Shown here: in pieces, positions 1-42,560 of the stretch
Layout of the letters: every line of letters begins with the position of its first letter
Position numbering within the stretch: the first letter of the stretch is position 1
NCBI GenBank assembly: GCA_036000965.1
Contig: DASYUT010000196.1
Location: forward strand, 1 to 42,560
DNA: 42,560 nt
Direction: 5' to 3'
From: Actinomycetes bacterium
Lineage (GTDB): Bacteria > Actinomycetota > CALGFH01
Notes under the pieces: model-generated
What the model was told of the DNA's origin: nothing
Databases searched by the model: none
The model's input: the letters and a program-made list of their open reading frames with translations, nothing else
Translations under genes and position numbers: made by a program

Positions 1-130
1 CCACCACCAACCCCAACCCGGCCCAGCCACCCCACCACCAGCAGCAGCCCCAACCCGGCCCAGCCCCAGGCCGGGCGCGGCCCCGGCAAGACCGAGCAGG
101 AACCAAGGCCGCCAAGCACCACCGACCACC
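1..130. repeat. Pro/Gln-rich low-complexity sequence at window edge
   Basis: C-rich, CCA/CAG-rich sequence with a 13-base motif (ccccaacccggcc) at 11-23 and again at 48-60. All three plus-strand frames are open through it and encode Pro-, Gln- and Ser-rich peptides. It could be the tail of a plus-strand gene entering from the left, but the frame cannot be chosen. No domain is recognisable. The stretch up to 230 holds no other clear gene. Confidence 0.4.
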
Positions 131-230
131 GCGTGCGGGACGACGATGGCCAGCTCGCCTGGCTCCGCCTCCGGGTCACGGAGCACCCACGGACCACCTC
201 AGGGGTGAGGTCAGACCGTGTCCGGTCCGG

Positions 231-1547
231 TCAGGCCGGGGCCCGGGCCGCGACCATGGCCGCCTCCCGGGCGGCGGACAGCACGTGGTCGACGTCGGCC
301 TGGGTATGGGCGATGGACACGAACCATGCCTCGTAGGCGCTCGGCGGGAGGTACACACCTCGGTCGAGCATGGCATGGAAGAAGCGGGCGTATGCGCCGG
401 TGTCCTGGTTCCGGGCGGCTGCGTAGTCGAGCACCTCGTCCTTGGTCATGAACACGCTGAACAGGTTCCCGGCCCGCTGGACGCGGCCTGGGAGCCCGGC
501 GTCGTCGAAGGCTGCCTGCACGCCGTCCGCGAGCATGTCCGCCACCTCGTCGAGGCGCTTGTATGCCCTGGCGTCCAGCAGCGACAGCGTCGCCAGGCCG
601 GCCGCGGTGGCCAGCGGGTTTCCAGACAGGGTGCCGGCCTGGTACACCGGCCCCTCGGGCGCGACCTGGCCCATGAGCGTGGCCGGGCCGCCGTAGGCGG
701 CCGCCGGCAGCCCGCCGCCGACGACCTTCCCGAAGGTGAGGAGGTCCGGTTCCAGCCCGTACATGCCGGTGGCGCCGGCGGGGTGGATCCGGAACCCGGT
801 CATGACCTCGTCGACCACGAGCAGCGCGCCCGCCCGCCGGGTCTCGTGGCGCAGGGCGGCCAGGAAGCCGGCCGTGGGCGGGACGACTCCCATGTTCGCC
901 GCCACCGGCTCGACCATGACCGCGGCGATCTCCGCGCCCGCGGTCGCGAAGGCCGCAGCGAGCGCGTTCTCGTCGTTGTAGGGCAGGACCATCGTGTCCG
1001 CGGTCTGGGCGCTCGTCACCCCCGGGGAGTCGGGCAGGCCCAGGGTGGCGACGCCAGAGCCTGCCGCGGCCAGCAGGCCGTCGGCATGGCCGTGGTAGCA
1101 GCCGGCGAACTTCACGATCCTTGCCCGGCCGGTGGCGGCCCGGGCCAGCCGGGCGGCACTCATCGTCGCCTCCGTGCCCGAGTTGACCATGCGCAGCTTC
1201 TCGACCGCGGGGACCCGGCGCGCGACCTCCTCGGCCAGCTCGACCTCGGCCTCGGTGGGCGCGCCGAACGACGTGCCCCGGGCGGCCGCGGCCTGGACCG
1301 CCTCCACCACGCGGGGGTGGGCGTGCCCGGCGATCAGCGGGCCCCACGAGAGGACCAGGTCGACGTACCGGTTGCCGTCCACGTCCCACAGCCAGGCACC
1401 CTGCCCGCGGGCGAAGAAGCGCGGCGTGCCGCCGACCGCCCCGAACCCGCGCACCGGCGAGTTGACCCCACCGGGAATCCGCGCCCGTGCCCGCTCGAAC
1501 AGCGCCGTGCTGCGCGGCACGCCGCGCTGGCGGCTCCCGCCGGTCAT
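231..1547 (-). CDS. hemL: Glutamate-1-semialdehyde 2,1-aminomutase (HemL)
   Basis: A 438-residue class-III PLP aminotransferase that isomerises glutamate-1-semialdehyde to 5-aminolevulinate, the last C5-pathway step to ALA in the cytosol. Visible family signatures are PGGVNSPVR near residue 25, NSGTEATM at 122-129, the cofactor-binding [10 protein letters not shown] near 244, and the Schiff-base lysine K274 in [11 protein letters not shown]. Length is normal for HemL. The ATG overlaps the stop of an upstream aldo/keto reductase remnant (ATGA), so it may be translationally coupled. The other heme genes lie 6-12 kb away on the same strand. HemL would use the product of HemA (12127-13413) and supply HemB (7976-8959). 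I see no truncation. Confidence 0.97.
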
Positions 1548-1759
1548 CGCCGAGCCTCGTGGAGCTCGGCGAGGCGGCCGGTGTCCTCGGCGGTCAGGTC
1601 GGGCAGGTCGGAGGCTGTCGCGTACTCCACCAGTCGCTCCTCGTCATCGATGTCGGCAAGGACCGTGGCCACGGCCGGGTGGCCCAGCACGAACCGGCAG
1701 GCGGCTTGGCCGCTGGTCTGACCCCGGTCCTGGGTGAGGAAGCGGTACCGCAAGCTCCA
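1544..1759 (-). pseudogene. C-terminal remnant of an aldo/keto reductase
   Basis: The last 71 codons of this frame match the end of aldo/keto reductases: an AACRFVLGHPAVATVL stretch, then a helix ending [16 protein letters not shown]. Intact family members have about 300 residues, and no barrel, NADP-binding part or catalytic Tyr/Lys lies upstream. Upstream the frame enters a 14-bp tandem repeat (1767-1822) that encodes low-complexity peptide. The TGA overlaps the hemL ATG by the usual four-base coupling, so this was probably once a full gene in an operon with hemL and has lost its 5' part. No good start codon is seen for a short product. Confidence 0.65.
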
Positions 1760-1766
1760 CGCTCCT

Positions 1767-1822
1767 TGGCTGGACGTCCCTGGCCGCACGTCCCTGGCCG
1801 CACGTCCCTGGCTGGACGTCCC
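1767..1822. repeat. 14-bp tandem repeat, four copies
   Basis: The unit tggc(t/c)g(g/c)acgtccc occurs at 1767-1780, 1781-1794, 1795-1808 and 1809-1822. The second and third copies are identical and the outer two share the variant ggctgg. Diverged continuations follow to about 1860. The array lies at the broken end of the aldo/keto reductase remnant and upstream of the phospholipase D-like gene. Confidence 0.85.
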
Positions 1823-1982
1823 TGGGCCGGAGGGCGCCCCTGGCCGGACCTCCCCCGGCCGGAACCTCCACGCCGGCCAGTCTACGACCGGCCCGGCCGG
1901 TGCGCCGGCCGTCCCCTGGCTTGGGGGCAGGCCGCGATGTGCGCCAGACTCTGGGGATGCAACGAGCGAAGGAGGTCGGGCG

Positions 1983-3587
1983 CTGAAGCTGGACGACTGG
2001 TTCCTACGTGCCGACGAACGCGGCAACCGGGCCACCGAGATCGACCGCCGGCGTGGCGACGGGCGGGCCTGGACCGAGGGCAACCGCGCCGAGGCGCTGG
2101 TGCACGGGGCCACCTACCTCCGGTGCCTGCTGGCCGAGTTGCGCTCGCTTCGGCCTGGCGATCTCGTCTTCCTGACCGACTGGTGCGGGGACGCCGACGA
2201 GCGCCTGGACGGCCCGGGCACCGAGGTCGGGACCGTGCTCGCCGGCCTGGCCGAGCGGGGCGTGCAGGTGCGTGGCCTGCTGTGGCGCTCCCACCCGCGC
2301 TGGACCCACTTCACCGAGGAGTCGAACCTGCACCTCGGGGAGGTCGTGAACCAGGCAGGGGGCGAGATCCTGCTCGACGCGCGGGTCAGGGGCCCGGGCA
2401 GCCAGCACCAGAAGCTGGTGGTGGTCCGCCACCCCGGCCGCGAGGACGAGGACGTCGCCTTCCTGGGCGGGATCGACCTGTGCCACGGCCGGCGGGACGA
2501 CGAACGCCACCTCGGCGACCCCCAGCCGGTCGACATGGACCCGCGCTACGGCCCCCGGCCGCCCTGGCACGACGCGCAGCTCGAGGTCCGCGGCCCGGCA
2601 GTGGGCGACCTGGACCTCACCTTCCGGGAGCGCTGGGGGGACCCCACCCCGCTCGACCACCGCAACCCCTGGCGAGCCCTGCTGACCAGGCGGATCGGCG
2701 AGCCCAGGCACCCCGACCCCCTGCCGCCGATGCCGCCCGACCCGGGGCCGGCCGGCCCGCACGCGGTCCAGGTGCTGCGTACCTACCCGGCCAAGCGGCC
2801 TGCCCTGCCGTTCGCGCCGAGGGGAGAGCGGAGCATCGCCCGCGCCTACGCCAAGGCGTTCTGGCGGGCCAGGAGCCTGATCTACCTCGAGGACCAGTAC
2901 CTGTGGTCGGTGCAGGTGGCCCGCCTGATCGCCGACGCGCTGCGCCGCTCGTCAGAGCTCCGGTTCGTGGCCGTGGTCCCACGCTACCCCGACCGGGACG
3001 GTCGGCTCTCCGGGCCCCCGAACCGGATCGGCCAGCAGACCGCGATGGACGTGGTCCGGTCCGCCGGAGGCGACCGGGTAGCCGTCTACGACCTCGAGAA
3101 CGAGAACGGCACCCCCATCTACGTGCACGCCAAGGTGTGCGTGATCGACGACGTGTGGGCGGCCGTCGGCTCGGACAACCTCAACCGGCGCTCGTGGACC
3201 CATGACGCCGAGCTGGCCGCTGCCGTGCTCGACGGCACCCTGCACCCCGGGGACCCGACCGACCCCGCTGGGCTGGGCGACGGCGCCCGGGTGTTCGCCC
3301 GGGAGCTGCGCCTGCGCCTGTGGCGCGAGCATCTCGGCCGGGCGCCAGGTGATGATGCCGACCTGCTGGACCCGGAGCGCGGGTTCCGTGCCTGGCAGGA
3401 CGCTGCCGAGGCGCTCACCGTCTGGAAGCGGGACGGCCGGCGGGGCCCCCGTCCGCCTGGTCGAGCCACTGTGCACGACCCGGGCCGGGTCAAGCCCTGG
3501 GCCGCCTGGTGGGCACGCCCCGTCTACGCCACCATCGTCGACCCGGACGGCCGCCCCCGCCACCTCCTCCGCAGCGGCCGCTTCTGA
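1983..3587 (+). CDS. Phospholipase D-like protein with two HKD motifs
   Basis: A 534-residue PLD-superfamily protein (cardiolipin synthase/phosphatidyltransferase type). The two active-site motifs are visible: HQKLVVV at about residue 142, followed by FLGGIDL, and HAKVCVIDD at about residue 382, followed by GSDNLNRRSW. Each gives one catalytic His/Lys, and the two halves form one active site in this family. There is no signal peptide or membrane segment, so it is probably cytosolic or peripheral. Substrate is unknown; phospholipid head-group transfer or hydrolysis is the family role. The start is inferred: a perfect aaggaggt lies at about 1970-1977, six bases before CTG 1983. No in-frame ATG, GTG or TTG occurs near it, so the start codon seems to be CTG. 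It is convergent with the next gene. Confidence 0.85.
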   Translation: MKLDDWFLRADERGNRATEIDRRRGDGRAWTEGNRAEALVHGATYLRCLLAELRSLRPGDLVFLTDWCGDADERLDGPGTEVGTVLAGLAERGVQVRGLLWRSHPRWTHFTEESNLHLGEVVNQAGGEILLDARVRGPGSQHQKLVVVRHPGREDEDVAFLGGIDLCHGRRDDERHLGDPQPVDMDPRYGPRPPWHDAQLEVRGPAVGDLDLTFRERWGDPTPLDHRNPWRALLTRRIGEPRHPDPLPPMPPDPGPAGPHAVQVLRTYPAKRPALPFAPRGERSIARAYAKAFWRARSLIYLEDQYLWSVQVARLIADALRRSSELRFVAVVPRYPDRDGRLSGPPNRIGQQTAMDVVRSAGGDRVAVYDLENENGTPIYVHAKVCVIDDVWAAVGSDNLNRRSWTHDAELAAAVLDGTLHPGDPTDPAGLGDGARVFARELRLRLWREHLGRAPGDDADLLDPERGFRAWQDAAEALTVWKRDGRRGPRPPGRATVHDPGRVKPWAAWWARPVYATIVDPDGRPRHLLRSGRF

Positions 3588-3633
3588 TCGCGGCCCAAGG
3601 ACCTGATGGGGCGAAGCGACTTGCCCGCTCTCC

Positions 3634-3657
3634 GAGGCTCTGCAGGAGGCTCTGCAG
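3634..3657. repeat. 12-bp tandem duplication
   Basis: gaggctctgcag occurs twice head to tail (3634-3645, 3646-3657) in the convergent intergenic region after the phospholipase D-like gene. No gene is seen between 3588 and 3763. Confidence 0.85.
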
Positions 3658-3725
3658 GTTGTGCCGTACGCCTGCGGCGACGATCGACGGCTTCCCCGTA
3701 CGGGTGCCCTGTTGATGGGGTCTGT

Positions 3726-3784
3726 TGGCCTACCAGCTCAGGTGTCGGGCATGGTCCGCTGGCCTACCGGCCCAGGTGTCGGGC
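3726..3784. repeat. Duplication over the 3' end of the esterase gene
   Basis: A 25-base segment at 3760-3784, spanning the stop codon and last codons of the esterase, is repeated at 3726-3750 with two mismatches (period 34). The outer copy lies past the stop, so the protein is unaffected. Confidence 0.8.
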
Positions 3785-4786
3785 GAGGAAGGCGATCGCC
3801 GTCGGGTAGCGGTACTCGATGGCCATGTGGGTGGCGTCGAACAGCTCGAAGACATGCTCCACGCCCAGGGCGTCCAGCTCGGCGGCGAACGCGGCCGCGC
3901 CGAGGTCGAGGTAGTACTCGTCCCGCTTGCCGGCGTCGATCCAGATGCCGCGCATCGAGCGCAGCGCGTCCCTGTGCTTGGGGGCCATCCGGACCGGGTC
4001 GAGATCGAGCCACCGCTGCCAGACCTCGTCGCGCAGCCGCCCCGTGGCGGTGTCGAAGGGCAGGGTCACCGTGCCGTCCGGCTCGGCCGAGTAGCAGGCC
4101 GCCATGCACCAGGCGTTGAGCAGCTCCTCGTCGTGTTCGACGCTGAACGCCGGCCGGGAGCGGAAGTCGGCCCAGAAGAGCTCGTAGGAGCCGTCGTACC
4201 GGTCGCGGAGGGTCCTGGCCACGACCCGGAAGTCGGGCAGGTAGCAGCTTTCGAACAGGGCGTCGCCGGCGTGGCTGGCCAGGGCGCCGAACACGTCGGG
4301 ACGGAGCATCGGCACGACCATGGCGCCATAGCCGCCGCTCGACTTGCCGGCCAGGCCGCGGTGGTCCCGGCTCGCGAGCGTCAGGTAGCGCTCGTCGACG
4401 AACCCCACCACCTCGTCGCAGAGGTAGTCGAGGTAGCGGCCGGTGCCAGGCGAGTTCAGGTACTGGCTGCCGCCCAGCGAGGTCCAGGCGTCCACCAGCA
4501 CGACGATGCAGGATGGCGTGCCACCGCCCGCGAACAGCTCGTCGACCCGCTCGGGAACGTTGGGCCGGAACGGCGAGCGGTTCCACCACATGTCGACCTG
4601 GCCGGTGAGCCCTTGGATGACGTAGACGGTCGGGTAGCGGCGGTCCGGGTCGTCGCCGTACCCGGGCGGCAGGTAGACCCAGACAGGCCGCTCGTACGGG
4701 TCGCCGAGCGGGTTGCCCCGAAGGACCCGGCTCGAGATCGTGTGCTGCTCGAACCGCCCTCGAGCGTCCACGTTCCATGGGCGCAT
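3764..4786 (-). CDS. Putative alpha/beta-hydrolase esterase
   Basis: A 340-residue protein of the putative esterase family (esterase D / enterochelin-esterase-like alpha/beta hydrolases). The nucleophile elbow GKSSGGYGAM is near residue 155, the likely acid is the Asp in WIDAGKRDEYY, and the likely catalytic His is in FDATHMAIEYRYP near the C terminus. An N-terminal RPVWVYLPPGYG strand is typical of the family. No signal peptide is seen. The ATG is supported by AAGGAAGGG nine bases upstream. It stands alone, convergent with the phospholipase D-like gene. Substrate cannot be inferred; S-formylglutathione hydrolase is possible but not supported by a specific motif. Confidence 0.85.
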   Translation of the reverse strand: MRPWNVDARGRFEQHTISSRVLRGNPLGDPYERPVWVYLPPGYGDDPDRRYPTVYVIQGLTGQVDMWWNRSPFRPNVPERVDELFAGGGTPSCIVVLVDAWTSLGGSQYLNSPGTGRYLDYLCDEVVGFVDERYLTLASRDHRGLAGKSSGGYGAMVVPMLRPDVFGALASHAGDALFESCYLPDFRVVARTLRDRYDGSYELFWADFRSRPAFSVEHDEELLNAWCMAACYSAEPDGTVTLPFDTATGRLRDEVWQRWLDLDPVRMAPKHRDALRSMRGIWIDAGKRDEYYLDLGAAAFAAELDALGVEHVFELFDATHMAIEYRYPTAIAFLARHLGR

Positions 4787-4810
4787 GCTCGACCCTTCCT
4801 TCCGTGGTTG

Positions 4811-4848
4811 CTTGGTCCTGCCTCATCTGGACTTGGTCCTGCCTCATT
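4811..4848. repeat. 21-bp tandem duplication upstream of the esterase gene
   Basis: cttggtcctgcctcat starts at 4811 and again at 4832 in the esterase 5' region (period 21). It lies 25-62 bases from the start codon and could affect the promoter or leader. Confidence 0.85.
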
Positions 4849-4872
4849 TCATCACGCCGGTGACGAGTGTGA

Positions 4873-5073
4873 TCCCGCTCGCCCGCTCGAGCACTTCCGC
4901 TTCTGGCCGAGGCCCAGGCGCGTGGCTACGAACGGGCCCAGCTGTGGACCCATGCCGACAACGCACGCGCCCACCGGCTCTACGAGGGCCGGGGCTTCCG
5001 GCGCTCGGGCCGCGAGAAGGACGACGGCCTCGGCGAGCGGATCGTCCACTACCAGCGGCCCCTGCCGTCCTGA
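4873..5073 (+). pseudogene. C-terminal remnant of a GNAT N-acetyltransferase
   Basis: From about 4894 this frame encodes LLAEAQARGYERAQLWTHA, then NARAHRLYEGRGFRRSGRE, ending YQRPLPS. This is the standard acetyl-CoA-binding C-terminal part of GNAT enzymes: a helix, the AQLWT strand, and N..A..LYE..GF. About 60 codons remain of a usual 150-170. Two in-frame stops (4861 and 4870) and no start codon lie just upstream, so the N-terminal half is missing. The stop (5071) is convergent with the DUF4173-type gene 20 bases away. Substrate cannot be known from this part. Confidence 0.75.
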
Positions 5074-5093
5074 GCGCGCCAGGCCCGGGCCGG

Positions 5094-6624
5094 TTACGGG
5101 CAGAAGGCGGCGAGGCGCTGCCTGGCCCGCGCGTGGCCGAGGTTCCAGGCTGGCCAGCCGGTCCAGCGCGGGGCGGGGCGCTCCTGGCAGAGTCGCGCGG
5201 TCACGGCGGCGCGCGCGGCCGGGTCCAGGGACGGCACCCGGTCGACCAGCGTGGGGACCGCGTCGTCGGACAGGCCGGCGAGATAGGCTTGGTCGAGGCG
5301 CTCAGCTGTGTCGAAGCGTCCAGCCGGGTCGAGCGAGCCTGCCTCCGCCGCAGGGGCACGGGCGAGGTTGTGGCCGTACCACCACGGCCTCCGGATTGAC
5401 CACGTTGAGGGCGAGCAGCAGGGCCAGCCCGACTGCGGCGGCGGCGCCCAGGAACCAGGCCCGGCGGCTGCCGAGGCCGGCCAGGGAGCAGCCCAGCAGC
5501 AGGAACACCACGCCGACCCAGTAGCTGAACAGCTCGCTGTACAGGCGCAGCATCGTCAGGCCGAAGGTGCGCTCGTAGAGGTCGAGGCGGCGGATGGCGA
5601 CGACCACGACGACCAGGGTGAGCGCGACCGCGACCTCGGCCAGGACGGCGAACGCCCGCCGCCGCCCAGGGTGCTCGAGGTCGGTGAGCGCGCGGAGCGC
5701 GAGCAGGACGCCCAGGGTGATGACGGCCACGGCCAGGAGCTGGAAGAAACCAGACCGGGCGTACTCGGCGTAGGTCAGCCCGGCGGTGGCAAGGACGTGG
5801 CGCCCGCCCTTGGAGAGCGCCACCACCTGGGCGGCCGCGAACACGGCGAACAGTACGGCCAGGCCGGCAAGCACGATCATCGCCTCGATGCTGCCGAGCA
5901 TCCGGCGGCCCGGCCCGAGGGGGCCGACCGGCACGACCGAGGTGACCCGGAGCAGGGAGGCAGCCCCCCAGGCCCCGACGGCGAGCGCGGCGGCGTGGCC
6001 GGCCAGGCTGGCCAGGTCCACGTCGACCCGGAAGAAGCTCGCGAAGACCGCGTCGGCCGAGGCGAGCAGGAAGCCGAGCAGGAGCAGCAGCGGGACCGCG
6101 AGCAGCACGCCGCCGACCACGCGCAGCACCGCCTCGGCGCGCCCGGCCTCGCCGAGGTGCCGGCGGGCGGCCCGCCTGGCCGGCGCGGCCGCGAACGCCA
6201 GCGCGGCCATCGCGTGGAGCACGGCGTGCACCGCCCGCATGACCACCCGCGGGACGGTCAAGTCGAGCACGTCCCCGCCCCGGGCCAGCGACGCCCCGAG
6301 CGCGAGCAGGCCCAGGGCGGCCAGCAGGTCCAGCGGCAGTAGCCAGGCACTGGTGCGTATGGCCAGGAAGGCGCCGAACACGGGCGCGACCGCCGCAACC
6401 AGCCTGGCCTGCCAGGTCGCGAGCCGGCCGCAGGCCAGGAGGGCCACCGCGGCCACGAGCACCAGCAGCGCCCCGGCAAGCCCCAGCGCCCCTGACCGCA
6501 GCGCGAGGTCGGTGGCCACGGCGGTCGCGGCCACCCCGGCGACGACCCAGCCGTCGGCCGGGTCGAGCACGGTCGGGACGGTCCCGGGGACGGCCAGCGT
6601 CTCCTCGCCCGCCGCCTGGCTCAT
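5094..6624 (-). CDS. DUF4173/DUF4153-type membrane protein, frameshifted near the 3' end
   Basis: A polytopic membrane protein with about 11 hydrophobic segments and family-like motifs (LTYAEYARSGFFQLLAV; LRLYSELFSYWVGVVF; NVVNPEAVVVR). The uninterrupted frame stops at 5302 after an odd Pro/Cys-rich tail. Removing one base at about 5372-5375 restores a family-like tail: HNLARAPAAEAGSLD, then DQAYLAGLSDDAVPTLVD, then WPAWNLGHARARQRLAAFCP, with TAA at 5094-5096. So there is a +1 frameshift at about codon 417, either a sequencing error or a recent mutation. The ATG follows AGGAGGGAAGCC and overlaps the stop of an upstream kinase-like remnant. Function is unknown. Related genes are often beside two-component systems. 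Confidence 0.75.
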
Positions 6625-6725
6625 GGCTTCCCTCCTGGTAGGACGACGACCATCCGGCAGCCGTGCGGCTCGCGCCGCTCGGGGCGGATCTGGCCGTCGT
6701 GCAAGTCGAGGATAGGCGGCTCAGG
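6621..6725 (-). pseudogene. Probable C-terminal remnant of a sensor histidine kinase
   Basis: The last 34 codons of this frame read ILDLHDGQIRPERREPHG, then CRMVVVLPGGKP, and stop. This resembles the final strands of a histidine-kinase ATPase domain (ivelHgG.i..e...G..f.v.LP). The frame opens at an ATG at 6794, but the upstream residues look random and no HisKA, N or G1 box is present. The TGA overlaps the DUF4173 ATG (ATGA), the arrangement expected if a full kinase gene once preceded the membrane protein. The call rests on a short match. Confidence 0.45.
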
Positions 6726-6828
6726 TTGAGAAACCGCATCCAGGATGCGGAGATTCAGCGGAGACCATTCCGGCCCACCGATCGGCCCGGCCATGGCACC
6801 GGCGCTCTTGGGGGGCCGTTGGGGGGAC

Positions 6829-7947
6829 CTAGCTCTTGAAGATGTCCAGGGGGAGGAACGCCGAGACCACGAAGTTCGGCACGTCGACCAGCTCGCTGAC
6901 CTTGAGGTCGACGGCGACGCTGCAGATCGCGTAGGCCTGCTGCGGCGTCCAGCCGCCGTGGTGGCCGAGGTGGTCGATCATGTTCAGCAGGGCGTTCCTG
7001 GCCGCCAGGGTCAGGTCCTCGGGCCGGTTCTCCCCGTCCTTGGTGACCGACAGCCCGGTGGTGGCGAAGAACCGGCGGGGCGCCGCGAACTCGGGCGCGA
7101 CGTGGTAGTCGTCCCTGGCGAACTGGAGATCCCGGATGTTCCTGGCCGCGGCCATGCCCTGGTGGACCGTGAAGCGGACGTGCAGGGTGGAGCGCATCTC
7201 GATGGCGGTGCCGCAGGTCTCGCAGTCGCCTTGCGCGAAGTGGGCGTCGCCGGCCGAGAACAGGCCGCCGGGCTCGTACACCGGGATGTACAGGTGGGCG
7301 CCCTTGCCAAGCTGCTTGATGTCGACGTTCCCGGCGGTCTCGCGGGGTGGGATGGTGCGCAGCGCCTCGCGGGCGATCGCCTCGTCGGCGGGCACGGCGT
7401 CGGTGGGGTCGGGTGGCAGCACGAACCCGCCCTGGTCCAGGGCGGCCTGCTCCCTGGCCGCGCAGGCCGCCATCAGCTCGCGGCTCGGCGCCAGCCCGAT
7501 GGTGCCCATGAACGAATGACCGGGGATGCGGACGCCGGGCAGGTCCCCGGACTCCGCCCACCCGCCAGCGATCGACCAGCGCACCATGAACGGGTCGGGG
7601 AACACGTCCCGAAGGAACCCGAAGCCGGGCACCTGCACGGTGTAGCCGTAGCTGTCCGGCTCGACGTCGAGGATCTCGACCTCGAGGACGTCGCCCGGTT
7701 CGGCGCCGTGCACGAACACCGGCCCGGTGAGCGGGTGGACGACGTTGAGGTTGGGCGCGGCGACCGTCTCGAGGGTGGCGTCGGGGCCCATCTGCCCGTC
7801 GAAGGCGTCCCGCGTGTCGAGGACGACCTCGTCGCCCGGGTCGCAGTGGACGATCGGGGCGACGCCCGGGTGCCAGCGGTTGTGCCCGGTGCCCGGCTCC
7901 TCGCCCAATGCCTTGGAGTAGTCGACGCGGACCTCGTGCGTGGCCAA
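6829..7947 (-). CDS. Acetamidase/formamidase
   Basis: A 372-residue FmdA/AmdA-family amidase, which hydrolyses short amides to ammonia and the carboxylate in the cytosol. Family features include HNRWHPGVAP near residue 22, an HPLTGPVFVHGAEPGDVLEV core near 72-91, PGHSFMGTIGLAPS near 143, and a metal-site-like GDAHFAQGDCETCGTAIE segment. Length is slightly below the usual 400 of FmdA. The start is TTG, preceded by AGGAGGTCACC. Any ATG start would lie well inside the conserved region. It begins 28 bases after the hemB stop, so it may be co-transcribed with hemB, although amide hydrolysis has no link to tetrapyrroles. Confidence 0.92.
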   Translation of the reverse strand: MATHEVRVDYSKALGEEPGTGHNRWHPGVAPIVHCDPGDEVVLDTRDAFDGQMGPDATLETVAAPNLNVVHPLTGPVFVHGAEPGDVLEVEILDVEPDSYGYTVQVPGFGFLRDVFPDPFMVRWSIAGGWAESGDLPGVRIPGHSFMGTIGLAPSRELMAACAAREQAALDQGGFVLPPDPTDAVPADEAIAREALRTIPPRETAGNVDIKQLGKGAHLYIPVYEPGGLFSAGDAHFAQGDCETCGTAIEMRSTLHVRFTVHQGMAAARNIRDLQFARDDYHVAPEFAAPRRFFATTGLSVTKDGENRPEDLTLAARNALLNMIDHLGHHGGWTPQQAYAICSVAVDLKVSELVDVPNFVVSAFLPLDIFKS

Positions 7948-7975
7948 GGTGACCTCCTGGGTCGCTGGGCGCGTG

Positions 7976-8959
7976 CTACAGCAGCGGGGCGGCCTCGCGG
8001 GCGAAGTAGGTCACGATCAGGTCGGCGCCCGCGCGCCGGATGCCGGTCAGCACCTCGAGCATGGTGCGCTCGCCGTCGAGCCAGCCCCGTTCGGCGGCTG
8101 CCTTCACCATCGCGTACTCCCCGGACACGTGGTAGGCGGCCGTAGGCAGCCCGAACGCCTGCTTGACCCGCCAGACGACGTCCAGGTAGGCCAGGGCGGG
8201 CTTGACCATGAGGAGGTCGGCGCCCTCGGCGATGTCGAGCCCGACCTCCCGGATGGCCTCGTCGCCGTTGCCGGGGTCCATCTGGTAGGCGGTGCGGTCG
8301 CCGAACTTGGGCGCGCCCTCGGCCGCCTCCCGGAACGGGCCGTACAGGGCCGACGCGTACTTGGCGGCGTAGGCGAGGATGGCGGTATCGGTGAAGCCGG
8401 CCTCGTCGAGGGCGGCGCGGACGACGCCGACCTGCCCGTCCATCATGCCGCTGGGCGCGACCACGTCCGCGCCGGCCCGGGCCTGCGCCACGGCGATCCG
8501 CCCGTACCGTTCGAGGGTGGCGTCGTTGTCGACCGGACCATCCTCCTCCAGCAGCCCGCAGTGGCCGTGGCTGGTGTACTCGCACAGACACAGGTCGGCG
8601 ATCAGGGCCACCTCGTCGCCGAGGTCGGCCTGGAGCGCCTGGAGCGCCCGTTGCACGATCCCGTCGGGCGCCCAGGCCTGCGAGCCCTCGGCGTCCTTGG
8701 ACGCCGGAACGCCGAACAGCAGCAGCGCCGGGATGCCGAGCGCGGCCAGCTCGGCGGCCTCCTTGCGCAGGCTCTCCAGGGTGTGCTGCCAGTGGCCGGG
8801 CATCGACGAGATCGCGACCGGCTCGCCGATGCCCTCCTTGACGAACAGGGGCGCCACCAGGTCCCGGCGCGTGACGCTCGTCTCCCGGACGAGGTCGCGC
8901 AGCACCCGGGTGCGGCGCAGACGGCGAGGACGGCTGGTCGGGAAGGGCGGTGGCTGCAT
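7976..8959 (-). CDS. hemB: Delta-aminolevulinic acid dehydratase (porphobilinogen synthase, HemB)
   Basis: A 327-residue enzyme that condenses two 5-aminolevulinates to porphobilinogen. The two Schiff-base lysines are K200 (AYAAKYAS) and K253 (LMVKPALAY). Cysteines 124, 126 and 134 in [14 protein letters not shown] form the zinc-type site. The ATG at 8959 is chosen because GAGGAGTGAGG sits directly upstream; the frame stays open further but encodes no family residues. It is 398 bases downstream of the cobA/hemD stop, separated by a sigma-factor fragment on the opposite strand, and 28 bases upstream of the acetamidase. It may have its own promoter. Confidence 0.97.
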
Positions 8960-9088
8960 CCTCACTCCTCGGTGCCCGGCGGGTGGATCTGGGGCGCCCG
9001 AACCGTACACCGCACCGTCCCCAGACGCGACCACCGTCGGCGGCAGGATCGGGTGCAACCTGGCGTAGGCAGCTCGCGTGTAGGCGTC

Positions 9089-9360
9089 ATGAGGGGCGAC
9101 AACCGGGAGTTCGCCGACTTCTTCGGCGACGAGTACTGGCCGCTGCGGCGGCTCGGCTTCCTGCTGACCGGAAGCTGGCACGAGGCCGACGAACTGGCCC
9201 AGGAGGCCACCGCGCGGACCTTCGCGGCCTGGCCGCGGCTGCGGCGGCGCGACCAGGCCGCCGCCTACGCGCGCAGGATTCTGGTCAACCGGCACCGGTC
9301 GCTGCTGCGGCGCGCGCTGGTCGAGGCCCGCCACGCCGTGACCCACCGCGAGGAGCGCTA
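9089..9360 (+). pseudogene. Truncated ECF sigma factor (region 2 only)
   Basis: From ATG 9089 the frame encodes [20 protein letters not shown], then [18 protein letters not shown], then [17 protein letters not shown]. These are sigma regions 2.1-2.4 of the SigE-like ECF group. Homology ends near codon 90, exactly where the oppositely oriented cobA/hemD gene ends (its stop is 9358-9360). Beyond this point the frame is only the antisense of that gene, to a stop at 9527-9529. Region 4 is absent in all frames, so it probably cannot recognise a -35 element. It looks like a sigma gene cut off by a rearrangement that placed hemD beside it. No clear ribosome-binding site is seen. Confidence 0.75.
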
Positions 9361-11097
9361 CGGCTGGGGCCGCGGGGCGGCCACGGCCTGCTCGATGGCG
9401 GCGACCAGGCCGGGGATGGTGTGCTCGCGGGCCTCGGCGGCGACCTGCATGCGGGCCGCCCGGGCCGCCCCGGCGGTGACCGGCCCGATGACCGCGACCC
9501 GCACGCCGTCCGGAGGCGGACCCCCGTAGGCGCGGACGAACCCGGTCACGGTCGAGGCCGCGGTGAACGCGACCCAGTCCACCTCGCCGCCGTCCAGCCG
9601 CTTGCGGGCGGCGGGGTCCATCTCCTCGAGGGGGACGGTGCGGTAGGCGACGACGTCGTCGGGGTCGCCGCCCTTGGCCGCGACGGCCCGGGAGAGCTCG
9701 GGGTTGGCGAGGTCCGCCCGCGGCAGCAGCACCCGGCCGGGCAGGTCCGGGAACGCCTCGCCGAGCGCCGCGGTGGTGGCCACGTCCGGCACGAGGTCGG
9801 CGGCGATCCCCCACGCGCGTAGCTGGGCCTCGGTGGCCGGCCCCACCGCGGCCACCCGGGCCCGCCCGAGCGCTCGGGCGTCCAGGCCAGCTGCCTCGAC
9901 ACGGTCGCGCAGTGCGGCCACGCCGTTGGCGCTGGTCAGCACGACCCAGTCGTAGGCGCCGGCGGCGAGCAGCCCGACCGCCCGGTCCAGCTCGGCGGTG
10001 GTCTCTGGCGGCCGCACCTCGATGGTCGGCGCCTCGAGCGGCTCGGCGCCGCGCTCGCGGAGCAGCGCGGAGAAGGAGCTGGCCTGCTCGCGGGTCCGGG
10101 GCACGAGCACGGTCTGGCCGAACAGCGGCCGGTTCTCGTACCAGGCCAGGCGGTCGCCCATGGCCACGACCTCGCCGATCACGATCACGGCGGGAGCGCG
10201 GACGCCGGCCCGGACGGCCTCCTCGGCGATGGTGGCGAGCGTGGCCCGCACGACCCGCTGGGCCGGGGTCGTGCCCTGCTCCACCACGGCGGCCGGTGTG
10301 TCCGGGTGGCGTCCGGCCTCGGTCAGCCGGTCCGCGATGGCGGCCAGGCGCCCCATCCCCATGAGCACGCAGACCGTGCCGACCCGGGCCAGGGCCGCCC
10401 AGCGGGTGCTGGCGGGCTCTCCGTTCGGGTCCTCATGCCCGGTGACCACGGCGAACGTGCTCGACAGGTCGCGGTGGGTTACTGGGATGCCGGCGTAGGC
10501 GGGGACTGCCACGGCCGAGGAGACCCCGGGGACGACCTCGAAGGGCACTCCGGCCTCGGCGCACGCCTCGGCTTCCTCGCCCCCGCGCCCCAGCACGAAC
10601 GGGTCGCCGCCCTTGAGCCGGACCACCCGCCCGCCCGCCCTGGCCCGGTCGACGAGCAAGGCGTTGATCTGAGCCTGCGCCAGAGGGTGGCGGTCGGGCA
10701 GCTTGCCGGCGTCGACTCGCTCGCACCCGCTGGGCGCCGCCTCGACCAGCCCGGGCGGGATCAGGCGGTCGTAGACGAGCACGTCGGCCTGGCCGACCAG
10801 CTCGAGGGCGCGCACGGTGACCAGCCCGGGATCGCCCGGGCCGGCACCGACGATGTGCACGATCCCGGTCCTGGCGGCCGGGCGGCCGGGCGGCCGGGCG
10901 GCCGCCTCCGGGTGCGATCGTCCCCCCGGGTCCTGACGCCCCTGCGGGTGCGGGCGCCCCGCCGGATCCGGGCGCCCCGCCGGCTTCGGGTGCCCGCCGG
11001 GGTCCTGACGCCCCGCCAGATCCAGGCGCTCCTCCGGGTCGGGGCGCCCCGCCCGGTCTGGGCGCCCCTCGGGGTCCGGGCGCCAGGCCTGGTTCAC
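9358..11097 (-). CDS. cobA/hemD: Fused uroporphyrinogen-III C-methyltransferase / uroporphyrinogen-III synthase
   Basis: A 579-residue bifunctional protein. Residues 78-320 are the SUMT (CobA/CysG-A) methyltransferase: [59 protein letters not shown]. This part makes precorrin-2 for siroheme or cobalamin. Residues 330-575 are HemD ([33 protein letters not shown]), which closes hydroxymethylbilane to uroporphyrinogen III. The fusion is common in Actinobacteria. The N terminus (residues 5-64) is odd: ten copies of a hexapeptide like GRPDPA, not part of the fold. The ATG overlaps the hemC TGA (ATGA), so translation probably does start before the repeat. The gene ends against the truncated sigma gene. 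Confidence 0.95.
10906..11085 (-). repeat. 18-bp minisatellite coding ten hexapeptides in CobA/HemD
   Basis: Residues 5-64 of CobA/HemD split into ten six-residue units: [60 protein letters not shown]. The DNA period is 18 bases, and copies differ by substitutions rather than by length. Confidence 0.85.
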
Positions 11098-12134
11098 CGG
11101 CGGCTCGCCTCCACCAGGGCGCGGACCTCCGGTCCGCAGGCCGCCAGCAGGCGGTCGGCCAGGGCCTGGCCGAGGCCTTCGGGGTCGTCGGGCGGCCCGA
11201 GCAGGCGCTCGCGGACGAGGCCCTTGCCGTCAGCGGCGGCCAGGAAGCCCTGGATCTCGAGGCGCCCCCCGCTGTCCGGTTCCGGGGCGCGCAGCAGCGC
11301 CCCGGCCGGGAGCGTGCAGGAGCCGCCGAGCCGGGCCAGGAAGGCGCGCTCCCCCCGCAGCGCCACCCGCGAGGGCCGGTGGGTGAGGACGCCGAGCAGG
11401 CCGAGCACCCTGGTGTCGTCCTCGCGCGCCTCGACGGCAAGGCAGCCCTGGCCGGGCGCCGGGGTGAAGACCTCGGGGTCGAGCGGCGCGGCGGCCTCCT
11501 CGGCCAGGCCGAGCCGGCGGAGCCCGGCGGCGGCCAGCACGGCCGCGTCCAGCTCGCCCGAGCGCACCCGGCGGACCCGGGAGTCGACGTTGCCGCGGAC
11601 TCCGACGACCTCCAGGTCCGGACGCAGCCAGGAGAGCAGTGCGAGCCGGCGTGGGCTGCCGGTGCCCACCCGGGCGCCGCGCGGCAGGCGGTCCAGGTCG
11701 CCGGCTGCCGGCCCGCGCTCGGGCTGCCGGGTCACCGGCACGTCCCGCGGGCCCTCGCGCTCGGGCTGCCGGGTCACCAGCACGTCCCGCGGGTCCTCGC
11801 GCTCGGGCACCGCGGCCAGCACGAGCCCGGGCACCTGGGCCGCGGGAAGGTCCTTGGCCGAGTGCACGGCCAGGTCGGCCCGGCCGTCGAGCACCGCCTC
11901 CTGCACCGCGGCGGTGAACACCCCCTTGCCCCCGAGCGCGGTGGTGGGCACGTCCCGGCGCCGGTCGCCCTCGGTCACGACCGGGACGATGACAACCTGG
12001 AGCCCTGGCCAGGCCGTCGCGAGCCCGTCGGCGACCAGCCTGCTCTGGGCCAGGGCCAGGGCGCTCCCCCTGGTCGCGATGCGGATCGAAGGCTCGTCGG
12101 GCGCGGGCTTGACAGGCGCTGGCTTGTCAGGCAT
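11094..12134 (-). CDS. hemC: Porphobilinogen deaminase (hydroxymethylbilane synthase, HemC)
   Basis: A 346-residue enzyme that polymerises four porphobilinogens into hydroxymethylbilane. Typical features are IRIATRGSALALAQ (17-30), the catalytic Asp region in VHSAKDLP (90-97), RVGTGSPRR (155-163), GVRGNVDSR and PAPGQGCLAVE. Cys273 in LGGSCTLPAGA would carry the dipyrromethane cofactor. The protein is longer than the usual 310 residues because of a 15-residue N-terminal extension and a 14-residue tandem duplication (111-124 and 125-138). The ATG at 12134 overlaps the hemA stop by eight bases, and the stop overlaps the cobA/hemD start, so the three genes are tightly coupled. Confidence 0.96.
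   Translation of the reverse strand: MPDKPAPVKPAPDEPSIRIATRGSALALAQSRLVADGLATAWPGLQVVIVPVVTEGDRRRDVPTTALGGKGVFTAAVQEAVLDGRADLAVHSAKDLPAAQVPGLVLAAVPEREDPRDVLVTRQPEREGPRDVPVTRQPERGPAAGDLDRLPRGARVGTGSPRRLALLSWLRPDLEVVGVRGNVDSRVRRVRSGELDAAVLAAAGLRRLGLAEEAAAPLDPEVFTPAPGQGCLAVEAREDDTRVLGLLGVLTHRPSRVALRGERAFLARLGGSCTLPAGALLRAPEPDSGGRLEIQGFLAAADGKGLVRERLLGPPDDPEGLGQALADRLLAACGPEVRALVEASRR
11715..11807 (-). repeat. 42-bp tandem duplication inside hemC
   Basis: Two 42-base units (11715-11756, 11757-11798) plus a 9-base partial third unit. They encode EREDPRDVLVTRQP and EREGPRDVPVTRQP. The units differ at only two positions, so the duplication is fairly recent. It is in frame. Confidence 0.9.
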
Positions 12135-13413
12135 CGAGGTCGTCCAGGGCGTACAGCTCTCGCAGCATGCGGGCGTAGAGGTCGCCGTCCGGGCCGGCGG
12201 CGAGCGCCTTGCCGCGCACCACCGGCTCGTGCAGCAGCTTGTTGACCAGGCCCTTGGTAACCGCCTCGACCGCCGCCCGCTCACGCTCGGAGAGGCCGGA
12301 GAGGCGGGAGGCGGCCCGGTTCAGCTCCCGCCGGCGGACCTCCTCGGCCCGGGTCCGCAGGGCGCGGATGGTCGGGCCGAGCCGCGCCTCCCGCTGCCAG
12401 CTCATGAACGCCTGGGACTCGGCCGCGATCAGCTCGCGGACGCGCTCGATCTCGTCGCGCCGGCCGGCGTCCTCGGTCTCGAGCACGGCCCGGAGCCCGT
12501 CCAGGTCGGCCAGGACCACCCCGGGCAGGGCACGCACGTCGGGATCGACGTCCCTCGGCACCCCGAGGTCGAGCACGACCAGCGTCGAGGGCACGCCGCT
12601 GGCACGACGGCGGGCCGTGGCCGCAGCCACCACGCCCGCGGTGACAGTGGGTGCGACCGCCGCGGTCGAGGCGACGACGAGGTCGGCCGCGACCAGCTCG
12701 TCCTCGATCCGGTCCAGGGGCACCGAACGACCGCCGAGCTCGCGGGCGAGGGCGGCGCCGTTGGCGGCGGTGCGGTTGGCCACGACGAGCTCGCCGGCAC
12801 CGCACGCGCGTACCGTGCGGCCGGCCAGGCGGCCCATCCGGCCCGCGCCCACCACCAGCACCCGGCGGCCGGCCAAGCTGCCGAGCTGCCCCTCGGCGAC
12901 CCGCATGCCCACGGTCAGGGTGGAGGTGAGCCCGGCGCCGATCCGCGTCTCGGCCCTGGCCCGGCGGCCGACCTTGATCGCCTGGCGGAACAGGGTCGAC
13001 AGGACCGGCCCGACGGCCCGCTCGGCGGTCGCGCCCTGGAAGGCCTCGCGCACCTGCCCGAGGACCTGGGTCTCGCCGACCACCATCGAGTCGACCCCGG
13101 ACGCGACCGCGAACAGGTGCTGGACCGCGCGCTCCTCGTAGTAGGCGTAGAGGTGGTGGGCGAAGTCCTGCGGGTCGAGGTGGTGGAACTCGGCCAGGGA
13201 GTGGCGCACGTCGGCCGCGCCGCCGTGGAAGCGGCTGATCGCGGTGTAGACCTCGACCCGGTTGCAGGTCGACAGGACCACGGCCTCGTGGACGTGATCC
13301 TGGGCGAGCAGGTGGGCGAGTGCCTTGGGCCTGCGTTCTTGGTCGACCGCGAGCCGCTCGAGCTGGTCGAGCGGGGCGCTCTTGAAGTTCAGGCCGACGA
13401 CGAAGACCGGCAT
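12127..13413 (-). CDS. hemA: Glutamyl-tRNA reductase (HemA)
   Basis: A 428-residue NADPH-dependent reductase that converts glutamyl-tRNA(Glu) to glutamate-1-semialdehyde, the committed step of the C5 heme pathway. The catalytic cysteine is C50 in LSTCNRVEVY. GVDSMVVGETQVLGQVREAF is the conserved central signature, VLVVGAGRMGRLAG the NADP-binding loop, and the C-terminal helices form the dimerisation domain ending near VNKLLHEPVVR. Length is normal. The ATG follows GAGAGGATCC inside the end of the precorrin-2 dehydrogenase gene (25-base overlap). HemL for the next step is encoded about 11 kb away on the same strand. Confidence 0.97.
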   Translation of the reverse strand: MPVFVVGLNFKSAPLDQLERLAVDQERRPKALAHLLAQDHVHEAVVLSTCNRVEVYTAISRFHGGAADVRHSLAEFHHLDPQDFAHHLYAYYEERAVQHLFAVASGVDSMVVGETQVLGQVREAFQGATAERAVGPVLSTLFRQAIKVGRRARAETRIGAGLTSTLTVGMRVAEGQLGSLAGRRVLVVGAGRMGRLAGRTVRACGAGELVVANRTAANGAALARELGGRSVPLDRIEDELVAADLVVASTAAVAPTVTAGVVAAATARRRASGVPSTLVVLDLGVPRDVDPDVRALPGVVLADLDGLRAVLETEDAGRRDEIERVRELIAAESQAFMSWQREARLGPTIRALRTRAEEVRRRELNRAASRLSGLSERERAAVEAVTKGLVNKLLHEPVVRGKALAAGPDGDLYARMLRELYALDDLDA

Positions 13414-14015
13414 GCCCGGATCCTCTCGCGTACGATGGCAGGCTGGCCGCGGCGGACGGCCTCGAGCACGTCGGGTGCGAGCAGGCCGTCCCAGGCCGCC
13501 TGGTCGGCGGCCCTGGGAAGGCTACCGCGATTGGCGGCGAACAGCTCGACCAGCTCGGCCCATTCCGGCCCGAGGACCCCCTCGAGCCGGCGCCGGAGCG
13601 CCCCGGCCAGCCCCGGCGTCCGCCCGGAGGTGGCGACCGCGACCGTGAGGTCGCCCCGGCGGAGCACAGCGGGCACGGTGAACCCGCCGCCGTCCGGGCT
13701 GTCGGCCCGGTTCACCAGCACGCCGCTGGACCGGCCTTCCTCGGCTACCCTGGCGTTCACGGCCGGGTCGCTGGTGGCGGCCACGGCCAGCACGGCGCCG
13801 GCGAGGTCCCCCGGCCGCCAGGCTCGCGCCTCGACCACGATCTCGCCCCGCCCGGCCAGGTCGGCCAGGCCCGGCGTCACCTCGGGGCTGACCAGCCGCA
13901 CGGTCGCGCCGGCGGCGAGCAGCCCGCGTACCTTCCGTTCGGCCACCGGGCCGCCGCCGGCCACCACGGTCGGGCGACCGGCAAGGTCGACGAGGATCGG
14001 GTACCTGGCCGTCAT
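13389..14015 (-). CDS. Precorrin-2 dehydrogenase / sirohydrochlorin ferrochelatase-like protein
   Basis: A 208-residue protein of the Met8/CysG-B family, which oxidises precorrin-2 to sirohydrochlorin with NAD and may insert iron. The N-terminal strand PILVDLAGRPTVVAGGGPVA contains the NAD-binding glycine motif at about 18-23, and VLVNRADSPDGGGFTVPAVL is the second family signature. With the SUMT half of CobA/HemD it completes a siroheme branch in the same operon. It starts 10 bases after the rex stop, and its last 25 bases overlap hemA. Ferrochelatase activity is assumed only from the family. Confidence 0.92.
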   Translation of the reverse strand: MTARYPILVDLAGRPTVVAGGGPVAERKVRGLLAAGATVRLVSPEVTPGLADLAGRGEIVVEARAWRPGDLAGAVLAVAATSDPAVNARVAEEGRSSGVLVNRADSPDGGGFTVPAVLRRGDLTVAVATSGRTPGLAGALRRRLEGVLGPEWAELVELFAANRGSLPRAADQAAWDGLLAPDVLEAVRRGQPAIVRERIRACRSSSSA

Positions 14016-14025
14016 GACCTGCAGG

Positions 14026-14730
14026 TCAGCTTCTGGTCACTGGGGGGGCCGTCCCGGGGTCCGCCAGCGGCCTGGCCGCGGTCTGGCGGACCAGGTCCAC
14101 GGCTGCCCGGCGCTGCTCGTGGAAGGACAGGATCTGCAGCTCGGTGGAGAGGTCGACCTTGCGCAGCGACACGCCCGGGGGGACCTGCACGTGGGCGGGG
14201 GCGAAGTTCAGGATCGAGGCCACGCCGGCGGCGACCAGCCGGTCGCACACCTCCTGGGCGGAGGAGGCCGTGGTGGAGACCACCCCGATGGCGACCTGTT
14301 CCTCCTTGACGATGCGGTCGAGGTCGTCGATGTGCTCGACGGTGACGTCGCCGACCCGCTCGCCGACCTTGGCCGGGTCGGCGTCGAGGAGGGCGACGAT
14401 GCGGAACCCGCGCTCCCTGAAGCCGTGGTAGTTGGCCAGGGCGTGGCCCAGGTTGCCGACCCCGACGATGGCCACCGCCCAGTCCTGCTCGAGCCCCAGC
14501 TCGCGCCGGACCTGGTAGATGAGGTACTCCACGTCGTAGCCGACGCCCCGGGTGCCGTACGACCCGAGGTAGGAGAGGTCCTTGCGCACCTTGGCGGAGT
14601 TGACCCCGGCGGCCTCCGCGAGCTGCTCGGAGGAGACCGTATGCGTTCCCCGCTCGGCCATGTCGACCAGGCAGCGCAGGTAGATGGGGAGTCGGGCTAC
14701 GGTGGCTTCCGGGATGCTGCGGTCTCGCAC
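14026..14730 (-). CDS. rex: Redox-sensing transcriptional repressor Rex
   Basis: A 234-residue Rex regulator. The N-terminal winged helix (about 1-75) contains SIPEATVARLPIYLRCL and GVNSAKVRKDLSYLGSYG. The Rossmann domain has IVGVGNLGHAL at 89-99, which senses the NADH/NAD+ ratio, and the C-terminal helix swaps between subunits. High NADH releases Rex from DNA. GTG 14730 is preferred because AGGGGAGA lies upstream and the protein then begins like other actinobacterial Rex; TTG 14757 is an alternative. It is the first gene of the operon with the precorrin-2 dehydrogenase, hemA, hemC and cobA/hemD. Its promoter overlaps a Rex-type site, so autoregulation is likely. The same arrangement (rex-hemACD) is known in Streptomyces. 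Confidence 0.96.
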   Translation of the reverse strand: MRDRSIPEATVARLPIYLRCLVDMAERGTHTVSSEQLAEAAGVNSAKVRKDLSYLGSYGTRGVGYDVEYLIYQVRRELGLEQDWAVAIVGVGNLGHALANYHGFRERGFRIVALLDADPAKVGERVGDVTVEHIDDLDRIVKEEQVAIGVVSTTASSAQEVCDRLVAAGVASILNFAPAHVQVPPGVSLRKVDLSTELQILSFHEQRRAAVDLVRQTAARPLADPGTAPPVTRS

Positions 14731-14793
14731 GATGCTCAGGTCTCCCCTGCGGTCCAACGGCTGGCGGGGCAGGCGTCCCGCGTCTGTCCTTCG

Positions 14794-14822
14794 AGTCTAG
14801 GCCCTTGTGACAGGCTTCTCAA
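14794..14822 (-). promoter_or_regulatory. Promoter of the rex-hem operon with a Rex-type operator
   Basis: On the minus strand, TTGAGA (14822-14817), a 17-base spacer and TAGACT (14799-14794) form a good sigma-70-type promoter. The plus strand reads TTGTGA-caggct-TCTCAA at 14805-14822. This matches the Rex consensus TTGTGA-N6-TCACAA with one mismatch, and it covers the -35 and half the spacer. Rex binding would block RNA polymerase. The site lies 75-92 bases upstream of the proposed rex start and overlaps the last codons of the glutaredoxin-like gene. Confidence 0.65.
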
Positions 14823-15067
14823 ACGGTACTCCGGGCTTGCAGGCAGGCGCGGAGCAGGTCGACCGGAACTTCGTACTCGAAGATCTCCTCCCCGTCGACT
14901 GCGACGACGGGCACCCGGACCCCGTAGCGGCGGGCCAGCCCCGCGTCGCGGTCGACGTCGACCAGCTCGAGCGCGAACCGGATCGTGGCCTGCTCGGCCC
15001 GGAGCACCTCCTCGGCTGCCTCGCACAGGTGGCAGCCGACCCGGGTGTACAGGGTGACCGCGGTCAC
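14819..15067 (-). CDS. Glutaredoxin-like thiol-disulfide protein
   Basis: An 82-residue glutaredoxin/DUF836-type thioredoxin fold. It begins VTLYTRVGCHLCEAAEEVL, with the CHLC redox motif at 12-15. A VPVVAVDGEEIFEYEV segment supplies the conserved cis-proline before the last helix. Start is GTG 15067, overlapping the stop of the upstream membrane-protein gene (GTGA). A small glutaredoxin next to rex is also found in Streptomyces. Partner proteins are unknown. Its end overlaps the rex promoter/operator. Confidence 0.88.
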   Translation of the reverse strand: MTAVTLYTRVGCHLCEAAEEVLRAEQATIRFALELVDVDRDAGLARRYGVRVPVVAVDGEEIFEYEVPVDLLRACLQARSTV

Positions 15068-15774
15068 GGCCCCGCCCTCACCGGGCCTGCCCGCGCCGGG
15101 CCCGGGCGCGCCGGCGCGGAGGCGCGCCGGAACCCCACGTACATGACCGTGGCCCCCAGGGCGAGGCCGGTCGCCAGCCTGTTGCTCCGGTCCAGGAAGG
15201 CGAACACCCCGCCGCTTGCGGCAAGCAGCACGCCGAGCGCGATGAGCAGGTTGCCCTCGAACCGGGCCCGGAGATGGCGCTGGTGGCGCAGCCCGTACCC
15301 GCTGGCCACGGCGCCGCCCACCACCACGGCGGTGCCGACCACGTTGCCGAGCACGGCCAGGGCACGCACGCCGACGGGCAGGAACCGCCTGCCCTCGGGC
15401 ACAACCTGGCCGGCCAGGTCGGCCGCGCCGACCTTGGCCATGGCCACCAGCGCCACGCTGGCCAGGCTGAACACCACCAGGCCGGCGAGGTAGGCGCGGC
15501 GGGTGAGCGGGCGCCTGGCCAGCAGGAGCACCGTGCCGAGGCCAAGCCAGGGCACGTTCAGGACCGCGCCGAACAGGTAGTAGAGCTTGAACCCGGCCGG
15601 CGTCCACTGGCTGGCCGTCCCGACCGTCAGCGCCAGCGAGGCGACCGCGAACATCGACAGCGAGGCACCCCAGGCGAGCTGGTAGGGTCTGCGCCGGCGG
15701 CGGTACTGGCCCAGCACCGCGACCGCGAACGCGGCCGACGCGGCCGTGGCGATGGACGGGAGTAGCCAGTGCAC
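15064..15774 (-). CDS. Polytopic membrane protein of unknown function
   Basis: A 236-residue protein with about seven hydrophobic segments, for example at 5-22, 33-52, 65-85, 95-112, 135-158 and 172-190, with Arg-rich loops such as GQYRRRRRPY. The C terminus is a Pro/Ala/Arg-rich tail (ARPGPARAGPVRAGP). GTG start at 15774. It is coupled to the glutaredoxin-like gene by a GTGA overlap, which suggests a shared redox or envelope role, but no family is recognised. It is divergent from the isomerase-like gene, with 165 bases between them. Confidence 0.8.
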   Translation of the reverse strand: MHWLLPSIATAASAAFAVAVLGQYRRRRRPYQLAWGASLSMFAVASLALTVGTASQWTPAGFKLYYLFGAVLNVPWLGLGTVLLLARRPLTRRAYLAGLVVFSLASVALVAMAKVGAADLAGQVVPEGRRFLPVGVRALAVLGNVVGTAVVVGGAVASGYGLRHQRHLRARFEGNLLIALGVLLAASGGVFAFLDRSNRLATGLALGATVMYVGFRRASAPARPGPARAGPVRAGP

Positions 15775-15939
15775 GGGGAAAGTCTAGTCCCGAAGCCTGC
15801 TGTTCACCTGCGCGGCACCGCGGGTCGGCCGGTGTCGCCGGGCAGTTGTTACCATCGTGGTGGGACGCCGACGTCCCTGCCCGTCCTGGGCGCCCGGCCA
15901 GGCCCCCAGGACCGACTCTTCCTCGACCGAGGAGCGCTC

Positions 15940-16758
15940 GTGCCCCAGCACCCTCCCGTGCTCGCCGCCACCGGACCGTTCTACATGCACTCGCTCGAGG
16001 AGACCTTCGAGACGATCGCCGAGGCCGGGTTCGACGGCGCCGAGCTGATGATCACCCAGGACCGCCTGAGCCAGGACCCGCACCGCATGGCGGCCGTCGC
16101 GGCCCGGTACGACCTGCCCGTCCGCGCTGTCCACGGGCCCTTCCTGCTCGCCACCTGGCTGGTCTTCGGCACCGACCCCAAGGGCAAGATCGAGCGCTGC
16201 GTCGCGTTCGCTGAGGCGGCCCAGGTGTCGACGATCGTGATCCACCCGCCCTACCGCTGGCAGCTCCGGTACACGGACTGGCTGGTCGAGCGCATCGTCG
16301 AGGTGCGCGAGGCGACCGGGGTCACGATCGCGGTGGAGAACATGTTCCCGGTCTGGGTGAACGGCCGGCCCTTGCCGTTCCAGAGCGGCATCGAGCTGGC
16401 CGAGCTCGGGCGCTACCCCTGGGTGACCCTGGACACGAGCCACCTGGCCGTGGCCGGCATCGACCTCCTGGAGGCCCAGGCCGAGCTCGGCGACCGGGTC
16501 GTGCACGTGCACGCCTCCAACAACGCCGGGCGCGGGCGCGACACCCACGCCCCGCTCGACCAGGGTGTCCTGCCCGTGCCCGAGTTCCTGGAGCGGCTCG
16601 GGCAGACCGGCTTCGGCGGCGCGGTCACCCTCGAGCTCGACGTGCGGCCGTGGACCGAGGACCGGGCCGGCCTGATCGCCGTGCTCCGCGACAACGTCGA
16701 GACCGCCCGCAAGCACCTGGCCGCCGGAGCCGAGCGGGCCGAGGCCAGCGACCCCTGA
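15940..16758 (+). CDS. Xylose-isomerase-like TIM-barrel protein
   Basis: A 272-residue sugar phosphate isomerase/epimerase-type protein (AP-endonuclease-2 TIM barrel). Barrel strands with likely metal ligands include AGFDGAELMIT, VRAVHGPFLLA, STIVIHPPYRW, VTIAVENMFPV (Glu ligand), WVTLDTSHLAVAG (Asp/His), VVHVHASNNAG and AVTLELDVRPW (Glu). The start is GTG 15940, with GAGGAG six bases upstream; earlier codons in frame lack family residues. Substrate is unknown. It precedes the 29-residue membrane peptide and the sigma-like fusion on the same strand, with 185 bases between. Confidence 0.85.
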   Translation: MPQHPPVLAATGPFYMHSLEETFETIAEAGFDGAELMITQDRLSQDPHRMAAVAARYDLPVRAVHGPFLLATWLVFGTDPKGKIERCVAFAEAAQVSTIVIHPPYRWQLRYTDWLVERIVEVREATGVTIAVENMFPVWVNGRPLPFQSGIELAELGRYPWVTLDTSHLAVAGIDLLEAQAELGDRVVHVHASNNAGRGRDTHAPLDQGVLPVPEFLERLGQTGFGGAVTLELDVRPWTEDRAGLIAVLRDNVETARKHLAAGAERAEASDP

Positions 16759-16788
16759 TCCTCTCTAGCGACCCTGATCCTCTAGGGT
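16747..16788 (+). terminator. Short repeat and weak hairpin after the isomerase-like gene
   Basis: The end of the gene (agcgacccctgatcctct, 16747-16764) is repeated with one base less at 16767-16783. The second copy forms a weak hairpin, ACCCT at 16771-16775 with AGGGT at 16784-16788. No U-tract follows, so a terminator role is doubtful. Confidence 0.3.
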
Positions 16789-16943
16789 GGTTGCAGGTGG
16801 GCCGGGCGGGGGACGCCCGTTGCTGCACGCGGGGGTTCGAAACCTGTGGCTCGGAAGGGGTAGGATCGCCCGCTGTCCGGTCCATGCCGTCCGGACCCAT
16901 GGGCGGACGGGCCGGATCACGGAACGGCCAGGGAGCGAGCAAC

Positions 16944-17033
16944 ATGCGCACAGGCACCGCCGTCTTGGTCGCGGTACTGCTGGTGGTGATCGTCGCCGCC
17001 GCTGGCGTCCAGCTCTTGGTGCTGCAACGATGA
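16944..17033 (+). CDS. 29-residue single-span membrane peptide
   Basis: ATG 16944 is preceded by AGGGAGCGAGCAAC and encodes MRTGTAVLVAVLLVVIVAAA followed by GVQLLVLQR: one membrane helix with a short charged end. The stop overlaps the start of the sigma-like fusion gene (ATGA at 17030-17033), so the two are probably coupled. A role as a membrane partner of that protein is inference. It could also be only a leader ORF that controls translation of the next gene. Confidence 0.6.
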   Translation: MRTGTAVLVAVLLVVIVAAAGVQLLVLQR

Positions 17034-18427
17034 CGCCAAACCGGGCACCGGCCCCGCCGACCGGCGAGATCGAGGTCGGGACGATCACCTGCGGCTGCCG
17101 CAACGGCAACCTGACCGAGGCCATCGCGGTCCAGCGCAGGCTCGTCGAGCAGGCCATGGCCCGCGACCCGGAGGCGATCGCCGAGCTGTACGACCGCTAC
17201 GTCGACGACGTGTACGGCTACCTGGTCGCCTGGACGCGCGACCCAGAGGTCGCGGAGGAGCTGACCGAGCGGGTCTTCCGCGACGTGATGACCTGGCTGC
17301 CGGTGGTTGCCCGGGGCGAGGGCGAGCTGGGCGCGTGGCTGATCGCGATGGCGCGCGACGCGGTCGCGCACGGGCGTGCCGCCCGGCCCCACGGCGACGA
17401 CGAGAGCGTGGTCGGCGACGTCGCCCTGCTCGACGACCCGGAGCGGGAGGTCGTCATCCTCCGCCTCCTGCTCGGTCACTCCCTGGTCCACACCGCCCAC
17501 CTGACCGGCTACCGGCCCCGGGTGACCAAGGCGCTCCAGCTGCTGGCCTGCTCCACGCTGTGGGAGCGCAGCCAGGAGTCGCCCGCGCTCCGGACGGCCA
17601 GGGGCGAAGCGTCGTCCGAGAACGGCGCGTCAACGCCCGAGCCGTACTTCCTGGACCCGGCCCAGAGCGACCGGCGGCGGGCCGACGAGTTCGAGCGCCG
17701 TCTGAACCGGTGGAGCGCCGACCTCACCGACGACGACCAGAACATGGCCAACGCGCTGGCTGTCGCCTCCTCCCTGCGCGAGGCCGCGGCGACCGTGGTG
17801 GTTCCTCCCGACCCGAGCTTCGTGTACCGCGTGCGCGAGGAGTTGGTCGCCGACGCGGTCGTCACGGAGACCGAAGGCCCGGCCGAGCTGCCCATGCGGC
17901 GCGCCTCCCGCTTGCGGCGCTCGTCCCGGGCCAAGGGCGCCCGGCTGTCCGGGCTCGTCGCGCTCCTGTCCCACCGGGTCGTGCTCATGACGCTGGTCGG
18001 GGTGGTCATGGCCGCCGGCGCCGGCTTCGTGATCGTCAACGCCCTGGCCGGCTCGTCCTCGAAGTGCGGCACCGCCGGGTGCCTGGGCACGACCACGACC
18101 GGCGCCGGGGGGCCGGCCGTGGTCGCCGGCACCTCCCCGCCCGAGACCACCGCGGGTGAGCCGACCACGACCGGGCCGGGCGGCACCACGACCAGCGCCA
18201 CCACGCCAGGCCGGCTCCCGCCCCAGACCAGCAGCAGGGGTGGGGTGATCGCGCCGCCGACCACGGGCACCCCGGGCACCACCGTGAGGCCGCCGATCAC
18301 CACCCGGCCGCGCCCGCCGACCACGCCGCGCCCGCCGACCACGCCGCCGCCGACCACGCCGCCGCCCACGACCGCGCCGCCCACGACCGCGCCGCCCACG
18401 ACGACGACCGCGCCGCTGCTCCCGTAG
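17030..18427 (+). CDS. Membrane-anchored ECF sigma-like / RsbN-like fusion protein
   Basis: A 465-residue protein in four parts. Residues 40-120 resemble sigma region 2 (AIAELYDRYVDDVYGYLVAW, AEELTERVFRDV, GAWLIAMARDAVAHGR). Residues 136-177 resemble region 4 (DPEREVVILRLLLGHSL, then a helix-turn-helix ending VTKALQLLA). Residues 215-290 (RRADEFERRLNRWSADL, then PPDPSFVYRVREELVADA) resemble the cytosolic part of RsbN/DUF5667 anti-sigma proteins. One membrane helix lies at about 313-340 (RVVLMTLVGVVMAAGAGFVI), followed by an extracellular Thr/Pro tail of PPTT repeats. Streptomyces has separate bldN and rsbN genes at this distance from rex. A fused sigma/anti-sigma is my inference; the protein might be only a regulator with a degenerate sigma fold. 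Confidence 0.75.
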   Translation: MTPNRAPAPPTGEIEVGTITCGCRNGNLTEAIAVQRRLVEQAMARDPEAIAELYDRYVDDVYGYLVAWTRDPEVAEELTERVFRDVMTWLPVVARGEGELGAWLIAMARDAVAHGRAARPHGDDESVVGDVALLDDPEREVVILRLLLGHSLVHTAHLTGYRPRVTKALQLLACSTLWERSQESPALRTARGEASSENGASTPEPYFLDPAQSDRRRADEFERRLNRWSADLTDDDQNMANALAVASSLREAAATVVVPPDPSFVYRVREELVADAVVTETEGPAELPMRRASRLRRSSRAKGARLSGLVALLSHRVVLMTLVGVVMAAGAGFVIVNALAGSSSKCGTAGCLGTTTTGAGGPAVVAGTSPPETTAGEPTTTGPGGTTTSATTPGRLPPQTSSRGGVIAPPTTGTPGTTVRPPITTRPRPPTTPRPPTTPPPTTPPPTTAPPTTAPPTTTTAPLLP

Positions 18428-18457
18428 CTCGACTCGTGGCCGGGCGCCACCGCGCTC

Positions 18458-18549
18458 AGGGGTCCCCGCGTGACTACCGGGCCAGGTCGAGTACCACTCA
18501 GCTGGGGATACCGACCCTGGAACGTCCAGGTAGTCGCGCGGGGACCCCT
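18458..18549. terminator. 21-bp inverted repeat between convergent genes
   Basis: The left arm 18458-18478 pairs with the right arm 18529-18549 over 21 positions, with a single U-G wobble and a 50-base loop. It fills the space between the stop of the sigma-like fusion gene (18427) and that of the acyltransferase gene (18556), and is symmetrical, so it could end transcription from both sides. The long loop also leaves open a small inverted-repeat element. No poly-T tract is present. Confidence 0.55.
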
Positions 18550-18555
18550 TACCCC

Positions 18556-19704
18556 TTACAGGAACACGCCGCCGCGGGTGACCAGGTTCTTGTGGACCGT
18601 CTGCTGGATGGTGTCGCGGACCTGGTCGGTCAGGTCGAACACGGCCATCGGGTCCAGCACCGCGTCGGGCCCGTAGCCGCTCGTCTCGATCGGCGGGCAG
18701 AACTCGATCAGCCACTTGGAGGGGAGCGGCACCAGCCCGAGCGGGCCGAGCAGCGGGAAGGTCGGGGTGACCGGCACGTACGGCACGCCGAGGAGGCGGG
18801 CCAGCCGGCGCAGGTTGGCCAGCATGGGGTAGATCTCCTCGCTGCCGATCACCGCCACCGGCACGATCGGCGTGCCCGTGCGCAGCGCCACCTCGACGAA
18901 GCCGCCGCGTCCGAAGCGCTGTAGGCGGTACCGGTCGCGGAACGGCTTGCCCAGCCCCTTGTAGCCCTCCGGCCAGACGCCGACCAGCTCCCCGGCCGCG
19001 AGCAGGCGCTCGGCGTCCTCGGCGCAGGCCAGGGTGTTTCCGGACTTGCGCGCCAGCGGGGCCACCACCGGCAGGGTGAAGGCGAGGTCGGCCGCGAGCA
19101 TCCGCAGCGGCCGGTGGGCCGGGTGCTCGTCGAGCAGGGCGAGGGCCACCATCAGCGAGTCGAGCGGGAGCGTGCCGGCGTGGTTGGCCACCACCAGGGC
19201 GGGTCCCGTGTCCGGCACGTGCTCGAGCCCGCGCACCTGCACGCGAAACCAGTGGCGGTAGAGCGGGCGGAGCAGCGGGGCGAGCACGTGCTTGACCAGG
19301 TCCGGGTCGTACCCGAACTCGTCGATCGGGTAGTCGCCGGTCAGCCGGCGCCGGAGGAACCCGAGCGCGTCCTCGGCCCGGTCCAGGAGCGGGGCCAGCG
19401 CCTCGGCGACCGCCTGGCCGTCGCCGGTCGCCTGGCCGTCGCCGGTCGCCTGGCCGTCGCCGCCGTCGGTTGCGCCACGGCCCTCGGCCGTCAGGTCCAC
19501 CCCAACCGCCCCGCCGGGCCCGGCACCCCCCCGGGCGGCCGCCCCGCCGGGCCCGGTGCCTGCCCGGGCGGCCGCCTCGCGGAGCTGGCGCTCGTGGCGG
19601 GCGCACAGGCCGGTCGGACCGGCCGGGTTGCGGCAGGGCTGGCCCTTGGCGGTCAGCGCGCGGCAGCGGGCCCGCCCACCGCTCCCATCCGCGTGCGCGG
19701 TCAC
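18556..19704 (-). CDS. Lysophospholipid acyltransferase-like protein with N-terminal Cys/His motif
   Basis: A 382-residue PlsC-superfamily acyltransferase, expected to acylate a lysophospholipid or glycerolipid at the membrane. The domain starts near residue 145. Motif I is ANHAGTLPLDSLM (His and Asp), motif III is GVWPEGYKGLGK, and PIVPVAVIGSEEIYP follows. The N-terminal 40 residues carry Cys14, Cys24, Cys34 and His37 (GQPCRNPAGPTGLCARH), a zinc-knuckle-like motif that is not part of the acyltransferase fold. Between them lies a Gly/Ala linker with a GDGQAT repeat. Start is GTG 19704, overlapping the epimerase stop. Acceptor and acyl donor cannot be told. Confidence 0.87.
   Translation of the reverse strand: MTAHADGSGGRARCRALTAKGQPCRNPAGPTGLCARHERQLREAAARAGTGPGGAAARGGAGPGGAVGVDLTAEGRGATDGGDGQATGDGQATGDGQAVAEALAPLLDRAEDALGFLRRRLTGDYPIDEFGYDPDLVKHVLAPLLRPLYRHWFRVQVRGLEHVPDTGPALVVANHAGTLPLDSLMVALALLDEHPAHRPLRMLAADLAFTLPVVAPLARKSGNTLACAEDAERLLAAGELVGVWPEGYKGLGKPFRDRYRLQRFGRGGFVEVALRTGTPIVPVAVIGSEEIYPMLANLRRLARLLGVPYVPVTPTFPLLGPLGLVPLPSKWLIEFCPPIETSGYGPDAVLDPMAVFDLTDQVRDTIQQTVHKNLVTRGGVFL
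19415..19465 (-). repeat. 18-bp tandem repeat in the acyltransferase linker
   Basis: tggccgtcgccggtcgcc occurs at 19415-19432 and 19433-19450, with a partial third copy from 19451. On the minus strand it codes GDGQAT units in the linker between the Cys/His motif and the acyltransferase domain. Confidence 0.9.
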
Positions 19705-20747
19705 GTCCGCGCCCCGCTCGAGAGCCAGGCGGCCGCCTTGCGCAGGGCCGCGAGTGCGTCCTGCTCGAGCCGGGTCACCTGCGCCTCGGTGACCAGGCGC
19801 CGCAGGCGCCCGGCGGCGAAGTCCTCGAACGCGGCCAGCGAAGACCAGGCCGGCTTGAAGCCCAGCTCCTCGTGGGCCGCGGTGGTGTCGGCCACCCGGC
19901 CGTACTGCAGGAAGCGGGCCTGCTCGGGCGAGAAGTCGACCGTGCGTCTGAGCAGCTCGGCCACGCTCGACACGAGTGGCTCGGGGATGGGCAGGGCGGG
20001 CCTGCCGGCGATCCGGATGGCCTGGCTGAGCAGGACCACGCCGTCACCGGCCACGTTGAACGTGCCGCGGGCGACCGGCCCGAGGACCGCGCGGGCCAGG
20101 GCGGCCTGGGCATCCTCCTCGTGGAGGAACTGCAGCCGGGGGTCGAACCCGAACACGACCGGGCAGACCGGCAGCGCGAAGTAGCGGGTGAGCGGGTTGT
20201 CCACCGTGGGCCCGACCTGGTTGGCGAGCCGCAGCACGGTGACGGCCACGTCGGGGCGGCGCCGGTCGAACGAGCGGACGTAGTCCTCCACCTCGATGGA
20301 GTCCTTGCCGAAGCCGTGGCGCGGTGTGCCCGGGTCCATGGACTCCCGCCACACGGCCGGGTCGCCGGGCGCCGCCCCGTACACCGCCGTGGACGACTTC
20401 AGGACCAGCCGCCGCAGGTCGGGGGCGTGGTAGGCGGCGGCCAGGAGCTGCATGGTGCCGAGCACGTTGCGCTCCTTCATGGTCGCCCGCCCCCCGGCGG
20501 CCAGCGGCTCGGCCGTCACCCCGAGGTGGACGCAGGTGTCGACCCCGGTCGACTGCAGGACCCGGACCAGGGCCGGGCTGCGCAGGTCGACCCGGAGGAA
20601 CTCCGCCTTGGGGCCGAACGGCTCGGCCGGCCGGGCGTCGTCGACCGCGACGACGCTGGCCACGGCCGGGTCGGCGGCCAGGGCAGCCACCAGCCGGCGA
20701 CCGGTCGACCGGGCCGCCCCGGTGACGAGGACGCGACGCCCGGTCAT
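19701..20747 (-). CDS. NAD-dependent epimerase/dehydratase family protein (extended SDR)
   Basis: A 348-residue extended short-chain dehydrogenase. The NAD(P)-binding start is RRVLVTGAARSTGRRLV (4-20). KSSTAVYG is the Ser/Thr strand. The usual YxxxK triad is replaced by a weaker GKDSIEVEDYV region, so catalysis is uncertain. RLANQVGPTVDNPLTRYF and FLHEEDAQAAL follow the family. It shares one base with the upstream gene (TGATG) and overlaps the acyltransferase start by four bases. This epimerase-acyltransferase pair is a recurring actinobacterial neighbour pair. Substrate is unknown. Confidence 0.88.
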   Translation of the reverse strand: MTGRRVLVTGAARSTGRRLVAALAADPAVASVVAVDDARPAEPFGPKAEFLRVDLRSPALVRVLQSTGVDTCVHLGVTAEPLAAGGRATMKERNVLGTMQLLAAAYHAPDLRRLVLKSSTAVYGAAPGDPAVWRESMDPGTPRHGFGKDSIEVEDYVRSFDRRRPDVAVTVLRLANQVGPTVDNPLTRYFALPVCPVVFGFDPRLQFLHEEDAQAALARAVLGPVARGTFNVAGDGVVLLSQAIRIAGRPALPIPEPLVSSVAELLRRTVDFSPEQARFLQYGRVADTTAAHEELGFKPAWSSLAAFEDFAAGRLRRLVTEAQVTRLEQDALAALRKAAAWLSSGART

Positions 20748-21562
20748 CACCCGGCGACCCGGCCGACCACGACTGGGTCGCCGGTACGCGCCTTCAGGCG
20801 CTCCGAGGCCCTGCCCTGGTTGACGGCGATGGTGAGCAGACGGAACGAGTCCTCGTGGAGGACCAGGCGGCCGGCCGGTACCGAGCCGAAGGTCTCCCCG
20901 AACGGCATCCGGTGGGTCTGCCCGCCGATGCGGACCTCGACCCGGTCGCCGATCACCACCCCGACGCTCTCCAGCTCCTCCCGCTTGACGTTGAGGGCGA
21001 TGTTGCCGAAGTGGTCCACGATCACCACCTCGCCGTGGATATGGTCGTCGTCCACCCTCGACCGCGAGGGCGCGAGCTGCCGCAGCGTGCCCGGGTCGAC
21101 CTCGGCACCCAGCTCGGCCGGGTCGAGCCCGGCCGCGAGGTGGGCGGCGGCGGGGGCGAACACGTCGCGGCCGTGGAAGGTCTTGGACACCCTCGGGAGC
21201 TGGTAGGCCGTGTTGGTCAGGGCGTGCACCCGCTTCACGCCCCCGAGCGCCTCGGCGGCCCAGACGAGCAGCCCGTTGTCCGGGCCGACGAGCACCGACC
21301 CGCCCGCCTCGATCACCACCGAGCCCCGCCTGGTGCCCACCGTGGGGTCTACCACGGCCAGGTGGACGGCGGTGGGCATGAAGGGCACCGACTGCGCGAG
21401 CACGGTCGCCCCCTGGCGGACGTCCTGGGGCGACACGGCGTGGCTGATGTCGATCACCCGGGCCGAGGGCGCGATGCCGGCCAAGACCCCCCGGCACACG
21501 CCCACGAAGTTGTCGTCCAGCCCGTAGTCGGACAGGAAGGTGATCCAGTCGTAGCCCGCCAT
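20747..21562 (-). CDS. S-adenosyl-L-methionine hydroxide adenosyltransferase family protein
   Basis: A 271-residue member of the DUF62 family, relatives of fluorinase and chlorinase that in most bacteria hydrolyse SAM to adenosine and methionine. The N-terminal motif is ITFLSDYGLDDNFVGVCRG with the conserved Asp. VVDPTVGTRRG and VLVGPDNGLLVWA follow, and DHFGNIALNV marks the C-terminal domain start. The ATG at 21562 has GGAGGACGGCACGGAG upstream; the frame extends further but without family residues. It sits 112 bases after the Clp1-like gene, at the head of a coupled set with the epimerase and acyltransferase. Halogenase activity is not suggested. Confidence 0.92.
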   Translation of the reverse strand: MAGYDWITFLSDYGLDDNFVGVCRGVLAGIAPSARVIDISHAVSPQDVRQGATVLAQSVPFMPTAVHLAVVDPTVGTRRGSVVIEAGGSVLVGPDNGLLVWAAEALGGVKRVHALTNTAYQLPRVSKTFHGRDVFAPAAAHLAAGLDPAELGAEVDPGTLRQLAPSRSRVDDDHIHGEVVIVDHFGNIALNVKREELESVGVVIGDRVEVRIGGQTHRMPFGETFGSVPAGRLVLHEDSFRLLTIAVNQGRASERLKARTGDPVVVGRVAG

Positions 21563-21674
21563 CTCCGTGCCGTCCTCCGGCGCTCGTCCCGGCCATGCCC
21601 GCCCGGCGGGGCGGCCCACGACCCCAACGCTACCCCAGGATAGAGAAACGGCTCCGGTGAAAGGCTCGGATCCT

Positions 21675-22568
21675 TCACTCGGTGCCGAAGAGATGGCGGA
21701 GGTCGACCCGGGTGGTCGAGGACCAGTCGGGGGTGATCCGGGTCGAGCCGAGTCGGAGGGCGCGGGCGCCCTCCGAGACTGCAGAGATCATGCGCAGCCC
21801 GCCGTCCTCGGCCAGCTCGAGGTAGCCGATGCCGACACAGGAGCCCCTGCCGTCCTCCATGCCCACCAGAAGCCCGGCCAGGCTGCCGAGGTCGGCCTCT
21901 GGGGGCAGGCTCGGCATGAACACGGCCGGCTTGACCCGCCAGCGGTGCAGCGAGCCGGAGAAGTAGGCGGCGAAGCGGGCCCGGCGGGTCTCGGCCCGGT
22001 CGTAGGCGGAGGTGGGGTGGACGTCGGGGTGGACCGCGTGGGCCTCCACCCTGGCCGGGGTGAAGCGGCGGGCGATGCCGAGCAGGGGCGCCAGCTCCTC
22101 GCCCCGCTCGAAGCCGATCACGTAGTCGGGCCGGGTCACCTCGAGCTTGTGGTACTTGAGGATCTGGCCGTAGACGCCGCTGATCAGGCTCGACGTGTCG
22201 ACCACGACCAGCTCGGCCCCGGCCGCCCTGGCCACGTTCATCAGCTTGGCCGTGCCGGCGATCAGCGGGAGCAGGTGGAACTGGGCCGACACCCAGCCCA
22301 CGAAGTAGAGCCCGTCGGCCCGGGCCAGCTCGTCGTCGGTCAGGTGCTTGGCCTCGAGCACGTGCTTCAGCCCGATCGTGGTCGGGGGCCCGACCGTGGT
22401 CCGGCCGACGTCGGTGTCAAGGTAGGCGGCTGGGATGCCGCGCTCGACGGCGCCGGCCAGCAGGGCCCGGGCGAAGGTGGTCTTGCCCGAGTCCATCGAC
22501 CCGAGCAGGATCACCGTGCCCGGGTCGTCGAGCACCTGCTCGACCAGGCGCGAGTGCTTGTCCGTCAT
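21675..22568 (-). CDS. Clp1/Grc3-type P-loop kinase-like protein
   Basis: A 297-residue P-loop protein. Walker A is GSMDSGKTTF (23-32). LDTDVGRTTVGPPTTIGL is the D.D.GQ-like region of Clp1/Grc3 polynucleotide 5'-kinases, and AELVVVDTSSLISG is a Walker B-like strand. The C-terminal region (YLELAEDGGLRMISAV) resembles their beta-domain. Proteins of this type phosphorylate the 5'-OH of RNA in eukaryotes and archaea; bacterial members are poorly characterised. The ATG is at 22568. It is separated from the SAM gene by 112 bases and from the upstream phosphatase-like gene by a repeat-containing 94 bases. The nucleic-acid role is family-based inference. Confidence 0.8.
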   Translation of the reverse strand: MTDKHSRLVEQVLDDPGTVILLGSMDSGKTTFARALLAGAVERGIPAAYLDTDVGRTTVGPPTTIGLKHVLEAKHLTDDELARADGLYFVGWVSAQFHLLPLIAGTAKLMNVARAAGAELVVVDTSSLISGVYGQILKYHKLEVTRPDYVIGFERGEELAPLLGIARRFTPARVEAHAVHPDVHPTSAYDRAETRRARFAAYFSGSLHRWRVKPAVFMPSLPPEADLGSLAGLLVGMEDGRGSCVGIGYLELAEDGGLRMISAVSEGARALRLGSTRITPDWSSTTRVDLRHLFGTE

Positions 22569-22590
22569 CGGCGCCCCATCCGTCGACGCA

Positions 22591-22661
22591 CCGTTCCGGG
22601 TGCGCCCGCCCGCGCCTGGCGCCCCTCCGGCACCCCACCCGTTCCGGGTGCGCCCGCCCGC
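22591..22661. repeat. 23-bp direct repeat, period 48
   Basis: An identical 23-base segment (begins ccgttccgggtgcgcccg) occurs at 22591-22613 and 22639-22661, filling most of the gap between the phosphatase-like gene and the Clp1-like gene. The second copy touches the phosphatase stop codon. Confidence 0.9.
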
Positions 22662-22662
22662 A

Positions 22663-23436
22663 TCATGGACGCCCGAGCCCGGCAGTCAGGTGGTCGGCCA
22701 CTGGATCGTAGTGGTGGGGCAGGACGTTGTCGTCCATGCCGATCACCACCGCGGCCCGCCCCTCGGCCTTGGCCATGGGCAGGGCCGGGTCGTTGATGTC
22801 GGCCACCGACACGACGTCGATCCCGCGCTCGGCGGCCGCCCCGGCGAACCCGTGGTCGCCGACGACCAGGTCCACCGAGGCGGCCTGGTCGAGCACCAGC
22901 TCCATCGGATGGGCCAGGTGGGTGTGGTAGAGGTTCGCCCCCGAGGCGAGCATGGCCACGTTCTGGACGTACCTCACCTGGCGGCGATGGCCGGCGAGCA
23001 CGAAGGCGATGCCGTCCCCGGGCCGGGACACCTTGGCCCCCGCCTCGACCAGCGCACTCGCCACCTGCTGGTACATGCCGAGCGGGCCGGTGGGGTGCCC
23101 CGTGGCCAACAGCACGTGCTCGCTGTCCCTGGCCGCCTTGGCCAGCCGCTCGGCGGCCCTGTCGAGCTCAGCCAGGAGCAGGTCCGGGTCGATGAGGGTG
23201 CGGCCGGCGCCCGGCTCGCCCTCGGTGTGGGTCCAGCCGAACTGGGCGGCGACCTGGGCCAGCACCTCGGCCTGGCTGTACCGGCTCATCCCGGACAGGC
23301 CGAAGCAGTGGTCGGGGTCGCCAGCCGCGACCAGCCCGGCCTTGCGCAGGGTGTCCCAGACGGGGGTCTGCACCGATCCGGCGATGTGGGTTGCCACCAG
23401 GTGCTCGCGGAGGTCGTCACGGGTCGTTCGGGGCAT
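22663..23436 (-). CDS. Conserved phosphatase-like protein
   Basis: A 257-residue protein resembling a conserved actinobacterial protein usually labelled phosphatase. Features are LREHLVATHIAG at the start, HVLLATGHPTGPLGMYQQVA in the middle, NLYHTHLAHPMELVL, DLVVGDHGFAGAAAERGID and DINDPALPMAKAEG, ending VIGMDDNVLPHHYDPV. Conserved His/Asp/Gly residues suggest a metal-dependent or nucleotide-binding site, but I cannot point to a proven mechanism. ATG 23436 is preferred, with GGAG five bases before it; a TTG 30 bases upstream is possible. In Streptomyces a homologue also lies close to the bldN-rex region. Activity is unproven here. Confidence 0.7.
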   Translation of the reverse strand: MPRTTRDDLREHLVATHIAGSVQTPVWDTLRKAGLVAAGDPDHCFGLSGMSRYSQAEVLAQVAAQFGWTHTEGEPGAGRTLIDPDLLLAELDRAAERLAKAARDSEHVLLATGHPTGPLGMYQQVASALVEAGAKVSRPGDGIAFVLAGHRRQVRYVQNVAMLASGANLYHTHLAHPMELVLDQAASVDLVVGDHGFAGAAAERGIDVVSVADINDPALPMAKAEGRAAVVIGMDDNVLPHHYDPVADHLTAGLGRP

Positions 23437-23512
23437 GCCAGCTCCATCGTCAGCTTCCTGGGGCAACCCTCATGGTAGCGGAGGCGCCCCCGCGACCTCG
23501 GCCCGGCCGCTG

Positions 23513-24667
23513 TCAGACGGTCAGGCCGTGCAGGGGGAACAGGTTGCGGCGGGCGGCCTCGATCGCGTCGGCGACCTGCCGCTCGACCCGGGCCCGGTGC
23601 CCGCTGGCCAGGGCGACCACGTCGTCGGCGGTCTCGGGGGGGAGGTCCACGCCGAATCGCTCCGACGCCTCTGCCAGGTAGGCGTCCGGGAGCTTCCCGG
23701 GGAGCTCGGCGCCGACCATCTCGGCCAGGTAGCCGCACCACGCCCGGGGCACGACCGCGGCCCACTGGTAACCACCGCCGCCGGTGGCGAGCCAGCACCC
23801 GCCAGCAACCGTGTGGGCGAGGTCGTGGAGGCGGCCGGCGAGCTGCCGGTAGGCCCGCACGGTGAGTCCGAGGTGGGCGAGCGGGTCGGTGTAGTGGGTG
23901 TCGCAGCCGAGCTGGGTGACCAGCACCTCGGGCTCGAACGCGCGCACCAGGACCGGCACCACGGCGTCGAAGGCGGCCAGGTAGAGGTCGTCGGTGGTGT
24001 AGGGCGGGAGCGGGAGGTTGGCGATCGACCCACGGGCGGGACCGTCCCCGACCTCGTGCGCGAAGCCGGTGCCCGGGAACAGGTACCGCCCGGACTCGTG
24101 CACCGAGACGGTGAGGACCCTGGGGTCGCCGGCGAAGATCGCCTCGACGCCGTCGCCGTGGTGGACGTCGACGTCGACGTAGGCGACGCGGCCAACTCCC
24201 TGCTCGAGCATCCAGGCGATGGCCACCGCCGGGTCGTTGTAGACGCAGAAGCCCGACGCCCGGTCCCGCATCGCGTGGTGCAGGCCGCCGGCGGGCGAGA
24301 ACGCGTGCCGGGCGCTGCCGCCCAGCACGGCCCGGGCCGCCGCCACGGTCGCCCCGCAGACCAGGGCCGAGGCCTCGTGCATGCCCGCGAACGGCGGCGT
24401 GTCCCCCGGCCCGAGCCCGTGGCCCGGGTCCGCGTGGCCGTCGCTGCCGCACGCCTTGACCGCGGCCAGGTAGTCGAGGTCGTGGACCCGGGCCAGGTCG
24501 GCGCCTGAGACCTGGTCCGGACCGGCCAGGCTGGCCCGGTCGAGCAGCCCCGAGGTCCGGGCCAGGGCCATGGTGAGCTGGACGCGCTCGGGCCGGAGCG
24601 GGTGCTCGGGCCCGAAGTCGTAGGCGGCGAGCCCTTCGTCCCAGACGACGGTCACCGGACCGGGCAT
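23513..24667 (-). CDS. acuC: AcuC-type histone deacetylase family protein
   Basis: A 384-residue zinc-dependent deacetylase of the arginase/deacetylase fold. N-terminal EHPLRPERVQLTMAL is the family start. AGGLHHAMRDRASGFCVYND holds the tandem-His active-site region. VAYVDVDVHHGDGVE supplies the zinc-binding Asp-x-His, LVTQLGCDTHYTDPL the second Asp region, and TGGGGYQW the Gly-rich loop. AcuC in other bacteria deacetylates acetyl-CoA synthetase or acts in acetoin/acetate use; the true substrate here is not visible. It lies 76 bases upstream of the phosphatase-like gene and probably heads the minus-strand set down to the acyltransferase. Confidence 0.93.
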   Translation of the reverse strand: MPGPVTVVWDEGLAAYDFGPEHPLRPERVQLTMALARTSGLLDRASLAGPDQVSGADLARVHDLDYLAAVKACGSDGHADPGHGLGPGDTPPFAGMHEASALVCGATVAAARAVLGGSARHAFSPAGGLHHAMRDRASGFCVYNDPAVAIAWMLEQGVGRVAYVDVDVHHGDGVEAIFAGDPRVLTVSVHESGRYLFPGTGFAHEVGDGPARGSIANLPLPPYTTDDLYLAAFDAVVPVLVRAFEPEVLVTQLGCDTHYTDPLAHLGLTVRAYRQLAGRLHDLAHTVAGGCWLATGGGGYQWAAVVPRAWCGYLAEMVGAELPGKLPDAYLAEASERFGVDLPPETADDVVALASGHRARVERQVADAIEAARRNLFPLHGLTV

Positions 24668-24799
24668 GGCGCTCCCCGGTCGGGTCGGGCTCGGCTCTGC
24701 ATGTCGCGCTCGCTTGTGTGGCTCGGGACGGTGTTCCGAGCGCCAGCCTACCCGCGCTCGGCCACGGCGAACACGCGACCCGGGGTTCGAGCCCGCATA

Positions 24800-24833
24800 C
24801 CCCTAGAAGGCGATGTTCCCCTAGAAGGCGATG
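24800..24833. repeat. 16-bp tandem duplication
   Basis: cccctagaaggcgatg occurs at 24800-24815 and 24818-24833 (period 18), in the 280-base gap upstream of acuC. The rest of that gap (24668-24947) holds no recognisable gene. Confidence 0.9.
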
Positions 24834-24947
24834 GCGAGCAGTGACCGGACGCTACGCAACCAGGTACCTCCAAGGCAGGGAACACCGACTCTTGGAACCT
24901 CGGAGCGCGCCCGCCGACCCTTTGGCCGCACAGGACCGCTTGGCCGC

Positions 24948-25433
24948 TCAGGACCGCAGCGGGCCCGTGGAGCGGCGGCCAGGACCACGGAGGCACCGGG
25001 CCGACCTGCTCAGCCACCAGTGGACCGGTGGCTCGGCCAAGACCACGCCGCTGTGCTCGAGCAGGCTCACCACACCGTCGGCGTCCCAGCGGTCGTCCGG
25101 CTCCTCGAGCAACGGCCCGACCGGCGCGAGCCCGTAATGGCGGTAGAGGTCGGCTTCCTCGTGCGACTCCAGGCAGGCGTCAGGCCCGACGCGAGGCGCG
25201 CCCCGGACGGTGGCCCGGTCGAACGGCACCCGCACGGTGCGGCCCTCCTCCTCGGCGTCCACCACCGGGACCAGGCGCAGGTCGTGGCCAATGTCGGCGA
25301 GGTTGACGAGCGCCCAGCCCGGTTCCTCGGTCCGGGCGTCGTAGCGGACCTCCCTGACCGTGCCCACCTTCACGCCGCCTCGGTCGAGCACTGCTCGGCC
25401 GACCCAGGCCCAGACAACGTCGAATCCTGGCAT
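24948..25433 (-). CDS. PRC-barrel domain protein
   Basis: A 161-residue protein. Residues 8-75 form a PRC-barrel: WVGRAVLDRGGVKVGTVREV, then a WALVNLADIGHDLRLVPV strand pair. EADLYRHYGL near residue 95 is the typical short motif after PRC barrels in actinobacterial proteins. The C terminus is Arg/Gly-rich. The family is general for RNA-processing and membrane-adjacent proteins, so no specific role follows. It is divergent from the ABC operon across a 357-base region. Confidence 0.75.
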   Translation of the reverse strand: MPGFDVVWAWVGRAVLDRGGVKVGTVREVRYDARTEEPGWALVNLADIGHDLRLVPVVDAEEEGRTVRVPFDRATVRGAPRVGPDACLESHEEADLYRHYGLAPVGPLLEEPDDRWDADGVVSLLEHSGVVLAEPPVHWWLSRSARCLRGPGRRSTGPLRS

Positions 25434-25790
25434 GTCCCCCCCAAAGGTGCTTGCAGCCGTGGCCCCGCACGGGATCTCACGGTTCCGTGGCGCCGGATCC
25501 TACTAAAGCAATCTTTGTCGCCACCAATTCGGTTGAGTGTATTGCCCGAATCAAGGCGATCTTTTTTGAAATGACTCGACTGCCCATTGGCGCTTTCTGT
25601 TGTCCCTCAACCGGACAGCAATTGCTCGGCCCTGCAATTCCGCATCCCCTGCTCCGCTGGGTGCCCCGGGGAGCCCCTCCACGGTCCGGATACCAGTTCG
25701 AGCACGCCGAGCTGGGAGCCCTTGACCACCCCGCGTGCGACTGCAAGGGTGTCGAGGGTCCGTCCGCTTCCTCGAAAGGTCCGTCCAGCC
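25434..25790. promoter_or_regulatory. Divergent intergenic region with an AT-rich island
   Basis: Between the PRC-barrel gene and the ABC operon. Bases 25490-25640 are clearly AT-richer than anything else in the window (tactaaagcaatctttg; cttttttgaaatgactcg). A 6-bp inverted repeat AATTGC (25620-25625) / GCAATT (25634-25639) lies inside. No -35/-10 pair with proper spacing was convincing, and no gene is visible. It probably holds the promoter of the ABC operon. Confidence 0.45.
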
Positions 25791-26942
25791 GTGCCCGTCG
25801 CCCAGGCCCAAGGCCTCAGCAAGCGCTTCGGCGCGGTCCAGGCCCTCCGGGACGTGGACGTCGTGGTCGAGCAGGGCTGCACCGGGCTGGTGGGCTCCAA
25901 CGGCGCCGGCAAGTCGACCCTGATCAAGCTGCTCCTCGGTCTCATCGCGCCCGACAGCGGGCAGGCGGTCGTGCTCGGCCACGACGTGGCCACCGACCCG
26001 CTCGCCGTCAGGGCCAGCGTCGGCTACGTCCCCGAGGGCCCCTGCCTGCCCGGCGACGTGACCGCCGCCGACTTCGTCGCCTTCATGGCCCAGCTCGGCG
26101 GCCTGCCGTCGCGCCAGGCCCGGGAGCGGGCCAGCGAGATCTGCTACCAGGTCGGGCTGGAGGAGGAGCGCTACCGGGCCATCGGCGGGTTCTCGACCGG
26201 CATGCAGCAGCGGGTGAAGCTGGCCGCCGCCCTCGTCCACGACCCCAGGCTGCTGCTGCTCGACGAGCCAACCGACGGCATGGACCCGCAGGGACGCGAG
26301 GACATGCTCGACCTCATCCTGCGGGTCCGGGCCGAGCTCGGGGTCGACGCGCTCGTCTCCACCCACCTGCTCGGCGACGTCGAGCGGGTGTGCGACCGGG
26401 TGGTCATGGTCCATGGCGGCCGAGTCCTCCTCCAGGGCTCGATCGCCGAGGCGGCCGGGACCAGCTCGCCGGGGTACAGCGTGCAGCTCGGCGACGGCGG
26501 GCGCGAGGTCCAGGCAGCCCTGGTCGCCGCCGGCCTCGAGGTCCGGCCCGTCGGCGACGCGCTGCACGTGCGCGGCCCGGACAGGGCCCGTTCCCCCGAG
26601 GCGCGCGAGGCCAGGTCGCCCGAGGCGCGCGAGGCCCGTCTGCCTGAGACCCGCGAGGCCAGGTCGCCCGAGGCTGAGGCGCGCGAGGTCAGGTCGCTCG
26701 AAGCGCGCGAGGTCGCTGACGTGATCCGCGACGTCGCCGTCGACCATGCCTGGCCCCTGCGCCGCCTTGCCCCTCGCGCGCCGAGCCTGGAAGAGACCTT
26801 CCTGCGCCTGCAGGCGGCCGCGTCGGCACCGGCCGGCCCAGAGGCGGGCTCGGACGGGCCACCCGGGGACCGCCGGCCGCTGCCGGTGCGGCCCTGGGGG
26901 ACCGAGGTCCCCGAGCACTCGGGCCGGGGGGTGCGCCGATGA
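25791..26942 (+). CDS. ABC-2-type transporter ATP-binding protein
   Basis: A 383-residue ATPase. Walker A is GSNGAGKSTLIK near residue 41, the signature FSTGMQQRVKLAAALVHDP, Walker B LLLLDEPTDGMDP, and the switch His in LVSTHLLGDVERV. It would drive the permease encoded next. The start is GTG 25791, after GAAAGGT. The C-terminal third is odd: residues 267-308 are five copies of an octapeptide like RSPEAREA. After it comes a conserved-type ending (APSLEETFLRL) and a Pro/Gly-rich tail. The stop overlaps the permease ATG (ATGA). Export is likely for this family; the cargo is unknown. Confidence 0.93.
   Translation: MPVAQAQGLSKRFGAVQALRDVDVVVEQGCTGLVGSNGAGKSTLIKLLLGLIAPDSGQAVVLGHDVATDPLAVRASVGYVPEGPCLPGDVTAADFVAFMAQLGGLPSRQARERASEICYQVGLEEERYRAIGGFSTGMQQRVKLAAALVHDPRLLLLDEPTDGMDPQGREDMLDLILRVRAELGVDALVSTHLLGDVERVCDRVVMVHGGRVLLQGSIAEAAGTSSPGYSVQLGDGGREVQAALVAAGLEVRPVGDALHVRGPDRARSPEAREARSPEAREARLPETREARSPEAEAREVRSLEAREVADVIRDVAVDHAWPLRRLAPRAPSLEETFLRLQAAASAPAGPEAGSDGPPGDRRPLPVRPWGTEVPEHSGRGVRR
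26589..26714 (+). repeat. 24-bp repeat coding RSPEAREA octapeptides
   Basis: Five units: RSPEAREA, RSPEAREA, RLPETREA, RSPEAEAREV, RSLEAREV (the fourth has a two-codon insertion). They encode charged, helix-prone sequence between the nucleotide-binding domain and the C-terminal domain of the ATPase. Confidence 0.9.
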
Positions 26943-27829
26943 CCGAGATGCGGGTGGGTGCGATCTACGACCGCGGCTACCGCCACTACGACGGCCCCCG
27001 GGAGGGGCGCTCGCGGCGGATGCGGGCCATCGTGACCGCGGGCGTCCGCCGCTGCCTCGGCCTCAAGCGCAACTGGAAGACCAAGGTGGTGCCGTTCGCC
27101 CTGCTGGTCGGCGCATTCGGCCCGGTGTTCGCCTTCATCGGCATCCGCCTGCTGGTCGGCGAGTCGGTCGGCCAGTTCCTCGGCTACGGCCGCTACCTTG
27201 GCATCGTCGCGCTGGTGCTGCTGCTGTTCGCGGCCACCGCCGGCCCCGAGCTGCTCTGCCCCGACCGCCGCCAGCACGTGCTCGCGCTGGTGTTCACCCG
27301 CCCGGTCACCCGGGCCGACTACCTGGCCGCCAAGCTCGCCGCCCTGCTGCTGGTGATCGGGCTCGCCGCCCTGGTGCCGCTGCTCGTCCTGTTCGTCGGC
27401 AACACCCTGACAGCCCCCAGGGCCGCCACCTACCTCCGCGAGCACGGCGGCGACCTCGGCCGCATCCTGTTCGCCGGGGGCGTGCTGACGGTGTTCTACT
27501 CGGCGGTCTCCCTGGCCGTGGCCAGCCTCACCGAGCGCCGCAGCCTGGCAACGGCCGGCCTGCTCGGCACGTTCCTGGCTTCCACGGTGGTCGCCAACAT
27601 CATCTTCTTCACCGCCACGAGCTTCTCCGGGCGCCGCTGGCTCACCTTCCTCGCCCTCCAAGGACTGCCCGGCCGCTTCGTCGAGTGGGTGTTCGGCACG
27701 GCGGCGCCGCCTGGATCCATGGCCGCCGAGGCCGGCTTCACCGGCCCCGCCTACCTGGCCGCCCTGGCCGTGCTGACCACCCTCAGCCTCGCGCTGCTGG
27801 CCTGGCGCATCTCCCGGTTGCAGCCATGA
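26939..27829 (+). CDS. ABC-2 transporter permease
   Basis: A 296-residue membrane protein with about six spans, preceded by a cytosolic IYDRGYRHYDGPREGR segment typical of this permease subfamily. Hydrophobic segments start near 57, 90, 138, 180, 210 and 270. LVFTRPVTRADYLAAKLAA is the conserved coupling region (lifting DNA-encoded R-P-V-x-R as in ABC-2 permeases). It overlaps both neighbours by four bases and is translated between two different ATPases. It most likely pairs with the upstream ATPase. Cargo unknown. Confidence 0.88.
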   Translation: MTEMRVGAIYDRGYRHYDGPREGRSRRMRAIVTAGVRRCLGLKRNWKTKVVPFALLVGAFGPVFAFIGIRLLVGESVGQFLGYGRYLGIVALVLLLFAATAGPELLCPDRRQHVLALVFTRPVTRADYLAAKLAALLLVIGLAALVPLLVLFVGNTLTAPRAATYLREHGGDLGRILFAGGVLTVFYSAVSLAVASLTERRSLATAGLLGTFLASTVVANIIFFTATSFSGRRWLTFLALQGLPGRFVEWVFGTAAPPGSMAAEAGFTGPAYLAALAVLTTLSLALLAWRISRLQP

Positions 27830-28758
27830 GCCAAGCCTGGACCGGGCCGGTGGTCGAGCTGCGCCATGTCTCCAAGTGGTACGGGGACGTGGTCGCCGTG
27901 GCCGACCTGTCGTTCGCGCTCGGCTCGGGCGTGACCGGGCTGCTCGGCCCCAACGGGGCCGGCAAGACGACCACCCTGAAGGCGATCACCGGCCTGCTGC
28001 ACCCCTCCCAGGGTGAGGTGCTCCTGTTCGGCCGGCCCATCTCAGGCGACCCGATGCTGTACCGGGCCATCGGGGTGGTACCGGACGGCGACCGCCTCTA
28101 TCCCCGCCTGACCGTACGCTCCTACGTGCGCCTGCACGCCGAGCTGCACGGGCTCTCCAGGCCCGGGCCGGCCGCCGACCGGGCCCTCGCCGAGGTGGGC
28201 ATGGAGGCGCTGGCCGACCGTCGGCTGAAGGGCCTGTCCAAGGGTGAGCGGCAGCGCACCAAGGTGGCCGGCGCCATCGTCCACCAGCCCTCCCTGCTCG
28301 TCCTGGACGAGCCGATGACCGGCATGGACCCGGGCCAGCGGGCGCGCTTCATCGAGCTGATCCGGCTGATCGCGGACGCCGGGGTGACCGTGCTGGTGTC
28401 CAGCCACATCCTGGGCGAGGTGGAGCGGCTCGCCTCGCAGATCCTCGTCCTGGTGGGGGGCAGGCTGGCCGCCTCGGGGGACTTCCACGCCATCCGCGAC
28501 CTCATGGACGACCAGCCCCGGACCGTGGTCGTGCGGGCCGGGAACGCCCGGGCGCTCGCGCCCGGGCTGATCGCCATGCCGACCACGGTGGCGGTCGAGG
28601 TGGATGGCGACGCCATCCAGGCCCGCACCCGGTCGGTCGAGGCGTTCGCCACCGAGCTGCCCCGGCTGGCCAAGGCCCAGGGGATCACCCTGCGCGAGAT
28701 CCTGACCACCGACGAGTCGCTCGAGCAGGTCTTCCGCTACCTGGTGGGGCGCCGGTGA
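27826..28758 (+). CDS. ABC-2-type transporter ATP-binding protein, second
   Basis: A 310-residue ATPase: Walker A GPNGAGKTTTLK near residue 44, signature LSKGERQRTKVAGAIVHQPS, Walker B LLVLDEPMTGMDP, and LVSSHILGEVERL with the switch His. The C-terminal ending TDESLEQVFRYLVGRR is typical for ABC-2 ATPases of the multidrug/antibiotic export type. The start ATG overlaps the first permease stop (ATGA). The paired permease begins 97 bases later, after a tandem duplication. Two ATPase/permease pairs in one operon suggest a heterodimeric or double exporter; this is inference. Confidence 0.93.
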   Translation: MSQAWTGPVVELRHVSKWYGDVVAVADLSFALGSGVTGLLGPNGAGKTTTLKAITGLLHPSQGEVLLFGRPISGDPMLYRAIGVVPDGDRLYPRLTVRSYVRLHAELHGLSRPGPAADRALAEVGMEALADRRLKGLSKGERQRTKVAGAIVHQPSLLVLDEPMTGMDPGQRARFIELIRLIADAGVTVLVSSHILGEVERLASQILVLVGGRLAASGDFHAIRDLMDDQPRTVVVRAGNARALAPGLIAMPTTVAVEVDGDAIQARTRSVEAFATELPRLAKAQGITLREILTTDESLEQVFRYLVGRR

Positions 28759-28854
28759 CCAGGGCGGGCGCATCTTGCAGGCCGCGCGCGCGGGAGGTGC
28801 GCCAGGCCACCAGGGCGGGCGCATCTTGCAGGCCGCGCGCGCGGGAGGTGCGCC
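28758..28854 (+). repeat. 46-bp direct repeat carrying a ribosome-binding site
   Basis: An identical 46-base block lies at 28758-28803 and 28809-28854 (period 51). Each copy ends in gcgggaggtgcgcc. In the second copy this is the ribosome-binding site for the GTG at 28856. In the first copy the same site is followed by agg, not a start codon, so it would be a decoy. Confidence 0.92.
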
Positions 28855-28855
28855 G

Positions 28856-29584
28856 GTGAAGGGCGCTCCGGTGGTGTTCCGGTTCAGCGTCGGCCAGCTC
28901 CTGGCCGGGCGGCGCCTGCTGGTGATCAGCCTGCTCACCGCCTTCCCGCTCGTCGTCCCGGCCCTGCTCGCAGCGGGCTCGGGCCGGGACCCGGACGGCT
29001 TCACCCTGGACCTGTTCCGCGCCCTGGTGCTGCCCGTGCTCCTGCCGGTGGTCGCCCTGACCTTCTCCACCAGCACCCTGGGCGCCGAGGTGCGCGACGG
29101 CACCGTGGTCAACCTGGTGCTCAAGCCCATCCCCCGGCCGGGCATCCTGGTTGCCAAGTACCTGGCCGCGGTGCTCGCCACCCTGCTGGTCCTGCTGCCC
29201 GCCGTGGCAGCCGCCCACCTGCTCACCGCCCGCGGCCTAGGCTCGACCCCCCTGCTCTCCGGGATGCTGGCGGCCACCACGGTCGCGACGCTGACCTACT
29301 GCGCCCTCGGGGTGCTGCTGTCCCTGCTGTTCGGGCGGGCCCTGCTCGTGGGGCTCGCGTACGCCCTGCTGTGGGAGGGGGCGCTGGTGAGCGTGGCCCC
29401 TTCGGCGTCGTCGCTGTCGGTGCGCGGCTACGCCGAGGGCGTGCTCGCGTCGATCGTGGCGCGCTCAGGCCTCGACTTCTCGGCCAGGCTCGGCCCGCTC
29501 AGCGCGACGCTGCTGGCCGTCGTGGTCACCCTCCTGGCCCTCACGCTGGCCGTCCGCCGACTGGAGCGCATGGATTTCCGCTGA
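28856..29584 (+). CDS. ABC-2 transporter permease, second
   Basis: A 242-residue permease with six hydrophobic segments, at about 16-36, 52-72, 98-120, 133-155, 160-185 and 215-236. STLGAEVRDGTVVNLVLKPI is the conserved cytosolic coupling segment of ABC-2 permeases (EVRxGT). GTG 28856 is chosen because GGGAGG lies seven bases upstream. A TTG at 28775 would only add repeat-encoded peptide. Its last 120 bases are overlapped in antisense by the MFS gene. Confidence 0.87.
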   Translation: MKGAPVVFRFSVGQLLAGRRLLVISLLTAFPLVVPALLAAGSGRDPDGFTLDLFRALVLPVLLPVVALTFSTSTLGAEVRDGTVVNLVLKPIPRPGILVAKYLAAVLATLLVLLPAVAAAHLLTARGLGSTPLLSGMLAATTVATLTYCALGVLLSLLFGRALLVGLAYALLWEGALVSVAPSASSLSVRGYAEGVLASIVARSGLDFSARLGPLSATLLAVVVTLLALTLAVRRLERMDFR

Positions 29585-30904
29585 CTCGAGCGCAGCCTGT
29601 GGGCTGTCCGATGCCGTGGCCACCACGGCGGGCTCGCCGGCCGCGGCCTGGGGACCAGCGGCCGGGTCGTCCAGGGACCGCAGCCAGTCCGGGCGCAGCG
29701 CCCACGTGGCCACGACGATCGCGAGGAGGGCCAGGCCGGTGGCGGCGGTGACCGGCGGCAGCCCGACACGGTCCCCGAGCCATCCCTGCACCACCAGGCC
29801 GAGCGCGTGGCCGCCCCCGACGGCCAGCATGAACAGGCTTGCGATACGGGCCCGCAGCTCCCGTGGGGCACGCGCCTGGCAGACGGTACCCGTTCCCGAG
29901 AGCACCCCGAGGTAGACGAAGCCGAGCAGGCCGATGGCCACGGTGGCGAGCGCGAAGCTGGGGGCGAGCCCGTACAGGACGGCGGCCGGGCCGACCGCGA
30001 GCAGGTTGCCGACCAGCAGCCGGCGCCGGCCCAGCCTGGACGCGAGCGGGCCGGCGGCCAGGGCGGAGAGCACCGCGCCGACCCCCTGCGCGGTGACCAG
30101 GGTCGAGGTGCCGGTGGCGCCGGCGTCGAACACCTTGATCGCGACCGCCGGGACCAGCCCGATGAACGGCGATACCAGGAACGTGGTCGCCAGGAGCAGG
30201 AGCAGGGCGGTGCGGATGCCGGTGTCGGCGCGGGCGGCCCGCACCCCGTCGACGACGGTCGCCCACAGGCGCGGCCGGACCCCCTCGGCCCGGCGGACGG
30301 GCGGGACGCGGATCAGGGCGAGCGAGACCAGCACGGCGCCGAAGCTGACCGTGTTCAGGCCGAACGCCCAGCCCAGACCGCCGGCCGTGATCACCAGGCC
30401 AGCCAGGGCGGGGCCGATCACCCGGCCCAGGTTGTACTGGGCCGTGCCCAGGCTTGTGGCCCCGAGCAGGTCCTCCGAAGGCACGAGGTCGGGCGTCATG
30501 GCCGCCGCGGCAGGCATGTACACGGCAAAGGCGCACCCGGCGAGCAGCACGATCACGGCGACCGCCGGCACCGACAGCCGGCCGGTGACCGCCAGCAGTG
30601 TCAAGGTCCCGGCCAGGCAGACCTGGAACAGCACGACGGCGGCCAGGTAGCGGCGCCGGTCGAAGCGGTCGGCGAGGGCGCCGCCGATCGGGCCGAGCAC
30701 CACGGTGGGCACATAGGTGAGCGCGGCGACCACTCCGGTCCAGGTCGCCTGGCCGGTGGCCTGGGTCACGTAGACCCCGATCGCCACCGTCTCCATCCAG
30801 GTGCCGACGTTGGAGACGAACGAGCCGGCCCAGATCGTCGCCCAGGCCCGGTGCTGGAAGGGCCGGAACGGCGACGCTCGGGAGGAACCGGTGGTGCTGG
30901 TCAC
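29465..30904 (-). CDS. MFS transporter (EntS/MFS_3-type exporter)
   Basis: A 479-residue, 12-span major facilitator. The N terminus FRPFQHRAWATIWAGSFVSN and the loop GPIGGALADRFDRRRYLA (MFS motif A) are typical. GTAQYNLGRVIGPALAGLVI is the EntS/MFS_3 signature. Such proteins export siderophores or drugs; the cargo is unknown here. GTG start at 30904 with only a weak ribosome site. The last 40 residues (after about codon 440) are hydrophilic and lie over the 3' end of the ABC permease gene on the other strand, so the original stop was probably lost and translation now runs on. The tail is not family-like. Confidence 0.9.
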   Translation of the reverse strand: MTSTTGSSRASPFRPFQHRAWATIWAGSFVSNVGTWMETVAIGVYVTQATGQATWTGVVAALTYVPTVVLGPIGGALADRFDRRRYLAAVVLFQVCLAGTLTLLAVTGRLSVPAVAVIVLLAGCAFAVYMPAAAAMTPDLVPSEDLLGATSLGTAQYNLGRVIGPALAGLVITAGGLGWAFGLNTVSFGAVLVSLALIRVPPVRRAEGVRPRLWATVVDGVRAARADTGIRTALLLLLATTFLVSPFIGLVPAVAIKVFDAGATGTSTLVTAQGVGAVLSALAAGPLASRLGRRRLLVGNLLAVGPAAVLYGLAPSFALATVAIGLLGFVYLGVLSGTGTVCQARAPRELRARIASLFMLAVGGGHALGLVVQGWLGDRVGLPPVTAATGLALLAIVVATWALRPDWLRSLDDPAAGPQAAAGEPAVVATASDSPQAALESAEIHALQSADGQREGQEGDHDGQQRRAERAEPGREVEA

Positions 30905-30922
30905 CGAGCAAGGCTACCGGCC

Positions 30923-30951
30923 CCGGGTCGTTCCGGGCAGGAACGGCCCGG
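30923..30951. promoter_or_regulatory. 12-bp inverted repeat in the MFS/PAC2 divergent region
   Basis: CCGGGTCGTTCC (30923-30934) and GGAACGGCCCGG (30940-30951) pair over 12 positions with one U-G wobble, around a five-base loop. It begins 18 bases upstream of the MFS start. As DNA it could be a repressor operator; as RNA it could fold in the MFS leader and affect translation. Confidence 0.45.
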
Positions 30952-31060
30952 CGGGGGCCAAAGGTCCATGGGGAACAAGGGCGCAGGGGAAACATGGACG
31001 CAAGGGAAGAAGCGGACGAACCAGTCCACGCCCGGGACCTGAAGCGGCTACCCTGCCTCC

Positions 31061-31933
31061 ATGCTGTCGCTTGTCAAGCTGAACGAGCGCCCGTCCCTGC
31101 GCGAGCCCTTCCTGGTCGTCCACCTCAGCGGGTGGACCGACGCCGGCATGGCCGGCCAGGCCGGCGCGGCGTTCCTGCGGGCGCGCTGGAACGCTCGGCG
31201 GCTCGCCGAGTTCGACCCGGACGAGCTGATCGACTACCGGGCAAGGCGCCCGATCATCCGCCTCGCCGGCGGCACGATCGAGCACATCAGCTGGTCACCG
31301 ATCGAGTTGTCCCAGGGCACCACCAGCGGGGACCGGGACGCGCTGCTACTGACCGGGCCCGAGCCCGACTTCCGCTGGAACGCGTTCGCCGACCAGGTGG
31401 TCGAGGTCTGCCGCGAGCTCGGCGTCGGCGAGGTGTTCGGGCTGGGCGCGTTCCCCGCCCCGAGCCTGCACACCGACCCGGTCGCCGTCCTCGGCACCTC
31501 GGCCGACCCCGAGCTGGCCGGGCGGCTCGAGACCGTCCCCGCGATCATCGAGCTGGCCGCAGGGATCCAGAGCGTGCTCGAGGAACGCCTGCACCGGGCC
31601 GGCATCCCCGCCACCGGCCTGTGGGCCAGGGTCCCGCCGTACCTGGCCGGCGGGACGCACCCGCCGGCCACGGTCGCCCTCGTGCAGAGCCTGGCCCGCC
31701 TCACCGGGGTCGAGATCGACACCACGGAGCTCCAGGCGGCCAGCAAGGAGCACCTGGAGCAGGTCGAGCAGGCCATCCGGGAACGGCCCCAGATCGGCGA
31801 GTTCATCGAGCAGATCCGTGCGCTGGTCGAGCAGGGCGGCGACGACCGGATCCCCTCCGGTGACGAGATCGCGGCCGAGCTCGAGCGCTTCCTGTCCCAG
31901 CAGCCGCCGGACGAGGGCGGCCCGCGCGGCTGA
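31061..31933 (+). CDS. PAC2 family protein
   Basis: A 290-residue PAC2-family (proteasome-assembly-chaperone-like) protein. Features are PFLVVHLSGWTDAGMAGQAG near the start, LLLTGPEPDFRWNAFADQVV in the middle, FGLGAFPAPSLHTDPVAVLG, and GLWARVPPYLAGGTHPPATV with the conserved Pro/Tyr stretch. ATG 31061 is clear. Actinobacterial PAC2 proteins are common, but their role in proteasome assembly is not shown. It is divergent from the MFS exporter and convergent with the single-domain response regulator. Confidence 0.9.
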   Translation: MLSLVKLNERPSLREPFLVVHLSGWTDAGMAGQAGAAFLRARWNARRLAEFDPDELIDYRARRPIIRLAGGTIEHISWSPIELSQGTTSGDRDALLLTGPEPDFRWNAFADQVVEVCRELGVGEVFGLGAFPAPSLHTDPVAVLGTSADPELAGRLETVPAIIELAAGIQSVLEERLHRAGIPATGLWARVPPYLAGGTHPPATVALVQSLARLTGVEIDTTELQAASKEHLEQVEQAIRERPQIGEFIEQIRALVEQGGDDRIPSGDEIAAELERFLSQQPPDEGGPRG

Positions 31934-32001
31934 CCGCAGGGCCACGCCGTCAGTCGTCCGCATGCTGGCCGCCCTCGCCGGCCGGATGGGGGCCGAGCCG
32001 G

Positions 32002-32025
32002 CCGGGCCGCCGCGCGGCGGCCCGG
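32002..32025. terminator. Bidirectional terminator hairpin
   Basis: CCGGGCCGCC (32002-32011), loop GCGC, GGCGGCCCGG (32016-32025): a perfect 10-bp GC stem between the convergent PAC2 stop (31933) and the response-regulator stop (32026). No U-tract, as is usual in GC-rich actinobacteria. It works symmetrically for both genes. Confidence 0.75.
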
Positions 32026-32421
32026 TCACCAGATCGGCGACACGCCGGCCCGCGCCTGCCGAAGGCGGGCCTTGATCTTGGCGACCAGCTGGGCGGGGTC
32101 GAAGGGCTTGATGACGCAGTCGTCCGCGCCCACGGTCTGGGCGAGCACCCGGTCGGCCTCGAGCGACTTGGCGGTGAGCATGATGACGGGGATGTGGGCG
32201 CTGCGCGGGTCCGCCCGCAGCCTGGCGCATACCTCGTAGCCGTCCCTCCTGGGCATCATGGCGTCGAGCAGAATGAGGTCTGGGAGCACCTCAAGGGCCT
32301 TGTCGAGCGCGTCCTCCCCGTCATGGGCGACCACGACCTCGAAGCCCTCCAGGCGTAAGTTGATCTCGACGAAGCGGACAATGTCCTCCTCGTCATCGGC
32401 GATGAGTACTACGTCGCCCAC
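32026..32421 (-). CDS. Single-domain response regulator (CheY-like)
   Basis: A 131-residue receiver domain without an output domain. VVLIADDEEDIVRFVEINL gives the acidic pocket, LILLDAMMPRRDGYEV the phospho-accepting Asp (near residue 54), IPVIMLTAKS the Thr switch, and CVIKPFDPAQL the Lys. GTG 32421 follows GGAGGGTTCTGAC; upstream in-frame residues are not family-like. With no partner kinase beside it, it probably takes part in a phosphorelay or protein interaction. The C-terminal tail is short. Confidence 0.92.
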   Translation of the reverse strand: MGDVVLIADDEEDIVRFVEINLRLEGFEVVVAHDGEDALDKALEVLPDLILLDAMMPRRDGYEVCARLRADPRSAHIPVIMLTAKSLEADRVLAQTVGADDCVIKPFDPAQLVAKIKARLRQARAGVSPIW

Positions 32422-32823
32422 GTCAGAACCCTCCTTCGGCGCGGAGTGCCGGGGCCCTCCTGGGTGCGTCATCGGCACCGGGTCCGCGACGCCCAAGCGC
32501 TCCAGTGCGCCGCGGCGATGTCACAGCAGGGGGAATCAAGGCACACGCACCGACGCCACGAGCGCCTCGCAAGCCTACGCGGATCTGCTTGGTTCATGAT
32601 CGTAGGCGGTCGGCGTCGCTCGACGAGCCGCACTCGACCGGTGGCGCCGACCGGTTGCCGGTGGCGCCCGCCCTGCGAGCACGCCGCCAGTCCTCCAGCA
32701 CAGCAACGAGCCCCGGTCCGGGCCCAGGCACGAGCCTGCTGCTCCTCCTCTCGAGTACCTAGGCGCCCGGCGGACCCGAATGGATACGGGCAGTCAGGCA
32801 ATTCGTCCCCTGGGCGCACATGC
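32422..32823. other. Intergenic region upstream of the response regulator
   Basis: About 400 bases with no supported gene. A 7-bp inverted repeat GCCTACG (32573-32579) / CGTAGGC (32601-32607) with a 21-base loop lies about 150 bases upstream of the response-regulator start. No promoter with consensus spacing was found. Confidence 0.4.
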
Positions 32824-32852
32824 GGCGCCCCCACCGGGGCAGTGGGGGCGCC
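32824..32852 (-). terminator. Intrinsic terminator hairpin of the beta-helix gene
   Basis: GGCGCCCCCAC (32824-32834), a seven-base loop, and GTGGGGGCGCC (32842-32852) form a perfect 11-bp stem that begins 20 bases after the stop at 32873. It lacks a U-tract, as is common in GC-rich actinobacteria. Confidence 0.75.
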
Positions 32853-32872
32853 AGGGCCGGCCGTGCGTGCGG

Positions 32873-34264
32873 TCAGGCGGGGGACATGGCGACCTGCTGG
32901 TCGAGGGTGGACGGGGCGGTGTAGCCGGGGGCGGCCTTCTTGGCCCGCACCAGCACGGTGGTGCCCCAGGACCGGTAGGAACCCTTGATCGCCGGGGTGG
33001 AGCCGTTGACCAGGGTGACCAGGCGGGCCTTGTAGCTCGGGCTCTGGAAGAAGACCCGGCTCATGTCGACCGAGATCCGCACGGCGTTGGCGAGGTAGAA
33101 CAGGTCGATGGTGGGGGTCATCACGATCCAGTCGCAGGCGGTGAACCGCACCGAGGGCTGCACCCTGGCGCTGCTGGGGAACGGGCTGGCGTAGCGGATC
33201 ATGGTGATGCGCCCAAGCCTGTAGCGGTCCCCGGTAGGGTCGCTGCGGCGGACCTCCCAGCGGGTCCCGGTGAAGCTGTAGCCGGTGACGTTGGTGACCG
33301 CGCCCTGGCTGCCGTCCTGCGGGGGGGTGTGGAAGTACAACGTCGGCTTGCGCACGATCACCGACCCGCCGGTCACCGTGACCTGCCCGCCCGAGACCAC
33401 GTTGAACACCGCCCCATCCTCGAGCCTGGGCCGCGAGGTCCACGAGCTCAGCCGGGTGGCGTAGTCGCTGTCGGGGAACGACACCCCGTAGGTGACCTCC
33501 CCGCCGTTGAGCTGATGGTTGACCGCCTGGGAGTTGGCGTAGTCGAAGTCGATGAAGTTGTCGCGGCCGTGGTAGCGGTCCACCACCAGGGAGTCGGTCA
33601 TCTGGTCGCCGTCGAACCGGAACGCCCGGTGGACCTCGTTGACCTCCACGGCCACATGGTTCTGCCAGGTCGTGCCCCCGGTGGGGACCGGGTCCCGGGA
33701 CGACTCGCGGAACCGGAAGGCACCCGAGTGCTCCTGCAGGCCTCTGAGGCCGCCGGCCGGGCCGGCGGGGTCGACCCCGTTGACGGTGAAGTCGGTGAAG
33801 GTGAGCGCGCCGGCGCGGTGGATGTCGAACAGGTAGTCCGCGCCCTCGTGCTGGATGACGGTGGCGCCGGGGCCGTCGCCGCGGATGGTGAACCCGTGCA
33901 GGTACTCAAGCAGGTGGGTGTGGGTGTTGCGGTAGATCCCCTTGGGGATGTACAGCGCGGGCAGCCCCAGGTAGCGGCGCGCCCCGCCGGTGCCCACCGG
34001 GTAGCTCCACGACGCCAGGCTGCGGCAGTGGGCGATCGCGGCGCTGATCGCCTGGGTCCAGTCCCAGGTGTTGGGGTTGGCCGGGTCGGCCTTGACGGCC
34101 AGGTCCTCGAACTGCCACAGGTTGACCGGCTCGTGGCCGGGCACCTCGGAGCGGACGGGACGGACCTGCGCCGGGCCCAGCATCACCCCGCACGCCAGCG
34201 CGGTCGCCAGCCCTCCCGCCACCAGCGCCTTGGCCAACCGGCCCCTGCCCCGTCCTGCCGCCAT
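32873..34264 (-). CDS. Secreted right-handed beta-helix (pectate-lyase-like) protein
   Basis: A 463-residue exported protein. Residues 1-37 are a signal peptide (RGRGRLAKALVAGGLATALA, then CGVMLG). NTWDWTQAISAAIAHCRSLA and LPALYIPKGIYRNT resemble the start of pectate_lyase_3/glycosyl-hydrolase-28-type beta-helices, and repeated short Val/Thr/Ile-rich strands with FTIRGDGPGATVIQH and VVSGGQVTVTGGSVIV fit a solenoid. No catalytic Asp pair can be assigned, so activity on a polysaccharide is possible but unproven. ATG 34264 is preferred, after GGGGGCTGTG; the frame extends upstream without a better start. A terminator hairpin follows. Confidence 0.75.
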   Translation of the reverse strand: MAAGRGRGRLAKALVAGGLATALACGVMLGPAQVRPVRSEVPGHEPVNLWQFEDLAVKADPANPNTWDWTQAISAAIAHCRSLASWSYPVGTGGARRYLGLPALYIPKGIYRNTHTHLLEYLHGFTIRGDGPGATVIQHEGADYLFDIHRAGALTFTDFTVNGVDPAGPAGGLRGLQEHSGAFRFRESSRDPVPTGGTTWQNHVAVEVNEVHRAFRFDGDQMTDSLVVDRYHGRDNFIDFDYANSQAVNHQLNGGEVTYGVSFPDSDYATRLSSWTSRPRLEDGAVFNVVSGGQVTVTGGSVIVRKPTLYFHTPPQDGSQGAVTNVTGYSFTGTRWEVRRSDPTGDRYRLGRITMIRYASPFPSSARVQPSVRFTACDWIVMTPTIDLFYLANAVRISVDMSRVFFQSPSYKARLVTLVNGSTPAIKGSYRSWGTTVLVRAKKAAPGYTAPSTLDQQVAMSPA

Positions 34265-34547
34265 CACAGCCCCCAAAACAACGGCTCCTGCTGGGTCGTG
34301 CGGCGGGCAGACCCGCACAGGGCGGAGCACCTGCGCTGTCTGTAGCAGTAGTGAACCGGCCACTCGGGTGGCGGGGTATTGGCAGTCCTCCCCACCCCCT
34401 CCGCATCACTACGTAGGAGTCCAGGCTAAGTAGCCGCCAGCCCACGGACTAGTTACCCCGCACCCGCAGCCCCACTGGCCAGCAACAACACGCCGACGGG
34501 GAGGTCAGGACAGGTGGCTGCGGCGGGCCCGGCGAGGCGCTGAGCGC
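34265..34547. promoter_or_regulatory. Intergenic region with CTACGTAG-like elements
   Basis: Between the beta-helix start and the histidine-kinase stop. It holds the palindrome CTACGTAG (34409-34416) and the near-copy CTAAGTAG (34426-34433), 17 bases apart. They lie about 145 bases upstream of the beta-helix start, so a regulator site for that gene is possible. No gene is seen. Confidence 0.35.
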
Positions 34548-35978
34548 TCATGCCGGCGGGCGGCCACAAGGGCGGCCCGCCGGTCGGTCGGAGGTCAGCG
34601 GACGGACGGCCAGCGGCAGCCGGAGCTCGAAGGTCGTCTCCCCCGGCTTCGACGCGACGGTGAGGTCACCGCCCAGGCCGCGCGCGGCCGACGCGGCGAT
34701 GGCCAGGCCCAGGCCGGTCCCCGAGCAACTCCTGGCGGTGGCGCTGCGGTAGAACCGCTCGAACACGTGCGGCAGGTCCTCCGGAGCGATGCCGGACCCG
34801 TCGTCACGCACCTGCACGACCGCTTCGCCCCGCCTGACGTGGAGGGAGGCCAGGACGTGAGGGCCGCCGTGGACGACCGCGTTGTCGAGCAGGTTGCCGA
34901 GCGCACGGTCGATCAGGCCGTCCCGGACGGCGACCGTCACCGGGGCGCCGGGCACGGCCGCACGGATCTCGCGCCCAGGGGCGACCCGGCGGGTGCGGAC
35001 GACCTCCTGGGTCAGGGCGGCCCCGAGGTCGACCAGGCCGCGCTCCTGGTCGACGACCTGGGTGTCACCGCGGGCCAGATGGAGGAGCCCGTCCACCAGG
35101 CGGCTCATGCGCTCGGCGTCGGCCCGCAGCTCGCCGACGGCGGCCGTCTGCTCCTCGACAGGCATGCCCGGGTTGCGGGCCATGATGTCCACGTTGCCGC
35201 GCAGGCTGGTCAGTGGCGTGCGGAGCTCGTGGGAGGCGTCGGCCATGAAGCGCCGTTGCGCCTCGAGCGCGCTGGCCAGCTCCGCCTGGGCGACCTCGAG
35301 GCGGGCGAGCATGCGGTTCAGGGTTCGGGCGAGGTCGCCGACCTCGTCGTGGGCGCCGGCGGCGACCCGCTTGGACGGGTCGCCGCTGTCGGCCACCGCC
35401 CGGGCCGCCGCGCTGATCACGGTGACCGGCTGCATGGCGGCCCGGCCGGCCACCCAGGCGAGCAGCGCGGCCAGGGCGAGGGCGACCAGGCCGGAGACGA
35501 TCAGCAGGCGCTGGACCCGGCCCACGGTGGCCCTGGTGTTGTCGACCAGGCCGAGGGTGACCGCGCCGATGCGGCCGAACCCGATGACGTTGACCGGCGC
35601 GGTGAGCGTCCGCAGCGGCACGCCTTCCAGGCGCACGCTGGCGTACCTGGCGCCGGCCTCGCCCCGGGCCACCGGGGCCACGACCCCCGCGGGGGCGATC
35701 GCCTCGGGGAGGGTCGAGCCCGGCACGGGGCGGCCGTCGGTGTCCAGGACCTGGAACAGCGTGCCCGGGATGCGCACCTCGAAGGGCAGGCCGGGGTAGT
35801 TCTCGAGGAGCTTGCCCGCGGCTGGTCCGGTGGCGTAGCCGACCTGGTCGGCCAGGCGCTGGTCGAGGGCCTGGCGCATGCTGTGGGACAGGATCGTGGT
35901 GACGCTCGGGACCAGCACGGCCAGCACGGCCAGCACGACCCCGACCGCGGCCAGGGTGATCCGCATGCGCAGGGTCAA
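34548..35978 (-). CDS. Sensor histidine kinase
   Basis: A 476-residue membrane kinase. The first span is near residues 8-28 and the second near 158-180, with an extracellular sensor between them. HAMP follows (AMQPVTVISAAARAVADSGD), then HisKA with the phospho-accepting His in FMADASHELRTPLTSLRG. The ATPase domain has N box LGNLLDNAVVHGG, G1 VRDDGSGIAPEDLPHVFERF and G2 SGTGLGLAIAASAARGLGG. It starts 8 bases after the response-regulator stop. The C-terminal residues are Pro/Arg-rich (RPAGRPCGRPPA) and their DNA is a GC hairpin. The signal is not known; the neighbouring MacAB-like operon suggests envelope stress or an antimicrobial, by inference. Confidence 0.95.
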   Translation of the reverse strand: MTLRMRITLAAVGVVLAVLAVLVPSVTTILSHSMRQALDQRLADQVGYATGPAAGKLLENYPGLPFEVRIPGTLFQVLDTDGRPVPGSTLPEAIAPAGVVAPVARGEAGARYASVRLEGVPLRTLTAPVNVIGFGRIGAVTLGLVDNTRATVGRVQRLLIVSGLVALALAALLAWVAGRAAMQPVTVISAAARAVADSGDPSKRVAAGAHDEVGDLARTLNRMLARLEVAQAELASALEAQRRFMADASHELRTPLTSLRGNVDIMARNPGMPVEEQTAAVGELRADAERMSRLVDGLLHLARGDTQVVDQERGLVDLGAALTQEVVRTRRVAPGREIRAAVPGAPVTVAVRDGLIDRALGNLLDNAVVHGGPHVLASLHVRRGEAVVQVRDDGSGIAPEDLPHVFERFYRSATARSCSGTGLGLAIAASAARGLGGDLTVASKPGETTFELRLPLAVRPLTSDRPAGRPCGRPPA

Positions 35979-35986
35979 GCGCGCCC

Positions 35987-36667
35987 CTAGTCCTCCCGCA
36001 GCGCGTACCCGGCGCCACGAACGGTGTGGACCAGCCGGCTCTCGCCGGCCGCCTCCAGCTTACGCCGCAGGTAGAGGACGTAGACGTCGACGACGTTGGT
36101 GTCGGTGTCGAAGTCGTAGCCCCACACCCGGGCCAGCAGCTCGTCACGGGCGAGCACCTGGCGCGGTCGCCGCATGAAGGTCTCGAGCAGCTCGAACTCG
36201 CGCGGGGTGAGGTCGATCCGGCGGCCGGCGCGCGAGACCTCGTAGGAGTACCGGTCCAGGGTGAGGTCGGCGAAGCGGAGGAGTTGGCTCTCGCTCTCGG
36301 TGTGGCGGCGGCGCAGCAGGGCGCGGACGCGGGCCAGCAGCTCCTCGAAGGCGAACGGCTTGATCAGGTAGTCGTCGGCGCCGGCTTCCAGCCCGGTGAC
36401 CCGGTCGCCGACCGTGTCGTAGGCGGTCAGGATGAGGATCGGGGTGTCGTCGCCAGCGTTGCGCAGGCGCCGGCAGACCTCGAGCCCGTCGAGCACCGGC
36501 ATGCGGACGTCGAGCACGATGCAGTCGACCGGCCGGGCCCGGAGCATGTCCAGGGCGCGCTCGCCGTCGCCTGCCACGGTCACCCGGAATCCCTCGTAAC
36601 CGAGCCCGCGTTGCAGCATCGAACGGATATGGTCGTCATCGTCGACGATCAGCAACGAGCTCGACAT
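35987..36667 (-). CDS. OmpR-family response regulator
   Basis: A 226-residue two-domain regulator. The receiver has SLLIVDDDDHIRSM, CIVLDVRMPVLDGLEV (Asp near residue 52), PILILTAYDT and DYLIKPFAFEELLARVRALL. The C-terminal winged helix contains LTPREFELLETFMRRPRQVL and DTNVVDVYVLYLRRKLE, then VHTVRGAGYALRED. ATG 36667 begins the receiver; 20 extra in-frame codons upstream are not conserved. It is coupled to the kinase by an 8-base gap and is like MprA/TcrA regulators. It may control itself and the export operon 264 bases upstream. Confidence 0.95.
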   Translation of the reverse strand: MSSSLLIVDDDDHIRSMLQRGLGYEGFRVTVAGDGERALDMLRARPVDCIVLDVRMPVLDGLEVCRRLRNAGDDTPILILTAYDTVGDRVTGLEAGADDYLIKPFAFEELLARVRALLRRRHTESESQLLRFADLTLDRYSYEVSRAGRRIDLTPREFELLETFMRRPRQVLARDELLARVWGYDFDTDTNVVDVYVLYLRRKLEAAGESRLVHTVRGAGYALRED

Positions 36668-36884
36668 GGCGGCCCCGAGGTGTCGGTCAGCTGGGCCGAC
36701 CGGGGCGGCGGCAAGAGCGACGGTCACTCCGCCGCCACCACGGTCTACGCTCGCTCGAGAGCTGGCTCGCGGCCCGGCGGGGTCAGGGTGGGAGATCGAC
36801 CCCGTGCGGATGGCCGCCAGATCGGGTGAACGCGCTAGCGGATACGTTCTAACCCCCGGAGGTAGGACGAGCCTGTGCGTGCGA

Positions 36885-36904
36885 TTAGAAACCTATAAGA
36901 ACCT
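36885..36904 (-). promoter_or_regulatory. Candidate OmpR-type direct-repeat operator
   Basis: On the minus strand AGGTTCTTAT is followed at once by AGGTTTCTAA: two similar heptamers spaced by one helical turn, as bound by OmpR-family regulators. It lies about 220 bases upstream of the response-regulator start in an AT-richer part of the 36668-36930 gap. No matching -35/-10 is convincing. Confidence 0.35.
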
Positions 36905-36930
36905 TGAGAGCCGTCCGTACGCAGGTATGT

Positions 36931-38115
36931 TCATTCGTACCGGAGCGCGGCGATCGGCTGCATCCGGGCGGCTTTGCGGGCCGGGTACACACCGAAGAAG
37001 ATCCCGACCGCGACGCTGACGCCGAAGGCGAGGGCAACCGACCACCAGGTGATGTCCGCCGGCACCGGCGAGAGCCTGGCCACCAGCACCGCCCCGGCGA
37101 TGCCGAGCAGGATCCCGACGATGCCCCCGCTGACGGTGAGCGCCACCGCCTCGAGCAGGAACTGCCTGAGCACGTCGCGGGTGCGGGCGCCCACCGCCTT
37201 GCGCAGGCCGATCTCACGCGTCCGCTCGGACACGCTCACCAGCATGATGTTCATCACCCCCACCCCGCCGACCACCAGGGAGATGCCGGCGATCGAGGCG
37301 AGCACCAGGGTGAGCACCGACAGGATGCGCCCGACCACGCCGAGGATCTCCTCCTGGGTGAGGACCTGGAAGTCCTGCTCGGGGTGGGCGGCGCGCACCA
37401 CCTGCCTGATGGTGCGCTGCTCCTCCTCGATTTCCCCGGTGCTCGCCGCCTTCACGGCGATGCCGTCGATCCGGTCGACGCCGAACAGGCGCTGGGCGGC
37501 GGTGACCGGGATGAACACCTCCTGGTTGCGGTCGACCCCGAGCGTGCTGCCGACGCGGCTGAGCACGCCGACGACGCGGAAGCGGACGCCGCCGATGGCG
37601 ACCGTCTTGCCCAGCGGGTCGCGGTCGGGGAAGAGCGCGTCGGCCGGGTCGGCCCCGAGCACGGCCACACGGCGCCGCACCTCCACGTCCGACGCTGACA
37701 GGAACGTCCCCCGCGAGACCGTGCGGTCGAACACCAGCGGGATGTTCTCGTTGGTGCCGTTGACGTTGACGCTGTACCGGCGCACACCCACCCGGGCGAT
37801 CTCGCCCGAGGCGACCGTGACCGCCACCCGCCGCGGGTCGCCGATGGCGTCGCCGATCCGGCGGGCGTCGTCGAGCTGGAGGCGGGAGACCGACGGCGTC
37901 GACCCGAACGACAGGTTGCCCGGGGCCACGAACAGGATGTTGGAGCCGAGGGACTCGATCCCGGAGGTGACCTCTGTGCGGGCGCCGCTGCCGATCGCGA
38001 CCAGCAGCACGACGCTCATGACGCCGATCACCACGCCGAGCATGGTCAGGCTCGAGCGCAGCTTGTTGGCGCGCAGCGCCTCCCACGCGGTCCGCATCGC
38101 CTCGCCCAGCCTCAC
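36931..38115 (-). CDS. MacB-type ABC transporter permease (FtsX family)
   Basis: A 394-residue permease. The first span is at about 24-45 (SSLTMLGVVIGVMSVVLLVA), followed by a large extracytoplasmic MacB-PCD domain (about 50-265). Three C-terminal spans form the FtsX domain: SLVVGGVGVMNIMLVSVSER, RTREIGLRKAVGARTRDVL (coupling motif), and GVYPARKAARMQPIAALRYE, the usual end. GTG 38115 overlaps the ATPase stop (GTGA). An ATG 18 bases inside is the other choice. It works with the ATPase and the MacA-like lipoprotein in export or envelope-stress efflux; cargo unknown. Confidence 0.94.
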   Translation of the reverse strand: MRLGEAMRTAWEALRANKLRSSLTMLGVVIGVMSVVLLVAIGSGARTEVTSGIESLGSNILFVAPGNLSFGSTPSVSRLQLDDARRIGDAIGDPRRVAVTVASGEIARVGVRRYSVNVNGTNENIPLVFDRTVSRGTFLSASDVEVRRRVAVLGADPADALFPDRDPLGKTVAIGGVRFRVVGVLSRVGSTLGVDRNQEVFIPVTAAQRLFGVDRIDGIAVKAASTGEIEEEQRTIRQVVRAAHPEQDFQVLTQEEILGVVGRILSVLTLVLASIAGISLVVGGVGVMNIMLVSVSERTREIGLRKAVGARTRDVLRQFLLEAVALTVSGGIVGILLGIAGAVLVARLSPVPADITWWSVALAFGVSVAVGIFFGVYPARKAARMQPIAALRYE

Positions 38116-38909
38116 CCCGACGCCTCCCGCTGGTCCCGCGCACCCGGGCCCGCCTCCCGTGGCTGCGAACGGCCGAGGGTGCCCAGGGGGCCGTAGCGGC
38201 CGGTGGCGGCCGAGCGGGCCACCTCGTCCTCCGGCGCGAGGCGGCCGTCGCGCACGACCACGATGCGGCCGAAGCGCTCGGCGACCCCCGGGTCGTGGGT
38301 CACGACCACGACCGCCACCCCGCGCTCGGCGTGCAGGCGGGCGAGCAGGCCGAGAACCTCCTCGCCCGAGCGCGAGTCGAGGTTGCCGGTGGGCTCGTCG
38401 GCCAGCAGCATCGCCGGCTCGGTCACCAGCGCCCGCGCGATCGCGACCCGCTGCTGCTCGCCGCCTGACAGCTGCGACGGCCGGTGGCCGAGGCGGTGGC
38501 CGAGCCCGACCGACTCGAGCGCCTGGACCGCGAGGCGGCGGCGCTCGGCCCGGCCCACGCCCCGGTACACCAGCGGCAGCCCCACGTTGCCGACCGCCGG
38601 GGTCCTGGGCAGGAGCTGGAAGCTCTGGAACACGAAGCCGACCACCTGGTTGCGGACCCGGGCCAGCTCGTCGTCGGACATGGCCGTGACGTCCCGGCCC
38701 TGGAAGGCAAGGCTCCCGGAGGTCGGCCGGTCCAGCCCGCCGACCAGGCCGAGCAGGGTGGACTTGCCCGAACCGCTCGGGCCCATGATGGCCAGGGAGT
38801 CGCCCGGCTCCACGACCAGGTCCACCCCGTCGAGGGCGCGCACCTCCACCCCGTCGAGTCGGTAGACCTTGGTCACGCCGCTGGCGGTGACCACCGGCGG
38901 GGCGTCCAT
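38112..38909 (-). CDS. MacB/LolD-type ABC transporter ATPase
   Basis: A 265-residue ATPase. Walker A GPSGSGKSTLLGLVGG near residue 43, the signature LSGGEQQRVAIARALVTEPA, Walker B MLLADEPTGNLD, and the His switch in VVVVTHDPGVAE. VGFVFQSFQLLPRTPAVGNV is the Q-loop region typical of LolD/MacB. The ATG shares one base with the stop of the adaptor gene (TGATG), and its stop overlaps the permease start. A hydrophilic tail of about 35 residues follows the core. Confidence 0.96.
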   Translation of the reverse strand: MDAPPVVTASGVTKVYRLDGVEVRALDGVDLVVEPGDSLAIMGPSGSGKSTLLGLVGGLDRPTSGSLAFQGRDVTAMSDDELARVRNQVVGFVFQSFQLLPRTPAVGNVGLPLVYRGVGRAERRRLAVQALESVGLGHRLGHRPSQLSGGEQQRVAIARALVTEPAMLLADEPTGNLDSRSGEEVLGLLARLHAERGVAVVVVTHDPGVAERFGRIVVVRDGRLAPEDEVARSAATGRYGPLGTLGRSQPREAGPGARDQREASG

Positions 38910-40306
38910 CAGCTCCCCGGCCAGTCCTGGCCGTCCCGCAGGCGCTCGGCGCCCCGGGAGACGACCCGCTCACCGTCCCGCAGCCCGGCGGCGATGGCAA
39001 CCCGGTCCTCGCCGTCGGCCGCCACCCGGACCTGGCGCAGGCGCACCTTGCCGCCCTCGATCACGAACACGGCCTGGCCGCGCTCCCGGCCGACCAGAGC
39101 CGACCCGGGCACCGAGAGCGCGCCGCGGGCCCGGCGGACCTCGATCTGGGCGGTGGCCGTCATGCCCACCCGCGGGGTCGGCCGGCGCTCGTCCTCGGCG
39201 GCTTCGACGACCTCACCGAGCGTGAGGTCGACCTGGTAGGTCACCCCGCCGGCGGCGGACCGGCCCGACGGCGAGGGGGCGACCGCCACCCGGCGCACCC
39301 GGGCGGCGAACCTGGCGCCCGGGAACGCGTCGAGCTCGACCACGGCGGGCTGGCCGGCCCTGACCAGGGCCACGTCGGTCTCGTCGACCGAGGTGGCCAC
39401 GGTCAGGCTGGCCACGTCGTAGACGGTGGCGACGGTCTGGCCGGCGGCGACCTCGGCGCCGGTCCGCAGCACGGGGCCGGTCTGAGCGCTTGCGGCCCCC
39501 CCGGTGAGGCCCTGCAGCGCCTGCTCGGCTCCTGCGGGCAGCGACGGCAGGGTCGGCACGCCCCCGCTCCCCCCGCCCGTGCCCGAGCGGCCGAGCTGCA
39601 CCGTGCCGGACAGGGGGGCGCGGAGGGTGAGCCGGTCCCGTTGGCTCTCGGCCACCTCCACGGCGATGGCGGCCTGGGCCCGCTGCGCCGCGGTGGCCGC
39701 GTCGACGGAGCGGCGCACGGCGTCCACCTGCTGGTTGGCCACGTCGGCAGCCTGGCGCGCGGCACGGTCGGCACGCTGCTGGGCCTTGGCGATCCGCTCC
39801 TGGGCCTGGTCGAGCTGGTCGGCGAGCCGGCCCCGCTGGGGCTCGGGGAGGATGGGCAGGATGCCGCGCAGCGCGTTGAGCACCGCCTGGCTCGTGCTCG
39901 CGACCTGCGACTGGACGTCGTTGACGAGGGAGATGGCCGAGCCGGTGGACAGGGTCGGCACCACCGAGCCGAGCGAGGAGGCGGCGGCGAGGGCGGAGCG
40001 GGCCTGGCGGATCTGCGCGTCGACCAGGCTGGACGAGAGCTGGGCGACCACCTGGCCCTGGTGGACGCGGGCGCCGTCGGCCACGAGCAGGCGGTCGATC
40101 TGGCCGGCGGCGGGTGCGGCCAGGTCGGCCTGGGCGGCGGCCTCGAGCGACCCGGGCGCGTTGATGCGCTCGACAACGTCCGCGGTGCGCACGGCGTCGG
40201 CGGCGAAGCGCCGGTCCGGGCCGGAGCTGCACGCCCCCAGGGCGAGGGCGGCGGCCAGCAGGACGGACCCCAGCACCGGGAGCCCGCCCCGAGTCCTGAG
40301 CTGCAT
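38909..40306 (-). CDS. MacA/HlyD-like efflux adaptor lipoprotein
   Basis: A 465-residue periplasmic-adaptor-type protein. A lipoprotein signal peptide (LPVLGSVLLAAALALGACSS) has its Cys near residue 26. The barrel-sandwich halves are at about 45-90 and 240-310, separated by a long coiled coil (about 90-225, rich in AQQRADRAARQAADVANQQV). The lipoyl-like segment is LAAPAAGQIDRLLVADGARV, with RLTLRAPLSGTVQLG as its partner. A beta-barrel (VDETDVALVRAGQPAVVEL) and a membrane-proximal domain (GALSVPGSALVGRERGQAV) follow. It heads the operon with the ATPase and permease. In monoderms such adaptors couple MacB-like pumps; the role here is inferred. Confidence 0.9.
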   Translation of the reverse strand: MQLRTRGGLPVLGSVLLAAALALGACSSGPDRRFAADAVRTADVVERINAPGSLEAAAQADLAAPAAGQIDRLLVADGARVHQGQVVAQLSSSLVDAQIRQARSALAAASSLGSVVPTLSTGSAISLVNDVQSQVASTSQAVLNALRGILPILPEPQRGRLADQLDQAQERIAKAQQRADRAARQAADVANQQVDAVRRSVDAATAAQRAQAAIAVEVAESQRDRLTLRAPLSGTVQLGRSGTGGGSGGVPTLPSLPAGAEQALQGLTGGAASAQTGPVLRTGAEVAAGQTVATVYDVASLTVATSVDETDVALVRAGQPAVVELDAFPGARFAARVRRVAVAPSPSGRSAAGGVTYQVDLTLGEVVEAAEDERRPTPRVGMTATAQIEVRRARGALSVPGSALVGRERGQAVFVIEGGKVRLRQVRVAADGEDRVAIAAGLRDGERVVSRGAERLRDGQDWPGS

Positions 40307-40532
40307 CCGGCACCCTCTCCCCTGCCCGAGCCGACCAGCGGGTAGGCGCCCTCACAAGGCGCCACGCCTCCTCGAACGAGAGCATAGAGGCGCCCTCCGA
40401 CTTGCGCCCCCCATCCTCCCCACCCGGGCAGCGCTCGGGCAGCGGCTGGCGCTTCAGCTTCACCTGTCCCGCGGAGCAAGCGTCCCGGCAGACCTCATCG
40501 ACAGCCTCGGCGATGTCCTCCCTACCCCGGGC
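40307..40532. other. Non-coding stretch with repeat pieces
   Basis: No gene is recognised in the 339-base gap 40307-40645. A 23-base piece at about 40436-40458 (cgggcagcggctggcgcttc...) is found again at about 40528-40550 and so belongs to the decayed repeat that extends over the proline dehydrogenase end. Confidence 0.5.
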
Positions 40533-40680
40533 AGCGGCTGGCGCTTCAGCGGGTGGGACGAAGTGGTAGCAGCTGGCGCCTGAGCAGGTTGGAGAGGAAG
40601 CGGTAGCGGCTGGCGCTTCAGCGGGTGGAGAGGAAGAAGTAGCAGCTACCGCTTGAGCAGGTTGGAGAGGAAGAAGTAGA
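40533..40680. repeat. Decayed 35-37-bp tandem repeat over the proline dehydrogenase 3' end
   Basis: Units start at 40533, 40568, 40605 and 40641, each like agc(a/g)gct..cgcttgagcaggttggag. The last unit (40641-40680) is the true end of the gene (LYFFLSNLLKR and the stop). The other three lie past the stop and are copies of those final codons with substitutions. Confidence 0.85.
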
Positions 40681-41557
40681 GGTTGGCGGGCCGCTCGGCC
40701 AGCCGGCGCATGAAGTAGGGGTACCACTGGTCCCCGTAGGGGACGTAGACGCGCAGGCGGTAGCCCTCGGCCAGCACCTGCTCCTGGAGGTCCCGGCGGA
40801 CCCCGTAGAGCATCTGGAACTCGAAGGTGTCCCGGTCCCGCTCGTACCTGGCGACCAGGGTCTTGGTCAGGCGGACGAGAACCGGGTCGTGGGTGGCCAC
40901 CATCGGGTAGGGGTTGTCCTGGACGAGGGCGTCGAGCAGGCGGGCGTAGGCGCCGTCCACGCTCGCCTTCTCCGGGTAGGCGGCCTCGGGCGACTCCTGG
41001 TAGGCGCCCTTGACCAGCCGGACGGGCACGCCCCAGCGGTTCAGCCGCGCGAGGTCGTCGCGGGTGCGGTACAGGTATGCCTGCACGCACACGCCGATCT
41101 GGTCGTAGGACTCGGCGAGCTGGCGCACGGTGTCCAAGGTCCGTTCGACGTAGTCGTGCGCCTCCATGTCGACGCCGACCATGGCGCCGACCTCCTTGCC
41201 CCTGGCCGCCACCCTGGACGCCTCCTCGAGCGCGAGCTCGGGCCGGATGTCCAGCCCCATCGCGGTCAGCTTGACCGAGATGTTGGCGTCGAGCCCCTGC
41301 TCCTGGATGCGGTCGAGGGCGGCCAGGTAGGCGGCGGTCGACTCGCGCGCCTGCGCCTCCGACTCGGTGTTCTCGCCCAGGTAGTCGAGGGCGACGGACG
41401 CGCCCTTGGCGTTCAGCTCGCGGATCACCCGGTCCGCGTCGTCGATCGTGTTGCCGGCGATGAACCGTCCGGCCACGCGCCGGGCGACCGGGTTGCTGGT
41501 CATCTGGCGCTTGAGGGCCGGTGACCCGGCGGCCTTCAGCAACGTTGCCTTGAGCAC
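40646..41557 (-). CDS. Proline dehydrogenase
   Basis: A 303-residue FAD-dependent proline dehydrogenase (monofunctional, PutB-type) that oxidises proline to pyrroline-5-carboxylate. ISVKLTAMGLDIRPELA, GVDMEAHDYVERTLD, VCVQAYLYRTRDDL and VRLVKGAYQE (active-site Lys/Glu strand) follow the barrel. EFQMLYGVRRDLQEQVL and RVYVPYGDQWYPYFMRRLAERP are the C-terminal family signatures. GTG start at 41557 with GAGGTGGAGGC upstream. No P5C dehydrogenase is seen nearby. Tandem duplication of its 3' end lies just past the stop. Confidence 0.95.
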   Translation of the reverse strand: MLKATLLKAAGSPALKRQMTSNPVARRVAGRFIAGNTIDDADRVIRELNAKGASVALDYLGENTESEAQARESTAAYLAALDRIQEQGLDANISVKLTAMGLDIRPELALEEASRVAARGKEVGAMVGVDMEAHDYVERTLDTVRQLAESYDQIGVCVQAYLYRTRDDLARLNRWGVPVRLVKGAYQESPEAAYPEKASVDGAYARLLDALVQDNPYPMVATHDPVLVRLTKTLVARYERDRDTFEFQMLYGVRRDLQEQVLAEGYRLRVYVPYGDQWYPYFMRRLAERPANLYFFLSNLLKR

Positions 41558-41826
41558 GCCTCCACCTCGCTTTCGGGCAGGTCCTCACCGTCGAGGCCCA
41601 GCGCCAGTATCCCACGCCGGGACGGCTCCACTCCGCCCCAAGACCCGGACGATCCAGACATCAGTGTACCAAGAGGAATGATCTGGACTGTTGCGATGTT
41701 GCAACCTCCACGGCAGTGCTTCGCGATCTCGCCCGGTCGTAATAGTCGGACAACGTCAGCTTCGCGCCTGGCCCCTGGCCCGGCGCCCTTCCGGTTCAGC
41801 CGCACGACCCGAATGGAGCCCGAGCC
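41558..41826. promoter_or_regulatory. Divergent region between proline dehydrogenase and L,D-transpeptidase
   Basis: AT-richer part at 41660-41760 (tgttgcgatgttgcaac; ggtcgtaatagtcgg). A 6-bp inverted repeat TCCAGA (41653-41658) / TCTGGA (41682-41687) is present. It likely holds promoters for both genes, but no -35/-10 pair with proper spacing stood out, and no riboswitch fold was recognised. Confidence 0.35.
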
Positions 41827-42560
41827 ATGCGTCACTCCCTCTCCCTCCGCCCGGCAGGGCCCACCTCCCGCATCCGCCAGCGCGTCCTCGCGGCCGGTGC
41901 CAGCCTGCTCGTAGCCGCCGGCGTGACCCTCGGCATGGTCCTCGAGGCGGGCGTGGCGCACGCCGCCCCGGGGAGCGCCGTCACCGCGGCCGCGACCCCC
42001 CGGACCCTGCGGATCGGCATGACGGGCCCGGACGTGCTCGCCCTGCAGCGGCGGCTGATCGGGCTCCACTACGTCCCGGGCGCCCTGAACGGCGTCTTCG
42101 GCAGCTCGACCTTCCACGCCGTGGTCGCGTTCCAGAAGGTCCAAGGCATCGGCCGCGACGGCCAGGTCGGCCCGGTCACCAGGGCCAAGCTCGCCAGCCC
42201 GGTCGCCCCCAGGCTGACGCAGCGCAGAAGCGGCATGTACCTGGAGGTCAACCTCACCAAGCAGGTGCTCGTCATCGGCTACAACAGCGCGGTCTTCCGC
42301 ATCCTCGACGTCTCCACCGGGAACGGCCAGCCCTACACCGTCAACGGCGTCACCCGCATCGCCAGGACCCCGGTCGGCAGCTTCCGCATCCAGCGCAAGA
42401 TCGACGCCTGGCGCACGAGCACGCTGGGGCGGCTGTACCGCCCGGCCTACTTCTACGGCGGCTACGCCATCCACGGCTCGTACTCGGTGCCGTCCTACCC
42501 GGCAAGCCACGGCTGCGTGCGGGTGACCATCGCCAACATGGACCGCATGTACCCGACCCT
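41827..42560 (+). CDS. Secreted L,D-transpeptidase with peptidoglycan-binding domain (partial)
   Basis: The first 244 codons of a cell-wall enzyme; the window ends before its stop. A signal peptide (residues 1-46) ends in VAHAAP. PG_binding_1 (about 60-115) reads IGMTGPDVLALQRRLIGL, FGSSTFHAVVAFQKVQGI. The YkuD domain starts at about 130 (MYLEVNLTKQVLVI), with RTPVGSFRIQRKI, YAIHGSYSV and the catalytic SHGCVRVT (Cys230). It forms 3-3 cross-links or attaches proteins to peptidoglycan outside the membrane. The ATG is at 41827 with GGAG nine bases upstream. Only the last residues of the domain are cut off. Confidence 0.94.
   Translation, partial: MRHSLSLRPAGPTSRIRQRVLAAGASLLVAAGVTLGMVLEAGVAHAAPGSAVTAAATPRTLRIGMTGPDVLALQRRLIGLHYVPGALNGVFGSSTFHAVVAFQKVQGIGRDGQVGPVTRAKLASPVAPRLTQRRSGMYLEVNLTKQVLVIGYNSAVFRILDVSTGNGQPYTVNGVTRIARTPVGSFRIQRKIDAWRTSTLGRLYRPAYFYGGYAIHGSYSVPSYPASHGCVRVTIANMDRMYPT

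Follow-up and report, generated by a model that had tools for sequence, protein, structure and literature searches.

The fused gene and its surroundings

The window analysed here, a stretch of 42,560 nucleotides, comes from a little-known, uncultured class of actinobacteria. Its genes are arranged in the order HemA, Rex, glutaredoxin, membrane protein, TIM barrel, microprotein, fusion and acyltransferase, and the same order is found in G001 and G002, which together with the window genome (G000) are the three genomes sampled of the class. The fusion gene (17030..18427, forward strand) has an ATG start at 17030 and a stop codon ending at 18427, and encodes a protein of 465 amino acids with orthologues in G001 and G002. 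Upstream of it lie rex (14026..14757, reverse strand), a syntenic marker of the bldN locus, and a likewise syntenic TIM-barrel gene (AP_endonuc_2; 15769..16758, forward strand). On the other side, an acyltransferase gene (18556..19704, reverse strand) is a syntenic marker downstream of bldN-rsbN.

From its N-terminus the protein carries a C-x-C-R-x-G motif (17090..17107), a sigma2 domain (residues ~36-117; 17135..17380), a sigma4 domain (residues ~134-181; 17429..17572), an RsbN-type (class III) anti-sigma domain (residues 211-278; 17660..17863), a membrane span (residues ~316-341; 17975..18052) and a predicted extracellular tail rich in Thr and Pro (18056..18424), all on the forward strand. 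The span is visible as a hydrophobic stretch in the translation and as a long helix in the AF2 model. Just outside the membrane, at 18065-18082 (residues 346-351), there is a pair of cysteines that reads KCGTAGC in the window and ECDGRPC in G001; the G002 copy is without it.

The preliminary description had read a sigma and an anti-sigma factor out of a single 465-codon frame, and the related genomes bear this out. Continuous orthologues, homologous to the window fusion over its length, are present in G001 (450 aa with a TTG start, 48% identity) and G002 (514 aa, 46% identity), and the fusion is uninterrupted in all three genomes. With a profile of the three fused proteins, which gave 434-460 bits on the fused copies, no further full-length fusion was found among 396 Actinomycetota genomes; the next-best match reached 91 bits and covered the sigma part only. 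A scan of the GTDB contig collection, whose query was two short peptide patterns that diverged cases could escape, turned up the contig of G001 itself and unrelated sigmas. Across the three genomes sampled the fusion occurs throughout the class, and it was seen nowhere else. An assembly or reading error that had run two genes together by a missed stop and start can be set aside as having a negligible chance of being true, because three separate assemblies carry the same continuous frame, with differing linkers. A long open frame by itself is weak evidence at 74% GC; it is homology and the codon pattern that carry the case and rule out a chance frame. When selection was judged from codon-position identities between G001 and G002, position 2 (0.80) was more conserved than position 3 (0.63; p 1e-7), and the protein is therefore considered to be under purifying selection. 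The fusion evolves faster than Rex and the TIM-barrel gene.

Directly before the fusion lies a gene for a 29-aa single-span microprotein (16944..17033, forward strand). Its TGA overlaps the ATG of the fusion (ATGA), which makes translational coupling of the two likely. The microprotein belongs to a conserved family of 28-30 aa with a single span and the pattern MRxGTA...QL..R (window 16944-17033; L118-L147), and no Pfam family covers its sequence. With a profile, 46 of 296 Actinomycetota genomes were found to carry a single copy each (E up to 0.05), and most of the matches that were fetched adjoin the TIM-barrel, SAM hydrolase, acyltransferase or Rex genes of this locus, with or without bldN. 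Since it also occurs at the locus where bldN is absent, we rejected the idea that it belongs to the fusion system. The stretch separating the fusion from the acyltransferase gene contains a long, near-perfect palindrome (18458-18552; DNA fold z -6.3). It is matched at about 8 further places in the genome with 73-96% identity, and is a dispersed palindromic repeat that may be a small mobile element.

Origin from the bldN-rsbN pair

In Streptomyces, the sigma/anti-sigma pair BldN-RsbN initiates aerial development. That the fusion stands at the bldN/rsbN locus, as had been proposed, is upheld by both synteny and phylogeny. It occupies the place of the BldN family between rex and the acyltransferase gene. 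In three Streptomyces-like genomes (G024, G106 and G127) the series is Rex, glutaredoxin, BldN, RsbN with DUF5667 and acyltransferase, in an orientation matching the window, and two-gene versions of bldN-rsbN are also present in G011, G026 and G084. In a maximum-likelihood tree the fused trio forms one clade (support 100/100) nested in the bldN group (85/82). Its stem is very long, at 3.3 changes per site, which would be expected if constraints had changed. The position of such a long branch is uncertain, but the synteny agrees with it. As judged from sequence, the fusion gene is this lineage's bldN-rsbN pair joined into one membrane protein. It scores 47.6 bits against the BldN family model TIGR02952, far from the curated cut-off of 206 bits; the best unfused relative in the window genome, with 118 bits, also falls under this value, and the cut-off is therefore a strict one.

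All three genomes of the class additionally contain an unfused BldN-type sigma and a DUF5667 anti-sigma factor adjoining a cofD-like gene (in the window genome G000 C67, L062 4088-5988, with the sigma at 4088-4831 and its DUF5667 partner at 4819-5988; also L063 and L064). This sigma passes the Pfam cut-offs for sigma2 and sigma4, and its regions 2 and 4 are intact. The pair was considered as the direct ancestor of the fusion and rejected, as the two fall into different groups of the tree. The window genome encodes a further DUF5667 protein, with a stronger match (58 bits), at G000:C285:3264-3518.

A sigma fold beside an RsbN-type domain

The fold of the sigma half was recognized by several approaches. 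TIGR02952 matches sigma2 over residues 38-113 (E 1.7e-12), while in Pfam the window copy remains under the 24-bit cut-off of Sigma70_r2 (20.4 bits) and its sigma4 goes undetected. A phmmer comparison with the BldN of PDB 6dxo gave E 5.4e-14 over residues 38-177, and since this alignment extends that far, sigma4 is included in the BldN match. The helices of both domains are predicted confidently by AF2, and the top Foldseek match is 6dxo_A, the BldN chain of the crystal with RsbN (E 9.6e-5); the matches ranked below it are further sigmas bound to anti-sigma factors. The structural likeness to sigma2 and sigma4 presumed earlier is thus present, and the fusion has in phmmer, AF2 and Foldseek the two-domain fold of a functional ECF sigma.

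The residues tell a different story. When 31 unfused relatives were compared with the three fused copies, a set of core positions (A49, Y54, A75, F83, W103, A108, R109, L134, R145, A156 and Q170) was found to be retained, and so were A75, E/D77, L78, T79 and F83 of region 2.2. Lost from the fused copies are F93 and W95 of region 2.3 as well as N110 and D114, now D and H/Q/E. In our alignment the latter two correspond to N80 and N84 of E. coli sigmaE, which we take to act at the -10 element. The recognition helix of sigma4 has lost G164 (now R), Y171 and R172. R172, the equivalent of sigmaE R176, is present in 31/31 unfused relatives and replaced by L/A/A in the fused copies; K167 (sigmaE R171) is K/M/L, with the Lys surviving in the window copy only; and the position of sigmaE S172 is A/E/E, a Glu in two of them. 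The set of -10 and -35 recognition residues, the equivalents of sigmaE N80, N84, R171 and R176, is thus not found in the fusion. In sigmaE and SigW, the R171, S172 and R176 positions contact bases of the -35 DNA (PMC6713349). Among 24 other ECF-type sigmas of the window genome, 22 have an Arg or Lys at the R176 position. Other ECFs do vary at single recognition positions, and DNA may be read through other residues; moreover, with only three fused sequences, two of them close relatives, a loss in all three may amount to two independent data points.

In two fused copies the linker joining sigma2 to sigma4 has become shorter. Between G000 and G001, which are two genera, the body of sigma4 is the best-conserved part (62% amino acid identity, against 54% for sigma2 and 50% for the anti-sigma domain), and therefore it seems to serve a job other than reading DNA; for the same reason the sigma half does not look like a case of simple decay. 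New residues have also appeared. C21 and C23 of the N-terminal motif, which is invariant in the three fused proteins and missing from unfused relatives, and C174, gained on what was once the DNA-recognition helix, are invariant, and the fused proteins have no other cysteine in their cytoplasmic part. On the helix neighbouring the recognition helix, H150, H154 and H157 (H-x3-H-x2-H) are likewise new and invariant. C174, H150 and H154 are absent from the unfused relatives throughout, and H157 is absent from all but one. With three sequences, such invariance may reflect inheritance rather than function. That the sigma half is a metal or redox sensor, whose state would set the pairing with the fused RsbN domain, is a quite unlikely reading of these residues.

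The segment following the sigma part had been described as RsbN/DUF5667-like, and of this the first half stands. Pfam has no match in the segment. The N-terminal domains of 21 unfused RsbN-type proteins were combined into a profile without fused rows, and the window copy scored 34.6 bits with this profile (E 6.6e-9, among all open reading frames of the loci). Rebuilt on trimmed domains, again without fused rows, it gave 26.4 bits for the window, 19.4 for G001 and 6.9 for G002; none of 2000 shuffles reached the score for the first two, and 7 of 2000 did so for G002, which is weak for that copy. AF2 predicts three helices at 210-281 and the membrane helix beyond, the arrangement of a class III anti-sigma factor with its three-helix cytoplasmic domain before a membrane span, again weak for G002. 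Searched by itself in Foldseek, the 68-aa domain had no match, nor was RsbN in the PDB recovered with a profile limited to the three fused domains; the proposed link to RsbN rests on the profiles of unfused RsbN domains. A score from a comparison with fused rows in both alignments is circular and was kept out of the evidence. The segment corresponds to the cytoplasmic anti-sigma domain of RsbN, a protein in which DUF5667 proper lies outside the membrane. Pfam finds DUF5667 in all unfused partners scanned and does not find it in the fusion, including its extracellular tail. In the crystal, sigma4 is gripped by helices 1 and 2 of the anti-sigma domain, and regions 2.1/2.2 by helix 3 (PMC7406223). 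The AF2 model does not dock the anti-sigma domain reliably onto the sigma part.

Candidate modes of action and known relatives

With the fold and inhibitor docking surfaces retained and the promoter contacts lost, the sigma half would fit a sigma mimic better than a sigma. We tentatively favour the reading that bldN and rsbN were joined and that the sigma half is now a sigma mimic, held at the membrane and paired with the anti-sigma domain of the same protein, which probably directs no transcription. At rest, the RsbN-type domain would hold its own tethered mimic at the membrane. We infer that this pairing could be loosened by a signal arriving at the tail, at the membrane span or at the microprotein, upon which the freed anti-sigma domain would capture a genuine BldN-type sigma such as the unfused paralogue; alternatively, the freed mimic would capture the anti-sigma factor of that sigma. 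The unfused sigma/DUF5667 pair offers candidate partners for such an exchange. Such a mechanism would amount to partner switching within a single chain, resembling that of the sigma-like domain of PhyR in alphaproteobacteria, a precedent for a DNA-free sigma mimic (PMC4598750).

The preliminary description had instead supposed that the sigma stays tethered until it is cut by proteolysis. A working sigma held by a fused membrane anti-sigma factor and freed by regulated proteolysis, a mode put forward for ECF52 and demonstrated for IutY, would have the layout of ECF52 (sigma, anti-sigma domain, membrane span and Pro-rich tail) and of the proteolysis-activated IutY, and region 2.2, the contact to core polymerase, is retained. 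However, that proposal presumes a working sigma, and the promoter-reading positions of regions 2.3/2.4 and 4.2, near-invariant in the 31 relatives, are gone in all three copies; Pfam places sigma2 under its cut-off and misses sigma4 in the window copy. Since the third helix of RsbN also binds region 2.1/2.2, the retention of region 2.2 does not favour a releasable sigma, and we regard this explanation as unlikely. The same region, kept while DNA contacts were lost, could instead let the protein bind core RNA polymerase as a membrane platform without promoter recognition, lowering the free polymerase or competing with other sigmas. The anti-sigma domain uses that very surface, though, and being tethered would normally mask it, which makes a platform very unlikely. 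Equally improbable is a decaying, functionless bldN-rsbN remnant whose role was taken over by the unfused paralogue near cofD. The loss of the DNA-contact residues and of DUF5667, the long stem, the faster evolution relative to Rex and the TIM-barrel gene and the presence of the paralogue pair would all agree with it. Against it are three divergent copies free of stops and frameshifts, the better-kept second codon position, the sharply conserved sigma4 body, the shared new cysteines and histidines, and the start overlap with the preceding microprotein gene that the window retains.

Fusions of sigma and anti-sigma factors with a membrane span are known or predicted in ECF36, ECF48, ECF52, ECF53 and IutY (ECF243) (PMC8999054; PMC5826349), so the locus is not an undescribed system in the general sense first suggested; what does remain of that claim is that no description of an RsbN/class III fusion with a DNA-blind sigma, nor any paper on a BldN-RsbN fusion, was found in the open-licence literature. 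The fusion differs from the known ones in the class of its anti-sigma domain, its loss of DNA reading and its bldN-rsbN origin. With the Streptomyces pair (PDB 6dxo) it shares the locus, the sigma2/sigma4 fold, the three-helix anti-sigma domain of RsbN type and a single membrane span. However, it is one polypeptide instead of two, has lost the promoter-reading residues and the DUF5667 domain, and has gained the N-terminal CxC motif and the sigma4 histidines. The actinobacterial ECF52 (SCO4117), ECF53 and ECF48 also combine a sigma, an anti-sigma domain and a membrane span in one chain, ECF52 with a Pro-rich tail outside (PMC5826349). Their anti-sigma domain is of the zinc-finger (ZAS) type, for which Pfam gave no match in the fusion; the literature describes SCO4117 as an active regulator and proposes a promoter motif for it, and ECF52 contains a carbohydrate-binding domain as well. 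IutY of Pseudomonas putida likewise joins a sigma to a membrane anti-sigma factor, but it serves cell-surface signalling in iron starvation, and proteolysis releases a working sigma (PMC8999054). The analogy we favour is PhyR, whose sigma-like domain has no sigma activity of its own but participates in partner switching. The comparison is confined to the mode of action, as PhyR is controlled by a receiver domain, for which Pfam has no match in the fusion, and binds NepR (class II), whereas the fusion is membrane-bound with a class III anti-sigma domain of its own.

Should metal or redox state indeed be read by the sigma half, a DNA-blind sigma fold would have become a signalling domain at a locus beside rex. 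The fusion would also offer structural studies of class III anti-sigma factors a naturally occurring sigma/anti-sigma complex with its ratio fixed at 1:1, and it may be the second instance, PhyR being the first, in which a sigma fold serves as a decoy. A lineage in which the pair is fused and the sigma half disarmed shows how a sigma/anti-sigma pair can be repurposed.
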